A program made the translations under genes and the position numbers. Shown here one piece after another: positions 1 to 64,000 of a stretch of 64,000 nt of DNA. Position 1 is the stretch's first letter. Every line of letters begins with the position of its first letter. The notes beneath the pieces were generated by a model, which did not search any database, was not told the DNA's origin, and saw only the letters and a program-made list of their open reading frames with translations. This DNA comes from Bacteroidota bacterium (lineage in GTDB: Bacteria > Bacteroidota > Bacteroidia > UKL13-3). Location of the stretch: assembly GCA_027484685.1 (NCBI GenBank), contig JAIXSO010000047.1, positions 124,001 through 188,000 on the forward strand, read 5' to 3'.

Positions 1-178
1 AGTAAAATATTTATGGCTAACGATTTAAATAATTTCATTAATTTGATTGTATTTTTAATAAACTTTTTCAGGTTTATTACATTTTTACAATACTAATAAA
101 TTTTATGAAGGATTTTGTAAAATATTTGTTATTTGCTTTTATAAAAAAACAAATAACAAATATTCTATTTACGAATGG

Positions 179-1108
179 CTATTTTCCATCAATTATCATG
201 GGGTTATTGCCTTTGCCTAATACAATTATTTTGGCATTTGCCGATTTAGCCAACTCTAAATTAGCTTTGATACTTTCGTATTGTAATTGTTTATCGCTCA
301 AACCTGTAGAAATAATTCTTTGATAATCAGCTATACCTTGCGCCTCCACCCTTTTACGCTCTGCTTCTTGTTTTTCTTTTTGCAATACAAACTGCATTTT
401 TTGAGCATCTTGCTCCGCATTTATTTTTGATTCAATACTTGCTTTAACCGAAGTTGGCAAAGTAATATTACGCACCAAAAGTTGTTCTAAAATCAATCCT
501 CTGCTTTTAAAATCTTTTTCTATGCTGTTAAAAATGCGCATTTGGAAAGTATCGCGCTTGCTGCTGTAAAGAGCCACAGCATCGTAATAAACTGCGTTAT
601 CTCTAATTTTTGTTCTGGTTAAAGGTCTTACAATTTTATCGTTATAATCCAATCCAGTTTCTTTTAATAATCTTGGCGCTTCTGAAGGAACCACACGGTA
701 AAGAACAGTTAAATCAATGGTAACTTCCAAACCATCAGCTGTTAAAACCCTAATGGCATCATCACCGGCTTTTGTGCCTTCATCGTGTATGCCGCTCATG
801 GTATAATTTTGGGTTTTGGTATCAATGGTTTTTACTTCTACCAAAGGATTTACAAAGTTTAAACCACTTAATAAAATATCGTCTTCAATTTTACCAAACA
901 GCGATTTTACACCAATTTGGCCTGCATCAATTTGTTTAAAACAAGAGTTTAACACACCAATTACAATTAGCACAGAACCTACAATTTTTATAGGCATACC
1001 AAACTTAGCATTTATATTATTAGGATTAAATACAAATGTTGCTACTGCAATAAGAACTAGTCCAAGGAAAATAAGTACCATAATTTTTTTTGAATTTTTA
1101 TATTTCAA
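179..1108 (-). CDS. SPFH/Band 7 (prohibitin-like) membrane protein
   Basis: N-terminal TM segments, then GQIGVKSLFGKI...LTADGLEVTIDLTVLYRV...EAERKRVEAQGIADYQ typical of prohibitin/Band 7. Confidence 0.9.
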   Translation of the reverse strand: MKYKNSKKIMVLIFLGLVLIAVATFVFNPNNINAKFGMPIKIVGSVLIVIGVLNSCFKQIDAGQIGVKSLFGKIEDDILLSGLNFVNPLVEVKTIDTKTQNYTMSGIHDEGTKAGDDAIRVLTADGLEVTIDLTVLYRVVPSEAPRLLKETGLDYNDKIVRPLTRTKIRDNAVYYDAVALYSSKRDTFQMRIFNSIEKDFKSRGLILEQLLVRNITLPTSVKASIESKINAEQDAQKMQFVLQKEKQEAERKRVEAQGIADYQRIISTGLSDKQLQYESIKANLELAKSANAKIIVLGKGNNPMIIDGK

Positions 1109-1278
1109 TTCAAGATTACAACTTTATAATGGATATGTTACTTTAAATTTATGAAAGGCTAAAGTTGTAGTTAAATGAACTTTTAAATACTTAATTAGTT
1201 TTTACTTTCTTACTTTCTGAAGTGTTTATTCAAGCAGATGGTCAGGTAATATTAATTTGAAACACTTAATTCAAAATA

Positions 1279-1314
1279 AAAAACCGCTTATGCACAAATA
1301 CTATAGCGGTTTTT
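1279..1314. terminator. Terminator-like hairpin with T tract (AAAAACCGCTTA...TAGCGGTTTTT)
   Basis: Inverted repeat followed by T run; lies upstream of both flanking divergent genes. Confidence 0.5.
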
Positions 1315-1505
1315 ATGCAATAATTACGATATTGGAATAGCAATAAAATGTTGGTTGGTGAAGACACCAAACAATTACAAATATTCCCCCTTTTTAAACT
1401 TATTTACACATTACGAATTATTGTTTAATTACAAAACAAGAAAACAAGATTAAATAATTAAAAATTTATATTGGAAAATTATTTAACTACTCATTTATTT
1501 GAAAA

Positions 1506-2162
1506 ATGAAATTTAAAAATTGTGTATTATTTGTAATTTTAAGTTTAGTCTTTATCCGTTGTAAAGATTCAGAAAAAAAGACTTATTATTCAAACGGAAA
1601 TTTAAAAAGTATTGTAAAATTAGAAAACTCAAAGAAAAATGGAGTTGCTATATCTTATCATGAAAATGGCAAAATAAAGGCTAAAGTTTTTTTTATAGAT
1701 GATAAAGTAAATGGTTTAGCTGAAGATTTTTTTGATAATGGTATTTTACAAACGCAGAGTAATTGGTTGAATGGACAATTAAATGGTAAGTATAAAGAGT
1801 TTTTTTCAAATGGAAAATTAAAAATCGATTGTAACTATTTAAGAGATAGTTTTGATGGAGAGGCTCTATCATATTTTGAATCAGGCGTAATTAATACAAA
1901 GGAAAATTTTAAACACGGAAAAAAAGAAGGTTATGCTTATCAGTATTTCGAAAATGGCACAGTTGAAATGGAAGTTAAGTATAAAATGGGTGTTAAAGAT
2001 GGTACTTATAAGATTTATTACAATAATGGACAATTAAAAGAATGTGGAAGCTATAAGGATGGGCTACTTGATGGAATAGTTAAATTGTTCGATGAGAATG
2101 GTATTCAGAAATCAATATCAAAATATATTAAAGGAGTCAAAACAACTATAAATAATAGTTGA
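1506..2162 (+). CDS. YwqK/MORN-repeat protein, putative lipoprotein
   Basis: Repeated YYENGxxK/YFENGxxxxEVKYKxGxKDG motifs; signal peptide ending in C (FIRCKDSE). Confidence 0.8.
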   Translation: MKFKNCVLFVILSLVFIRCKDSEKKTYYSNGNLKSIVKLENSKKNGVAISYHENGKIKAKVFFIDDKVNGLAEDFFDNGILQTQSNWLNGQLNGKYKEFFSNGKLKIDCNYLRDSFDGEALSYFESGVINTKENFKHGKKEGYAYQYFENGTVEMEVKYKMGVKDGTYKIYYNNGQLKECGSYKDGLLDGIVKLFDENGIQKSISKYIKGVKTTINNS

Positions 2163-2299
2163 AATAGTCTAATTTCCTAAGTGCACGAGCAAATACTACA
2201 AAACAAGTGAACACATTTAAAATGTTCAAACCATCAAGAAGAAAAGACCGAACTAACCACTTTAGCCAAAACTAAAAATATTTTTTTTGAAAACAGGTT

Positions 2300-2398
2300 C
2301 GGGAAAACTTTGTCAAAGTTTAGAACTTTGACAAAGTTAACTGTAATGGACAGCAATTAGTTAAAGCCAAGGAGATGCTTGCAGCATGACGAACTGCG
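2300..2398. repeat. 99-nt dispersed repeat, copy 1 (CGGGAAAACTTTGTCAAAGTTTAGAACTTTGACAAAGTTAACTGTAATGGACAGCAATTAG...)
   Basis: Near-identical to 3475-3573; contains internal hairpin AACTTTGTCAAAGTTTAGAACTTTGACAAAGTT. Confidence 0.9.
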
Positions 2399-2413
2399 GA
2401 GTGCGGGAACCAA

Positions 2414-2495
2414 CGTCATTGCGAAGCACGAAGCAATCCCTAGTTATGAAAGAAGTCCGCCAACTTGAGATTGCTTCTCTACGATCGCAATGACG
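2414..2495. repeat. Imperfect inverted repeat (CGTCATTGCGAAGCACGAAGCAATC ... GATTGCTTCTCTACGATCGCAATGACG)
   Basis: Arms about 2414-2438 and 2469-2495 read directly; typical dispersed bacterial intergenic palindrome. Confidence 0.8.
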
Positions 2496-2756
2496 TTTGA
2501 TGCTGATAAATTTAACGAATAAGGAACACCAAAGCTCGAAAAAACCTTCTAAACTTTCTAAACCCTCTAAACAATTAAACAATGCTAACGGAAAGCAATC
2601 AGTTAAAGCCAAGGAGATGTTTGCAACATGACTGAATGCAGTGGATTGCTTTAGCCAATTTTAAACCAGTTTTTTATTTAAAAAATTACGTTATTTGAAT
2701 AGTAATCAAATGTTGGTAACAAAAACCATTGGAAAAACTACTAAAAAATTAAAATA

Positions 2757-3341
2757 ATGAATACAGTTAAAATAGTGATTTTATCTTTAATGATTTTTTG
2801 TTTATACTCTTGTATTTCAATTTCTAAGTTCGATGAGTTTTTAGATTTTAGGGTAAAACATGACTCACTAACTTATTCAATACTAAGAACTGAGGGTAAG
2901 TCTTTTTTAGGAACAGATAGTTTTGTATATCGTGCTGTGCGAAATAATAAGTCTTTATTATTTATAGAAGTAGATTCTTCATTTTTTAGCGATAAAGGCA
3001 AAATACGGTTTTTAATATCTGACAGTACTGTAGAATTTTATTTTAAAAGTGATTCTGAAAATTCCAAGGAAGAAAAAATTAATTTGGAAACTAATTTATT
3101 CTATAAAAATATTTATGAAAAAGCTATTTTTTATGATTCTATTATGAAGTTAGCATCTTGTTATCACTATAGTTACCCTAGGATTGGCTATAACTTGCTT
3201 TATTATCAAGATAGCTCAAATTCAAATACAAAAAATTTAAAAATAGAAGGCAATTGGTATTATGATATTGAAAAATTTAACAGATATGAAAAAAAATATT
3301 TACTTAAAAGTTTTCATAAGTACTTTAAAAAAGGTTCCTAG
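2757..3341 (+). CDS. Hypothetical lipoprotein
   Basis: ORF with signal peptide and lipobox-like MIFCLYSC; no recognised domain. Confidence 0.6.
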   Translation: MNTVKIVILSLMIFCLYSCISISKFDEFLDFRVKHDSLTYSILRTEGKSFLGTDSFVYRAVRNNKSLLFIEVDSSFFSDKGKIRFLISDSTVEFYFKSDSENSKEEKINLETNLFYKNIYEKAIFYDSIMKLASCYHYSYPRIGYNLLYYQDSSNSNTKNLKIEGNWYYDIEKFNRYEKKYLLKSFHKYFKKGS

Positions 3342-3429
3342 CTAGTGCGCGTACAAATACCGCAAACCCGGCACACGCCCTGCCTTGAAGGAGCGTGTTC
3401 AAACTAACAAAAGGAAAATACCAACCCAA

Positions 3430-3453
3430 CCGCTTTAGCCAAAACTAAAGCGT
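3430..3453 (+). terminator. Rho-independent terminator-like hairpin CGCTTTAG-ccaaaa-CTAAAGCG + T7
   Basis: Perfect 8-bp stem followed by TTTTTTT downstream of the 2757-3341 ORF. Confidence 0.6.
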
Positions 3454-3474
3454 TTTTTTATTGATAAAAAGGTG

Positions 3475-3573
3475 CGGGAAAACTTTGTCAAAGTTTAGAA
3501 CTTTGACAAAGTTAACTGTAATGGACAGCAATTAGTTAAAGCCAAGGAGATGTTTACAGCATGACGAACTGCG
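3475..3573. repeat. 99-nt dispersed repeat, copy 2
   Basis: Near-identical to 2300-2398. Confidence 0.9.
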
Positions 3574-3821
3574 AAGTAAAAAGTTCGAAGTTCTTAGTTT
3601 TGAGTAAAAAGTATTGATTATTTATAGTGCGGGTGCAGTTCCCCCTTGCGCTTAGGATTGGCCCTGCTGAAGGGGGTTAGGGGGATGTTAATTAATAAGG
3701 TAATAAAAGATTATTTCCTTATTAAAAGAAGATGTTTTGTTCCTCAGCATTACTGAGTTGGGAGAGTTGGGAGATTTTTGAATGCGAAATGCAAAGTTTA
3801 AAGTGCGGAATAAACGTTTTA

Positions 3822-4562
3822 TTAAAACTTACTTTTTAGCAAAAGGTTATAGCTATTGATTGGGTTTGGATATAAATTTGCATCTAACTTTAAGATCATA
3901 AAATGTAAATGTGTTGGCGAACGTTTTTTAAATGCATTGAGTCCTGTTCTGCCTACAGTAGCAATTACTTGCTTAGGTTTAACAATATCGCCAATCTTTA
4001 CATAAATATCCTTACAATGGGCATAATAACAAATAATGTTTAATATTGGATTATACACATATATATACTTTCCGCCTCTTAAAGTGCTGGTAGAATCCCA
4101 ATTTGGCGACATGGCAATAACCACTCCACCAGTAAAAGCTAATATGTTAGCAGGCTTTTTGGTTTTATCATCCAAGGCATCTTGGTTTTTATCGTTTATA
4201 AAAATATCGTGTGCCGCATGCCCAGTATGCTTATCGCCATCAAAATAATCAAAACCAGCCGGTACATATCCGTTACCACTTTTCCCGCCTATGGCTTTGG
4301 CATTATAACCTTGTATTGGAAAATAAAATTTATTGAAATTGGAATCAAACTTCTGAATTTGAAAATAGATTTGATTGATTAACTGCAATTGGAATTTAAC
4401 CATCATGGTTGCACTGTTTTTATTGATGGAACCAAGTAATATATTATTGTTTAACTCATTAAAATTTTGACAAGAACTTACCAAATCAGATTGGTTTAAA
4501 TCCTGACTCTTTAAATTGTTTATTGCATAAAAAAACACAAATACCAAAAACCATTTTTTCAT
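3822..4562 (-). CDS. M23 family metallopeptidase
   Basis: HAAHDIFINDKNQ...GGVVIAMSPN...VYNPILNIICYYAHCKDIYVKIGDIVKPKQVIATVGRTGLNAFKKRSPTHLHF. Confidence 0.85.
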   Translation of the reverse strand: MKKWFLVFVFFYAINNLKSQDLNQSDLVSSCQNFNELNNNILLGSINKNSATMMVKFQLQLINQIYFQIQKFDSNFNKFYFPIQGYNAKAIGGKSGNGYVPAGFDYFDGDKHTGHAAHDIFINDKNQDALDDKTKKPANILAFTGGVVIAMSPNWDSTSTLRGGKYIYVYNPILNIICYYAHCKDIYVKIGDIVKPKQVIATVGRTGLNAFKKRSPTHLHFMILKLDANLYPNPINSYNLLLKSKF

Positions 4563-4575
4563 TTTTATACCAATT

Positions 4576-5403
4576 TTATTTGAATCGTTTTAAATCATTG
4601 TATTGAAAAGTCCACTCCGGTGTATGTAAAGTTTCGCCCATACTTAACTCATACCAAGGCGAAATACTTTTGTTATTTTCATTGACTAAAATATGAATAT
4701 TTTGCGCAGGCATGTAGCTTTGGGCTAACATAAAAACACGCTTTCCTGTTTTTTTATTTTTTGCTACATCCATAACCATAACTGCATGTCCAGGACTTCC
4801 ACCTTTTATAAATACATCGCCCACCTGAATACTATCAATGCTAACAGGAATAAGTTCTTTGCTTAATGATAAAGTTCCTGCATAAGTAAATACTATTTCT
4901 AAATATTGCTTAAATGTTGCATATGAATAATCAATAGTTTTAGTTTTTACCCAATTTACGGTATTGCCATTTACCTTTATTCGGTAACCTTGAGCCCATT
5001 TTTCGTAACTGGCGTTAAACCCATTGGTAAAGTTAAAATGTATTTGTTGATACTTTTTTTGCGCAAATAAATATTCAGCCCTTAATCGCATCACAGCATC
5101 TGCACATTGCTGCAAATCCTTTTTGCCTATATCTATTTTTAAAACCGAAGCTGCTACTTGTTGGTTAATTTTAGGAAAACCGTTAAAGTATTTCACTTGA
5201 GTTCCAAATGGAAATAACTCAAAATTATTTAAATAAGCTTCAAACGAATTGGCTTTATAAATTGGCCTTTCAAAACCTTTAGGACTGTTAAATCTAGCAG
5301 AAACTGTTGTGCCCTTTTTATTGATTATACTACTATCTATTTCGCTTTGAGCACAAGCTGAAATATAAAAAAGGCTAATTAATAGAATAAAAATATTTTT
5401 CAT
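4576..5403 (-). CDS. DUF4846-like secreted protein
   Basis: QCADAVMRLRAEYLFAQKKYQQIHFNFTNGF...VFIKGGSPGHAVMVMDVA...LAQSYMPAQNIHIL pattern; signal peptide ending AC. Confidence 0.7.
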   Translation of the reverse strand: MKNIFILLISLFYISACAQSEIDSSIINKKGTTVSARFNSPKGFERPIYKANSFEAYLNNFELFPFGTQVKYFNGFPKINQQVAASVLKIDIGKKDLQQCADAVMRLRAEYLFAQKKYQQIHFNFTNGFNASYEKWAQGYRIKVNGNTVNWVKTKTIDYSYATFKQYLEIVFTYAGTLSLSKELIPVSIDSIQVGDVFIKGGSPGHAVMVMDVAKNKKTGKRVFMLAQSYMPAQNIHILVNENNKSISPWYELSMGETLHTPEWTFQYNDLKRFK

Positions 5404-5421
5404 AAAAAGCCTTTTTTGTAT

Positions 5422-7071
5422 TTAAAATGTTAAAGTAACTCCACCTAAAATATTGAAACCATAAACATCGTAATTGGTAAAGCGCATATAGCGAGCAGCT
5501 GCCATATTATTACAGTTAATAAATACTGATACATTTTTATTGTATCTGTAATCTATTCCTAAGTTTAAATCAACAAACGGATTTAATTTTACTTCAGTTA
5601 TATTGTCTTTATTTCCTGTGGTTGGGTTAGTTACACCTCCTGTTCTTTGTCCAACATAAAATATATCGCCACGTAACATAAACTTATCGCCAATATTATA
5701 GCTAGTATTTAATTTTACTTCTGTGCTTGGGCGGCTGTAAGCAAATTGAAGTTTGCTCATGCTGTAATTATAAGCTTTGGCCAATAAAGCAAATCTCCAT
5801 TTTTCGCCTAACTGATAACTAATATCGGCTGAAAAAGTGGTTAACGTAACCTTTCCTTCATCGTAAATAATTTTTTGTAAACTGCTGCTATCTTGTACAT
5901 AAAAAAGTATATTTTCAATATTGGCTATAGATGCTTGTAACGAGTAATTTAAACCTTTAGCAATATGACCTTTTAAACCAACATACATTTCGAATAAGTT
6001 ATTGGTATTTTTAAAATTGTAATTACGCACAAAAGGATTTTCAGCATTGATACTTCTAAAAGTATTGATACCATAATTACCAGTAACACCTCCTAATACA
6101 GTTAAAACCTTAGGAACTACATGGTATGCAGCTTCTCCAAAAGGATAAAAATGGCTATTTTTTTCGGTTTCTATACTATCAGCAAAATAAGTAAAGTTAA
6201 AACCTGCCCTTAAATAATAACTTTCATCTTCCAAGTTAATACGTGGGTTAAAAATAAAAGCTGTGCGCTGCAATGTATTTGCATTTTTTATATTGCTAAT
6301 ACTATTAATGCCTGTATATAATGTAAAAGGAATATCACTAATGGTTTTACTTAGGTTTCCAGCTATTTTAAAATTATGCTCTACTAAATCAAAGTTATTA
6401 CCTTGAAAATAATAGTTTACATCAAATTTATATTTTAAAGAAAGGCTATCGTTTTTTAAATTCTCTAACGAAATATTTAAATCAAATAGGTTATAAATAT
6501 TTTTTAAAGTATCTTCTTTAGCTCCAATTGCTGTAGGTAAAAAACCATAATTATACACCACATTACGGTGATATAATGCAGAAACACTCAATACCGAATT
6601 ACTAAAAAAACGTTTGCTATGGGCACCCAAAGTATTATTGCTAAAATTGTTAAAATCCCTATCGCCATTGCTCGATAAATGTTTAAAAAACAAACCATTG
6701 TTCCAGGTTTTGTTACGCATACTTGTAATGTAACCTTCGGCCAATGGAGTGGCATAATTTCCAAAACCAAATCTAAAATAGTTATTGCGTAATTTAGGTA
6801 ATAACATATTACCCAAACTAATTGGTTTAATGGTATAAATAGTTGGTGTAGTTTCAGTGTTTAAATCAGGAACTTTGTAGGTAAAAGTTGGCTTTACACT
6901 TTGAGGTTGCTCCGGATTTGGGTTAACTGGAATTTTTATAGACTCAGATAAAGTGGGTACATATTTTATGTTTACGTTAATTCCATCACTGAGGGTATCT
7001 TGCTGCGCCATAGCTGAAAAAGCCATGCCATTTAAAATCAAAAATGCTATATATAATTTAATATTTTTCAT
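5422..7071 (-). CDS. Outer-membrane beta-barrel protein (TonB-receptor-like barrel without plug)
   Basis: Signal peptide, alternating beta-strand pattern, C-terminal GVTLTF. Confidence 0.65.
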   Translation of the reverse strand: MKNIKLYIAFLILNGMAFSAMAQQDTLSDGINVNIKYVPTLSESIKIPVNPNPEQPQSVKPTFTYKVPDLNTETTPTIYTIKPISLGNMLLPKLRNNYFRFGFGNYATPLAEGYITSMRNKTWNNGLFFKHLSSNGDRDFNNFSNNTLGAHSKRFFSNSVLSVSALYHRNVVYNYGFLPTAIGAKEDTLKNIYNLFDLNISLENLKNDSLSLKYKFDVNYYFQGNNFDLVEHNFKIAGNLSKTISDIPFTLYTGINSISNIKNANTLQRTAFIFNPRINLEDESYYLRAGFNFTYFADSIETEKNSHFYPFGEAAYHVVPKVLTVLGGVTGNYGINTFRSINAENPFVRNYNFKNTNNLFEMYVGLKGHIAKGLNYSLQASIANIENILFYVQDSSSLQKIIYDEGKVTLTTFSADISYQLGEKWRFALLAKAYNYSMSKLQFAYSRPSTEVKLNTSYNIGDKFMLRGDIFYVGQRTGGVTNPTTGNKDNITEVKLNPFVDLNLGIDYRYNKNVSVFINCNNMAAARYMRFTNYDVYGFNILGGVTLTF

Positions 7072-7108
7072 ACTTAGTTATGCTTTAAAAAATTACTGTT
7101 ATTAGAAA

Positions 7109-10100
7109 TTAATCGCGGCTTTTTATCCTCTCATCTACTTTCTTTTTCTGTTCTAATTTTCCTTTAGCCTCGTCTTCTTCTATTTTCTTCAACTTTTCTA
7201 AAGCAATAATTTTCAAATCATCTTTACTGTATTCATCAATAATACTTTGTAAAGTAGCTTTGGCTTGGAAATAATCTTTTTGAGCTACATAATTATCGGC
7301 TAATAAAATAAATGATTTAGCTACCCAATATTCGTACTCTCCAAAGTTGTCATTTATTTCGAAAATAGTTTTAATACTTGTTTTATAATCTTTTCTCAAA
7401 TATTGAATCAAAGCAATATTGTAGCTAACTTCTGCACCAATTGCATTTTTCTTATTCTCTTTCAACAAATATTGGAAATCGGCCCAAGCACTGTCAGGTT
7501 TATTACGCGCCATAAAAAATCTTGCAATGTTTAATTTTGCATCTGATAAACCTTCTTTGGTAGCTATACCAGAGTTAACGTATCTAAATGAAACTTGAGT
7601 AGCAGTATCCATTTTATTCATAATCATGGCAGCGCGTAACTGACCTAATAATGATAATTGTAAATTGTCTTTATTACCAGCAATACGCTCTAAAGCAGCA
7701 TAATACTCAAATGCTTTTTCATAATTTTTGCGCAAATAATAAATAACCGCTGTTTGGCGTGTACTTCGTTCCGTAAAATCGCTTCTAATAGCATTGGCTG
7801 TATATTCATAACCAACCAAAGCATCATCGTAAGCTTTTAAAGCATTATCGCTTTCTGCTTTATAGTAATAAGCTTTAGCAGTAAAATAGCCACCCGCAAA
7901 ACGATTTAAATAATTACCAAAACCTTTACTTGCTTTTGAAAAATCGCGATTAGCGCTGTTAAAATCTTTTTTACTATAATATTCCAAAGCAGCTTTGTAA
8001 TTATTAAAAGCCGATTGGTATGTTAATGAATCTTGTGATGAAGCCGATTCCACTATGTTTGGCAAACTTTTTATAAAATCAAAATAGGTATCGCTTTCGC
8101 CTTTACTAACCAAAATATTTTTTAAAACTACCAAACCTTGACGTGCTTCATCGCTATTGGTATAAGTAGTTGAAAGTATTTTCATGGTAGCTATTGCCTC
8201 ATCATCTTTAGCTAAATTAAACAAGGTAAGTCCTTTATTTAAATATGCTTTGCGTATAAACGCGCTTCTTGGATAATTATCAATGATATTGTTAAACCCT
8301 TTTAAAGCATCTTGTAAATTGCCATTTTTTAATTGTTCATCAGCTTTTTCAAACAAAGCATCATCTATAAAAATTGATTTAGGAAAACGCTCAATTAATA
8401 CACCTAACGTGTAAATTTTATCATTTGACTTTTTAATAACACCTTGAATCATGGCTTTTTGGTATAAGGCATAATCGCTTCCATTCAAATCTTTATTGAT
8501 TACTATATTATAAAACTCAATTGATTTTTGGTAACTGCCTTCGGCAAAATAACAATCAGCAATACGTGTTACTGCATCGGTATAAACTTCAGGATTGCTC
8601 ATTTGCGCATCGCGCTCTGCATATTTTTTAAAACTTTCAATGGCATTTTTGTAATCAACCGTTTTTAAATAAGCGTAACCTAAACTATAAAACGACATAT
8701 TATAAAACCTTGCAGCTTTTAACTCTTCAACCATTTGAGCTTTTTTAAACTGCACAATTGCATTGCTGTAAGCAGCATCGCGATAAGCAATTTCGGCTAA
8801 CCAAAAATAGCTCAATCCCACCATTTGCATATTGTATTTTCCTGAAGCTAACACTCTGTTAAAATACTCATCAGCGCCTTTATAATCGTTTTGTAAGTAT
8901 AATTCCTCCGCTCTGTAATAATATATTTTTTGAAGTGTGCTTAAATCCTTGTCGTCTTTATCTTCAATACTTTCTAAAATTTTTATAGCCTCTTTGTAAT
9001 TTTTACTGGTAAGCAATAAATTACTAATTAACCCTTTAGCTTCGGTAATGTATTTTGATTTTGGATAAGATTCAATAAATGATGTTAAATTGGTTAAAGC
9101 ATTGCTATTAGTAGAAATTTCGTAACTTAATTTAGCAGTATTAAATAATGCTTCTTCATTTAAAGAAGGAATAAAACCAAGAGATAAACACTTATTAAAC
9201 GCAGTTCTAGCATTGTTCTTTTTATCAATGGTTAAATAACATTCTGCCAATTGAAAATAGGAATATTGCGATAAAGTATCTGTTTCTTCCGATACTTTTA
9301 AAAAGTTTTCAATAGCTTTATCGAATTGTTTGTTTACTTTATAGGAATAAGCCAATCTGTAAAAATCGTTACGCGAAGGAACCGCAGGCGCCTCGTTCAT
9401 GTATTTAATTAAATAAGGTAAAGCTTTATCGTAATTTTTTTGGATATAATGCGATTGACCTAACATACCAGCTACATCTATTACCACATCTGGATTGGTA
9501 ATGGTATCACAATACTTAATTACTTGGCTGTAATCTTTTTTAGCAAAATAAATTTGAGCTACATACACATTGCTTAAAGGACCAAAAGTTTTATGGTTTT
9601 TTACACGACCAAAATGTTCTAAAGCTTCTTGATAATTGGCTTGACGGTAACAAACATAACCATAATAGTAATTTACAGCCTCGTAATATTTTGTTTTAGG
9701 GTCTTTAATTTTTCTGAATGCTTTTTGCGATTCATCAAAATTTTCGATTTTAAAATTACAAAAACCTTTAATGAAATAATATTCCAATTGTTGGTTATCA
9801 TCTAAATATTCATCATCAAAATCAACCAACATAGAGGCTGCTTTTTTATAATCTTTATTTCTATAATAATGACGTGCCAGTTGGTATTTTGCTAAAACAG
9901 CTTTATCGTATTGAGGATATTTTTTTATGATGTTTAAAAGCAACTTTGGCGCATCGTTATTGGCCAATTCCATAGCACAAGTGGCTGCATAATATTTTGC
10001 ATTTACCACATAAACTTCATCTTTAATTTTATCGGCAAACATGTTGAAATGTTTTTGAGCTGCCGCGTACTTTTCTTTATCAAAAAGCTCTATGGCACGC

Positions 10101-10228
10101 TGATAAATCCTCGATTCGTCTTCATAAATAGCAGTTCTTTGAGCTGATGCACTGTTTTGCAAAAACAAAATCAATGCAAATGCACAAAATTTTAAATATT
10201 TTATAAAAGCTAATTTGCTCTGTAGCAT
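7109..10228 (-). CDS. Large tetratricopeptide repeat protein
   Basis: Many TPR units (YFIKGFCNFKIENFDESQKAFRKI, YYRAEELYLQNDYKGADEYFNRVL, etc.). Confidence 0.9.
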   Translation of the reverse strand: MLQSKLAFIKYLKFCAFALILFLQNSASAQRTAIYEDESRIYQRAIELFDKEKYAAAQKHFNMFADKIKDEVYVVNAKYYAATCAMELANNDAPKLLLNIIKKYPQYDKAVLAKYQLARHYYRNKDYKKAASMLVDFDDEYLDDNQQLEYYFIKGFCNFKIENFDESQKAFRKIKDPKTKYYEAVNYYYGYVCYRQANYQEALEHFGRVKNHKTFGPLSNVYVAQIYFAKKDYSQVIKYCDTITNPDVVIDVAGMLGQSHYIQKNYDKALPYLIKYMNEAPAVPSRNDFYRLAYSYKVNKQFDKAIENFLKVSEETDTLSQYSYFQLAECYLTIDKKNNARTAFNKCLSLGFIPSLNEEALFNTAKLSYEISTNSNALTNLTSFIESYPKSKYITEAKGLISNLLLTSKNYKEAIKILESIEDKDDKDLSTLQKIYYYRAEELYLQNDYKGADEYFNRVLASGKYNMQMVGLSYFWLAEIAYRDAAYSNAIVQFKKAQMVEELKAARFYNMSFYSLGYAYLKTVDYKNAIESFKKYAERDAQMSNPEVYTDAVTRIADCYFAEGSYQKSIEFYNIVINKDLNGSDYALYQKAMIQGVIKKSNDKIYTLGVLIERFPKSIFIDDALFEKADEQLKNGNLQDALKGFNNIIDNYPRSAFIRKAYLNKGLTLFNLAKDDEAIATMKILSTTYTNSDEARQGLVVLKNILVSKGESDTYFDFIKSLPNIVESASSQDSLTYQSAFNNYKAALEYYSKKDFNSANRDFSKASKGFGNYLNRFAGGYFTAKAYYYKAESDNALKAYDDALVGYEYTANAIRSDFTERSTRQTAVIYYLRKNYEKAFEYYAALERIAGNKDNLQLSLLGQLRAAMIMNKMDTATQVSFRYVNSGIATKEGLSDAKLNIARFFMARNKPDSAWADFQYLLKENKKNAIGAEVSYNIALIQYLRKDYKTSIKTIFEINDNFGEYEYWVAKSFILLADNYVAQKDYFQAKATLQSIIDEYSKDDLKIIALEKLKKIEEDEAKGKLEQKKKVDERIKSRD

Positions 10229-10347
10229 AAATTTATAAATTTTAGGGTAAGTAAATAAAGGTCAAATGTAAATTGCTTTTATTATTCAATAATCACATTG
10301 ATTTGGGCAGTGTATAGTTTGCTATTCAAATAACATTAAACAATAAA

Positions 10348-10384
10348 AAAGCGCTGCTATTTTAAACGTAAATAGCAGCGCTTT
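10348..10384 (-). terminator. Intrinsic terminator hairpin (AAAGCGCTGCTATTT / AAATAGCAGCGCTTT)
   Basis: Perfect 15-bp stem, 7-nt loop, T-tract on the minus strand; downstream of the 10428-13142 minus gene. Confidence 0.8.
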
Positions 10385-10427
10385 CTTTTTAAGTATTGAA
10401 TTTATTTTACAATTCAGTTATTACATT

Positions 10428-13142
10428 TTAGTTTCCAAATAAACCTTTTAGTTTCTTTTTGGCTTCTTCCTCTAATTTGTTTTTAGCTTTATCTGCCTCA
10501 GCTTTTGCTTTGGCTTCAGCTTCTTTTTTCAATCTATCAGCTTCGGATTTAGCCTTAGTTTCTAATTCTTTTTTCTGTTTTTCAATTTCGGCTTTGGCTT
10601 GATCTTCCAATTCTTTTTTCTTTTTATTTAACTCATCGCTTAATTGATTTTTTAAACTACTAGCTTCATTTTTAGCAATATCAGCCAAGTTTGTGGTAAC
10701 AGTTGGTTTGGTAAAGGTACCACCTAATTTTAAACCAATATTCATTATTTCGTTTAACTTAACATTTGTTCCACCTTTTTGATTTAATTGAGCTAAAACA
10801 CCATCTAAAGCAGAATTGGCGCTTCCTAAATCTTTTCGAGGAATAGCAACTGTTCCTAAATAAGAAATAGTTTGATCTAAACCTGTTGAACCGCTCAAGT
10901 TTAAAGTTTGACCACCTAATTTTACATTAAATGGTTTGGTATTAACCCTTCCTCCTACTACTTCGTATTTGATAGAAACGTTTTTAAATTCTGCTTTTTT
11001 CCATTCATCGCGTTTAAACACATCAGCTATTTTATTAAATGCTTCAATATTGGTAACCGAAGCATTGTTTAGTTGTAAATCGCCAGCAATGTATGTTTTT
11101 TCATAAATAGGCATCATTTTATTATCTAATTCCGTGGTGAATTTAGAAATTGATGTATTGAAAACTCCAGTCATTTTCTCCGCAATTGGAGCTATTTTTT
11201 GAACAGTATTAAATGTTTTAAAAGCTGTTGGAATATCTAAATTTTTAATTCCAAAAGCCATTTCTACTGTTGGTTTTTTAGGATTGGTTGTTTCGTAATA
11301 ACCATCCATTGTCATGCTGCTACCAAGCATGTTTAAAGCTACTTTGCTAAAAGTAAGTTTTTGATTAGCCACTTTAACCATTCCATTAAAATTAGTAATA
11401 CTATAATTGGTATAAAGTAATTTAGCTATTGAACTGGTTAAAGTAAAATCAATATTCCCTGGAATTTCAACTACAGCCATTCCACTTGTATCGGCTCCAG
11501 CAGAAGTTGCAGCAGTTGAAGTATCAGTGCTATTTGATAAAAACTGATTTGCGTTCATCATATTACTTTTAAAATTTAAGTTACCAACCAAAGTTCCTTT
11601 ACCAAAAAAGTATGGAAAAAAGTTACTTAAATCGCCATTCATTTGCATATCGCTATTACCAATTTTAGCATCAAAATTTGAAAGTGTAACTGTTTTTGGA
11701 TTAAATGCCAAAGTAGCAGTACTTAATTTCATACCTTGCGGTAATTCAGCTGATTTATAGTTAATTCCATTAACTGCAATGGTTCCACGAGCATTAAAGT
11801 TTTCGTAGTTTTTATTTTCAATATCGCTAATTTTACCTTTTGCAGCAAAATCAGAAGTTAATAAACCCGAAAGTATAGTTCCGGCTGGCATTGGCACTAT
11901 TTTTACAACATTATCCAAATTCAATTTACCTTTTAAATGTGCATCAATAAATGGATCTTTCATTGGATTTTCGGCTAATAATTTAGCATCAAATGGATCG
12001 CCTTGTAATTCAAAGTGCATTTTAGCTAAATTAATTATGGTATGGTCTAAATTGCCATCAGCATTGGTTACATGAAAATCAATGCCAACATTTTCGACAG
12101 GTGCAGGCAATGCTGGATATTTAAACCAACCTTGCTCTACCATTAAGTTAAAGGCAAATGCAGGCAATTGTTTATCGTTAAAAGTTCCTTTTGCAAAACC
12201 ATCAAAAGCCAATTTACCTTTTGATTGAATATCTTTAAATGATGAACTATAAATAGCTGGTATTAAAGATAAAAAGTCTTTGAAATCGTTTTTCTTAGCA
12301 GCATATTTTAAATCCATATTTATATCATTACCTGCCATTTGCACAAAACCATCCATTTTAAAAATCAATTCGTTCAATCCAAACTCATTGTCTTTAAAAG
12401 TATATTTACTTTCTTTTTGATTGGCTTCAATTTCGGCTTTAAAAGTAGTGTGAACCTTACTTAAATAATTAATATTAGCCATGGCATAAGTCAATTTAGC
12501 TATGTCTAAATCGTGTTTCATACTGAAAATATCTTGGTTAAAATCACCGTTTAAGGTATAATTCATCCCATCTATTTCACTACTCATATTTCCAACTTTA
12601 TCGTTGTAACTGATGTAAGCATTTTCTATTTCAAGTTTTTTTAGCAATACATCAAATTTGGCAGGCTCGCCAGTTGTTTCGGTTTTTGTGGTATCGGCCG
12701 ATGGTTTAGCAATATCCCAATTGGCTTTACCATTACTCAATACAATGGCATGAATACGAGGTTGATTTAAATAAACGTTTCTAATTTTTATTTGTCCACC
12801 ATTGATAACGCTCATTAAATCCATTGAAACTTCCAATTTATTAATGGCTAATAATGTATCAAACTCAAATTCTTCAATACCCACTACTTCAATGTTTTTC
12901 ATGGTTAAGGTAAAATCGGGGAACGATTTTAAAATACTAAAGCCAATATCATCGCTAAACTTTACTTTGGCATTAATATTTTTATTGGCTTCTTCGGTTA
13001 CTAAACCCACTATTTTACTTTTAAAAATAAAAGGCAGTGCTACCACAGTAATTATTAAAAGTCCTAGAACAATTAAACTAATCTTTAGTGCTTTTTTCAT
13101 ATAAATAAGATAAGAAATTAAGAATGGCGAAAATAATGCCAA
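10428..13142 (-). CDS. AsmA-family protein; likely start MKKALKISLIVLGLL at about 13100
   Basis: N-terminal TM, AsmA-like repeats, C-terminal Ala/Lys/Glu coiled coil (KAKAEADKAKNKLEEEAKKKLKGLFGN). Confidence 0.85.
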   Translation of the reverse strand: MALFSPFLISYLIYMKKALKISLIVLGLLIITVVALPFIFKSKIVGLVTEEANKNINAKVKFSDDIGFSILKSFPDFTLTMKNIEVVGIEEFEFDTLLAINKLEVSMDLMSVINGGQIKIRNVYLNQPRIHAIVLSNGKANWDIAKPSADTTKTETTGEPAKFDVLLKKLEIENAYISYNDKVGNMSSEIDGMNYTLNGDFNQDIFSMKHDLDIAKLTYAMANINYLSKVHTTFKAEIEANQKESKYTFKDNEFGLNELIFKMDGFVQMAGNDINMDLKYAAKKNDFKDFLSLIPAIYSSSFKDIQSKGKLAFDGFAKGTFNDKQLPAFAFNLMVEQGWFKYPALPAPVENVGIDFHVTNADGNLDHTIINLAKMHFELQGDPFDAKLLAENPMKDPFIDAHLKGKLNLDNVVKIVPMPAGTILSGLLTSDFAAKGKISDIENKNYENFNARGTIAVNGINYKSAELPQGMKLSTATLAFNPKTVTLSNFDAKIGNSDMQMNGDLSNFFPYFFGKGTLVGNLNFKSNMMNANQFLSNSTDTSTAATSAGADTSGMAVVEIPGNIDFTLTSSIAKLLYTNYSITNFNGMVKVANQKLTFSKVALNMLGSSMTMDGYYETTNPKKPTVEMAFGIKNLDIPTAFKTFNTVQKIAPIAEKMTGVFNTSISKFTTELDNKMMPIYEKTYIAGDLQLNNASVTNIEAFNKIADVFKRDEWKKAEFKNVSIKYEVVGGRVNTKPFNVKLGGQTLNLSGSTGLDQTISYLGTVAIPRKDLGSANSALDGVLAQLNQKGGTNVKLNEIMNIGLKLGGTFTKPTVTTNLADIAKNEASSLKNQLSDELNKKKKELEDQAKAEIEKQKKELETKAKSEADRLKKEAEAKAKAEADKAKNKLEEEAKKKLKGLFGN

Positions 13143-13197
13143 TTAAGTAATTATTGAAGTTTTTATTTGGAATAGAAGAAAAACTTCTGTTAAACGG

Positions 13198-15357
13198 TTA
13201 AATAGCCAACTGATTTGGTATTTCAATGGTGAAGGTAGTACCTTTTCCAAGTTCACTATCAACCAAAATTTTACCTTTATGCATTTCGATGGTTTTATAA
13301 ACTATTGACATACCTAAGCCTGTTCCCTCGCCAACTTCTTTGGTTGTAAAAAATGGATCAAACATTTTATTTACCACATCAGGTGTCATTCCAATGCCAT
13401 TATCGCTAAAAGTTATAACAAATTTGCCACTTACTATTTCGGTTTTAATAGTAATAACCCCACCAATTTCGTAATTCCATTTTTTATTAACCGCATAAAT
13501 TGAATTGCTCAATAAATTCATAAACACTTGATTCATTTTACCAGGAAAATGTTCAATAACTCCGTTTTCGGCTTTAAATATTTTATCAACTTTAATTTTG
13601 TTATTCAATTGATTATTAAGCAATACCAATGTACTATTTATACCTTCGTGAATATCTGCAAATTTGGTTTCAAACTCATCGGAACGCGAAAATACTTTTA
13701 AACCTTTAACTATTTCAGTAGTTCTATTTGCACCTTCTTCAATTCCTTTCAACAAAAATTCAATTTCCTCATTTAAGTAATCAAAATCCAAATCCTGTTT
13801 CAAATTATTGATACGTTTGGTTTTTAACTCCACCGTTTCGTCTAGTTTAGCAATTTGTTCTATTTGATTAACCAAGTCAATAACCATTAAAACATCTCGC
13901 TTTAGTGGTTTAATATTGCCTGAAACAAAATTGATTGGATTATTTATTTCATGTGCAATACCAGCAGTAAGCTGACCTAATGAAGACATTTTTTCTTTTT
14001 CTATTAACTGAATTTGGGTATCTTTAAGAACAGTAAGCGTTTCGCTCAATTGCTTGTTTGATTCGGTTAATTCATTAGTTCTTTCTTTAACCTTTTGCTC
14101 TAACCTCACATTTTGCTCTTTGGTAATTTCTTCATTTAACTTAGAAACTTTTACCGCTTGTAATTGAGCTTTTTGTTCTTCAATTTTTAACAAATTGTAT
14201 TTATCGGCTTGCGCAATGCTTAATAATATTACTTGCAATGCACTGCCATAAAGCATTATTTGAGAAGTAAATAAATTGTATGGGAGGACTTGAAAATCAG
14301 TTAAAATAAATACAATGATACCAACAAATAATGCCGACCAAGAAACAAAATAAAATGTAGCTAATCTATTCCCTTTTAAAACTAAATTCAACGAAATTGA
14401 TAACATTATTATTGCAATAGTAAGTTGAACAGGTTGAATAATAGAATACGCTAAACTAATATTACCACTAATACTGATAAGCATTATTAAACAATAAATT
14501 ACATGGTAAAAATTAAATACTTTAACTAAAACCTTATTCGTTTTTTTAAGTTGGAGAAATGATTTTGCATACTCAATACCAGAAATACTAACTAAGCACG
14601 TGAAAAGATATATGCTTTGATTTGCCATAAAGTGATTTTCAGGCCACAAAAACAAATTAGTATATCCTTGTAAACTTGATTGTGTTAGCAAAATAAAAAA
14701 GGTATGAAACAAATACCATACATAAGTTTTTCTATCATCTTTAATACTTATTGCCAAAAACATATTATAAAATAAAAGTGCTAGAATTATACCAACATAA
14801 AAACCAAAAAACAAAAACCTATTAAGCCAAATAGTATTAAATGATTCAGTGTTTCTATAATAAATTGGTATAAATAATTGACCTTTAGACGAAACTCTAA
14901 TGTAGTAATTAATGGTATCATTTGGATTGATGTTTACTTCAAATGTAAATCCGCTGACCGCATTTTTTGAATCCGCAATTTTAAAATCAGTACCATAAGT
15001 TTCGCCAATTTGTTTCAATCGTCCATCAACCAGACCAAATAATTCAACTTTGTTAATATTTAACTGATCAATACATAAGTAACCACTATTTTTAAAATTT
15101 GAATTATTGTGTAACCTTATTTTAAGCCAAACAGTATGTTTAGTAACTTTAAAATTAAGAAATTTTTGCTGAGATTCTGTAAATCTTGCACTTGTAACAA
15201 TTTCATTTAAACTTATTTCATTTGTTGTATCTAAGTAATATGAAATTTTATCAGCCAAATTAATCTCCTTAGATATATTATCAATGGATACTAATTTTTG
15301 AGAATTAGATTTAAATACAAAAGCAAAACACAGTAGAAAAAAAAAGGCTACTCTCAT
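13198..15357 (-). CDS. Sensor histidine kinase with 7TM-DISM sensory module
   Basis: 7TMR-DISMED2-like N-terminus, 7 TM segments, coiled coil, GQLTAGIAHEINNPINFV H-box, NQVFMNLLSNSIYAV N-box, DNGIGM, GEGTGLGMSI. Confidence 0.93.
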   Translation of the reverse strand: MRVAFFFLLCFAFVFKSNSQKLVSIDNISKEINLADKISYYLDTTNEISLNEIVTSARFTESQQKFLNFKVTKHTVWLKIRLHNNSNFKNSGYLCIDQLNINKVELFGLVDGRLKQIGETYGTDFKIADSKNAVSGFTFEVNINPNDTINYYIRVSSKGQLFIPIYYRNTESFNTIWLNRFLFFGFYVGIILALLFYNMFLAISIKDDRKTYVWYLFHTFFILLTQSSLQGYTNLFLWPENHFMANQSIYLFTCLVSISGIEYAKSFLQLKKTNKVLVKVFNFYHVIYCLIMLISISGNISLAYSIIQPVQLTIAIIMLSISLNLVLKGNRLATFYFVSWSALFVGIIVFILTDFQVLPYNLFTSQIMLYGSALQVILLSIAQADKYNLLKIEEQKAQLQAVKVSKLNEEITKEQNVRLEQKVKERTNELTESNKQLSETLTVLKDTQIQLIEKEKMSSLGQLTAGIAHEINNPINFVSGNIKPLKRDVLMVIDLVNQIEQIAKLDETVELKTKRINNLKQDLDFDYLNEEIEFLLKGIEEGANRTTEIVKGLKVFSRSDEFETKFADIHEGINSTLVLLNNQLNNKIKVDKIFKAENGVIEHFPGKMNQVFMNLLSNSIYAVNKKWNYEIGGVITIKTEIVSGKFVITFSDNGIGMTPDVVNKMFDPFFTTKEVGEGTGLGMSIVYKTIEMHKGKILVDSELGKGTTFTIEIPNQLAI

Positions 15358-16061
15358 AAAAACATATTTTTAAAATTTAACTCCAAACTCAGTTGTAAAT
15401 TTATATCAAAAACTTTGCTTTCGCCAATGTGTTGAATTATTTTGTTAGGGGTTTCATACATTGAAAGAATATCCTTTTCGAATTCAGGATCTCCAAATGT
15501 TATATTCTTTAAATTTTCTATTTTTACAGCAGTAGCCACTAAATCTAATTTGGGGTAATTAAATGTTCCATTATTGCCAACCTCTTCTAAAATTTTAAAA
15601 CCAGAATTTTGACATGTTTTTACTGTATAGGGAGCACATAATGCAAAAAGGGATTTTATTTCTATTTGCATAGCAAGGGCAACACCTATTTTAATTAAAA
15701 ATTGACCCAATCCCCTTCCTGAAATATACTTAGAGTTCCATAAGCCACACAACTCAGCAGCACCAACACCTTTATATCCATTTACTAAGTTTATTATTTT
15801 ATCATCAACCACTTTAATAGCTTCTACTAGCGGAATTGGCGCAAAGTCATTAACAATATGAATTCTTTCTCCACCATAAACCGATTTACCATCTTCACTC
15901 TCAATAACCATAACTATTACCCCTGGATTGTAAAACCACGATTTGTTAGAAGTCGTAACTTTTGTTATACCATGTTCTAACAACACATTTTTATGGCCTT
16001 CTGCAAATAATTCGCACGTTGGTTCGTCATCTATGGCTCTAAAAGCTCTTATTCTTAACAT
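15354..16061 (-). CDS. GNAT-fold acyltransferase-like protein
   Basis: MLRIRAFRAIDDEPTCELFAEGHKNVL...ELCGLWNSKYISGRGLGQFLIKIGVALAMQ... resembles acyl-CoA/N-acyl transferase folds; 4-nt overlap with the downstream kinase gene. Confidence 0.5.
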   Translation of the reverse strand: MLRIRAFRAIDDEPTCELFAEGHKNVLLEHGITKVTTSNKSWFYNPGVIVMVIESEDGKSVYGGERIHIVNDFAPIPLVEAIKVVDDKIINLVNGYKGVGAAELCGLWNSKYISGRGLGQFLIKIGVALAMQIEIKSLFALCAPYTVKTCQNSGFKILEEVGNNGTFNYPKLDLVATAVKIENLKNITFGDPEFEKDILSMYETPNKIIQHIGESKVFDINLQLSLELNFKNMFL

Positions 16062-16070
16062 GGCTTTTTA

Positions 16071-18317
16071 TTACTTTTTGTAATAAAATATTTTATCAAT
16101 TGATTTACGTATTGAACGAGCGGAGGGCTCGTTTGCATGGTGCAATTTAAACATAAAAATAGGTGTATCTTTACCACTTAATTTCCACAATTCGAAGTTT
16201 TTTAAATACATTTTATACAACAACTCTTTTGAATTAATATCAAATGAATTTTCATTACTGTCTAACAATCGTTGAAACATGAAAAGCGAAGCAGATATTG
16301 GATGAAAAGCCATTCCCAAACCATTTGCTTTTAACCAAATACGTTGTAATGCAGCACCACCTTTTATGTAATTAATATCCGATAACTCATTTGCTATTAT
16401 TAAACCAACTGTGGAAGAATTTAATACTGCTTTTTTCGACATTTTTTTAAATCCTGTACCATTTTTCCAATTTCGAAGGTATGCTATGGCATTTTCGTCA
16501 GAGGCAAGCAATAATGCAGCTTTATCACTTTCACTTATTTCCATAGTTTCTATATCAATACCATCGGCAGTTTCTAAAGTTTGTTTTTGATTCCACCTCA
16601 TTTCTTTTTTAAATAAGTCGTAATGCCCTTGTGGGTGTAGAACTCTTAACATATCGGTTGTGGTAACAATTTCAGCCACTGCCTGCAAATCTTCATCACT
16701 ATTTAGCCATTTAACACTAATGCCATCTAATAGTTTAATTTCATCATTCAACAATTCTATTTGAACGTTATCAATGACTGATTTTTCGGCAACTTTTCTA
16801 TTGGTAACTCTTAATTGAATAAATTGGTTTAATTCATCTACCACAATGGTAGATTTTTCAAACTGAACAACTGCTATTAGCTCTTTTAAATTATTGTTTG
16901 GAAATAACTTTGTATGAATTACCAAAGCATGTTTAGATGCTTCAATTTTTAGGTTTTCGAGTGCAGCTCCAAAACCAACATAAGAGCCTAAATTTTTATA
17001 ATCTAAAAATGAATAAGAAACTGCAATTTCATGGTATAAATACAATATATTATTACTCCAAACCCAACGCCAAGGCTGCATATTACCGCCACTTGGAGCT
17101 AAGCTAGCAGCTTCTATTAATTGTTTGATAGTTTCGTTGGTTAACGATTCCGCATTATTGGTTAAACTATATAAATCTTGTTCTAATTGAGCATAATACT
17201 CAATTCCTTTTTCTATTGGTTCGTTTGAAGGGTTGTAAACATCGCTAAGAGGTTCATTTTTATCTTTTATTAGATCTTCCAAATCAATGTAAAACCTACC
17301 AGAAACATATAATTGATTTAACAAAATTCTACGAGCTACATCGGCACCCAAAGCACCACCCAAAACCACGGATGAAGCCAATTGAGGCCAAGTAGTTATG
17401 GTTTGTTCTACTTCCATCATGCTTGCTTTTAATCTCGCAGATATGTTGTGCATGCCTACCATTGGCAATACATAAGGGATTTTTTGTTCGTTGGTTAAAT
17501 CTTTAATTTTAGTTGGATCTAAATCACCAACCAAACCATGTAATAAAGGCCTATTTGGTTCTAAATCAAAACGTTCAATATCCATCATACCTCTATCGCT
17601 GGTATCCATAATTACAGGAATACCAAGCTCTTTAGCCTTATAACGACATTTTATTTTTATATCAAGTCCATCGCATTCATCTACCAATAAATCAAGCTTA
17701 CCACCCTTATTAAAAAAGTCTTCCATGTTTTCATCAGTTAAACCATCAAAAAAACAGGTAACTTTTAAAAAAGGATCAATTTCGGCAATTTCTCTCGCAG
17801 CTATAACTACTTTAGGCAGACCCAAATTATGAACTCCAGTGCGAATTCTGTTTAAGTTACTTAATTCCAACACATCAAAATCAGCCAAACGAAGTTCACC
17901 AAAACCTCTTTCCATGGCTAAAGTTAAAGCTATGCTTTGCCCAACTGATAAACCAATAATTCCAATTTTTTTTGTAGCCAAAATACTACGTTCTTCAGGT
18001 GTAATTTTATATTGATTTCTATTAGTCCTTACTAATATAAACTCCTCTTCGGGTAATAAACGAACCAATCTGTTTGTCCATTCATAATAAACCCAAACAC
18101 CATATTCCGACAGCAATTTTCCGTTTAAATGTGCTTCTATTTTTTGCACATAATCATCATTAGATAACTTAACTGAAGGATTTTTTGATTTTATTAACTC
18201 CTTTAATTGATTGTATAAATCATCGTAAACCGCTGGATTTTTGGTATTAACAATTTGTTGTAATTGTAAATCTTGACGATTTTTAAAAATGGAGGCATTA
18301 AACACAAAATTTTCCAT
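16071..18317 (-). CDS. Rv1355c-like protein: N-terminal E1/ThiF adenylation domain fused to C-terminal nitroreductase-like domain
   Basis: KKIGIIGLSVGQSIALTLAMERGFGELRLADFDVLELSNLNRI (ThiF nucleotide-binding) and EAASLAPSGGNMQPWRW (nitroreductase FMN-binding). Confidence 0.85.
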   Translation of the reverse strand: MENFVFNASIFKNRQDLQLQQIVNTKNPAVYDDLYNQLKELIKSKNPSVKLSNDDYVQKIEAHLNGKLLSEYGVWVYYEWTNRLVRLLPEEEFILVRTNRNQYKITPEERSILATKKIGIIGLSVGQSIALTLAMERGFGELRLADFDVLELSNLNRIRTGVHNLGLPKVVIAAREIAEIDPFLKVTCFFDGLTDENMEDFFNKGGKLDLLVDECDGLDIKIKCRYKAKELGIPVIMDTSDRGMMDIERFDLEPNRPLLHGLVGDLDPTKIKDLTNEQKIPYVLPMVGMHNISARLKASMMEVEQTITTWPQLASSVVLGGALGADVARRILLNQLYVSGRFYIDLEDLIKDKNEPLSDVYNPSNEPIEKGIEYYAQLEQDLYSLTNNAESLTNETIKQLIEAASLAPSGGNMQPWRWVWSNNILYLYHEIAVSYSFLDYKNLGSYVGFGAALENLKIEASKHALVIHTKLFPNNNLKELIAVVQFEKSTIVVDELNQFIQLRVTNRKVAEKSVIDNVQIELLNDEIKLLDGISVKWLNSDEDLQAVAEIVTTTDMLRVLHPQGHYDLFKKEMRWNQKQTLETADGIDIETMEISESDKAALLLASDENAIAYLRNWKNGTGFKKMSKKAVLNSSTVGLIIANELSDINYIKGGAALQRIWLKANGLGMAFHPISASLFMFQRLLDSNENSFDINSKELLYKMYLKNFELWKLSGKDTPIFMFKLHHANEPSARSIRKSIDKIFYYKK

Positions 18318-18425
18318 AACTAATATTTTATATTTTTATTCTAAAGCAATATTTTTTATTACTTTTGTCAATATTAGTATTAAAACCATAATTATTTAAA
18401 AAGTTTTTATTCAATTAAAACTAAA

Positions 18426-18935
18426 ATGGAAAACGCAACCAATAACGAAAAAATTAAAATTCTTTATTTAGATGATGAAGAATTTAACTTACATGCTTTC
18501 AAAGCCACTTTTAGATTTACTTACCAAGTATTTGTTACTTCAAGCGCATCAGAAGCTTTAAAATTAATAGGTGAAAATAATATTCAAATAATAGTTTCAG
18601 ATCAAAGAATGCCAGATGTAACCGGTGTGGAATTTCTAAAAATGGTAGTTGAAAAATACCCAACTACCAAACGCATATTATTAACTGGCTACAGCGACCA
18701 AAATGATACCGTAAATGCTATTAATATTGGTAAAATATCAAAATTTGTAAATAAACCTTGGGACGAAAGCAATTTAAATAGCATTTTTCAAGAACTTTAT
18801 GCCCAATATTTACTTGAATTAGAAACCAAAGAGAAAGCTGACCAACTAGAAAATGTGGCCAAAGAAAGAGATTTATACAAAGAAGAGAGTGACCAAATTG
18901 AATTTATGTTACGTCAAAAATTATTAGAAGACTAA
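18426..18935 (+). CDS. Response regulator, REC domain plus short C-terminal helix
   Basis: KILYLDDEEFNLHAF...IIVSDQRMPDVTGVEFL...KRILLTGYSD...FVNKPWD. Confidence 0.93.
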   Translation: MENATNNEKIKILYLDDEEFNLHAFKATFRFTYQVFVTSSASEALKLIGENNIQIIVSDQRMPDVTGVEFLKMVVEKYPTTKRILLTGYSDQNDTVNAINIGKISKFVNKPWDESNLNSIFQELYAQYLLELETKEKADQLENVAKERDLYKEESDQIEFMLRQKLLED

Positions 18936-18951
18936 AACCCATTAAACTATT

Positions 18952-19368
18952 TTGGAAAACGCAGACCAACCAGAAAAAATTAAAGTGCTTTATCTTGACG
19001 ATGAGATAATAAACCTACATTCGTTTAAAGCAGTTTTACGAATGAAATTCAATGTGTTTATTACTACTGACCCCATTGAAGCCTTAAATTTGATTGAACT
19101 AAACGAAATTCCAATTATTTTTTCTGACCAAAGAATGCCTGAAATGATGGGTACTGAGTTTTTAACCAAGGTTTATCAAAAATTTCCAGATACGAAACGA
19201 ATTTTACTTACTGGCTATACTGATATGACTGATTTAGTTATAGCCATTAACGAAGCAAGAATAGTAAAATACTTAACCAAACCTTGGGATGCAGAGGTAA
19301 TTGAAAAAACAATAAATGAACTGAACGAAGAGTATATTTATTTGAAAAACTTAAAGCATAAAGCATAA
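18952..19368 (+). CDS. Response regulator, REC-only, TTG start; tandem paralog of preceding gene
   Basis: KVLYLDDEIINLHSF...IIFSDQRMPEMMGTEFL...KRILLTGYTD...YLTKPWD. Confidence 0.92.
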   Translation: MENADQPEKIKVLYLDDEIINLHSFKAVLRMKFNVFITTDPIEALNLIELNEIPIIFSDQRMPEMMGTEFLTKVYQKFPDTKRILLTGYTDMTDLVIAINEARIVKYLTKPWDAEVIEKTINELNEEYIYLKNLKHKA

Positions 19369-19398
19369 AAAAAGCCGAATTTTAAATTCGGCTTTTTT
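19368..19398. terminator. Bidirectional intrinsic terminator AAAAAAGCCGAAT-tttaa-ATTCGGCTTTTTT
   Basis: Strong stem between convergent genes, A/T tracts on both sides. Confidence 0.85.
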
Positions 19399-19408
19399 GT
19401 TATCAATA

Positions 19409-20548
19409 CTACGCTAATACAGCTTTTAAATCATCTATTAAATCGTCAATATCTTCCACACCAACGCTTATTCTTAGTAAATTATCAACTACACCTGCGG
19501 CTTCACGCTCAGCTTTTGGAATAGAAGCATGAGTCATAGTAGCTGGATGGTTAATTAAACTTTCAACACCACCTAAACTTTCGGCCAAAGTAAATACTTT
19601 AAAGCTTGATGCTATTTTAAAAGTATCTTCTAAACTGGCATTTTTCAATACTATCGAAATCATTCCACCAAAATCGCGCATTTGTTTTTTAGCAATTTCG
19701 TGGTTAGGATGGGTTTCAAAACCTGGCCAATATACTTTTTCTATTTTAGGATGAGTATTTAAGAAATGAGCGATTACACGACCATTTTCGCAATGTGCTT
19801 TCATACGTAAATGCAATGTTTTTAAACCACGTAATACCAAAAAACAATCCTGAGGACCTGGAGTAGCACCGCAACTATTGTTTATGAAAGCCAATTGCTC
19901 ATGTAAATTATCATCGTTCATTACCAAAGCACCCATAATTACATCGCTGTGTCCACCCATATATTTGGTGGCCGAATGCATTACAATATGCGCTCCTAAA
20001 TCTAACGGATTTTGTAAGTAAGGCGAGGCAAAAGTATTGTCAACTCCTAAAATTAAGTTATGGGTATTAGCAATTGCTGCACAAGCAGCTATATCCACTA
20101 TTTGCATAGTTGGATTGGTAGGCGTTTCAATCCAAATGAGTTTGGTATTGGCATTGATACTTGCCACAATATTTTGCGCATTGTTTAAATCAATAAAATG
20201 GAATTTGATACCATAGTTAGCAAATATTTTAGTAAACATACGATAAGTTCCACCATATAAATCGTTTCCTGTAATTACCTCATCGCCTGGTTTTAATAAC
20301 TTAACAACCGCATCAATAGCGCCCATTCCGCTACTAAAACACAAAGCATGTTTGCCATTTTCTAAAGCCGCAATACAACCTTGTAAAGCTGTGCGCGTTG
20401 GGTTTTTACCACGTGCATAAGCATAACCTTGGTGTTTTCCTGGGCTTTCTTGCCAAAAGGTGGATGTTTGGTAAATAGGAGTCATAACTGCGCCTGTGGT
20501 TGGGTCAGGCTCTTGACCTGCATGTATGGCTTTGGTAGCAAATTTCAT
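19409..20548 (-). CDS. Cystathionine gamma-synthase/gamma-lyase family PLP enzyme
   Basis: TKAIHAGQEPDPTTGAVMTPIYQTSTF...HSATKYMGGHSDVIMG...FTLAESLGGVESLINHPA. Confidence 0.95.
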   Translation of the reverse strand: MKFATKAIHAGQEPDPTTGAVMTPIYQTSTFWQESPGKHQGYAYARGKNPTRTALQGCIAALENGKHALCFSSGMGAIDAVVKLLKPGDEVITGNDLYGGTYRMFTKIFANYGIKFHFIDLNNAQNIVASINANTKLIWIETPTNPTMQIVDIAACAAIANTHNLILGVDNTFASPYLQNPLDLGAHIVMHSATKYMGGHSDVIMGALVMNDDNLHEQLAFINNSCGATPGPQDCFLVLRGLKTLHLRMKAHCENGRVIAHFLNTHPKIEKVYWPGFETHPNHEIAKKQMRDFGGMISIVLKNASLEDTFKIASSFKVFTLAESLGGVESLINHPATMTHASIPKAEREAAGVVDNLLRISVGVEDIDDLIDDLKAVLA

Positions 20549-20620
20549 TTATGTTTTTTTAAAATTATAGCTACAAACTTAGCCTATTTTTTTAAAACAA
20601 ACTATGAAGAATGTTGATTT

Positions 20621-20652
20621 TTGATTGATGAATGATGAATGATGATTGATGA
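20621..20652. repeat. Degenerate GATGAAT/GATGATT short tandem repeat
   Basis: ttgattgatgaatgatgaatgatgattgatga. Confidence 0.7.
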
Positions 20653-20795
20653 AGTAGGAAGTAGGAATTAATTATCTTTATTTAATAACCTTATTGACAT
20701 TTAAAATAAATCATCAAAAATTTTTTTATTGCTATTAACACTAAAATAAGCAATGTTTGTTTTAAAATAAACTGACTAATTTTAACAATTAATTA

Positions 20796-21413
20796 TTGCA
20801 TTATTTGATATTTATGAAATTGTATAATTTAAAAAATATACTGAAATTCTTTAGCTTAATTTTTATAATTATGCTTACCCAAAGTTGTGCCAAAGACATT
20901 AGCTGTGGCGATACAAACGATATTGTAAATACTTACAATATTTCTGCCGATGACAAAAGCAAAATTCCTTTTAAAGGAAATGACACACTAATTTACATAA
21001 GTGATGCTGGAGATACAGCAACCCTTATTGGAATAGGAAAAAAGGTATATACAGACCAAGTAAGAAAAAATATTTCAGGAAATGCGGATTGCCCCAGATA
21101 TACAGTAGATAACAACGAAACCATTAGCATTGAAAACAATGGAAATAACCCAGAATTGTATAAAGTAATGTATAAAATTTATGGTGATAAAGAAAGAACA
21201 AAAATTGAATACTTTGTTAATAATATCTACAGCAACGATTATTCATATTATTTTAATTCAGTAAAATTTTATACTGATTCAACACAAATAAATGGGGCCT
21301 ATTATTTTGGGACTCCATTAGATAACATAAATTATAAAGCATTATATAATTACAACTACGGTTTTTTAAAAATACAATTAAATGGAGGTAAAATATGGCT
21401 ATTAAAAATTTAA
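20796..21413 (+). CDS. Hypothetical lipoprotein
   Basis: Signal peptide with lipobox IMLTQSCAKD. Confidence 0.6.
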   Translation: MHYLIFMKLYNLKNILKFFSLIFIIMLTQSCAKDISCGDTNDIVNTYNISADDKSKIPFKGNDTLIYISDAGDTATLIGIGKKVYTDQVRKNISGNADCPRYTVDNNETISIENNGNNPELYKVMYKIYGDKERTKIEYFVNNIYSNDYSYYFNSVKFYTDSTQINGAYYFGTPLDNINYKALYNYNYGFLKIQLNGGKIWLLKI

Positions 21414-22852
21414 AAATAACGAGAATAATCAAAAACACAAACTTCTTTTCTACTTTGAAAACCAACACTAAACTAGGTTTTTTATTTATAAACACCATAA
21501 TGGTGTTATTTGCAAATATTGTATTTGCTCAAACCCCTGAATTGTTTGAAGATAAAGTTTTAATTAACAATATATCCGCTCCTTGGGGTTTCACATTTAT
21601 TAATAGCAATGAAGTACTGTTTACAGAAAAACAAGGAAAAGTATATCGATATACCATTTCTACTGATTCGCTTCAAGAAATAAGTGGTGTGCCTACTGTT
21701 TCTGTAAACGGACAAGGTGGTTTATTAGATATTGCCTTACATCCAAATTTTAACAGTAACAATTTTGTTTACCTAACCTATGCAGTTAGTGCAACTGGAG
21801 GGCAAACAACAGCCTTAGGCAGAGGGAAGTTGGTGGGCAATCAACTTCAAAATTTTACAGAATTATTCCGCGCATTACCAATACGTAACTCGGGCGTTCA
21901 TTTTGGCAGTCGAATTGTTTTTGATAGAAATAATTTACTCTACATGTCGGTAGGCGATCGTGGAGTGCAAGATAGTGCGCAAAGCAAAAGCAACCATTTT
22001 GGCAAAGTATTGCGATTCAATGATGATGGAACTGTTCCTTCAAGCAATCCTTTAGTTGGAGTTCCAAATGCAAAACCTGAAATATTTTGTTGGGGAAATA
22101 GAAATATTCAAGGTATGGCAATGAATCCTGCTACAGGCGACATATATGCACACGAACATGGCCCTAGAGGTGGTGACGAACTAAATATAATTAAACCAAA
22201 TACCAACTACGGTTGGCCTAAAGTTACCTTTGGCATTAACTACGATGGAACGCCTATAACACCAGATACCGTACTTCCTGGAATAGAACGTCCATTAACT
22301 TATTGGGTTCCATCAATTGCCCCATGTGGAATGACTTTTATTAAAAATGGTCAACCTAACAATGAGGCAGATATTTTAATTGGCACATTAGCAGGTACTC
22401 ACATTCATTGGCTAAAATTGAAAGACGATAAAAGAGTATCTTCCACAAGAAGTATGAATGGTTATGCACGTTTTCGTGATGTAAGACAAGCACCTGATGG
22501 AAAGATTTACGCCATTACCGAATCTCCAAACCGATTTGTGTTATTGCGTTCCAATGTACCTGTTTTTAATTCAACGGAAGAAGGAACAGGTGAATTGAAG
22601 GAAAAAGATGTTTTATATCCAAATCCTAGTGTTGGGGAAAGTACTTTGTCATTTTATGTGTCAACTAAACAATTTGTTACAATAAGAATTTTTAGCACCA
22701 ATGGCTTATTAATTAAAGAACTAACTGCCCAAAATTTTGCCGCAGGCAGACATTCACTTGAAATAGAATCTGAAAAATTACCTCAAGGTTTTTATTTTAT
22801 AGAAGTAGACAAAGGAGGAACAAAAACACTAACAAAGTTTATTAAAATGTAG
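21395..22852 (+). CDS. PQQ-dependent sugar dehydrogenase-like protein with T9SS type A C-terminal domain
   Basis: APWGFTFINSNEVLFTEKQGKVYRY...GGLLDIALHPNF...VGDRG...HEHGPRGGDELN; C-terminal YPNPSVGESTLSFYV...LPQGFYFIEV..GGTKTLTKFIKM. Confidence 0.9.
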   Translation: MAIKNLKITRIIKNTNFFSTLKTNTKLGFLFINTIMVLFANIVFAQTPELFEDKVLINNISAPWGFTFINSNEVLFTEKQGKVYRYTISTDSLQEISGVPTVSVNGQGGLLDIALHPNFNSNNFVYLTYAVSATGGQTTALGRGKLVGNQLQNFTELFRALPIRNSGVHFGSRIVFDRNNLLYMSVGDRGVQDSAQSKSNHFGKVLRFNDDGTVPSSNPLVGVPNAKPEIFCWGNRNIQGMAMNPATGDIYAHEHGPRGGDELNIIKPNTNYGWPKVTFGINYDGTPITPDTVLPGIERPLTYWVPSIAPCGMTFIKNGQPNNEADILIGTLAGTHIHWLKLKDDKRVSSTRSMNGYARFRDVRQAPDGKIYAITESPNRFVLLRSNVPVFNSTEEGTGELKEKDVLYPNPSVGESTLSFYVSTKQFVTIRIFSTNGLLIKELTAQNFAAGRHSLEIESEKLPQGFYFIEVDKGGTKTLTKFIKM

Positions 22853-23100
22853 GAAAGAAATTTGGGGGTTTATAAGCCTTCAAACTAAGGATAGTTGTAA
22901 ACTAAAAAAAATTTAAAACAAGCAAAAACGATAAACAATATTTTAGGAATTGGTCTTTTAGCTTTAGCATGTTGTCACCTAAAAATTAATAATAAGTGCG
23001 GTTGCTGGAAAGAATCCTAACATAGGCAGAATATTTTTTATTCAATTTCTTTCTACCGAACTGTTTTTTATTTTTTCATTAATTCGTTTACATTTTAACT

Positions 23101-23352
23101 ATGGAAATATTAACAATTGAAATTGATACAAAAGAACATTTAGAAGAACTAAAAAAAATATGTGAGGCATTGCCTTTTGTTAAAAATATTTCAACAGTAA
23201 ATAAAATAAAACTTACACCCCAAAATATAGCATTTGGCATCGGCAGAGTTGCTTCAGATATTGAATTAACTGAGTATTTATCAACTCAAAATTATACTTC
23301 AAACATTAATGAAGATGATTTACTTTTAGAGTTAGACAAGGTGAATTTATGA
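23101..23352 (+). CDS. Putative antitoxin of a type II TA pair
   Basis: Small ORF with 4-nt ATGA overlap to a downstream RelE/ParE-size ORF; resembles the antitoxin at 31786-32001. Confidence 0.45.
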   Translation: MEILTIEIDTKEHLEELKKICEALPFVKNISTVNKIKLTPQNIAFGIGRVASDIELTEYLSTQNYTSNINEDDLLLELDKVNL

Positions 23353-23615
23353 AATTGATATTTAAAGAACCTGCACTTAAAACCCTTCGATTACAAAGAG
23401 ATTTTTTAGATTCAAAAAACACAATTGGTAGTGGTAACAGATATGTTTTAAAATTTGTAGATAGTATTAAATCATTTGCCCAACCTAACACACAATATGC
23501 TAAATGTAATAATATTGTACTATTAAAATTCGGATATTCATGCGTAACAATTGTATCAATGGCATTAAATTATGATTTCATTCAAATCATTATTGGAAAC
23601 TGTATAGACGTTTAA
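23349..23615 (+). CDS. Putative RelE/ParE-like toxin
   Basis: 88-aa ORF overlapping the upstream small ORF; FVDSIKSFAQPNTQYAKCNNIVLLKFGYSCVTIV. Confidence 0.35.
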   Translation: MKLIFKEPALKTLRLQRDFLDSKNTIGSGNRYVLKFVDSIKSFAQPNTQYAKCNNIVLLKFGYSCVTIVSMALNYDFIQIIIGNCIDV

Positions 23616-23654
23616 TTAAAATACTGTACAACTAGTAAACCGCTTCCAAACAGT

Positions 23655-23729
23655 TGTTCGACCCCTTCGGGGTCGTATGTTTATAGCATAAGTATTTTTA
23701 TAAACATACGACCCCGAAGGGGTCGAACA
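23655..23729. repeat. Perfect 31-bp inverted repeat with nested GACCCCTTCGGGGTC palindromes
   Basis: TGTTCGACCCCTTCGGGGTCGTATGTTTATA (23655-23685) and its exact reverse complement (23699-23729), 13-nt loop. Confidence 0.97.
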
Positions 23730-23895
23730 CAAGCGAAAAGGATTTTGTTTGTATTTACATACGTTTAATTAAACGTCTTTACTTATACTTATATAACAAA
23801 CATTGATTGCAACGTCTCTACCGCGTAAAAACAGCATCAAATAAATTTATAAGGTTTTAGTGATATTACAGTATATTTGTTTAAAATAATTTTAC

Positions 23896-24852
23896 ATGAG
23901 AAAACTTTTTACAATATTAATTTTCCTGTTTTGTTCATACAGTTATGGACAAAATTTGGTTGTAAATCCAAGTTTTGAAAACTACGATACATGTCCTGAT
24001 TATTTGTCACAGTTATCGAGAGCTAATGACTGGTATTCAATAAGAATGACACCAGATTATTTTAATGTTTGTGCACCAAACTTATATAGTAAAATTCCTG
24101 ACAATTATTTTGGAAATGCAAATCCAGCTTCAGGAAATGCGTATGTTGGCTTTTGTAGTTCAAGTGCTGGAAATAGTTATTTTTTTCTAGAATGTGTAGG
24201 TTCTAAATTAATTACTCCGCTTGAAAAAGGAAAAAAATATTTTGTTAGTTTTAAAGTATTTTTATCTCAAAAAGGAAGTCCATATCAATGGTGCGGAGTC
24301 AATAAATTAGGTGCACTTTTTTCTACTGTTTTATATTCTGAAAAAAATCCGTCACCAATTTGTAATTGTGCTCAAGTATATACCAATAATATTATTACTG
24401 ATACTTCAAATTGGACAAGAATAAAAGGATTTTTTATTGCTGATTCTAACTATTCTTATATTGGCATTGGCAGATTTTTTGACTATCCATCAACTAGCTC
24501 AAAACAAATTGCAGGAACCCAATGTAATGCTTATTATTTTTTAGATGATGTTTGTGTTTCTACAGATTCAGTTTTTGCAAGTAACTTTGCATGGCCTAAC
24601 AATGACGGCTATTCTTATGAAAAAGAAGTTTTAATTTACCCCAATCCATTCATCAATAAATTAACTGTAAAAACTAAAAATTGCAATCAAACAGAAATTG
24701 TACTTTATGATGTTTTATCAAGAGAATTTATATATCAAACATTTACCGATTCAACTGAAATATTTACAGAACATCTGGCAATGGGGGTATACTTATACAC
24801 CATCCGAAATGCAAGCGGAATTATAAAAAGTGGGAAATTAATTAAAGAGTAA
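23896..24852 (+). CDS. Secreted protein with T9SS type A sorting domain
   Basis: Signal peptide; LVVNPSFENYDTCP; C-terminal VLIYPNPFINKLTVKT...MGVYLYTIRNASGIIKSGKLIKE. Confidence 0.85.
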   Translation: MRKLFTILIFLFCSYSYGQNLVVNPSFENYDTCPDYLSQLSRANDWYSIRMTPDYFNVCAPNLYSKIPDNYFGNANPASGNAYVGFCSSSAGNSYFFLECVGSKLITPLEKGKKYFVSFKVFLSQKGSPYQWCGVNKLGALFSTVLYSEKNPSPICNCAQVYTNNIITDTSNWTRIKGFFIADSNYSYIGIGRFFDYPSTSSKQIAGTQCNAYYFLDDVCVSTDSVFASNFAWPNNDGYSYEKEVLIYPNPFINKLTVKTKNCNQTEIVLYDVLSREFIYQTFTDSTEIFTEHLAMGVYLYTIRNASGIIKSGKLIKE

Positions 24853-24868
24853 ATGTAATTATCAATTG

Positions 24869-24925
24869 GTCAGTTCGAGCGGAGTCGAGAACAGGGTAAT
24901 TGTTCTCGACTCCGCTCGAACTGAC
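24869..24925. repeat. Perfect 25-bp inverted repeat GTCAGTTCGAGCGGAGTCGAGAACA / TGTTCTCGACTCCGCTCGAACTGAC, 7-nt loop
   Basis: Arms 24869-24893 and 24901-24925; between convergent genes. Confidence 0.97.
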
Positions 24926-26896
24926 TTAGTATTTCAATTGTTCCAACAATTGTTTCACTTCTTCGTTTTGGGGATTAACTACCAATATACGTTTCAATAG
25001 TTTTAACGCTTCGGGTTTGTTATTTTCTAAATTATAAACTGCTGCTAGGTTTAGCAATGCTTGTTCATTATCGGGGTTTAAAGCCAATGCTTTGTTGTAA
25101 TTGGTTTTGGCCAAAGCAAGGTTATTTTGCCTTAAATAAGCAAAGCCCAAATTAACCAAACTTCCCTCCTGCTTTTCATTTTGTTGTAAGTTATTGTTTA
25201 ATAATAAAATGGCTTCATCTAATTTATTCAGCATTATTTTAGCTTGTGCTAATTTGTCAATAAAATCAATACTTTGAGGCGAAAGCGATACTGCTTTTTG
25301 AAAAAATAATTCAGCCCTTACATGATCGTTTTTGGCTTGAAAAGCTTGCCCAACTCTATAACACATCCACGCACTTTTTTGCTCATCTACATTTCTAAAC
25401 GAAGCCTTGGCTATAATGGCATCATAATCGTTTTGTAAGTAATGTAATTGCACTTGTGCATCCAACCAATTTTGTTGGTTATTATCTGCTTTAAAATAGG
25501 TCTTAGCTTGTTCTAAAGCTTCTTTTTGTCCATTAAATTTTTCTACATAGTTAATAAGCGCTTTCACTTTTGACAGTTCAGTAGTTTCTTTATTATTAAT
25601 ACAATACAAACCTGCAAATTCTTTTACTTTATCTATTTCGTTTTGTTTTACTGCTTTGGCAGGCTTTTTTATCCAATGGTCGTGAACAGTTACATGCGGA
25701 ATATCAATAGTTCCTGAGCGCGGCATGTGGCAATTGCTACAATCGTTATTGTTAACCATTCTGTTTTTTTCTGATTCGCTACACAAAGTTTGATTGGTGT
25801 TTGAATGGCATTTAATACAAGCATTATTAAATATTTGTGTGCCTGTTTTTTTTACACTTACATGCGGATTATGACAAGTAATACAAGTTAAATTTAAGGT
25901 TTCAAAGTTTTTGCCTGCTGTTTTATTTTGTTTGTTGCTTTCCGTAAAACATTTGCTTAATTGAAGTCGTTGGGCATGGCTAGCCATAATAAATTCATCA
26001 TTCTGGCCTTTGTATTTAGGCATGTACACTTCCCAAAAATCGCTTAAAACCATACCTGGTTTAAAATCTTTAAAAGTTTTTCCGTCTTTTAAAATGGCGT
26101 TTCCTTGTAAATGGCAGCGTTGGCATAAATCAATTTGGCGTTCCCAAGGCAATTTTTTAGGATTAACAATGGTGTAATCAATTTCGTGAGCAGTATCCAC
26201 CAAATGGCCTGCTAACTTTTCTTTTAAATGCACTTCGCCAGGTCCATGGCAACGTTCACAATCAATTCCATTTGGAATACTGGTAAATTTGTTAGCTGTA
26301 AAATCGGTTACACTTGGAAAACCATTATGGCAACTCATACACTCAAACTCAATGGTACGACTAAAGCGGCTGTTGTTTCCATTTTCAAAACCGGGAGGTA
26401 AATCCCACTTTTTTTCTTGTGCATACCAAGTCAATGGCATTTGGTACAAATAGCCATTGATATTTATCAAGTGCGAATTGGTATGTTGACCAGAACCAAT
26501 AATATAATCAACCTTTTCAATACGTTTGTAAATGGTATCTTTACCATTCATTCTGTATTCCAAAATAAACATATTATTGTTTTTCCAAAATGGATGGTAA
26601 TACAGGTTTTTAAATTTATCGTAAACTACATGGTGTTTGCTAAAATCGGCACTCGATTTTTGTTTGGTGGCTAAGTCAAAACTTTTACCCATTCCAGTTT
26701 CTATAAAAGTATTGTAAATATCGGCATGGCAACTTCTACATTGCTGCATACCTACATATTTTACCGAATCATTGTGGTTCAAATATTTACTTTTTTCAAC
26801 TGCTTTTTCAGCATTGTTACCACACCCAATATTTAACCAAAATACCGTAATTAGAAATGATATAATAATGAAGTAAAGCCTGTTTTTCAATGCCAT
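24926..26896 (-). CDS. Multiheme cytochrome c-like protein with C-terminal TPRs
   Basis: Seven CxxCH motifs (CRSCH, CMSCH, CERCH, CQRCH, CITCH, CIKCH, CSNCH) followed by TPR units. Confidence 0.9.
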   Translation of the reverse strand: MALKNRLYFIIISFLITVFWLNIGCGNNAEKAVEKSKYLNHNDSVKYVGMQQCRSCHADIYNTFIETGMGKSFDLATKQKSSADFSKHHVVYDKFKNLYYHPFWKNNNMFILEYRMNGKDTIYKRIEKVDYIIGSGQHTNSHLININGYLYQMPLTWYAQEKKWDLPPGFENGNNSRFSRTIEFECMSCHNGFPSVTDFTANKFTSIPNGIDCERCHGPGEVHLKEKLAGHLVDTAHEIDYTIVNPKKLPWERQIDLCQRCHLQGNAILKDGKTFKDFKPGMVLSDFWEVYMPKYKGQNDEFIMASHAQRLQLSKCFTESNKQNKTAGKNFETLNLTCITCHNPHVSVKKTGTQIFNNACIKCHSNTNQTLCSESEKNRMVNNNDCSNCHMPRSGTIDIPHVTVHDHWIKKPAKAVKQNEIDKVKEFAGLYCINNKETTELSKVKALINYVEKFNGQKEALEQAKTYFKADNNQQNWLDAQVQLHYLQNDYDAIIAKASFRNVDEQKSAWMCYRVGQAFQAKNDHVRAELFFQKAVSLSPQSIDFIDKLAQAKIMLNKLDEAILLLNNNLQQNEKQEGSLVNLGFAYLRQNNLALAKTNYNKALALNPDNEQALLNLAAVYNLENNKPEALKLLKRILVVNPQNEEVKQLLEQLKY

Positions 26897-27062
26897 TTTG
26901 TTTGGTTCAAATAACGAAAATGTTTACCCATATTAACAAACATTTGAATAATTAGTTGTCAATTTTTTAGGTTTAAAGCAAAAAAACAATTTTATTTGAA
27001 TTTTAGAATATATTTCTAAAAAAATAATTATTAATTAAAAGCATAATACACAAATTATAGTT

Positions 27063-28421
27063 ATGCGATTACCGAATAAAATTGAACAAATTAAACCAAA
27101 CAATATGATAAAAAAATTTACTTTCATTCTGCTACTTTTAGGAGCTAAGAGTTCATTTTCGCAAGGCGAATTTAAACGATTTGGAATTGGGTTGAATGCA
27201 GGAACAGGTTGGAGTATGTGCGATGGTGCTGATATGGGTATGCCTGGTTTTGCAGGTGGACTAACAGCAAAATACTCAATTTCAAACAGATTTGCGCTTA
27301 GAGGCGGAATGCATTATGCCGGTTTTGAAAATGTAAATGCACGTTTTACATCAAATACTAGTACTTTAGCTTTTGATTTACAGGGTGTATTTAATGCCAT
27401 TAACTTTAGAAAAACTAAAGCAGAAAAAAATGGATACAGACCTGTATTTAGCACTTTATATTTTGCCATTGGTGGTGGAACTTTAAACGCCAATGTTGAT
27501 GGTTATAGTAATCCATGGCCAGATCAAGTTTCGAGTGTTAACAGTGGTTTTATAGCTACAAGCGTTGGTTATAAAATAAAAGTAACTGAGTTAATTGATT
27601 TAAACTTTGAGTATAGTATTAGAACAACCAATACCGATTTATTAGATGGTTATAATCCACAAGTTTACTCTAATCGTTCAAACGATTATTATGGAATTTC
27701 AATGATTGGAATTAACTTTAATTTAGGAGGAGGTTCTGAAAATATTGAGTGGACTGACGGTTTTGAAGGAGTTGTTAAAAATATAAAAGTAGATAAAGAA
27801 ACTACCAAATCAGCCTCTAAAAAAGATTACGATGCTTTGAAAAAACGTGTTGACGACCTTGAAGCAATGGTTAAAGATAGTGATAAAGATGGTGTTCCAG
27901 ATATTAGAGATAATGAAATTAACTCGCCAACTACCTTGGTTGATAAAAATGGTGTAACCTTAGATACTGATGGTGATAAAGTTCCTGATTATTTAGATAA
28001 ATGCCCACAAGTTAAAGGATCAAATGCTGATGGTTGCAATGCTGCAACAATTAAGCCTGATGTAAAATATGTAGCTGGAGCTAAAATTGATTTAGGCGCT
28101 TCAGGTATTCAATACGGACCAGGTAATGCTATTATTAAACCTATTTCTTACTCAGTATTAAATAAAGTGGTAAAAATTATGAATGATAATCTTGAACTTG
28201 AATTAAGAGTAGAAGGCCATACCGATAATTTAGGTAAAGAAGAAGCAAATTTAGCTTTATCAAAAGCTAGAGCTTTGGCAGTAAAAAAATACTTAATTGA
28301 TAACGGAATTGAAGATTACAGAATTACTGCAGAAGGTTATGGAAGTAAAAAACCGGTAGCCAATAATAAAACTCCAAAAGGCAGAAGTCAAAACAGAAGA
28401 GTTGATTTTATTCTTCAATAA
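27063..28421 (+). CDS. OmpA-family protein with beta-barrel and calcium-binding (TSP3-like) linker; start may be the internal MIKKFTF
   Basis: DKDGVPDIRDNE, DGDKVPDYLDKCP; C-terminal LRVEGHTDNLGKEEANLALSKARALAVKKYL...EGYGSKKPVANNKTPKGRSQNRRV. Confidence 0.92.
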   Translation: MRLPNKIEQIKPNNMIKKFTFILLLLGAKSSFSQGEFKRFGIGLNAGTGWSMCDGADMGMPGFAGGLTAKYSISNRFALRGGMHYAGFENVNARFTSNTSTLAFDLQGVFNAINFRKTKAEKNGYRPVFSTLYFAIGGGTLNANVDGYSNPWPDQVSSVNSGFIATSVGYKIKVTELIDLNFEYSIRTTNTDLLDGYNPQVYSNRSNDYYGISMIGINFNLGGGSENIEWTDGFEGVVKNIKVDKETTKSASKKDYDALKKRVDDLEAMVKDSDKDGVPDIRDNEINSPTTLVDKNGVTLDTDGDKVPDYLDKCPQVKGSNADGCNAATIKPDVKYVAGAKIDLGASGIQYGPGNAIIKPISYSVLNKVVKIMNDNLELELRVEGHTDNLGKEEANLALSKARALAVKKYLIDNGIEDYRITAEGYGSKKPVANNKTPKGRSQNRRVDFILQ

Positions 28422-28445
28422 TTTTTGATGTTATAAAAACGAGGA

Positions 28446-28476
28446 GGCTGTTCTAAAGTTTAGAACAGCCTTTTTA
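28446..28476 (+). terminator. Intrinsic terminator GGCTGTTCTAAA-g-TTTAGAACAGCC + TTTTT
   Basis: Perfect stem with T tract after the OmpA gene; touches the 3' end of the convergent TonB receptor gene. Confidence 0.85.
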
Positions 28477-30738
28477 TTTAAAACTATACCTAACTCCTAT
28501 AAATGCTCTTATGCCTTGCAATGGTGCATAATTATATGTTGGGTCAAAAGTATAAGCATAAGGATTGTTTATATTTACCTGCTTATCAAATGGATCGAAT
28601 GGGCGCATGATTGGATTTTGAGGAATAAAATTGAGTAAGTTTTTAGCTCCTCCATAAAGTGAAACATTGTTTTTAAACACTTTGGTTATTTGCAAATTTA
28701 CCAAAGCAAACCATGGCGACTCAGCGGGACGAAAATCGTTTGGTAAAATAGGCAATAACATTGGACTTGTTAAAGTTCCAGTTAAATCAATGGTTATGTT
28801 TTGTTTTTTAAAATGATAATTAGAGCCATAATTAACTGTTAAAGGTGGAGTTTGAATTTGTCCACTCTTTACCTCGTTATTCAAACTATCTTTATTCACA
28901 GTAAATACATCTACCAAAGTAAAGCCTAAATTAGCCTTAAAACCATTGCTAAAATTTGCATCTAAACCAAAGTTAACACCTCTGTTTATGGCGTATCCAT
29001 TTAAGTTATTAAATATTATTTGATTGGCGTTGGTTAAATAATCGGGTACAATTCGGTTAGTAAAGTAGGTGTAAAACAGGTTTAAGTCTAGGTTAATAAA
29101 ACCATTTTTTACACTCATGTTTTTTACATAATTAGCCGATATATTCCACGATTGTTCGGGCTTTAACTCGCTTAAAATTACCACTTGCCTTGCACCAGTT
29201 AATGCTGCATGTTCTTCACTAAACAAATTTACAACTCTATAACCGTTGCCTAAACTTAACCTGAAAGAGTTACTTAAATTAGGCGAAAACTTATAATTAA
29301 ATCGTGGCGAAAAAATATGACCATGAACTGAGTTAATATCGTATCGCAAACCTAAAAGCATTTTATTCTTTATATTTATTTTGTAATCATCTTGAATAAA
29401 AAAGCCAGGTAAATAAGTAATACTTGGGCTGTTTGATGAATCTATTTTTTGAGTAACAGCGGTGTTGTCGTCATAAAAAGTATAGCGAAGTGCTGCTCCA
29501 ACTAATAAGTTATGTTTTTGTCCAATTGTTTTATCATACGTAATTTGACTAAAACCAATCACTTGAGTTGCTGCATAAGCCATTGTGCCATAAACAGAAT
29601 TTTGGTCATGGATATTAAATGAACTATTTAAAACTACTTTATCTTTAAAATAAGGTAATTGATAATTACCCAATAACTCTAATCTTTTGGTGTAAATACT
29701 TTCGCCATATACACTATCACCACCTCTAAATGCTTTTGTCCATTGGGTTTGCCCACCCCATCTATCTTCATAAAAAAACCTAGCTGCAATATTTGCTATC
29801 CTATTTTGCTTGCGTTCAAAATTCGTTTTATTAAAAATAGAAATTCGTTTTTGCAAAGTAACATCGGTAAAACCATCGTTGTTGTTATCCCAAATTTTAT
29901 CAAAATAAAAAGCATTGGCGCTCAATAACGACTGTACTTTAGGATTGATTTCCAATTTATAAGCTATATCTAAATTATTTTCTAAATAACTAGTGGTATT
30001 GAAATCAATACTTAAACGTGGTGCTTTATTGGCATTTTTGGTAATGATATTGATTAAACCACCTACAGCTTCGGAGCCATATAAAGTAGAAGCAGGACCA
30101 CGTTGAATTTCAACTCGTTCAATAATTGAATTAGGAATTCCCATTAAGCCATAAACAGTAGAAAGGGCCGAAACTATTGGCATTCCATCAATCATTACCA
30201 TGGTATAGGGACCTTCCATACCGTTTATATGAATATCGCCCGTATTGCATACATTACAATTCAGTTGAGGTCTAACGCCATTTACCATTCCTATAGCTTC
30301 AAAAATATTGGGAGTTGGATTTTGTTGAAATAATTTGGGCGAAATAACCTCCACCGAAACTGTACTTTCCTTTTTACTTATTTCCTTTAAAGTCCCACTA
30401 ACCACAACATCGTTCAATGTATTTTCGTTTTCAATTACTTCAATTACTAAATCTTTATTTTTATAGTTTGAAGCAATAATTTTGACCTGTTTTGGGTAAT
30501 AACCTAGTGCCTTAACAGTTAATAAAAAGGTATCTTTTGATAAATTTTTGAAAATAAATTTACCATCTTGATTGGTTTGAACAGCTTGTTTCAGTTCCTT
30601 AATACTAACCACAGCAAATGACACTGGCTTTTTACCACATATTACTTTTCCCTCAAAATCAATATTTTGCGCACTTGTTTGATAGAAAAAAGTAGTTAGC
30701 ATAATGCTTAACAAGTAAAAATAGATAGGTCTTTTCAT
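28474..30738 (-). CDS. TonB-dependent outer membrane receptor with carboxypeptidase-like N-terminal domain
   Basis: GKVICGKKPVSFAVVSIKEL; plug GDIHINGMEGPYTMVMIDGMPIV...IERVEIQRGPASTLYGSEAVGGLINIITK. Confidence 0.95.
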   Translation of the reverse strand: MKRPIYFYLLSIMLTTFFYQTSAQNIDFEGKVICGKKPVSFAVVSIKELKQAVQTNQDGKFIFKNLSKDTFLLTVKALGYYPKQVKIIASNYKNKDLVIEVIENENTLNDVVVSGTLKEISKKESTVSVEVISPKLFQQNPTPNIFEAIGMVNGVRPQLNCNVCNTGDIHINGMEGPYTMVMIDGMPIVSALSTVYGLMGIPNSIIERVEIQRGPASTLYGSEAVGGLINIITKNANKAPRLSIDFNTTSYLENNLDIAYKLEINPKVQSLLSANAFYFDKIWDNNNDGFTDVTLQKRISIFNKTNFERKQNRIANIAARFFYEDRWGGQTQWTKAFRGGDSVYGESIYTKRLELLGNYQLPYFKDKVVLNSSFNIHDQNSVYGTMAYAATQVIGFSQITYDKTIGQKHNLLVGAALRYTFYDDNTAVTQKIDSSNSPSITYLPGFFIQDDYKINIKNKMLLGLRYDINSVHGHIFSPRFNYKFSPNLSNSFRLSLGNGYRVVNLFSEEHAALTGARQVVILSELKPEQSWNISANYVKNMSVKNGFINLDLNLFYTYFTNRIVPDYLTNANQIIFNNLNGYAINRGVNFGLDANFSNGFKANLGFTLVDVFTVNKDSLNNEVKSGQIQTPPLTVNYGSNYHFKKQNITIDLTGTLTSPMLLPILPNDFRPAESPWFALVNLQITKVFKNNVSLYGGAKNLLNFIPQNPIMRPFDPFDKQVNINNPYAYTFDPTYNYAPLQGIRAFIGVRYSFK

Positions 30739-30759
30739 TTTTATTAGGTTGGCAAATAT

Positions 30760-30785
30760 AATTTGTTAGACTTATCTAACAAATT
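30760..30785. promoter_or_regulatory. DtxR-family operator-like palindrome AATTTGTTAGA-CTTA-TCTAACAAATT
   Basis: Perfect 11-bp arms around a 4-nt centre, in the divergent intergenic region of the TonB receptor and the DtxR-family gene. Confidence 0.75.
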
Positions 30786-30805
30786 TATTTTATAAATATT
30801 AATAT

Positions 30806-30813
30806 TACTTTTG
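30806..30813 (+). promoter_or_regulatory. Candidate Bacteroidota -7 element TACTTTTG (TAnnTTTG) just before the start codon at 30818
   Basis: Match to TAnnTTTG; no clear -33 element seen at the expected distance. Confidence 0.3.
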
Positions 30814-30817
30814 GCAA

Positions 30818-31465
30818 ATGCGAACTTTAGCAGAGGAAAACTATTTAAAAGCCATTTATAATTTAAGCCAGCACGAAAGTGGTGCAACGGCTAGTAAGCT
30901 TTCAGAAAAATTAAATGTAAAGCTGCCAACCATTAATAGTATGGTAAATAAATTAGCCGAAAAAGAATTGGTTGAATACCAAAAATATAAAGGATTTATA
31001 TTAACAGCTAAAGGACAAAAATATGCGCTAGAAGTAATAAGGAAGCACCGATTAACGGAGTTATTCTTGGTAAAAATTATGGGTTTTGGTTGGGAAGAAG
31101 TACACGATATAGCCGAAGAAGTAGAACATATAAAAAGCCCTGCATTTTTCGAAAAAATGGATTTGATATTAAGCAATCCAAAGTTTGACCCACACGGAAC
31201 CCCAATTCCTGATAAAGAAGGAAAATTGCCTAAAAATACCTTGAAACAACTTTCAAGCATTGAAGTTGGTAAAACCATAACGTTTGTGGCCGTTAGTGAT
31301 TCTTCAACCGACTTTTTAAGCTATTTAAGCCGAGTAGGTATAAGTTTATATGAAAAAATTGAAATATTAGACCGTGAAGTTTTTGACGGATTGATTAAAA
31401 TAAAAATTGGCAAGAAAAATATCAACTTAAGTGGCCAAGTAGCCGAAAGAATTTTAGTAGAATAA
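30818..31465 (+). CDS. DtxR/MntR-family metal-dependent transcriptional regulator
   Basis: EENYLKAIYNLSQHE...ATASKLSEKLNVKLPTINSMVNKLAEKELVEYQKYKGFILTAKGQKYALEVIRKHRLTELFLV. Confidence 0.92.
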   Translation: MRTLAEENYLKAIYNLSQHESGATASKLSEKLNVKLPTINSMVNKLAEKELVEYQKYKGFILTAKGQKYALEVIRKHRLTELFLVKIMGFGWEEVHDIAEEVEHIKSPAFFEKMDLILSNPKFDPHGTPIPDKEGKLPKNTLKQLSSIEVGKTITFVAVSDSSTDFLSYLSRVGISLYEKIEILDREVFDGLIKIKIGKKNINLSGQVAERILVE

Positions 31466-31469
31466 TAAG

Positions 31470-31796
31470 TTACAAATAATCTTTTATCAATGATTTGATT
31501 TCATTTTCTGTAAAATTATTTATTTCACCTTTGTTGTATATGGAAAAAAGAAGGACTCTCGTATCAATTACTTTTACAAAAGATAAAACTCTTGCACCTC
31601 CTGACTTTCCTTTATTTTTTGAAGCAATAGCCAATCTGATCTTAAAAATATTATCTCCAAGAGGAATGCCAGTAGTAGGATTTTCCTCTAGCTTTAAAAA
31701 CAGTTTTGCTAGCTCATTTTTTAAAGAAGGATATTTTTTTATTAGCTTTTTTGCCTCCTTTTTAAAATTAGTCGAAAGTTCTACACTATAACTCAT
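31470..31796 (-). CDS. RelE/ParE-family toxin
   Basis: FKKEAKKLIKKYPSLKNELAKLFLKLEENPTTGIPLGDNIFKIRLAIASKNKGKSGGARVLSFV. Confidence 0.75.
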   Translation of the reverse strand: MSYSVELSTNFKKEAKKLIKKYPSLKNELAKLFLKLEENPTTGIPLGDNIFKIRLAIASKNKGKSGGARVLSFVKVIDTRVLLFSIYNKGEINNFTENEIKSLIKDYL

Positions 31797-32001
31797 TCAA
31801 AAAATCTTTAGCTGCGGTGGTTTTCAATTTACCTTTTTTAAATAGCTTTACCTCTTCAAGACCTGCGCTAATATTTTCCAATATTTCTTCTTTGATTGGT
31901 TCTCCATCAGTTTCTATTTTTTTTACATAATGTAAATTTTTAGCCAACTCAACAAAATGGCTAAATTCTTTATCTGTTGTATAAATTGTCACATGTCTCA
32001 T
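31786..32001 (-). CDS. Cognate antitoxin
   Basis: Overlaps the toxin gene start; small ORF resembling 23101-23352 product. Confidence 0.6.
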   Translation of the reverse strand: MRHVTIYTTDKEFSHFVELAKNLHYVKKIETDGEPIKEEILENISAGLEEVKLFKKGKLKTTAAKDFLNEL

Positions 32002-32091
32002 ATTATTGTTAATTATAAAATATTGATGGTTATAAAATATTTAAATTTCAAATATAAGTGTAATTTTAAATTTGAAAAACATATGTTTTGA

Positions 32092-32697
32092 TTACATACC
32101 TTCCCATTTAACAGATTTTGTATTCATTTTTATAATATACTTTCCAATAATATCGAACTCAATATTTACTTCATCTCCTTCTTTAAATTGATGAAAAACA
32201 GTATGTTCAAACGTGTAAGGAATAATGGTTACACTAAACCAATCTTCTTGCGCATTAACCACAGTTAAACTTACACCATTTATACAAACAGAACCTTTAT
32301 TTACCAATAAATTTTGTTGACTTGGATTTATTTTGAAATAAAAATTCCAGCTACCATTTTTATCTTCAATTTTTGAGCAAATGGCTGTATCGTCAACATG
32401 GCCTTGAACTATATGACCATCAAACCTACCATGAGCAGGCATGCAACGTTCAATGTTTACCTTTTCTCCTACTTTTAAATGCTTTAAATTGGTTTTTTGT
32501 AAAGTTTCATCTACTGCTGTAACCTTGTAAACCGAGTGGTTAATTTCAACTACAGTTAAACAAACTCCATTATGAGCCACACTTTGATCCACCTTTAACT
32601 CGTTGGTAATTGGGCTATGAAAATAAAAATCTATATTGGTGTTAACTACTCGTTTTTCAACCAAAGTAGCCATGGTTTCTATAATTCCGGTAAACAT
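32092..32697 (-). CDS. ribE: Riboflavin synthase, alpha-type
   Basis: MFTGIIETMATL...VAHNGVCLTVVE...INIERCMPAHGRFDGHIVQGHVD...NKGSVCINGVSLTVV. Confidence 0.95.
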   Translation of the reverse strand: MFTGIIETMATLVEKRVVNTNIDFYFHSPITNELKVDQSVAHNGVCLTVVEINHSVYKVTAVDETLQKTNLKHLKVGEKVNIERCMPAHGRFDGHIVQGHVDDTAICSKIEDKNGSWNFYFKINPSQQNLLVNKGSVCINGVSLTVVNAQEDWFSVTIIPYTFEHTVFHQFKEGDEVNIEFDIIGKYIIKMNTKSVKWEGM

Positions 32698-32749
32698 AAT
32701 ATGTATAAAAAGTGCACAAACATAAGCAGTTTATTTCGCGATATTGCAT

Positions 32750-32790
32750 AAAAAAATCGACTAGAATAATAATTCTAATCGATTTTTTTT
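32750..32790 (-). terminator. Intrinsic terminator (AAAAAATCGA..TAGAAT / ATTCTAATCGATTTTTT)
   Basis: Hairpin with A/T flanks downstream of the minus-strand gene 32804-34090. Confidence 0.7.
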
Positions 32791-32803
32791 GCTTAATCAT
32801 TAA

Positions 32804-34090
32804 TTAGTTACTTTTAATAATTTTTTTACTGTAAACTTCTGCGTTGTTATAAATTTTTATATAATAAACTCCATTTTTCAAACCAGATGTATTAACCATT
32901 ACTTTATTACTATTCTGTTCCGTAGACAAAACCACCTTACCAGTTAAATCTACTATTTCAGTTTTTGTAATGGTTTTATTGTCAGTAATCATAACCTCAT
33001 CTTTAAAAGGATTTGGAGCAATTTCAATACCTGTATTATCGTTTTTTGTAGAAATGATATTTGAGTACTCAAACTGACCATCAAAATCAATTTGCTTCAA
33101 TCTATAAAACGCACTCTCATTGTTTTTATCGATAAATGAATATTGGTTAATTCTGTTTGAGTTACCAACACCTTTTACAAATCCAATTAATTCAAAGTTT
33201 TTACCGTCAACACTTCTTTCAATTTCAAAACCTTTGTTATTATTTTCGCTTGATGTAGACCAATTAATTATTGTTAATTCGTCATTCACATTGGCTTCAA
33301 AACTTGTAAGTTTAACAGGCAAAGGACCGCCTCCCCAAGAATTTGAAACACGAATGCCATCAATTGTACCTGTAATTGTGCTTCCTGTTGGGTGCTGTCT
33401 GATTGCAACTGCATTAAATGTAGCTAAATCTCCAGTACTAATATCAGTTGCTACTAAATTAGGCACACTGGGCTCTGTGGTTGGTATACCAGAGGTAAAA
33501 ACGTAAGCAAATGCTGAATCACTATTTACTGGGTCAAACTTGTATTTTAAAACAACAAGTACTGTTGAATTTAATGGATAATCGGCAGTTGTATAAGTTA
33601 TACCTGTATTTGAACCTTTGGTTAATCCAACCTTAAATGTATTGGTTGCTGTTCCGTCTTTTATGTAAACTCTGCATCTGAAAGAAGTCATTGCTGAGGT
33701 ATCCATGACATGAAAAAAATAAGAATCATTTGAACCAACTCCACCACTAGCTGCCATATTTAGCAAAAATGATGTGTAAACACTTCCTGAATTGTAAGCA
33801 ATTGTAGAACGGTTAATATCTTGCGAAAAACCTGTTGCAAATGTAAAATTGGCCGAACCGCCAACACCTGATGAAGCATAACCAGCGTATGAAAGCGAAG
33901 TACCAAGATACTTAACTTGGCCAGTTGTTCCGCTATGTCTTCTCCAAATGGATCCACCGATTGATGGGTTTGTTATGGAGTCAGAACTTGTTCCGCTGGC
34001 TACACCATAGGAGTAATTCTCAATTGTTGTTTGTGCACTTGCATTTATGGCAAGTAATAAAAATAAAAGTTGTAAAAGTTTTGATTTCAT
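32804..34090 (-). CDS. Secreted protein with T9SS type A sorting domain
   Basis: Signal peptide; GPLPVKLTSFEANVNDELTIINWSTSSENNNKGFEIERS; C-terminal IAPNPFKDEVMI...LKNGVYYIKIYNNAEVYSKKIIKSN. Confidence 0.9.
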   Translation of the reverse strand: MKSKLLQLLFLLLAINASAQTTIENYSYGVASGTSSDSITNPSIGGSIWRRHSGTTGQVKYLGTSLSYAGYASSGVGGSANFTFATGFSQDINRSTIAYNSGSVYTSFLLNMAASGGVGSNDSYFFHVMDTSAMTSFRCRVYIKDGTATNTFKVGLTKGSNTGITYTTADYPLNSTVLVVLKYKFDPVNSDSAFAYVFTSGIPTTEPSVPNLVATDISTGDLATFNAVAIRQHPTGSTITGTIDGIRVSNSWGGGPLPVKLTSFEANVNDELTIINWSTSSENNNKGFEIERSVDGKNFELIGFVKGVGNSNRINQYSFIDKNNESAFYRLKQIDFDGQFEYSNIISTKNDNTGIEIAPNPFKDEVMITDNKTITKTEIVDLTGKVVLSTEQNSNKVMVNTSGLKNGVYYIKIYNNAEVYSKKIIKSN

Positions 34091-34110
34091 ATTGATTTAT
34101 AGTTTAATAA

Positions 34111-35046
34111 TTATTTGTAAAGTAATAAGGCTCCAGCTGATGAAGTAGCAGAAAAATCGTGATCTACTTTTGGAAGCACAAGGTAATCCCAATTAAAGTT
34201 TAAGTTATTTTTTACAGCCGTATTACGCGTTTGGGTATAAAAATATTGTGCTCTTTCAAGCCTATTTAATCCTTGTTTATCAACAATATCATTATGGCGT
34301 AATGCATCAGAATTAGGATTGGTGTCATCTCCTCCAATTACCAAAAAAACTTTTTTCCCAAACAATGAACTGTATTTTAAATTTTCGGAAGGGCTACTTT
34401 TGGTTCCATAAGGAAATGCAACTGAATTATCTAACATGGTGTACCAACCTGAAGAAGCTATAACAGTTTTATTAATTTTAGCATTGGGCTTAAAGATAAT
34501 ATACCTTTGCACAAATTGCCCACCGGCAGAATGTCCAAACATATCATATTGGGTAACTGCGCTACCAATTTTGTTTTTAAAATTTTCAAAAAGAGGTTCA
34601 ATAATTGAAAAAGTCCAAATAGATTCTTCATTGAGTGTTTGAGGTGTTGGATTATCACCATCTACAAAAATATTTCCAAGATTATAACCATCTCCTCCAG
34701 GAAAATTAGCTTCACTAAATTCGGGTGCAATAATTATAAAATTGAGTTGATTTGCACTCGCTATTAACTCGTTTCTACTTAACAGTGCATTTCTTTCATT
34801 TCCATGAAGAACAAATAATATGGGTGTATTTTTATTTGCATTATTTGGAACATAAAAATAAACTTTAACAGGCTTATTATTTAACGGAGCATATTCAGTA
34901 AATGTAAAATCTGACGTTCCATAAATAATCAATGAATCAACACCTCTGGGTGTTGGAGAAGGTGAAAGGTTTTCTTTATTACATGAAAAGATGCAAAACA
35001 AAAACACTGATAACAAATAAATTATACCTTTTTTATTTTTTTTCAC
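34111..35046 (-). CDS. Alpha/beta-hydrolase (esterase/PHB-depolymerase-like) lipoprotein, GTG start
   Basis: LFCIFSCNKE lipobox; PILFVLHGNERNA, FGHSAGGQF, LPKVDHDF. Confidence 0.8.
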   Translation of the reverse strand: MKKNKKGIIYLLSVFLFCIFSCNKENLSPSPTPRGVDSLIIYGTSDFTFTEYAPLNNKPVKVYFYVPNNANKNTPILFVLHGNERNALLSRNELIASANQLNFIIIAPEFSEANFPGGDGYNLGNIFVDGDNPTPQTLNEESIWTFSIIEPLFENFKNKIGSAVTQYDMFGHSAGGQFVQRYIIFKPNAKINKTVIASSGWYTMLDNSVAFPYGTKSSPSENLKYSSLFGKKVFLVIGGDDTNPNSDALRHNDIVDKQGLNRLERAQYFYTQTRNTAVKNNLNFNWDYLVLPKVDHDFSATSSAGALLLYK

Positions 35047-35080
35047 GAGGTAAATAAAACTAAACGCTATTTAAAAATAA

Positions 35081-35122
35081 CATACCAAAACAAAATAAAA
35101 TTACATACCAATTAGCATACCT
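35081..35122. promoter_or_regulatory. CATACCAA direct repeats (35081-35088 and 35104-35111, 23-bp period; third related CATACCT at 35116), candidate MocR operator upstream of 34111-35046
   Basis: Read directly; matches the paired repeat at 36604-36639 in reverse complement, so the same orientation relative to the target gene. Confidence 0.6.
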
Positions 35123-36716
35123 ATGTATTTAAAACAGAAAACATTTGGGAAATTTTATTTTTAATTAAGGGTTTGGGTATGGTGGCATGGCCTACAATTA
35201 AACCTTGTAAATCAGAATCGTTAATAAAACACTTGTTAAACGAATGGGCACTTATATTATTTTTTTCTAATAAGGACACCACTTTATCATCAGTTAAGTC
35301 CCCTTTTAAGGATATAAGCGATTGTAAACTTAATGTTTTATCTGTGCGTAATTCCAAATCGGTATCTTTAAAAACTTCTTGAAATTGTTCATGAAAATAC
35401 TGTTTTCTTTCTATTGTTGTTTTTATTACATTACTAATATGATTAAACATAAATTTCTTTTCAATAAATTGATTAAGAACAACTTGTATAGAAGGTGCAA
35501 CAAATCGATGTGAATGTTTTAGCAACAGTTCAATTGGCAATTTTAAATTGGGAGGCACTATCATATACCCAATTCTTAATGATGGATGTAAAAGTCTATT
35601 GAATGTACCCAAATAAATTGTTCTGTTTTTTTTATCCAAACTAAAAATAGAAGGCACTGAATCATGCCAATTATTTAGTTCATGCTCATAATCATTTTCA
35701 ATAATTATTGAATTATTTTTATGGGCATAAGCCAATAATTCTAACCGTCTTTCCATGGTCATTTTTAAGCCCGTAGGATAATGACATGAAGGTGTGGTAT
35801 GAATAATTTTTGCCTTGGTTTTTAGTTCATTTAAATACGATACATTAATTCCTTCTTTATCCAAAGGAATCCCAATTATATTAGCCATCAAACCTTTAAA
35901 AATTGACTTAACATTTGGAAATGTAGGGTCTTCCATAAAAATTTTTTCTCCAGGATTTAAAATAGTGCAACCAATTAAATATAAAGATTGTAATGAACCT
36001 GAAGTAATAATGATACTAGTACCTTCACAATCAATATTTCTTGTTAAATTTAAATAATGTGCAATATTCATTTTCAATTTATCAATTCCAGAAGAAGGAG
36101 AATATGATAAATTAGAAAATTTTATTTCTTTCCAATACATATTTGACAAGTTTTTCCATTGATTAACAGGGAAAATATCTAAAGGAGGTAAGCCAGGACT
36201 AAATGCTAAGTTTTGAACACTGCTTGAAATAATATGCTGATTATTTTTTAGAAATGATTTTCCTATTTTAGATAAGTGTTCGTACGATTGTTCATTTTCA
36301 GTTATTTTTTTAGGTTCGTTAAAAACTTTATTTTTTAAAACATAACCTGATCCAGGTTTTGAAATAACTAAACCATCTACAATCAAAAAATCATACGATC
36401 TTAGAATAGTGCTTCTAGAAACTAAAAGCTCATTAGCCAATGCTCTGGTAGGAGGCAAAATGGAATTTTCGGGAATTTCCATTGCTAAAATCATTTGCTT
36501 TAATAATTCGTATAATTTAATATACTTCATATTGCCACTTTCAATATGTGACTTAGCATGTTCGGCATGGTACCTTTGAACTATTTTTTTTAGTATGATT
36601 GACATAATTGGTATGAATAATTTAAAATAATTGGTATGACAATTATACACTTTAGAAACATTAATTTGTTGAAAATAAATCAAGAAAAAATATTTATAAA
36701 AAATAAAATTAAACAT
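35121..36716 (-). CDS. MocR/GabR-type transcriptional regulator (GntR HTH + class I aminotransferase fold); likely start MSIILKK at about 36605
   Basis: KYIKLYELLKQMILAMEIPENSILPPTRALANELLVSRSTILRSYDFL...GSGYVL; SPSSGIDKLKMNIAHYLN...TPSCHYPTGLKMTMERRLELL...IIENDYEHEL. Confidence 0.9.
   Translation of the reverse strand: MFNFIFYKYFFLIYFQQINVSKVYNCHTNYFKLFIPIMSIILKKIVQRYHAEHAKSHIESGNMKYIKLYELLKQMILAMEIPENSILPPTRALANELLVSRSTILRSYDFLIVDGLVISKPGSGYVLKNKVFNEPKKITENEQSYEHLSKIGKSFLKNNQHIISSSVQNLAFSPGLPPLDIFPVNQWKNLSNMYWKEIKFSNLSYSPSSGIDKLKMNIAHYLNLTRNIDCEGTSIIITSGSLQSLYLIGCTILNPGEKIFMEDPTFPNVKSIFKGLMANIIGIPLDKEGINVSYLNELKTKAKIIHTTPSCHYPTGLKMTMERRLELLAYAHKNNSIIIENDYEHELNNWHDSVPSIFSLDKKNRTIYLGTFNRLLHPSLRIGYMIVPPNLKLPIELLLKHSHRFVAPSIQVVLNQFIEKKFMFNHISNVIKTTIERKQYFHEQFQEVFKDTDLELRTDKTLSLQSLISLKGDLTDDKVVSLLEKNNISAHSFNKCFINDSDLQGLIVGHATIPKPLIKNKISQMFSVLNT
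36604..36639. promoter_or_regulatory. Direct repeats ATAATTGGTATGA (36604-36616 and 36627-36639; 23-bp period), candidate MocR operator
   Basis: Two exact 13-bp copies between the regulator start and the 36721 gene. Confidence 0.7.
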
Positions 36717-36720
36717 CGAT

Positions 36721-39465
36721 ATGAAAAAAATTTACTTTTTACTTGTTTTAATTTCATTGATTAAACTGGAAGCAAAGGCTCAATTAATAATAAACGAAGT
36801 TTTGTATGATCCTTCCAATACAGGGCTGGTAGGAGATGCAAATGGAGATGGCGTTTATAGTCAAACCCAAGATGAATTTATAGAGTTTTTCAATACTGGA
36901 TTGACCAACTTAAATGTAAGTGGTTATGAAATTTGGGATGATACTTTAGTAGGTTCAATGGTTTATAAAATTCCAAATGGAACAATTATTCCACCAAGGG
37001 GTGCTTTAGTAATTTTTGGTGGTGGTACCCCAATTGGTCTGTTCGGTAACGCGTTGGTGCTAGCCGATACTGGTGCATCTGGCCTAAATTTAAATAATAC
37101 TGGTGAAAAAATAACCATAAAAAACAGCAATGGTGTTTCTATCTTATTTTTCGATTCAGACGCTTTATCTAACAATCCTGATGAATCATACACAAGAAAT
37201 CCTGATATTACTGGAAATTTTGTTCAACATTCAACAATAAATGTTAGAAAATTTTCACCTGGAACTGATATTAATGGCGTGGCTTTCAATAATAGTTTGT
37301 CTCGTTTGGTTACTTTTAAAGTAGATATGAATCAATATAATACAAATTACACTGGTGTATCTATTGCTGGTAATTTTAATAATTGGTGTAATAGTTGCAC
37401 TCCAATGCAAGATTTAGATAACGATGGACTTTGGGAAGTTACTATTCAATTATCGAAAGATACCATAGACTATAAATTTGTGGTTGATACCATTACCCAA
37501 GAAAACTTTACCAGTTTAAGTCCATGTACAAAACTTACAAATGGAATAATAAGCAGGTATTCCATCATAAAATCGGATAGTACTTTTAAATCTGTTTGTT
37601 TTGAAACATGTACTCAATGCTCAAATGGATTAAGTTTAAAAGGTATTACTGATTTTAGAACGAGTGCGGGTGGTTCTTCTGGAAAAACCATTCATTTAGT
37701 AGCAGATAGTAATATTTCAAACTTAAGTATTTATGGACTTGGAGTAGCAAATAATGGTGCAGGAAGCAATGGGCAAGAATACAGATTTCCACCTATCTAT
37801 GTATCAAAAGGAAGCAACATTTTATTGGTAAGAGATACTACAGCAATTGCTTCTTACTTTAACGATTGTTGGCCGTTATTTAATATTATATTATTAGACA
37901 CTACAGGAACAGTTTCACAAAATGGAAACGATGCAGTAGAGCTTTTTAAAGTTAAAGAAGTGGTAGAAACATTTGGAGACGTAAATGTAAATGGAACAGG
38001 CAAACCTTGGGAATATACCGGTTCTTGGGCTTATAAAGATAATTTAGGAAACTGGACTTATGGGGCTCTTAACTGTACCGATAGTTCATCAACTATTTTT
38101 AGTTCAAAATGTGTTTATCCAATTTGCACAGATTTAAAAGTTAAATCAATTGTTATTAGCGGAGAAAATAATGTAAACAGCATTACTCAAAATGGAGGAA
38201 CACTAAAAATGATAGCAAGTGTTTTACCTTTAAATGCAAAAGACACTACCGTAACTTGGTCAGTAACAAATCCTGGTGTGGCCACAATCAATAGCAATGG
38301 AATATTAACTGCAATTGCTAATGGAAATTCGGTTGTAACAGCTACAGCCAATGATGGAAGTGGAATTTTTGCAACTAAAAATATCAGTATTTCTGGGCAG
38401 ATTGTACCATCAATATTGGTTTCATCAGTAAATATTAGTAGCCAAGACAATTTAAGAAGTATAACTGAACCAAATGGAACATTAAACTTTTTTACTAATA
38501 TTCTACCCAAAAATGCCACTGATACAACAGTAAACTGGGACGTGGATAACAAAAATATAGCAACAATTAGTAAAACTGGAACCTTAACCGCTTTGGATAA
38601 TGGCACAGTAAAAGTAAAAGCTACTTCAAATGATGGAAGTTTAAAATCAGATTCTATAACAATAACAATTAGCGGTCAAATATTTAAAGTATCATCTATA
38701 AAAATTAGTACAGTTGGAAATTTGGTTAGTATTACAAAACCAAGAGGCACATTAGCTATGATTGCTAACATACTACCAAAAAACGCCTCAGATACAAGCA
38801 TTATTTGGACTGTTAATAATTCTTCAATTGCTACTATTAGTAGTTCTGGATTATTAACTGCAATAAATAATGGTATTGTAAAAGTAACCGCTAAAGCAAA
38901 TGATGGTAGCAATGTTTCTGACTCCATAACCATAACTATTTCTAGTCAAAATATTAAAGTTACTTCACTAAAAATATTTACTTCAGGTAATGTATTAACC
39001 ATTAGTGAACCCAATGAAACACTTAATTTTTTTACTGATGTATTGCCAAAAAATGCAGAGGATACTTCAGTAATTTGGACAACAGATAAACCTAATATAG
39101 CAACTATTAATAGTTTGGGTTTATTAACTGCTAAGGCAAACGGCATAGTAAAAGTAAAAGCCACCACTAATGATGGCAGTGGAAAATCGGATTCTTTAAA
39201 TATTGTAATTTCAAATCAAACAATTGTAAAAGAGTTAAGTAAAAATCAAATCAAAATATTCCCAAATCCTAGCAATAAAATAATATATATAGAATCAGAG
39301 CTTAAAGTTAGTGACTTCAAAATAAAGAATATTTACGGAAGCATAATTGATAATGGCAAACTTGTGTCAAATCAAATTGATATTCAATCATTATCAGATG
39401 GCGTTTATTTCTTGGAGATAAAAATAAAAGAAAATTGGTTTACCTATAAAATAATTAAAAATTAA
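36721..39465 (+). CDS. Secreted multidomain protein: lamin-tail domain, CBM48/E-set-like segment, four BIG2-type Ig repeats, T9SS type A C-terminal domain
   Basis: LIINEVLYDP...GDANGDGVYSQTQDEFIEFFNTG; VSIAGNFNNW; repeated LPKNAxDTxxxWxxxNxxIATIxxxGxLTAxxNG; FPNPSNKIIYIES...LSDGVYFLEIKIKENWFTYKIIKN. Confidence 0.88.
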   Translation: MKKIYFLLVLISLIKLEAKAQLIINEVLYDPSNTGLVGDANGDGVYSQTQDEFIEFFNTGLTNLNVSGYEIWDDTLVGSMVYKIPNGTIIPPRGALVIFGGGTPIGLFGNALVLADTGASGLNLNNTGEKITIKNSNGVSILFFDSDALSNNPDESYTRNPDITGNFVQHSTINVRKFSPGTDINGVAFNNSLSRLVTFKVDMNQYNTNYTGVSIAGNFNNWCNSCTPMQDLDNDGLWEVTIQLSKDTIDYKFVVDTITQENFTSLSPCTKLTNGIISRYSIIKSDSTFKSVCFETCTQCSNGLSLKGITDFRTSAGGSSGKTIHLVADSNISNLSIYGLGVANNGAGSNGQEYRFPPIYVSKGSNILLVRDTTAIASYFNDCWPLFNIILLDTTGTVSQNGNDAVELFKVKEVVETFGDVNVNGTGKPWEYTGSWAYKDNLGNWTYGALNCTDSSSTIFSSKCVYPICTDLKVKSIVISGENNVNSITQNGGTLKMIASVLPLNAKDTTVTWSVTNPGVATINSNGILTAIANGNSVVTATANDGSGIFATKNISISGQIVPSILVSSVNISSQDNLRSITEPNGTLNFFTNILPKNATDTTVNWDVDNKNIATISKTGTLTALDNGTVKVKATSNDGSLKSDSITITISGQIFKVSSIKISTVGNLVSITKPRGTLAMIANILPKNASDTSIIWTVNNSSIATISSSGLLTAINNGIVKVTAKANDGSNVSDSITITISSQNIKVTSLKIFTSGNVLTISEPNETLNFFTDVLPKNAEDTSVIWTTDKPNIATINSLGLLTAKANGIVKVKATTNDGSGKSDSLNIVISNQTIVKELSKNQIKIFPNPSNKIIYIESELKVSDFKIKNIYGSIIDNGKLVSNQIDIQSLSDGVYFLEIKIKENWFTYKIIKN

Positions 39466-39467
39466 AC

Positions 39468-40430
39468 ATGAAAAATTTAACAATATATTTCAGTATCATT
39501 TTTTTGGTTTTGTTTTTCAACGCATGTAAAACAGAGGATGTTGAACCTGAAAAACCAAAACCAATTATTCCTGGTGTAACTTTAAGTGTTACCAATACCA
39601 CCATTTCTGAAAATAATGGAACTTCAATAATAAAAGTGGAATTAAGCAGTGTTTCTTCAACTGATGTAGAAGTTAAGCTTGCCTATAGTGGAACAGCTAC
39701 TTATAATAAAAATTACAGTTCAAATTCAACTATAATAATTCCTGCTGGCAGTTTATCCAACACTACTACTTTATTAGCAAATCAAGATACAATAAAAGAT
39801 GGGAACAAAACTATTGTTATTGATATTGATTCTGTTAAAAACTCGAATGAAAGTGGCATTCAAACAGCAACAATAACTATTGAAGATGATGATATTCCAG
39901 CACCAATAAGTTTAATTATTAATGAAGTATTGTATGACCCAGGAGCAACTGTAGCTGATGGAGATGCAAATGGAGATGGAATAAGAGATGCAAATCAAGA
40001 TGAATTTATTGAGTTATACAATAATTCATCAAAACCTATTGATTTAAGCGGCTTCAAAATATTTGATGCAACTGCACTTTTATCAGATAGTGCTAAACAT
40101 ATTATTCCAAATGGAACTATTTTACAACCAAATAAGGTGTTAGTTATTTTTGGTGGCGGAACACCTACAGGCACCTTTGGGAATGCTATTGTGCAAAAAG
40201 CAAGTGCTGGAGATTTGAATTTAACCAATGCTGGAGATGTAATAACTATTAAAGATTCTTCAAACAACGTTGTTTTAACATTAGATATTGAGCCATGGTC
40301 AAACAACCCTGATGAAGCTTATTCTAGAAATCCTGATGTAACTGGTGATTTTGTTCAACATGCATCTATTGATCCATCAAAACCATTAAAATTTAGTCCT
40401 GGTACTAAAGTAAATGGCAGTCCTTTTTAA
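39468..40430 (+). CDS. Lipoprotein with Calx-beta-like and lamin-tail domains
   Basis: LFFNACKTED lipobox; VTNTTISENNGTSIIKVELSS...; INEVLYDPGATVADGDANGDGIRDANQDEFIELYNNSSKPIDLSGF. Confidence 0.85.
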   Translation: MKNLTIYFSIIFLVLFFNACKTEDVEPEKPKPIIPGVTLSVTNTTISENNGTSIIKVELSSVSSTDVEVKLAYSGTATYNKNYSSNSTIIIPAGSLSNTTTLLANQDTIKDGNKTIVIDIDSVKNSNESGIQTATITIEDDDIPAPISLIINEVLYDPGATVADGDANGDGIRDANQDEFIELYNNSSKPIDLSGFKIFDATALLSDSAKHIIPNGTILQPNKVLVIFGGGTPTGTFGNAIVQKASAGDLNLTNAGDVITIKDSSNNVVLTLDIEPWSNNPDEAYSRNPDVTGDFVQHASIDPSKPLKFSPGTKVNGSPF

Positions 40431-40440
40431 ATAAATTTAT

Positions 40441-41814
40441 ATGCAGTATTTTGGACTTATACTTTCTTTAGTTGTTATCATAATTGTTGCAAGACTATTA
40501 TTGAAAAACTTTTTTGCCCAAGCAGTATTGTTAATTGCAGGTATCGTTATGTTGCTTTTAAAAGGAGTAACCGACTTCTTTAACCCATTAGTGGTAAAAA
40601 AAGAAAGTTTTTTAGTGGTTGATGTTTTTGAGTTCATTAAAGAATCACTTTCAAACACCAATGCAAATGTTGGCTTAATGATAATGGTAATTGGTGGTTT
40701 TGTAGCTTACATTGACAAAATAGGTGCATCGGAGGCTTTGGTTAGAATTGCTCTTAAACCTTTATCATTTCTGAAAAAACATCCTCATTTAGCTGCCGTT
40801 TGTGTGGTTCCAATTGGTCAATTATTATTTATATGCGTGCCATCGGCAGCGGGTTTGGGTTTATTGTTAATGGCATCTGTTTTCCCAATTTTGATAAGTT
40901 TAGGAGTTAGCCGATTGGCAGCAGTTTCAATCATTACCAGTACCACTGCTTTTTGTATTGGTCCCGCATCGGTAATTACAGCATCAGCCACTCAAATTGC
41001 CCAAATTGAAACTGTTCCTTATTTCATAAACATGCAATTACCAATTGCCATTGTATTGAATTTGGTACTGATGATTACTTATTTTTTTGTAAATAAATAT
41101 TATGATAAATCGGATAAATTAATGGAAATAGAAAAAGAACATCAAAAAAAGGACGACAATCCTGCTCCTGCCATTTATGCTATTATTCCTGTGCTTCCTC
41201 TAATTATATTATTGTTATTCTCGGGCGTGTTTACAGTTTTTCCTATAAAACTAAAAATTGAAACAACTACAGCCATGTTAATTAGCTTATTTGTTGCCAT
41301 AATATTTGAATTAATTAAAAACAGAAATATTGAAAATTTATTTTCATCATTTAAAATTTTCTTTGATGGAATGGGCGATATTTTTAAAACAGTAGTAACA
41401 CTTATAATAGCTGCTGAAGTTTTTGCTAATGGTTTAATTTCAATTGGATTTATTGATGGTTTAATTTCAATATCGCAATCATTAGGATTTGGCGCTATTG
41501 GCCTTGGAATTATAATGACAGTTATGATTTTTTTGGCAGCTATATTAATGGGAAGTGGAAATGCAGCCTTTTTTGCCTTTGGTCCATTAATTCCAAATGC
41601 AGCTACCAAATTTGGTGTAGCAAGCACTTCTATATTATTACCAATGAATCTTGCCGCATCAATGGGAAGAGCTTTAAGCCCACTGGCAGGAATACTTTTG
41701 GCTACTGCTGAAATAGCAGGAGTTAAATCGATGGATATTGTAAAAAGGAACTTAATTCCTATAATGGCATCGTTAATTACACTTTTAATTTATCACTTTG
41801 GATTATGCTTTTAA
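40441..41814 (+). CDS. DcuC-family C4-dicarboxylate transporter
   Basis: Multi-TM; MIMVIGGFVAYIDKIGASEALVRIALKPLSFLKK, GSGNAAFFAFGPLIP. Confidence 0.8.
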   Translation: MQYFGLILSLVVIIIVARLLLKNFFAQAVLLIAGIVMLLLKGVTDFFNPLVVKKESFLVVDVFEFIKESLSNTNANVGLMIMVIGGFVAYIDKIGASEALVRIALKPLSFLKKHPHLAAVCVVPIGQLLFICVPSAAGLGLLLMASVFPILISLGVSRLAAVSIITSTTAFCIGPASVITASATQIAQIETVPYFINMQLPIAIVLNLVLMITYFFVNKYYDKSDKLMEIEKEHQKKDDNPAPAIYAIIPVLPLIILLLFSGVFTVFPIKLKIETTTAMLISLFVAIIFELIKNRNIENLFSSFKIFFDGMGDIFKTVVTLIIAAEVFANGLISIGFIDGLISISQSLGFGAIGLGIIMTVMIFLAAILMGSGNAAFFAFGPLIPNAATKFGVASTSILLPMNLAASMGRALSPLAGILLATAEIAGVKSMDIVKRNLIPIMASLITLLIYHFGLCF

Positions 41815-42944
41815 TAAAATATGCAAACATATATAGCCCAAAACATATTGGGATAAAAGATATACTGATAGGAGAAGGAAAAATTCTTGCTATTGAGGAT
41901 AAAATAGAAATAGATAACAAGATTTGTAATTATTGGGATGCAGCTGGTAAAACGGTTACACCTGGTTTTATTGATCAACACATACACATTACTGGTGCGG
42001 GTGGTAAAAATGGATTTGCTTCTATGACACCTGAAATTATGTTATCTGAATTAATAGCTTGTGGTTCAACCACGGTTGTTGGTTTATTAGGAACTGATGG
42101 CACCTCACGTAGTATTAAAAACCTATATGCAAAGGTAAAATCTTTAGAAAGTGAAGGTATTTCAGCCTATATGTTTACAGGTTATTACGGTATAGAACCT
42201 ACCCATATTACCAATACTATTCAAGAAGATATGATTTTTATTGATAAGGTATTAGGTTGTAAAATTGCCATTACTGATATCCGCTCATCTTACCCAACTG
42301 AGTTAGAATTACTAAGAATGTTAAGGCAGATTACAGTTGGAGGAATGATAGCCAATAAAAAAGGAATTCTTCATTTACATTTAGGAAATTTAAAACCTAA
42401 AATGGATATTTTATTCAAATTGGTTGAAGAACATGAATTCCCAATAAAACATATTTCTCCAACCCATGTAGGCCGAACCAAAGCACTTTTTGACCAAGCA
42501 ATTGCCTTTGCAAAACTTGGTGGAATGATTGATATTACTACCGGTGCATCAAAATATACTGACCCATATAAATCGGTTTTATATGCGCTTGAAAATGGTG
42601 TTTCAATAAATAAAATAACATTTAGTAGTGATGGTAATGCTGGCTTAGATAAGTTAGATGAAAATGGTAATTTAATTGGCTTTAGAAAAGCACCAATCGA
42701 TCAAAATTACAAACAAGTAAAAGAACTTATAGCCACAAAAGAAATTGCCATTGAAGAGGCCATAAAATTAATAACTCAAAACCCTGCAATTAATTTAGGA
42801 CTTAAAAATAAAGGTATAATTGAAGTGGGCGCAGATGCTGATTTTTGTTGTTTAGATACTCACTTCGATTTGATTGATGTTATTGCTAAAGGTAGATTAA
42901 TGATGGAAAACAAAAAAGTAATTGTTAAAGGAAATTTTGAATAA
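41805..42944 (+). CDS. iadA: Isoaspartyl dipeptidase (beta-aspartyl-peptidase)
   Basis: VTPGFIDQHIHITGAGGKNGFASMTPE...GTDGTSRSIKNLYAKVKSLESEGISAYMFTGYY...SSDGNAGLDKLDENGNLIGF. Confidence 0.9.
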   Translation: MLLIKYANIYSPKHIGIKDILIGEGKILAIEDKIEIDNKICNYWDAAGKTVTPGFIDQHIHITGAGGKNGFASMTPEIMLSELIACGSTTVVGLLGTDGTSRSIKNLYAKVKSLESEGISAYMFTGYYGIEPTHITNTIQEDMIFIDKVLGCKIAITDIRSSYPTELELLRMLRQITVGGMIANKKGILHLHLGNLKPKMDILFKLVEEHEFPIKHISPTHVGRTKALFDQAIAFAKLGGMIDITTGASKYTDPYKSVLYALENGVSINKITFSSDGNAGLDKLDENGNLIGFRKAPIDQNYKQVKELIATKEIAIEEAIKLITQNPAINLGLKNKGIIEVGADADFCCLDTHFDLIDVIAKGRLMMENKKVIVKGNFE

Positions 42945-42952
42945 ATAATCTT

Positions 42953-44257
42953 ATGAAAGTAAAATACTTAATATTATTTGGTAATATGTTTTTAAGTTTA
43001 TTTGTTTTGGCACAAAACCCAATTCTGAACAAATATACACTTGGCGAAGGACTTAAATTTACTGGAAAAAATAATTCAGAAACTACCATTGGTGGTTATA
43101 TACAACCCTCTTTAGAAATAAAATATAATTCTTCTGATAGTTTGGGAACAACCGATGTATACAACCGATTTAGGATGAGAAGGCTACGATTAAAAGTTGG
43201 AGGAGATTTACCCAAGTATAAAGTTGAATACCGCTTTCAAGTTGATTTTAGTGGCACTCCAGAAATAGGTGATGAAAACAACGGTTTATTTTTTGATGCT
43301 TGGGTTGCATATAATCCTTCGTCAAAATTTCAAATAAAATTTGGTCAAAGTATTGCGCCAACCGAAAACTTAGAACTTTTAATGGGTTCAAACACCTTGC
43401 AGCTTCCTGAAAGAAGCAGATTAACATCAGCTTTTGGAGTGGTTAGGGAGTTTGGTATATTTACTTATGGCGATTTTAAAATAGCAAGAAACTTTTTTGT
43501 AAAACCCGCTTTGGCAATAACAAATGGTGATGGTCCAAATGTATTTAAAAGCGATAAAGGTGGATTTAAAATTGGTGGTCGAATTGATTTTTTACCCTTT
43601 GGAAAGTTTAATAATTTTGGACAATATAGACAAGCAGATGTGGTTAGAGAGCGTACACCAAAACTTTTAATTGGTTTTATTTATAGCATAAATTATGGAA
43701 TTAGTAGCCGAAGAGGTGAAGGAAATACCATTACTTATTTAAACGATTCGTTAAAAGAAGTTCTTCCCAATTTTACTAAATATGGGGTTGACTTTTTATT
43801 CAAATACAGAGGCTTTAGTTTGCTTGGCGAATACATTCAAACTTTGGCAACCGTGCCTAATGATATTTTTTATAGAGTAAGGAACGATGGTAGTTTAGCA
43901 ACAACTTTTTTAGTGAATGGCGTGCAAGATGTGCAAAATTATGTAAAAGGTAGAATGATGTTAGGAAGCGGGTTCAATATTCAAGCAGGTTATTTTTTTA
44001 AGAATAGAATTTCGGTAGATGCACGCTATGCAACTTTAAAAACTGATGTAAACTCCTTTTTAAATAATGGTACTTATTATAACAGACCCAATTATTACAC
44101 ACTAGGCATTAGCAAATATTTAAGTAAAGGATATGGTTTTAAAATACAAGCATCTGCCACTTATATCGAGGTTTCATCAGGAAGTTTGGATATTTTAGGT
44201 AAACCATTATATAATAATGAATGGGTAGGCAATATAATAACCACCTTTTCTTTCTAG
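42953..44257 (+). CDS. Porin (phosphate-selective porin O/P-like)
   Basis: Signal peptide; GGYIQPSLEIKYN...YNRFRMRRLRLKVGGDLPKYKVEYRFQVDFSG...FFDAWVAYNP. Confidence 0.8.
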   Translation: MKVKYLILFGNMFLSLFVLAQNPILNKYTLGEGLKFTGKNNSETTIGGYIQPSLEIKYNSSDSLGTTDVYNRFRMRRLRLKVGGDLPKYKVEYRFQVDFSGTPEIGDENNGLFFDAWVAYNPSSKFQIKFGQSIAPTENLELLMGSNTLQLPERSRLTSAFGVVREFGIFTYGDFKIARNFFVKPALAITNGDGPNVFKSDKGGFKIGGRIDFLPFGKFNNFGQYRQADVVRERTPKLLIGFIYSINYGISSRRGEGNTITYLNDSLKEVLPNFTKYGVDFLFKYRGFSLLGEYIQTLATVPNDIFYRVRNDGSLATTFLVNGVQDVQNYVKGRMMLGSGFNIQAGYFFKNRISVDARYATLKTDVNSFLNNGTYYNRPNYYTLGISKYLSKGYGFKIQASATYIEVSSGSLDILGKPLYNNEWVGNIITTFSF

Positions 44258-44259
44258 CC

Positions 44260-45798
44260 ATGAAAAAAGTATTTTTAATTATATCATTAATTTTGTGCTT
44301 AAATTTTATCCAAGATTTTAGTCCACAATCGAAAAATATTACCGAAAAGTTTTTTCCAGAAATTAATGTAGAAATAAATACGCCTGCATTTAAAAAAGAA
44401 AAAGGATTTACTAACTACAATGAATTAATTGTTTTTATAAATCAACTACAAAAAAAATATCCCGACATTGTAAGCATAAAACATATTGGCGAAAGCCAAA
44501 AGGGTAAATCGGTTCCACTTGTTATTTTAAATAAAAAATCGGATACAAAAAAGTTAAAGGTGTTTTTTCAAGGTGGTTTGCATGGCGATGAAATGGCCAG
44601 TTCTGAGGGTGTGTTATTTATAATGGATAAGCTTTTAAATGATACTGCATATAGTTATTTATTGAACAAATTAGAAATTGCAATAATCCCCATAGCAAAC
44701 ATTGATGGCTACGAAGTACAAGATAGGTATGCAGCCAATGGCTTAGATTTAAATAGAGATCAAACCAAGTTGATGATTAAGGAAAGTGTGTTTTTAAAAC
44801 AAACTTTTAGTGATTTTAACCCACATGTTGCTATAGATTTTCATGAATACAGGCCGTTTAGAAAAGAATTTTCTCAATTAAGTTCTTATGGTATTACATC
44901 CTATTATGATGCCATGTTTATGACTTCGGGTAATTTGAATGTTCCTGAAAAAATAAGGGATTATACTAAAAATGTATTTGTTAAAAATGCTGAAAACGTA
45001 TTAAATAGTTTTGGCATTACAACCAGAGAATACCTTACCTCTGATAAAGTAATGGGCGATATTCATTTTAACCAAGGTTCAAATAATGCGCGTTCAAGTG
45101 CTACTTCATTTGCTTTAGCAAATACCATTTCAACTTTGGTAGAAATTAGAGGAGTTGGCTTAGGAAGAACTTCATTTAAACGCAGGGTATTTTCTGTTTT
45201 CTCCATTGGTATATCCTATTTAAAAACTGCTGTTGAGAACATGAATGAAGTAGATGAACTTTTAAAAAGTAAATTTAACACCAATAATTTAGCTATTGTT
45301 ACTAGCAAAAAAGAGAAAAGTGTTGAGCCTTTAAAAGTAATTGACTTAGAAACTGAAAAGGAAATAAACATTGATGTAACTATTTTTAATGCTTCAAAAT
45401 CAACAGCGGATTTAACTAGAAGTAAACCCTTTGCATACATCATTAAAAATAACCAACAAAGCATCATTGCAAAATTAAAAGTTCTGGGAGTAATTGTTAA
45501 TGAACTAGAAGCAGATAAAGAATTGGAAGTAGAAAGTTACTTAGTTAATGATTATAGTGTTGATGATGAAAAGAATGAAGGCGTTTATCAACAAAAAGTA
45601 AAAACAATAACAAGCATAGAAAAAAAACTTTTTCTAAAAGGATCCTATATTGTTTACATGAACCAAGAAAATTGCGGATTAGCAATAGAAACCTTAGAAC
45701 CAGAAGCTCCAAATGGTTTTATAAGTTTTGGCATTTTAACAACAAAACAAAATAATAAATTACCTATTTACAGATACTTAAAAAACGAAAAACTATAA
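44260..45798 (+). CDS. M14 family zinc carboxypeptidase-like protein
   Basis: HIGESQKGKSVPLVIL...VFFQGGLHGDEMASSEG...DLNRDQTKL...VAIDFHEYRP; start placed after the preceding stop. Confidence 0.85.
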   Translation: MKKVFLIISLILCLNFIQDFSPQSKNITEKFFPEINVEINTPAFKKEKGFTNYNELIVFINQLQKKYPDIVSIKHIGESQKGKSVPLVILNKKSDTKKLKVFFQGGLHGDEMASSEGVLFIMDKLLNDTAYSYLLNKLEIAIIPIANIDGYEVQDRYAANGLDLNRDQTKLMIKESVFLKQTFSDFNPHVAIDFHEYRPFRKEFSQLSSYGITSYYDAMFMTSGNLNVPEKIRDYTKNVFVKNAENVLNSFGITTREYLTSDKVMGDIHFNQGSNNARSSATSFALANTISTLVEIRGVGLGRTSFKRRVFSVFSIGISYLKTAVENMNEVDELLKSKFNTNNLAIVTSKKEKSVEPLKVIDLETEKEINIDVTIFNASKSTADLTRSKPFAYIIKNNQQSIIAKLKVLGVIVNELEADKELEVESYLVNDYSVDDEKNEGVYQQKVKTITSIEKKLFLKGSYIVYMNQENCGLAIETLEPEAPNGFISFGILTTKQNNKLPIYRYLKNEKL

Positions 45799-45800
45799 TT

Positions 45801-47021
45801 ATGAAAAACATAATACTCATCCTTACTTTTTTATTAAGTTTAAAAATTTCAGCACAGGAGTTACCTGCATCAAATCCACTAGAATTAGACACAAAAATTG
45901 GCAGAGGCTTAAATTTTAATTTTAACGATGGAAACTACTTTTTTAAAATTGGAGGAATGGTTCAACCGTATGTTGGAATTCAAAAAGACAGCACCAGCGA
46001 TTCCAAATATTTTATGAATGCAAAAAGAACTTATTTCAATTTATCGGGCAAAGCATCAAAAGAAAAGTTGGCATTTTTAATTCAAACAGATTTTAGTTTA
46101 AGTTCACCTTTGCTAGATGCTTGGGTAAGCTATACGCCAATTAATAATTTAAAATTTACCGTTGGTCAGGTTCAAACTTTTGCAAACAATAAAGAAATGA
46201 CCATCATGGAGAACCAATTACAGTTTATTGATAGAAGTTTAGTGAGTGAACAATTCAGTGCAACTGGAAGAGAATTTGGTTTGTTTATTGAATCAAAGTT
46301 TAATTTAGGAAAAATAGGTATTTTTCCGCAAATAGCTGTAACTTCGGGTGATGGCAGAAACTCTTTTGGTACAAGTTCAATTGATTATGATTTTGGGGGA
46401 TTAAAATATGTAGGTAGGTTAAATGTATTTCCATTCGGTTATTTTTCTGAGGGAAATAATACACAAATAGCCGACATTAAAGCTGAACAAAAACCAAAAC
46501 TAGCTTTAGGTATTTCTGGTAATTATAATGTAGGTGCTACCAATTCAAAAGGCGAAGGACATGGCAATTTTTTATTGTACGACATTGCAGGTAAAAACAA
46601 GCTACCCGATTACAGAAAATTATTTTACGATATCCATTTTAAATACAAAGGGTTTTCATTATTAACCGAATATGTAATTGCAACAGGAAAAGTAACTGAA
46701 GGTACTTTTATTGATCCAACAGGCATAGATGCCATAAAGACAACTGAAATAAGCCAATTACTTTCATTAGGAAATGGATTGAATATACAAACAGGATATA
46801 TTTATAAAAAGAAGTATGGAATTGATTGCAGGTACTCAATGGTTACTCCAGAATTTTCTGATAATGCTAATTCAATTATCCAAAAAAGAAATGAATGGAC
46901 TTTAGGGTTTACAAAATATGTAGACGAAAACAACTTAAAATATGGCGCTTCGTTCTCTCAAATTGATAATGGAACCTCAAAAACAACAGTAGGCTCATTT
47001 ATGGTTCAAGTAGCATTTTAA
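45801..47021 (+). CDS. Second porin O/P-like protein, paralogous to 42953-44257
   Basis: FFKIGGMVQPYVGIQ...MNAKRTYFNLSGKASKEKLAFLIQTDFS...LLDAWVSYTPI. Confidence 0.8.
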   Translation: MKNIILILTFLLSLKISAQELPASNPLELDTKIGRGLNFNFNDGNYFFKIGGMVQPYVGIQKDSTSDSKYFMNAKRTYFNLSGKASKEKLAFLIQTDFSLSSPLLDAWVSYTPINNLKFTVGQVQTFANNKEMTIMENQLQFIDRSLVSEQFSATGREFGLFIESKFNLGKIGIFPQIAVTSGDGRNSFGTSSIDYDFGGLKYVGRLNVFPFGYFSEGNNTQIADIKAEQKPKLALGISGNYNVGATNSKGEGHGNFLLYDIAGKNKLPDYRKLFYDIHFKYKGFSLLTEYVIATGKVTEGTFIDPTGIDAIKTTEISQLLSLGNGLNIQTGYIYKKKYGIDCRYSMVTPEFSDNANSIIQKRNEWTLGFTKYVDENNLKYGASFSQIDNGTSKTTVGSFMVQVAF

Positions 47022-47037
47022 TTAAAAAATTTACACA

Positions 47038-48249
47038 ATGAATACAACGCTAAAAAGCATATTGAGTCACCTTACATTTTATGTATTAATTGCCATAATT
47101 TCGGGGGTTTTGTTGGGTCATTTTGCTCCACATTATGGCATAAAGCTAGAATTTATTGGCAACGCGTTTATTAGCATTATTAAAGTATTTATTGCCCCAA
47201 TCATATTTTTTACCATTGTTTTAGGCATCAGTTCAATGGGCGATTTAAAAAAAGTAGGCCGCATTGGTATCAAATCATTAGTTTACTTTGAGGTTGTAAC
47301 CACCATTTCGCTGGCAATTGGTGTAGCAGTAGCTTTAATTTTAAAACCAGGAAATATTGATAGAAGCCAAATACTAATTGCTGATGTTTCAAAATATGCC
47401 AAACAAGGAAGTGAGGGTTTTAGTTGGTTAAAATTTTTAGAAGCCAACTTAACAATTCAAATATTAATTATTGCCATTATATTAGGCATTTTGTTGAATT
47501 TTTATAAAAATAAAAATGCCGTAATAAATTTATTAAACAAAGGGTCTAAATTTGTATTCAAACTACTCAAATATGTAATGTACCTTGCACCTGTTGCCGC
47601 CTTTGGCGCAATGGCTTTCACAGTTGCAAAATTTGGACTCCATACACTTATTCCATTAGGTAAATTACTTGCATGTGTTTATGTAACCATGGCATTATTT
47701 ATTTTCGTAATTTTAGGTTCAATAATGAAATATTACGGACTCAATATTTTCAAATTTTTAAATTACATCAAAAACGAAATTTTAATTGTATTGGGAACAT
47801 CATCATCAGAAACTGCATTACCTAGTTTAATGAATAAACTCGAAAAATCGGGCTGTAGCGTTCCTATAGTTGGTTTGGTTATACCAGCGGGCTATTCATT
47901 TAATTTAGATGGTACCTCAATTTACCTTTCAATGGCAGCTATCTTTTTAGCGCAACTATACAATGTGCCTTTAAGCTTCCAAGAAATTTTGATGTTAATA
48001 GGTATTTTAATGCTTACATCAAAAGGTGCGGCAGGAGTTACTGGAAGTGGGTTTGTGGTACTAGCTTCTACATTAGCATCAATGCATACCATACCACTTG
48101 AAGGTTTAGGCTTTTTGTGGGGCGTTGATAAATTTATGAGCGAAGCACGCGCTATTACAAACATTATTGGCAATGCCGTTGCAACTATTGTTATTGCAAA
48201 AAGCGAAAAAGAATTTGATGAAACACTTTACAATGAAATGGTAAAATAA
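47038..48249 (+). CDS. Dicarboxylate/amino acid:cation symporter (DAACS/GltP-DctA family)
   Basis: FIAPIIFFTIVLGISSMGDLKKVGRIG...LGTSSSETALPSLMNKLEKSG...GYSFNLDGTSIYLSMAAIFLAQ...GAAGVTGSGFVVLASTL. Confidence 0.93.
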   Translation: MNTTLKSILSHLTFYVLIAIISGVLLGHFAPHYGIKLEFIGNAFISIIKVFIAPIIFFTIVLGISSMGDLKKVGRIGIKSLVYFEVVTTISLAIGVAVALILKPGNIDRSQILIADVSKYAKQGSEGFSWLKFLEANLTIQILIIAIILGILLNFYKNKNAVINLLNKGSKFVFKLLKYVMYLAPVAAFGAMAFTVAKFGLHTLIPLGKLLACVYVTMALFIFVILGSIMKYYGLNIFKFLNYIKNEILIVLGTSSSETALPSLMNKLEKSGCSVPIVGLVIPAGYSFNLDGTSIYLSMAAIFLAQLYNVPLSFQEILMLIGILMLTSKGAAGVTGSGFVVLASTLASMHTIPLEGLGFLWGVDKFMSEARAITNIIGNAVATIVIAKSEKEFDETLYNEMVK

Positions 48250-48301
48250 CTTCTTTTGTAATTGTATATTTTTTATTTGCTTGCGCCATCAAATAAAAAT
48301 T

Positions 48302-49321
48302 ATGCAAAACCCTATTTTAGTTGAAGTATACCGAGCCAATGTATTAGAAAGTTTTCACCGCGGAGTTATTTGTGTAGTAAATGAAAACAATGAAGTTGTT
48401 TTTAGCAAAGGCAATGTGGAACAAGTTTGCTACCCAAGATCAGCTATGAAATTCATTCAAGTTTTACCATTAATAGCTTTGGGAGGAATTGAAAAATTTG
48501 GTTTTACTTTAGAAGAAATTGCGGTGATGTGTGGTTCGCATAATGCCGAACAAGAGCATATAAATACAGTTGAAAGTATTTTGGCTAAAATTGGTTTAAA
48601 CCGCAATGATTTATTTTGTGGACCACAATATCCAAGCTCTAAAAGCGAGGCCAATGCTTTAATTAAACAAGATAAAAAACCTGAACATATTCATAATAAT
48701 TGTAGCGGAAAACATGCAGGCATGTTGGCTTTATGCCAATTAATAAATGCCCCAATTACTGATTACATCAATCCAAATCATGCCATCCAGCAATTGATTT
48801 TAGAGTATGTAGAAAAAATATATGAATATCCGCGTGCTAAAATGGCTACAGCTTTAGATGGTTGCTCTGCTCCTATTTATTCTATTCCCGTTATCAATCA
48901 AGCCATTGGGTTTAAAAATTTGGTAAGTAATAACTATGACGAAAAGTTGGCAAATGCTTGTAAAATAATGATAGAAGCCGTTGGCAAATTTCCATTTATG
49001 GTAGCAGGTTCAAAGCGTTATTGCACCGATATGATGCAAATTACAGCACCAAAAATAATTGGAAAAACAGGTGCTGAAGGTGTATTTTGCATGAGTTTAC
49101 CCGAGCAAAAATTAGGTGTTTGTATAAAAATAGATGATGGAAAAATGTTGCCTCAATACAATGTAGCACAAGCATTTGTAGAGGCAACAGGTTTGTTTAA
49201 TCAAGATACTTTAATACCATTGCATCATTATTTGCAAGAAAACTTAACCAACTTTAACAAATTTACTGTTGGTGAAATTAAGGCAGTAGATGGTTTATTT
49301 GATGGCTTGAAAATTGGTTAA
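48302..49321 (+). CDS. L-asparaginase II-type (thermolabile/rhizobial-type) asparaginase
   Basis: VEVYRANVLESFHRGVICVVNENNEVVFSKG...SAMKFIQVLPLI...CGSHNAEQEHI...NCSGKHAGMLALC...DGCSAPIYSIP. Confidence 0.88.
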   Translation: MQNPILVEVYRANVLESFHRGVICVVNENNEVVFSKGNVEQVCYPRSAMKFIQVLPLIALGGIEKFGFTLEEIAVMCGSHNAEQEHINTVESILAKIGLNRNDLFCGPQYPSSKSEANALIKQDKKPEHIHNNCSGKHAGMLALCQLINAPITDYINPNHAIQQLILEYVEKIYEYPRAKMATALDGCSAPIYSIPVINQAIGFKNLVSNNYDEKLANACKIMIEAVGKFPFMVAGSKRYCTDMMQITAPKIIGKTGAEGVFCMSLPEQKLGVCIKIDDGKMLPQYNVAQAFVEATGLFNQDTLIPLHHYLQENLTNFNKFTVGEIKAVDGLFDGLKIG

Positions 49322-49518
49322 GAATTATATGAAAGGTTTAGTTTTGTGGTTAATGATAAAAATGAAAAAATTGCAGTTCAAATTGATTTAAAATCTATTG
49401 TAAACATCAAGAAACTATTTTGGATTTATTGGATGGAATAATTGCTGAAAGCAGAAAGAATGAAGAAAAAGTTCCCCTTTCTAAAGTGATTAAAAATCTT
49501 GAAAAACTAGGTAATTAG
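49322..49518 (+). pseudogene. Frameshifted remnant of a small antitoxin-like ORF
   Basis: Frame 1 ELYERFSFVVNDKNEKIAVQIDLKSIVNIKK then frame 2 ILDLLDGIIAESRKNEEKVPLSKVIKNLEKLGN*. Confidence 0.65.
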
Positions 49519-49528
49519 CAACAATATA

Positions 49529-49560
49529 TTGTTGGTGTCGCTTCGCTAAAACACCAACAA
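49529..49560. repeat. Inverted repeat TTGTTGGTGT-cgcttcgctaaa-ACACCAACAA
   Basis: Perfect 10-bp arms read directly. Confidence 0.9.
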
Positions 49561-49570
49561 TGGCGAAAAA

Positions 49571-50848
49571 ATGAACACAACTGAACTACAAAATATAAAA
49601 CAAAAAGCAATTGATTTGGCAAATCAATTGGAAGTTTGTTTGCTGCTTGATAATAATGAAAGTATTAATGCTTTTGGTGTGCATGATGCAGAGTTTATAA
49701 TGGCTGCTGGTGTAAAACATAGCATTACTGGCGATAACCAAAACGACTTTGAAAAACTAAAAGCTTTTAAAAAAACTCATACCAATGACTATATTTTTGG
49801 ATATTTAACTTACGACTTAAAAAATCAAATAGAAAAACTACAATCTATTCATACCAATGGAATACAGTTCCCAAGTTTGTATTTTTTCGTTCCAGAACAT
49901 TTGTTAATTGTAGACAAAAACAATCAAATTATATTTAAAAGTAGTCTGTTTAAGAGTCTTAAAGAATGGTTACACTCTATTGATAATAAAACAAATACAG
50001 AAGAAAAAAATCAGAAAATTTGTACTCTAAAACAACGAATTAGTAAGGAAAACTATTTAGCAAACATTGAAAAAATAAAGAACCATATTTTAGAAGGCGA
50101 TGTATATGAGTTAAATTATTGCATGGAGTTTTTTGATGATAATGCCAATATAAACCCAACCGAAATTTACCAAAAACTAAAAGCTAAATCGCCAGTGCCA
50201 TTTGGTGCTTATTTAAAATATTTTGACCAATACCTTATTTGCGCAAGCCCTGAAAGATTTATATGCAAAAGAAATAACCAACTCATTTCTCAACCCATAA
50301 AAGGAACCGTAAAACGCAATTTATTAGATGAAGAAAAAGACAATGAATTGAAAGCATCGTTGTTAAACTCAGAAAAGGAACGTGCTGAAAATTTGATGAT
50401 TGTGGATTTAGTAAGAAATGATTTGGCCCATTCGTCAAAAACTGGAAGTATAAAAGTAGATGAGCTTTTTGGCATTTATTCGTTCCAGCAAGTTCATCAA
50501 ATGATTTCAACAGTTTCGAGCACTATTAAAGATGAAGTTAACCCAATTGATGCAATTATACATGCGTTTCCCATGGGAAGTATGACAGGTGCACCCAAAG
50601 TAATGGCTATGGAATTAATTGAACAATATGAGCAAACCAAACGTGGATTATATAGCGGTGCTGTTGGCTATTTTACGCCTGAAGGCAACTTCGATTTTAA
50701 TGTAGTTATCCGCTCTATTCAATACAATAAAGCCAATAATTACTTAAACATCATGGTGGGTGGTGCCATTACTTTTGATAGCATTGCGGAGCAAGAATAT
50801 GAAGAGTGTTTGTTAAAAGCCCAAGCTACTATGCAATCGTTGCAATAA
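49571..50848 (+). CDS. pabB: Aminodeoxychorismate synthase component I/anthranilate synthase component I family
   Basis: KNHILEGDVYELNYCMEF...PVPFGAYL...SPERFI...QPIKGTVKR...FPMGSMTGAPKVMAMELIEQYE...RGLYSGAVGYFTPEGNFDFNVVIRS. Confidence 0.9.
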   Translation: MNTTELQNIKQKAIDLANQLEVCLLLDNNESINAFGVHDAEFIMAAGVKHSITGDNQNDFEKLKAFKKTHTNDYIFGYLTYDLKNQIEKLQSIHTNGIQFPSLYFFVPEHLLIVDKNNQIIFKSSLFKSLKEWLHSIDNKTNTEEKNQKICTLKQRISKENYLANIEKIKNHILEGDVYELNYCMEFFDDNANINPTEIYQKLKAKSPVPFGAYLKYFDQYLICASPERFICKRNNQLISQPIKGTVKRNLLDEEKDNELKASLLNSEKERAENLMIVDLVRNDLAHSSKTGSIKVDELFGIYSFQQVHQMISTVSSTIKDEVNPIDAIIHAFPMGSMTGAPKVMAMELIEQYEQTKRGLYSGAVGYFTPEGNFDFNVVIRSIQYNKANNYLNIMVGGAITFDSIAEQEYEECLLKAQATMQSLQ

Positions 50849-50881
50849 ATGTTGATTATTGTTTCTTGTAATTTTATATAA

Positions 50882-52006
50882 TTGCATAGAATGAAACGAA
50901 TAATTTTTCCAATAATAATTGCTTTACTTTTTACTGTTAGTGCGCGTGCACAAAAATTATTTCCTATTTTACTAAAAGAAAAATGGGGCTACATGAACCA
51001 AGAAGGAAAAGTGGTAATTACCCCTAAATACGATATTGCCATGGAGTTTAATGAAGGCCATGCAGTAGTGGCTTTAGACAATATGCCATGTTTAATTAAT
51101 ATCAACGAAAAGCGAGTAATTGACACAGGTTTGTATGAGTTTATTTCAACTTACAGTGAAGGCAGTTGTGCTGTACGCAATTTTAAAAAACGCTGGAGTT
51201 ATGTAAATGGTGCAGGAAAAACCATTTTAAAATTAGATTCATTTATATACGAAGCCAACCCTTTTCACAATGGTTTAGCGCGCGTAAGTCGCCAAGTTGA
51301 CGATATTACCCAAAAATTCGGTTTTGATATTTCAAGATTATCGTATCGTTTTGCTTACCTTAAAACAGATGGCAAATATGCCAGTGAATTTATTTACCGA
51401 GATGCAGAAGATTTTGAAAATAACATTGCTCGTGTTAAAGAAAACACCCTAACTTATTTAATAAACAATAAGTTTGAAAAAAAATGTAATGAACTAACAG
51501 AAATTGGTAAGTTTAATGAAGGCTTAGCTGTAATTATTGACAATGGAAAATTTGGCTACATAAATACCAATGGAGAAATTGCAATTCCGGCTCAATTTGA
51601 TTATGCCAGTATGTTTTACAATGGTTTTGCCGAGGTAGAAATAACAGGAAAATCGTGTTTTATTAATACACTTGGCGAAAAACAATTTGAAGCAAAATTT
51701 GAAGAAATTAGACCTTATGGCGAAGGTTTTGCTGGATTTAAACAATTGGGTAAATATGGTTTTATAAATGCCAAAGGCGATTTAATGATGCAACCATATT
51801 ACGATGATGTGGCCTATTTTGTAAATGGTTTATGCCCCGTAAGAAAAGGTCAAAATTGGGGCGCAATTAACAAAGAAGGTAAACTTATTTTAAAATTGGA
51901 ATTTGACTATGTAGGTCCTTTTGAAGATGGTGTGGCCGAAGTCATTTACAAAGGCGTTTCGTTATATGCTGATACCAAAGGAAACTTACTTCCTATTTGG
52001 GAATAA
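50882..52006 (+). CDS. WG-repeat protein
   Basis: Repeats such as KWGYMNQEGKVVITPKYD, KFGYINTNGEIAIPAQFDYA, KYGFINAKGDLMMQPYYDDV, NWGAINKEGKLILKLEFDYV. Confidence 0.92.
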   Translation: MHRMKRIIFPIIIALLFTVSARAQKLFPILLKEKWGYMNQEGKVVITPKYDIAMEFNEGHAVVALDNMPCLININEKRVIDTGLYEFISTYSEGSCAVRNFKKRWSYVNGAGKTILKLDSFIYEANPFHNGLARVSRQVDDITQKFGFDISRLSYRFAYLKTDGKYASEFIYRDAEDFENNIARVKENTLTYLINNKFEKKCNELTEIGKFNEGLAVIIDNGKFGYINTNGEIAIPAQFDYASMFYNGFAEVEITGKSCFINTLGEKQFEAKFEEIRPYGEGFAGFKQLGKYGFINAKGDLMMQPYYDDVAYFVNGLCPVRKGQNWGAINKEGKLILKLEFDYVGPFEDGVAEVIYKGVSLYADTKGNLLPIWE

Positions 52007-52049
52007 TAAATCATTGATTTTTAATTATATTTGGAAAAAATAAAATAAC

Positions 52050-52241
52050 ATGACCTATCTTTCAATAAATACAAACAAAAAAGAAGCTAAATTATTTTTA
52101 GAATATATTAAAACACTTTCCTTCGTGACTATTCATCAAGAGCCAAATGAAATCACAAAAAAGGCAATTGAAGAGGTAAAACAAGGCAAAACAAAAAAAC
52201 ATAAAAGTGCTAAAGAATTGACAGCTTTTTTAAATAAATAA
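52050..52241 (+). CDS. Antitoxin of a type II TA pair
   Basis: 63-aa ORF 2 nt upstream of a YafQ-like toxin; NEITKKAIEEVKQGK. Confidence 0.65.
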   Translation: MTYLSINTNKKEAKLFLEYIKTLSFVTIHQEPNEITKKAIEEVKQGKTKKHKSAKELTAFLNK

Positions 52242-52243
52242 AT

Positions 52244-52516
52244 TTGTTTACACTACATACAACTAAGCAGTTTCAAAAAGACTACAAATTATGTATCAAA
52301 AGAAATTTGAATTTAAAGTTAATAAATTCAACTTTTGAAATATTGGAAAAAACAGGAACCTTACCTACAAAATACAAAACACATAAATTGAGAGGTAATT
52401 ATGAAAACCATTGGGAATGCCATATCCAACCTGATTGGCTTTTAATTTGGTTTTGTGATTTAGAAAAAAAAGAAATTCACCTAATTAGAACTGGCACCCA
52501 CAGCGATTTATTTTAA
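52244..52516 (+). CDS. YafQ-family mRNA interferase-like toxin, TTG start
   Basis: TTKQFQKDYKLCIKRNLNLKLINSTFEILEKTGTLPTKYKTHKLRGNYENHWECHIQPDWLLIW. Confidence 0.88.
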   Translation: MFTLHTTKQFQKDYKLCIKRNLNLKLINSTFEILEKTGTLPTKYKTHKLRGNYENHWECHIQPDWLLIWFCDLEKKEIHLIRTGTHSDLF

Positions 52517-52532
52517 TTAACCCAATTATTTT

Positions 52533-55500
52533 ATGTTTTTAAAAGTTATAAAACCATTTCTTTTATTCTATTTTATTGTTAATGGTTTAATAGCTAGTGC
52601 TCAAACAGACTCATTGCTGCAAGCGCAAATGAAGTTTGATTTAGGTTTGGTACGCGATAAAAACAGACATTTATGGCCTTTGGTTTATAAACATAAAACA
52701 CAAGATTATAAAGATTTACAGCTGTTATTTACCATTTATAGAAATTACCAATCGTATAGTAATCCTTCTAGGCATAACCATATTTTACCTTTTTATTGGT
52801 ACGATAGCAATGCTGCCATTAAAGATGTAAGAATTGGCACCTTATTTTATCCTAACTTATTCAGAATAATAAGCGATACCAGCAATCAAAGTAAATCGTT
52901 TAGGTTTTTGGAATTAGCACCTGAAATTAGTCTGTTAAACGTTACAAAATCTAAAACAGGCTTACTTACTCAAAACAACTTTTTCTTTTTTATTTGGGGC
53001 AAAAACGATGTGCTGAATCAAAAAAGTAACTTCGTTGTTTTTCCAATTTATTGGTATTATAATAACAAATACAGAACTTCTAACACCCTTTTTCCAATTT
53101 ATAAATATGTAAAAATAAAAGATGTGAAGGAGCAAAAATTTACTTTTTACCCTGCACTTTATTTTTATAAAAAAGACGATCAAGTAGTTCGTCACTCGCT
53201 TGGATTGGTATTTTACACCAAAAAGTATGATAAAGGAATGGCTCGAAAAACAGTATTATTCCCAATATTGTTTAGCAATTTTAATACTGAATTTAAAAAG
53301 TTTACGCTTATACCGTTATTACATTATGACAAAGTAAAATCCAATAACAAATTAAATTTAGGAATAACACCTTTGTTTTGGCATAAAAGCACCAACTATT
53401 CAAACCGAAATATATTGTTTCCAATTTATTGGCAAAAAAGCGAAACCTATTCCAACGATTCATCAAGAAGAACATTTTTAGCGCCAGTTTACTACAGTAA
53501 GGTAAATCCTATTGAGAAAAAAAAGTACTATATACCATTGGTTTGGTTCGATAGAACTTTAAACGACACTTCCTTAACTATTATTCCAATGTTTTATAGT
53601 AGTAAAAACTATGCAAATATATACCACACTTTATTGCCTTTTTATTTTTATAAAAACAATTATTTTACCCAAACAAAAACCATAGCAATAACACCTTTTT
53701 ATTGGCAAAATAAGGCAGAAAACTATAGTAATTATTGGCTTATTCCTTTTTGGAACAGAGTTAGTTTTATTACCAAAACCGACACCTTTTTTAAACAAAA
53801 CTTTTATCCATTGGTGTATTATAAATCGAATAAAAACATCAATCGTTTAACTTTTTTTCCTTTATTTTACCAAAGTAAAAACAAACAAAGTTTAAGCAAT
53901 AACACCTATATTTTTCCTAACTACCTAAGTGTAACCGATACGCTTAGCAAGTTTAAAACCATTTTACCCATTTATTATTATAATAAAAATAAAGAGGCTA
54001 AAAGCCACGTATTATTACCAATTTGGTTTTACAAAAAAACTTTTGAAGCTGACGATACCACCAAATCGAATTTGATATTGCCCATTTATTATGGCTATAA
54101 AAGTAAGAAAGAAAGCACCACTCTTTTATTGCCCATCTATTATAAAAACAAATACCATTATCAAATTTGGAACGAAAAAACAATTGCCTTGTTCCCTATT
54201 TATTTTAGAAATAAAGTGGATGGAAGAAGTAGTACTTTGGGTATAACACCTTTATATTGGTCGTATTACAAAATTGATAGTACTTTAAAAACATTTGAAA
54301 ATTACCATACTCTATTTCCTATTTGGTGGCAAAAATCGGTTACCAAACATAATTTTACTACTCAAAGTAATACCATTTTACCTATTTATTTTTCTAAAAC
54401 AGAAGGACGTTATAAGCACCAAGTTTTGTTTCCAATTATTTGGAAATACCAAGATACAACTTACTTAAACAGCTTTAAAAGTTTAACTGTTTTTCCGTTT
54501 TACCAAAGTTATAAATTGGCAGATAACAGCTACAAACTAAATGCTTACACGCCTTTGGTTTGGAATATTAAAAGTACCAACAAAAAACAGTTGGTAATAT
54601 TTCCATTAGTATGGACTAATACCCAAAAACTAACTTACGATACCATAAAAAATACGGTAGTCTTCCCTATTTATTGGCGACATACAAGCCGTTTTTATAA
54701 CAATACTACTTTGTTTCCATTCTATTGGAATTTAAATAATGATAGACGTAAAGCTTTAACCATTTTACCTGTTTATTTTAAAAAGCATGACCTTATTACA
54801 CAAACCAAATCTTTGGTTATAGCACCTATTTATTTCAGTAAAAAAGATTCGAACCAAAGTGCCAAAGTTGTATTTCCATTATGGTATTATTTAAAAAATG
54901 ATTCCGTTCAAAGCAAAACATTGTTTCCGTTTTGGTGGTATAAAAATGCAACTGTTAATGGCGTAAAAACTAAAAGCAACGATATTTTTCCTATTTATTT
55001 TTCAAAAACAGAAGGTGCTTACAAACACCAAGTTTTGTTTCCTATAGTTTGGAAATACAAAGATTCTACTTATAGAAACTTAACCATTTTCCCAATTTAC
55101 CATAACTATAAGCTAGTTGATAACAGTTACAAATTAACAGCCTACACACCTTTGGTTTGGAAAGTAAAAAGTGCTAATGAAAATAAATTGGTGCTGTTTC
55201 CTGTAGTATGGAATTTTAAAAATATAACTGCCAACGATACTTTAAAAAACTCCATTTTGTTTCCGTTTTATTGGGATTATAAAAGTAAAAATGAACACAA
55301 TACCACTATTTTCCCATTGTATTGGAGCTACAAAAATAAAGAACGCAAAGCTTTAACTATTTTCCCTTTGGTGTATTTAATCACCAATACTAAAGATAGC
55401 GTTACTACCAAATATTCAAATGTTTTACCAATATACTTTAAAACTAAAAATAGTAACTATACCAACTTATCAGTTTTGCCAGTGTTTTATAAAAAAACCA

Positions 55501-58025
55501 ATTTGTTAACACAAACCAAAAGCTTGGTTGTAGTACCAGTTTATTTTAGCAAAAAAGATTCAAACCAAAGTTATCATGTAGTATTTCCATTATGGTATCA
55601 GTTTAAAAACGATTCAATACAAACCAAAACTTTGTTTCCATTTTGGTGGTATAAAAATGCAACTGTTAACGGCATAAAAACCAAAAGCAACGATATTATT
55701 CCAATTTATTTTTCTAAAACAGAAGGAACTTACAAGCACAAAGTTTTATTTCCTATTGTTTGGAAATACCTAGACACTAGTTATAAAAGTTTAACGTTAT
55801 TTCCGCTTTACCAAAACTATGCACTTACAGATGGTAGCTATCAACTAAAGGCTTATACACCCTTGGTTTGGAAAACAACTAGAACAAATGGTAATGCTTT
55901 AACTGTTCTGCCTTTTTATTATAGTAAAAAAGATTCGAACCAAAGTTATCACATCGTGTTTCCATTATGGTATCAGTTTAAAAACGATTCAATACAGACC
56001 AAAACTTTGTTTCCATTTTGGTGGTATAAAAATGCAACTGTTAATGGTATAAAAACCAAAAGCAACGATATTATTCCAATTTATTTTTCTAAAACAGAAG
56101 GAACTGACAAACATAAAATTTGGTTTCCTATAGTTTGGAAATACCAAGACACCAATTATAAAAGCTTAACTGTATTTCCGCTTTACCAAAAGTATAAGCT
56201 TATTGATGGTAGCTATCAACTAAAAGCTTTTACACCTTTGGTTTGGAAAACAACTCGTATTAATGGAAGTGCCTTAACAGTTTTTCCAATTTATTTTAGT
56301 AAAAAAGATTCAAACCAAAGTTCAAAAGTTCTTTTTCCAATAGTTTGGACCAATAAAAAATTTACCAAAACAGATACACTTAAAAGTTTAGTAGTATTCC
56401 CAATTTATTGGAACTATAAAAGCAAAGCCAATCAATTAACACGACTAAATGTTTTACCTTTTTACTTTAGTTTAAAAGATAAAAACAAAAATAATAAAGT
56501 GGTTTTACCGCTATGGTGGAGTTATAAAAACAAGTTTGATACCACTCAATTATTTATTCCATTATACTTAAAACACATTGACAATAAAGGAAATAGAACT
56601 ACTGGCATAACCCCACTTTATTGGCAAGTTAAAAACAAAAATTATACAAGAAATACCTTATTTCCAATTTGGTGGAGTAAAACCAATTTAACCAATAGCA
56701 CTAAAATACTTTTGCCTTTATGGTATTATAAAACCGATACCAATGGAAGCCATAAAACAGTTGGTATTACTCCTTTGTATTGGTATCATAAAAACAAATC
56801 CTATGTAACGAATACCCTTTACCCTATTTGGTTCACTACTAAAGATAGTAATTACTATTCCAACTTTTTGTTTCCATTGTTTAACTTTCAAAAAAAACCA
56901 AATTTAGTTAAGCTTCATATTTATCCATTCGTTTATAGTTCAGTAACTCCTAAACTTAAATATTTCTTGTTATTTCCATTGTATTACAACGAAACCAAAA
57001 GAGAGCTTGGACAAACCAATAAGTTAACCATGCTTACTCCTTTGATTTGGATTACTAAAGATTCAACCCATAATCTAGATTACAGTTGGAGAATTTTACC
57101 ACTATTTACTCATAAATATTTTAAAGACGATAACTACAGCAAAACTAGTAATTCGCTTTTCCCGCTTTATTTTAATGTTGTTAAACGAGATAGTAATACT
57201 GTAACTAATAAAGAACATATCTTATTTCCAATAGTTTGGAGCTTTACATCAACCAATTCAAAATGGTTCACCTTTGTTCCATTAATGCATTATAATAAAA
57301 ACCAAACAAGTAGAAACTTGGCTATTACTCCCCTATTTTGGAGTATAAATAATGCTAAAAAACAACAAAATTTACTGTGGCCTTTATATAACTACAATCG
57401 TTTTAAAGACAATAGAAATACCCGTTTTAACATAGCCTATGTACTTTTTAGGTATCAAAAAACCAATAAAGTAAAAGCATGGAGTATTGCCTGGCCTTTG
57501 GTTCAGCGTATTAAAGGTGATAATTACAGTTATTTTCATGCTGCGCCAATTGTTTGGTATAAAAAGTCGGACAGCATGAATTATTTATCTATTCAGCCAC
57601 TGTTTTTTAGCCAAAAAACCAATGAATACAAACGTTTTCAATTACTTTGGCAACTGTATAGTTACAGAAAAACATTTAACATAAAAACTACAAACAGCTT
57701 TTTATGGCGTACTTTTTATAACACCAAATACACCAATGGCGACTACGAAAACCGATTGTTATACAAACTGTATGTAAACAATAAAAAAGACAGCAGCACC
57801 GAAAAAACTTTACTGCCACTTTACAGCATCGAAAAACAAAAAAATGGTGATTATTACAAAGGGTATTTTTTAAGCATTTATCAAAAAACCAAAACGCAAA
57901 TACCTAATACCAACCACTACTATTTAGAAGAAAAAATATTTTGGTTTTTACGTTTACGAAGTAACTTCAATTACCTAAAACAAAAAGGCATTGTTACTGA
58001 TAGAAAATCTTTGATTCAGAAATAG
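52533..58025 (+). CDS. Giant (1830 aa) secreted repeat protein of unknown function
   Basis: Signal peptide (FLLFYFIVNGLIASAQ); about 85 hand-counted P-[ILVF]-[YWF]-type motifs (LFPIYW, FPFWW, TPLVW); I saw no Cys. Confidence 0.9.
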   Translation: MFLKVIKPFLLFYFIVNGLIASAQTDSLLQAQMKFDLGLVRDKNRHLWPLVYKHKTQDYKDLQLLFTIYRNYQSYSNPSRHNHILPFYWYDSNAAIKDVRIGTLFYPNLFRIISDTSNQSKSFRFLELAPEISLLNVTKSKTGLLTQNNFFFFIWGKNDVLNQKSNFVVFPIYWYYNNKYRTSNTLFPIYKYVKIKDVKEQKFTFYPALYFYKKDDQVVRHSLGLVFYTKKYDKGMARKTVLFPILFSNFNTEFKKFTLIPLLHYDKVKSNNKLNLGITPLFWHKSTNYSNRNILFPIYWQKSETYSNDSSRRTFLAPVYYSKVNPIEKKKYYIPLVWFDRTLNDTSLTIIPMFYSSKNYANIYHTLLPFYFYKNNYFTQTKTIAITPFYWQNKAENYSNYWLIPFWNRVSFITKTDTFFKQNFYPLVYYKSNKNINRLTFFPLFYQSKNKQSLSNNTYIFPNYLSVTDTLSKFKTILPIYYYNKNKEAKSHVLLPIWFYKKTFEADDTTKSNLILPIYYGYKSKKESTTLLLPIYYKNKYHYQIWNEKTIALFPIYFRNKVDGRSSTLGITPLYWSYYKIDSTLKTFENYHTLFPIWWQKSVTKHNFTTQSNTILPIYFSKTEGRYKHQVLFPIIWKYQDTTYLNSFKSLTVFPFYQSYKLADNSYKLNAYTPLVWNIKSTNKKQLVIFPLVWTNTQKLTYDTIKNTVVFPIYWRHTSRFYNNTTLFPFYWNLNNDRRKALTILPVYFKKHDLITQTKSLVIAPIYFSKKDSNQSAKVVFPLWYYLKNDSVQSKTLFPFWWYKNATVNGVKTKSNDIFPIYFSKTEGAYKHQVLFPIVWKYKDSTYRNLTIFPIYHNYKLVDNSYKLTAYTPLVWKVKSANENKLVLFPVVWNFKNITANDTLKNSILFPFYWDYKSKNEHNTTIFPLYWSYKNKERKALTIFPLVYLITNTKDSVTTKYSNVLPIYFKTKNSNYTNLSVLPVFYKKTNLLTQTKSLVVVPVYFSKKDSNQSYHVVFPLWYQFKNDSIQTKTLFPFWWYKNATVNGIKTKSNDIIPIYFSKTEGTYKHKVLFPIVWKYLDTSYKSLTLFPLYQNYALTDGSYQLKAYTPLVWKTTRTNGNALTVLPFYYSKKDSNQSYHIVFPLWYQFKNDSIQTKTLFPFWWYKNATVNGIKTKSNDIIPIYFSKTEGTDKHKIWFPIVWKYQDTNYKSLTVFPLYQKYKLIDGSYQLKAFTPLVWKTTRINGSALTVFPIYFSKKDSNQSSKVLFPIVWTNKKFTKTDTLKSLVVFPIYWNYKSKANQLTRLNVLPFYFSLKDKNKNNKVVLPLWWSYKNKFDTTQLFIPLYLKHIDNKGNRTTGITPLYWQVKNKNYTRNTLFPIWWSKTNLTNSTKILLPLWYYKTDTNGSHKTVGITPLYWYHKNKSYVTNTLYPIWFTTKDSNYYSNFLFPLFNFQKKPNLVKLHIYPFVYSSVTPKLKYFLLFPLYYNETKRELGQTNKLTMLTPLIWITKDSTHNLDYSWRILPLFTHKYFKDDNYSKTSNSLFPLYFNVVKRDSNTVTNKEHILFPIVWSFTSTNSKWFTFVPLMHYNKNQTSRNLAITPLFWSINNAKKQQNLLWPLYNYNRFKDNRNTRFNIAYVLFRYQKTNKVKAWSIAWPLVQRIKGDNYSYFHAAPIVWYKKSDSMNYLSIQPLFFSQKTNEYKRFQLLWQLYSYRKTFNIKTTNSFLWRTFYNTKYTNGDYENRLLYKLYVNNKKDSSTEKTLLPLYSIEKQKNGDYYKGYFLSIYQKTKTQIPNTNHYYLEEKIFWFLRLRSNFNYLKQKGIVTDRKSLIQK
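55548..56297 (+). repeat. Two adjacent near-identical 375-nt (125-aa) repeats within the giant gene (units start at 55548 and 55923); related unit at 54837, truncated unit at 56298
   Basis: SKKDSNQSYH(V/I)VFPLWYQFKNDSIQTKTLFPFWWYKNATVNGIKTKSNDIIPIYFSKTEGT... aligned by eye. Confidence 0.95.
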
Positions 58026-58330
58026 GTTGATTGTTTAGAGGGTTGAGAAGGTTTAGTGAGTTTGACTAGTTAGTTGTTGCGGGTTACGTGTTGTTTGTTT
58101 TATGCTAAATTGTTCAGCATCTTGTTGTAAATTTATTGATTACAGATTTTACACTCCGAAATCAACACTCCGAATTCCGCATTTCTTTCATTCCGCAGGC
58201 ATCTTCCTGAATTAACAAAAACCTTTCTATTAATTATTTAGCAATTTTAGTTTTGATGGTTAAATAAATCTCCATAAAACTATCAATTTCCTATAAATAT
58301 TAATACTTCGGGTTTTATTGAAATCTTAAA

Positions 58331-58498
58331 CGGATAGCAGAACATGCTTTCAAACAAATTTCCATCAACTTTACAAATGCTGAATAATACGGTTCACGAA
58401 TCTGTCAATTCAGTAAGCCATTTTGCCAACTCGGTTTAATTCCAAAACAATACCCTTATGCTATAAATAGTTTTGCCTCAGTAATTAATAAAAACTGA
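58331..58498 (+). pseudogene. Possible degenerate AraC-type HTH C-terminal remnant
   Basis: RIAEHAFKQISINFTNAE*YGSRICQFSKPFCQLGLIPKQYPYA resembles the AraC second HTH (LGFxNxEYFSRxFKKxxGxTPKQYR) with an internal stop. Confidence 0.3.
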
Positions 58499-59616
58499 TG
58501 CAAAGTATGAAACAAATTAAAAGTTATTTAGTACCAATTTTGGTGTTAGCAGGCGTAATCACATTGATTGCCTATACCCTTACAAAAAACACCAATAAGG
58601 CAAACGATGAAATTAAAGCCGAACAAAAAGAAGTACCATTTATTGTAAATGCAATGTATGCCAAGTATTCTGGGCGGCAAGCAAGTATTCCTTTTCGTGG
58701 ACAAGTGGAACCTCGTAACACTTTCACATTATACAGCGAATCCGAAGGAAAAGTTATTCAATCTGCCATTATATTGGGTAATAAGGTAAATAAAGGGCAA
58801 AATATTTTGAGTATTGATGCCTCTTTGCGTAGTGCCAATAAAAATATTTTAGAACAAAATATACGTAAGGCTCAGCTTGATTATGATATTGCAAAAAAGA
58901 ACTTCATTAGGTACACAAATTTACTTCAAAACGGCAATACCTCAACAGCAGAGTACGAAAATGTAAAAGCACAGTTTGATGCAGCCGAAGTGCAATTAAA
59001 AGTTGGAGAACAACAACTTCAAACAGCAAAAATTCAAGTAAATCAAACCAAAGTTATTGCTCCTTCAGCGGGTGTAATTGTAGAGAAAAAAGTTAATCAA
59101 GGTGATTATGTGCAACCCGGCACTCCCTTAGGAACCTTAATTGACAATGTTTTAATAGTAAAATGTTTTGTACCTGATTATGTCTATTTACAAGCAAAAA
59201 AAGGGCAGCAAGTTAAAATATTAGCAGATGCTTTTCCAGAAAAACCTATACTAGGTAATATTCAAACCCTTGTACCCTACGCCAACGAATCTAAACTATA
59301 TTTAATCGAAATTTCCTTTTCATCTAAAGAGGAATTATTTGCAGGGAATGGAGTACAAGTAATGTTTCCAAACGATAATAAGTCAACTTCACTGCTCATA
59401 CCTCGCACCGCTTTATTGGGCGATTTTAATAACCCTTCAGTTTACATCATCAATTCTAATAAGCAACCAGAAAAAAAATCAATTGTGCTTGGTAAAGCCA
59501 TAGAAAACTTTGTAGAAGTAACAAAAGGATTGAAAGAAAATGATTTAGTTATTACCAATGGACAAAGCAATATAGAGCCAGGTAAAGTTTTATCCGATTT
59601 TAAAATAGTTCAGTAA
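58498..59616 (+). CDS. RND efflux periplasmic adaptor subunit (membrane fusion protein)
   Basis: VPFIVNAMYAKYSGRQASIPFRGQVEPRN...GNKVNKGQNILSID...VIAPSAGVIVEKKVNQGDYVQPGTPLGTLID. Confidence 0.93.
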   Translation: MQSMKQIKSYLVPILVLAGVITLIAYTLTKNTNKANDEIKAEQKEVPFIVNAMYAKYSGRQASIPFRGQVEPRNTFTLYSESEGKVIQSAIILGNKVNKGQNILSIDASLRSANKNILEQNIRKAQLDYDIAKKNFIRYTNLLQNGNTSTAEYENVKAQFDAAEVQLKVGEQQLQTAKIQVNQTKVIAPSAGVIVEKKVNQGDYVQPGTPLGTLIDNVLIVKCFVPDYVYLQAKKGQQVKILADAFPEKPILGNIQTLVPYANESKLYLIEISFSSKEELFAGNGVQVMFPNDNKSTSLLIPRTALLGDFNNPSVYIINSNKQPEKKSIVLGKAIENFVEVTKGLKENDLVITNGQSNIEPGKVLSDFKIVQ

Positions 59617-59644
59617 AACCCCACCCTTTAAATTTTTTAAGAAA

Positions 59645-62600
59645 ATGTCAATCACAGAAATCGCCATAAAGCGTCCAATATTATTTATAGTTCTCTTTTT
59701 AATAATTACAGGTTTTGGCATCATGTCATACAAAAACCTAAAGTATGAGTTATTACCAGATTTGGTTACGCCATATGTTACCGTTATTACAGAATATCCG
59801 GGAGCCTCACCTAAGGAAGTAGAAGATGCTATCACAAAAAAGGTAGAAGAATCAGTTGCTAGTGTTAGCAAAATAAAACGTGTAAGCTCGCAATCTTCAG
59901 AGGATCTTTCTGTTGTTACCATTGAATTTACGCCTGATGTAGATGTAAACCAAGCAGCACAAGAAACCCAAAGAGCAGTTAGTAAGGTAATACCAGAATT
60001 TCCTGCTAATGTAAAACTACCTTCCATTGAAAAATACAATGTAAATGATTTGCCTGTATTACGAATTGGAGTTACTAGCAATTTGACAGAAACAGAACTG
60101 TTTAAACTAGTAAAAGACGATATAAAAATACGCTTAAACCAAGTTAAAAACATAGGGCAAACTAAAATTATTGGAGGAGCAAGCCGAGAAGTAAATGTAG
60201 CAGTTATTCCAGAAAAATTGGCTTATTATCAAATATCAATTGCAGAAATTACCGAAGCAATAAGTAAGTACAATAGCAATGTTCCTTTGGGTAATGTAAA
60301 AGACTATGATTTGGATATTGGACTCAGGTTAAATTTAAAAGCAGATAATATAGAAGGTTTATACAATATTCCTATTCGCAGTAATTCAAATACAGGGACA
60401 ATTTACCTTAAAGACCTTGCACAAATACATGATCAAGCCAAAGAACCAAGCGTTTTTGCAAGGGTGAATCGTAAAAATTCAATTGGTTTATTTATAACCA
60501 AACAAACAGGTTCTAATGCAGTAGAACTTTCAGAAGGGGTAAGAAATGCTTTGACAGAATTAGAGAAAACCCATGCAAATAAAGATTTAAAATTTACCAT
60601 AACGCAAGATAGTAGCGAGTTTACGGTTCAGGCAGCTAATGCAGTATATAAAGACTTTTTCATTGCTTTATTCTTAGTGGCAATTGTGATGTTGGTTTTT
60701 TTACATAGCCTACGCAATGCATTGATTGTAATGCTTGCCATACCAACCTCTTTAATGACATCTTTTATTGTCATGTATTTTATGGGATATACCCTTAACC
60801 TAATGACATTACTTGCAATGAGTTTGGTTATTGGAATTTTGGTGGATGATAGTATTGTGGTGCTTGAAAACATCTATCGCCATTTGGAAATGGGCAAAGA
60901 CAAGGTAAAAGCATCATTAGATGGAAGAAATGAAATTGGATTTGCGGCTCTTTCAATTACACTTGTTGATGTAGTTGTTTTCTTACCTTTATTTTTTATA
61001 CCTGGCTTGGTAGGGAGTTTAGTAAAACAATTTTCCCTTGTAATTGTAGTTTCTACTTTAACTAGCTTGTTGGTGTCTTTTACACTTACACCAATGATTG
61101 CTTCCAGATTTGCTAAGTTAGAAACACCTAACCCCAATACCTTTTTTGGAAGAATAAGCCATTTTTTAGAGCATTTAATAAAACGACTTACTGATTGGTA
61201 TGTAGTTAAATTAATGTGGTGTTTAAAACACAAAGCAATAACAATAACAGTAACCATTGGTATTTTGTTTGGATCGTTTGGATTAATAAGTGGTGGTTTT
61301 GTAGGTTCAGAGTTTGCCCCTTCAACCGACAAAGGTGAGTTATCGCTTTTAATAAACTTACAACCAGGCACCAAACTTTCGGATACCCACGAAGCGGTAA
61401 AAGAAATAGAAGAAAAAATAAAAAACTTGCCCGAAATAGAGCGGGTATTTAGCACTGTGGGTTATCAATCTAGTAGCAATGGAGAATCATTTAGCCCAAA
61501 TGCTGCCGCCATAAATGTATCTCTGGTGCCTGCTAGCAAAAGAACAAAATCATTAAAAGAAATAGGCAGGCAAATTCGCAATACAGCCATGACTGTTCCA
61601 AACATAAAAGCACGAGTTTCGCCAGTAGGATTATTAGGAGCTGATGATTCACCAATTATATTGGTAATAAAAAGCGAAAACAGAGACAGTTTAGTTGTTG
61701 CAGCAAATAGACTTTTAGATTATGTTAGAACCATAGAAGGTACATTTAATACCCGACTTTCCACTGAATTAGGCAAAGCCGAATTTGAATTGGTGGTAGA
61801 TAAAGAAAAAGCGGCATTATTGGGAGTAAATGTAGAAAATATAGGTTTTGTTTTACGTAATGCCATAAACGGATTTGAAGATTTAAAGCTTAAAACAAGC
61901 TCAGGAGAAGTAAATATGAAAATTCAGTTTAAAGCTGAAAATCGTGATGCTACAGATAAAATACCATATTATGCTGTGCAGAACGAGGCGGGTCAATTGG
62001 TGTACCTCAATCAATTTACCTCTACCAGACTTATATCTTCGGCAAGCACATTAGAACGCAGAAATAAGCAAAGTAGTATTTCTGTTATATCGCAAGTAAG
62101 TGGTAAATCGGTAGGCGATGTTGGGGAGGAGATTAGAGCAAATATTGCTAAAGCGGCTATTCCAAACAATGTTATTCTTTCATACGAAGGCGATTTAGAA
62201 CTACAAGACGATTCGTTTGGAAAATTAGGATTGGCTTTACTTACCTCGTTTTTGCTTATTTATCTCATCATGGTATCGCTTTACAACAATTGGAGTTATC
62301 CGTTTGTAGTGCTTTTCTCTATTCCAGTCGCTCTTATAGGTGCTTTATTAGCACTCGCTCTTACCGCAAAAAGTCTTAATGTATTTAGCATTTTTGGATT
62401 AATTATGATGATGGGTTTAGTTGCTAAAAATGCCATTTTATTGGTTGACAGAACTAACGAAGCGCGAGCCGAAGGCATGAACCTAACAGATGCTATTTTA
62501 AATGCAGGGCAAACCAGAATGCGCCCTATTTTGATGACCACCTTAGCAATGGTAATTGGAATGATGCCTATAGCATTTGCAAAAGGTGCAGGGGCTGAAC

Positions 62601-64000
62601 TTAATAGTGGTATGGCATGGGTATTGATTGGTGGTTTATCAAGCTCTATGTTTTTAACCCTAGTATTTGTTCCTGTAATTTACTATTTGGTGGCAAAAGC
62701 ACTACAAAGAGGTGAAAAAAAGAAAGATGATAAACATGGAATGCCCAATATTCAAAAAGTAATTGGTATTTTAATTATTGGTTTGTTTTCATTCAATTCT
62801 ACTCAAGCTCAAACATTTCAATTAAGTTTAGAACAAGCACTTCAGATAGGTTTTACAAATAATGTGAATGTTCAAACAGCACAAATAGAACAACTAAAAT
62901 CAAAATTTCTAAAACAGGAATCAGCAAGTTACCTGTACCCAAATATTACCGGAGGATTAGGTTACAATAGAAATATAAAACCGCCTGTTTTTTTCTTTCC
63001 ATCTTTTGATGCAGACCCTAATACAGGAACTTTGATTATTAACGATAAAAAATTGGTACCTGTAAATGCAGCTTCTGATAATGTTTATGATTTACGTACA
63101 ACTTTTACAATGCCCATCTATAATCAAAATATTATTAAGGGCTTACAAATAGCTAAACTAAACGAAAAGTTGCAAAATGAAAATTTTATGCTAACAAAAG
63201 TTCAGATTCGCGATGAAATTCAAATAACCTACTTCAATACCTTATTGAAAAAAAAAAAAAAAAAGGTAGCTGAAAAATCAATTGCAAATGCTGAAAGAAA
63301 TCTCTTATTTATAAAATCACAGTTTGAACAAGGCTTGGTTAAAGCCAGCGATACACTTACTGTTCATATCAATGTAGAAAGTATGAAAGCAGGTTTGTTA
63401 AGAACCGAAAATGCCATTAAGCAATCTAAAAACCTATTGAAATACTTGGTTGGTTTACCTATTGAAACAAACATACAACTTACGGACGGTTTATCCTTCA
63501 AAGAAATGATGGAGGAAAGAAAAAGTATAGATTTCATGCTTCGCCCAGAGTTTCGCATCAATAAGTTAAATGCTGACATTGCAAAAAAACAAATTTCAAT
63601 GGAACGCAGTCGCTATTTACCAGACTTGCAATTTATATCTCAATATCAAATATTAACACAAGCAAATGATTTCCAGTTTAGAGATTATAAATACCCACAA
63701 GCATTTTTTGTAGGAATACAATTGAATGTGCCAATATTTGATGGTTTTAGAACCAACTCAAAAGTTCAGTTTGCAAAGGCTCAATTAAGACAAACAGAAA
63801 TTCAACAAACTGATTTGAAAAATAAAATAAACTTAGAAGTTCAAAATGCCATTGATAACCTAAATGAGGCCAAAGCTAATTATGAGCTTCAAAGCAATCT
63901 GATTAAATCAACCCAACAAAACTTGGATTTAGTTACCGACCGTTGGAAGCAAGGTTTGGTGCGATTTATAGAGGTTTCGGAAGCTGAATTGGAATTGATA
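59645..64000 (+). CDS. RND efflux permease fused in frame to a TolC-like outer membrane factor; 3' end outside the window
   Basis: I translated 59645 onward by hand without meeting a stop: MSITEIAIKRPILFIVLFLI...GILVDDSIVVLENIYRHLEMGKD...GLVAKNAILLVDRTNEARAEG...MRPILMTTLAMVIGMMPIA...GEKKKDDKHGMPNIQKVIGILIIGLFSFNSTQAQTFQLSLEQALQIGFTNNVNVQTAQIEQ...GLVKASDTLTVHINVESMKAGLLR. Absent from the ORF track because no stop lies in the window. Confidence 0.9.
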   Translation, partial: MSITEIAIKRPILFIVLFLIITGFGIMSYKNLKYELLPDLVTPYVTVITEYPGASPKEVEDAITKKVEESVASVSKIKRVSSQSSEDLSVVTIEFTPDVDVNQAAQETQRAVSKVIPEFPANVKLPSIEKYNVNDLPVLRIGVTSNLTETELFKLVKDDIKIRLNQVKNIGQTKIIGGASREVNVAVIPEKLAYYQISIAEITEAISKYNSNVPLGNVKDYDLDIGLRLNLKADNIEGLYNIPIRSNSNTGTIYLKDLAQIHDQAKEPSVFARVNRKNSIGLFITKQTGSNAVELSEGVRNALTELEKTHANKDLKFTITQDSSEFTVQAANAVYKDFFIALFLVAIVMLVFLHSLRNALIVMLAIPTSLMTSFIVMYFMGYTLNLMTLLAMSLVIGILVDDSIVVLENIYRHLEMGKDKVKASLDGRNEIGFAALSITLVDVVVFLPLFFIPGLVGSLVKQFSLVIVVSTLTSLLVSFTLTPMIASRFAKLETPNPNTFFGRISHFLEHLIKRLTDWYVVKLMWCLKHKAITITVTIGILFGSFGLISGGFVGSEFAPSTDKGELSLLINLQPGTKLSDTHEAVKEIEEKIKNLPEIERVFSTVGYQSSSNGESFSPNAAAINVSLVPASKRTKSLKEIGRQIRNTAMTVPNIKARVSPVGLLGADDSPIILVIKSENRDSLVVAANRLLDYVRTIEGTFNTRLSTELGKAEFELVVDKEKAALLGVNVENIGFVLRNAINGFEDLKLKTSSGEVNMKIQFKAENRDATDKIPYYAVQNEAGQLVYLNQFTSTRLISSASTLERRNKQSSISVISQVSGKSVGDVGEEIRANIAKAAIPNNVILSYEGDLELQDDSFGKLGLALLTSFLLIYLIMVSLYNNWSYPFVVLFSIPVALIGALLALALTAKSLNVFSIFGLIMMMGLVAKNAILLVDRTNEARAEGMNLTDAILNAGQTRMRPILMTTLAMVIGMMPIAFAKGAGAELNSGMAWVLIGGLSSSMFLTLVFVPVIYYLVAKALQRGEKKKDDKHGMPNIQKVIGILIIGLFSFNSTQAQTFQLSLEQALQIGFTNNVNVQTAQIEQLKSKFLKQESASYLYPNITGGLGYNRNIKPPVFFFPSFDADPNTGTLIINDKKLVPVNAASDNVYDLRTTFTMPIYNQNIIKGLQIAKLNEKLQNENFMLTKVQIRDEIQITYFNTLLKKKKKKVAEKSIANAERNLLFIKSQFEQGLVKASDTLTVHINVESMKAGLLRTENAIKQSKNLLKYLVGLPIETNIQLTDGLSFKEMMEERKSIDFMLRPEFRINKLNADIAKKQISMERSRYLPDLQFISQYQILTQANDFQFRDYKYPQAFFVGIQLNVPIFDGFRTNSKVQFAKAQLRQTEIQQTDLKNKINLEVQNAIDNLNEAKANYELQSNLIKSTQQNLDLVTDRWKQGLVRFIEVSEAELELI
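63248..63264 (+). repeat. 17-nt poly-A homopolymer inside the RND-TolC coding sequence
   Basis: TTATTG(A)17GGTAGC; encodes LLKKKKKKVAEKS. Confidence 0.95.

Follow-up and report, generated by a model that had tools for sequence, protein, structure and literature searches.

A giant, length-variable repeat protein of uncultured Bacteroidota that may form a single-layer antiparallel β-hairpin ribbon

MORN repeats are tandem β-hairpins of 23 aa with two 6-residue strands each, which together build one elongated, twisted antiparallel sheet with Trp/Tyr stacking (PMC7725318). The TCP/G-box domain of CPAP is a single-layer open β-meander of about 20 antiparallel strands, both faces of which are exposed (PMC3776556). 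These two are the best architectural analogues of the giant protein described here. As in MORN proteins, its unit is predicted, from AF2 models and covariation, to be a hairpin with two short strands in a continuous sheet; however, MORN units have 23 aa, Gly-rich GxG and YEGEW motifs and longer loops, whereas the giant protein has units of 17–21 aa with an F-P-aliphatic turn, in ~95 copies, and is apparently exported. The MORN profile (PF02493) gave no match at E ≤ 1 in the giant protein or at E ≤ 0.01 in 18 family members. The CPAP G-box resembles it as a single-layer antiparallel meander, but this domain is eukaryotic, spans ~180 residues and binds a proline-rich peptide, and no sequence similarity to the giant protein was found. 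YD/RHS repeats and teneurins likewise form long strips of short β-hairpins and were matched in structure searches, but neither the giant protein nor the 18 members carry an RHS/YD Pfam match, a recognised cargo or a self-cleaving core. Finally, the β-belt of ApoB100 is also a long continuous antiparallel ribbon; it has no sequence relation to the giant protein, and the likeness is probably a generic match between long meanders.

The stretch analysed here (the window) comprises 64,000 nucleotides from an uncultured Bacteroidia bacterium, and its giant gene is an ORF with an ATG start (Table 1). The product contains no Cys, 61 Trp, 166 Tyr, 138 Phe and 210 Lys, and the net charge is basic in all family members (+25 to +160). 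By eye, the N-terminus, MFLKVIKPFLLFYFIVNGLIASAQ, is a signal peptide ending in ..ASAQ, without a lipobox Cys; the N-termini of the family are also signal-like, mostly ending in AQ or SQ. Export of the giant protein is thus supported, the signal peptide being its only basis. A reading made from the sequence alone had described a secreted protein with a signal peptide and no Cys, which agrees with these observations, and had seen no T9SS tail; indeed, no Pfam or NCBIfam model of the T9SS C-terminal sorting domain matched the giant protein or its family members. Its statement that no named domain is present also held, apart from a sub-threshold link to an NCBIfam family (see below): nothing above cut-off was found in Pfam, NCBIfam or PDB sequences. 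Sequence searches of PDB, PADLOC, plasmids and phages with the giant protein or its family returned nothing useful; no relatives turned up in IMG/VR, and a GC-rich motif pattern matched nothing. PHROGs yielded short matches of unknown function, limited to one or two family members; PHROG 14773 (unknown function, 56 positions), for example, matched positions 55602-55685 (residues 1024-1051) with E 4.8e-7 in 2 of 18 members and is too short to interpret. A sub-threshold Pfam match to BglII endonuclease at 55017-55139 (residues 829-869; E 0.0015, 18.8 vs 26 bits) was judged compositional.

Table 1. Features of the giant gene (window coordinates)
Feature	Positions	Strand	Basis or remark
Full ORF, giant hairpin-repeat protein (predicted unit), 1830 aa	52533..58025	+	orthologs; dN/dS 0.12
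Putative signal peptide, residues 1-24	52533..52604	+	by eye; signal-like N-termini in family
Conserved N-terminal region, residues 25-170	52605..53042	+	invariant columns in family alignments
Repeat array, residues 46-1768, ~94 putative hairpin units of 17/19/21 residues	52668..57836	+	core spacing, interval counts
In-frame tandem duplication of recent origin; unit of 375 nt (125 aa, 7 repeats)	55529..56203	+	89% identity across 300 nt
55-aa block, 3 repeats (21+17+17), residues 1139-1193	55947..56111	+	missing in sibling ortholog
Conserved C-terminal cap, residues 1680-1830	57570..58022	+	ends ..EEKIFWFLRLRSN..LKQKG..; lowest dN/dS (0.07) in residues 1500-1830

The earlier count of about 85 aromatic P-phi-[YWF] motifs was a fair estimate. 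Strict P-[ILVFMWYA]-[YWFVH] cores number 78, against 10.6 +/- 3.0 in composition shuffles (maximum 24 in 2000), while interval counting, which uses a slightly wider core definition, admits degenerate cores inside longer gaps and across long gaps rests partly on judgement, gives ~94 units. The same reading had spoken of regular segments of some 15-30 residues. The regularity stands and is stronger than was stated, but the spacing does not, being quantised at 17 (42 times), 21 (13 times) and 19 (9 times) residues from core to core. Longer gaps are mostly sums of these values; thus, nearly the whole mature chain lies in one register. Relative to the core Pro (position 0), units have Val/Ile/Ala/Thr at -3, Leu/Ile/Val at -2 (99% hydrophobic) and Phe or Thr at -1, followed by Leu/Ile/Phe at +1, Tyr/Phe/Val/Trp at +2, Trp/Tyr/Phe at +3 and polar residues at about +6 to +12. 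The 19-residue unit differs in having Ser at +3 (74%) and Gly at +5 (72%), and in the unit after it Ala is frequent at -3 (39%), as is Thr at -1 (70%); together they make a small-residue notch, once per five-unit cycle. In Bacteroidales-type members this cycle is exact (17-17-19-17-21 = 91 aa), and in one of them, L079, it is repeated up to ~10 times, whereas the window protein arranges these unit types less regularly. The N-terminal region keeps the strand register of the array with fewer Pro cores, and carries the motifs DxGhhRxxNxxhWP, YYP... and NNxhFFhW. Sequence of the duplicated 375-nt unit occurs a third time at 54818-55117. The ~10 near-identical 91-aa five-hairpin cycles of L079 (5296-9603) would be a clean natural template for structural work. 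An ortholog from Flavobacteriia (L071, 2027-6556) has another cycle, 17-17-17-17-33-33, with two consecutive long polar loops.

A search of 58 genomes found orthologs in six close relatives in addition to the window genome; with the own genome counted, they also occurred in 12 of the 395 genomes of a class sample (~3% of the sampled Bacteroidia, mostly MAGs). A named genome collection contained 22 loci, all from MAGs of Bacteroidales, Flavobacteriales, Bacteroidia or unclassified Bacteroidetes, and in a draw of 396 genomes from the phylum the own genome was the sole carrier found. Complete members have 782-1830 aa; their N- and C-terminal regions are conserved, while the number of repeats between them varies from ~35 to ~95. 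Against the ortholog of a sibling species, the window gene shows dN 0.041 and dS 0.335, with the lowest dN/dS (0.07) in residues 1500-1830; the giant ORF is a real gene under purifying selection. Overall, this is a repeat family that is widespread yet unnamed in uncultured Bacteroidota. Similar LFPLYW-type proteins may also occur in Myxococcota.

The sole sequence lead is NF047486 LA_1737 (LA_1737_Cterm), presumably a Leptospira family, judging by the locus name; our literature search for LA_1737 found no paper. The best score to this profile was 23.2 bits (L069), with 18.6 bits in the own genome, against a curated cut-off of 60 bits. However low, these hits fall inside the repeat region of the giant family in six of six cases in the own genome (all in this gene) and in nine of ten in a 17-genome panel. 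Sub-threshold matches to the giant gene occurred in its own genome and, of nine tested genomes with an ortholog, in five, with one match elsewhere. Such a pattern may lead to a wider family, and does not amount to membership in LA_1737.

Covariation was measured as mutual information over 500-611 repeats with type-preserving permutations; as the repeats are related, their effective number is ~160-200. The strongest line within the repeat is antiparallel, joining positions -k and +k (a+b=0; adjusted Z 1.33, reached in none of 300 permutations), which indicates that the two halves of the repeat face each other, with the Pro at the hairpin turn. Across the polar turn, a very strong signal couples +2 to -4 in the following repeat (Z 12.8), so that successive repeats would pair through this turn. 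Taken together, the two signals point to a continuous antiparallel ribbon of short strands. A parallel line between the left halves of neighbouring repeats was also significant; it could arise if neighbouring repeats share an environment.

Structure prediction gave a similar picture. The AF2 model of ortholog L061 (1054 aa, 18-row alignment; mean pLDDT 64, 70-88 over most of the array, pTM 0.42) is all β, interrupted at the Pro and again at the polar turn, although some 21-residue units have a one-residue gap at the Pro. In the model of L060, the shortest complete ortholog (mean pLDDT 57, pTM 0.35), the confident stretch at residues 480-620 (~80) reads EEEEE---EEEEEE-- per repeat, that is, two strands of 5-6 residues with gaps at the Pro triplet and the polar turn; the N- and C-terminal regions were poorly modelled in both. 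Among the architectures that the sequence-only reading had offered, it is stacked β-hairpins that the two models and the covariation support. Foldseek placed the ApoB100 belt first for the L061 model (E 1e-9; fragment 9coo, TMt 0.50), together with LptD, Rhs, TonB-dependent receptors, VDAC and a weak match to the lipid-transfer protein LPD-3. For the L060 model, it returned the teneurin YD shell, ROS1, the OspA single-layer sheet, the CPAP TCP/G-box (4bxr; prob 1.00, TMt 0.38), Rhs and many propeller proteins, with ApoB ranked lower (E 1e-3). Global TM-scores being low, we take these matches as hints on the type of sheet and not as homology.

From this we put forward, with about even confidence, a Sec-exported, length-variable β-hairpin-repeat protein that forms a single-layer antiparallel ribbon and serves as an envelope scaffold or tether; its supported parts are the repeat structure, the antiparallel pairing at both turns, the export signal, the constraint and the conserved ends. 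Each unit of 17-21 residues would be a hairpin whose two strands are short, 5-6 residues each, with one turn at the near-invariant [F/T]-P-[L/I/F] and the other at the polar Lys/Asn/Ser/Asp stretch, the sole element that varies in length. Successive hairpins would be hydrogen-bonded into one continuous single layer of ~190 strands, roughly 90 nm long if fully extended, or a coil with that contour length. The position profiles of the units, from which the two rims and the notch were derived, would place all Pro turns on one hydrophobic rim, where stacking of the flanking Leu/Tyr/Trp replaces a core, and all polar turns on the opposite, strongly basic rim. The notch, recurring every five hairpins (Ser +3, Gly +5, then Ala -3, Thr -1), is probably a bend or a docking site. 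Against this ribbon, the ApoB100 belt as top match and the one-residue Pro gaps would also fit one long, Pro-kinked strand per repeat; this model, suggested by L061, was set aside as less probable after the covariation analysis and the L060 model.

One strand per repeat is also what a giant transmembrane β-barrel or membrane-spanning belt would require, with strands of 13-15 residues, a Pro in the middle of each, and ~95 of them in the outer membrane. On both faces of the sheet, hydrophobic residues surround the core and polar ones lie farther out, the export signal comes without an anchor, and LptD, TonB-dependent receptors and VDAC were matched by the L061 model, but TM-scores of that model to barrels were ~0.1, and the L060 model, itself of low global confidence, had no barrel among the matches listed. 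The parity of the repeats also argues against single strands. The window protein and its sibling ortholog have 93 vs 90 repeat intervals, a clean difference of one 55-aa block of three repeats, and L059 and L060 (58% identical) have 35 vs 34; with one strand per repeat, such odd insertions, like the odd five-unit cycle, would flip the topology of everything downstream. An odd cycle of single strands should moreover make unit identity at lag 10 exceed that at lag 5, yet in L079 it is 0.74 and 0.77, respectively, and ~0.25 at other lags. A hairpin unit explains both the odd steps and the equal identities, while a barrel leaves the -k/+k covariation inside repeats unexplained. Conserved strand parity had been considered as support for a barrel and was dropped when systematic counting gave mixed parity. 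Thus, the barrel proposed in the sequence-only reading is disfavoured, and we regard it as unlikely. Its other proposal, a very long β-solenoid, would, if parallel and with one 17-21 residue coil per repeat, suit a short and constant repeat and the parallel line joining left halves of neighbours; however, the strongest covariation, both within the repeat and across the turn, is antiparallel, and Foldseek returned antiparallel sheets, with no solenoid among the matches listed for either model, making this fold very improbable.

Two further scenarios, both rather unlikely in our estimation but live alternatives for function, keep the ribbon and change its use. It might spiral into a closed Rhs/teneurin-like shell round a cargo or cavity, its Pro and polar rims coming into contact from turn to turn. 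Teneurin, Rhs Tse15, TcB-TcC and VgrG-Rhs cores were indeed among the Foldseek matches of the two models, the hairpin-strip principle is shared with them, and the hydrophobic rim needs burial; yet RHS/YD matches and cargo domains are missing as described above, and the C-terminus is the best conserved part, not a polymorphic one. Slightly more doubtful still is a lipid function, in which the ribbon would rest on lipid in the manner of the ApoB belt, or fold into a groove through which lipid moves between the membranes; the ApoB100 and LPD-3 matches of the L061 model and a wide hydrophobic stripe on one face would point that way. This is countered by the lower rank of ApoB with the L060 model, the missing sequence relation to ApoB, the strongly basic polar rim and the lack of conserved lipid-transport neighbours.

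Neighbouring genes vary. Genes for an asparaginase, a chorismate-binding enzyme and a WG-repeat protein lie upstream and are conserved within the genus. The WG-repeat protein (50882-52006, +; PF14903 in six stretches; signal-like N-terminus) is encoded 5' of the giant gene in the members of the genus that carry the latter; PF14903 has no match in the giant protein, and homology between the two was rejected, as hhalign aligned only their signal peptides. In the window, a YafQ-type toxin gene (52244-52516, +; PF15738) and, just upstream, a 63-aa ORF that looks like its antitoxin (52050-52241) sit between the WG-repeat gene and the giant gene (the pair spans 52050-52516). In the window and in G006, the giant gene has the WG gene before it (in the window separated from it by the YafQ pair) and RND efflux genes after it. 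Elsewhere, what lies between the WG gene and mnmE (identified by eye) varies: G001 and G005 have the giant gene in this slot, G002 has a related YafQ-type toxin preceded by a small ORF, and G003 has type III restriction-modification genes together with a Fic gene; the slot is empty in G008 and G009 and split over contigs in G004. Over six loci, this slot appears as a hotspot of accessory genes whose contents go by species, including Fic and PLD-like genes with type III restriction-modification. At the L061 locus only, an HTH control-type gene and an N6 DNA methylase lie downstream of the ortholog (6818-8390), a restriction-modification context. A defence role is not claimed from the variable slot, the other loci having mainly housekeeping neighbours. 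In other lineages the neighbours differ, and no operon partner is conserved across genera; the giant gene is therefore accessory, without an evident obligate partner.

Returning to the hairpin ribbon, its functional part is weakly based and has almost no direct support, gene neighbours differing across genera. Since the ribbon would be long, exported and unanchored, with a hydrophobic rim of constant length and a basic rim of variable length, it is tempting to suppose that it docks one edge and exposes the other. It may lie in the periplasm or outer membrane, its hydrophobic rim docked on a membrane or a second ribbon and its basic rim in contact with anionic envelope polymers, as a scaffold or tether whose length could be tuned by repeat duplication. 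A bolder version, which we think improbable, is a fence of ~50-90 nm along the membrane edge, whose Phe-Pro-aliphatic rim would be sunk from end to end into a single leaflet of the outer membrane, with the basic rim bound to peptidoglycan or LPS; if true, it would represent a monotopic envelope cytoskeleton of a new class, tuned by the number of its repeats.

Our results define an uncharacterised repeat, an unusually compact hairpin, as we read it, of 17 residues in ~95 copies, which occurs across uncultured Bacteroidota and possibly in Leptospira. Should the ribbon prove true, it would be a natural, length-tunable single-layer β-sheet, far longer than the CPAP G-box with its ~20 strands, and would bear on how flat β-sheets avoid aggregation and on large unanchored proteins of the Gram-negative envelope.
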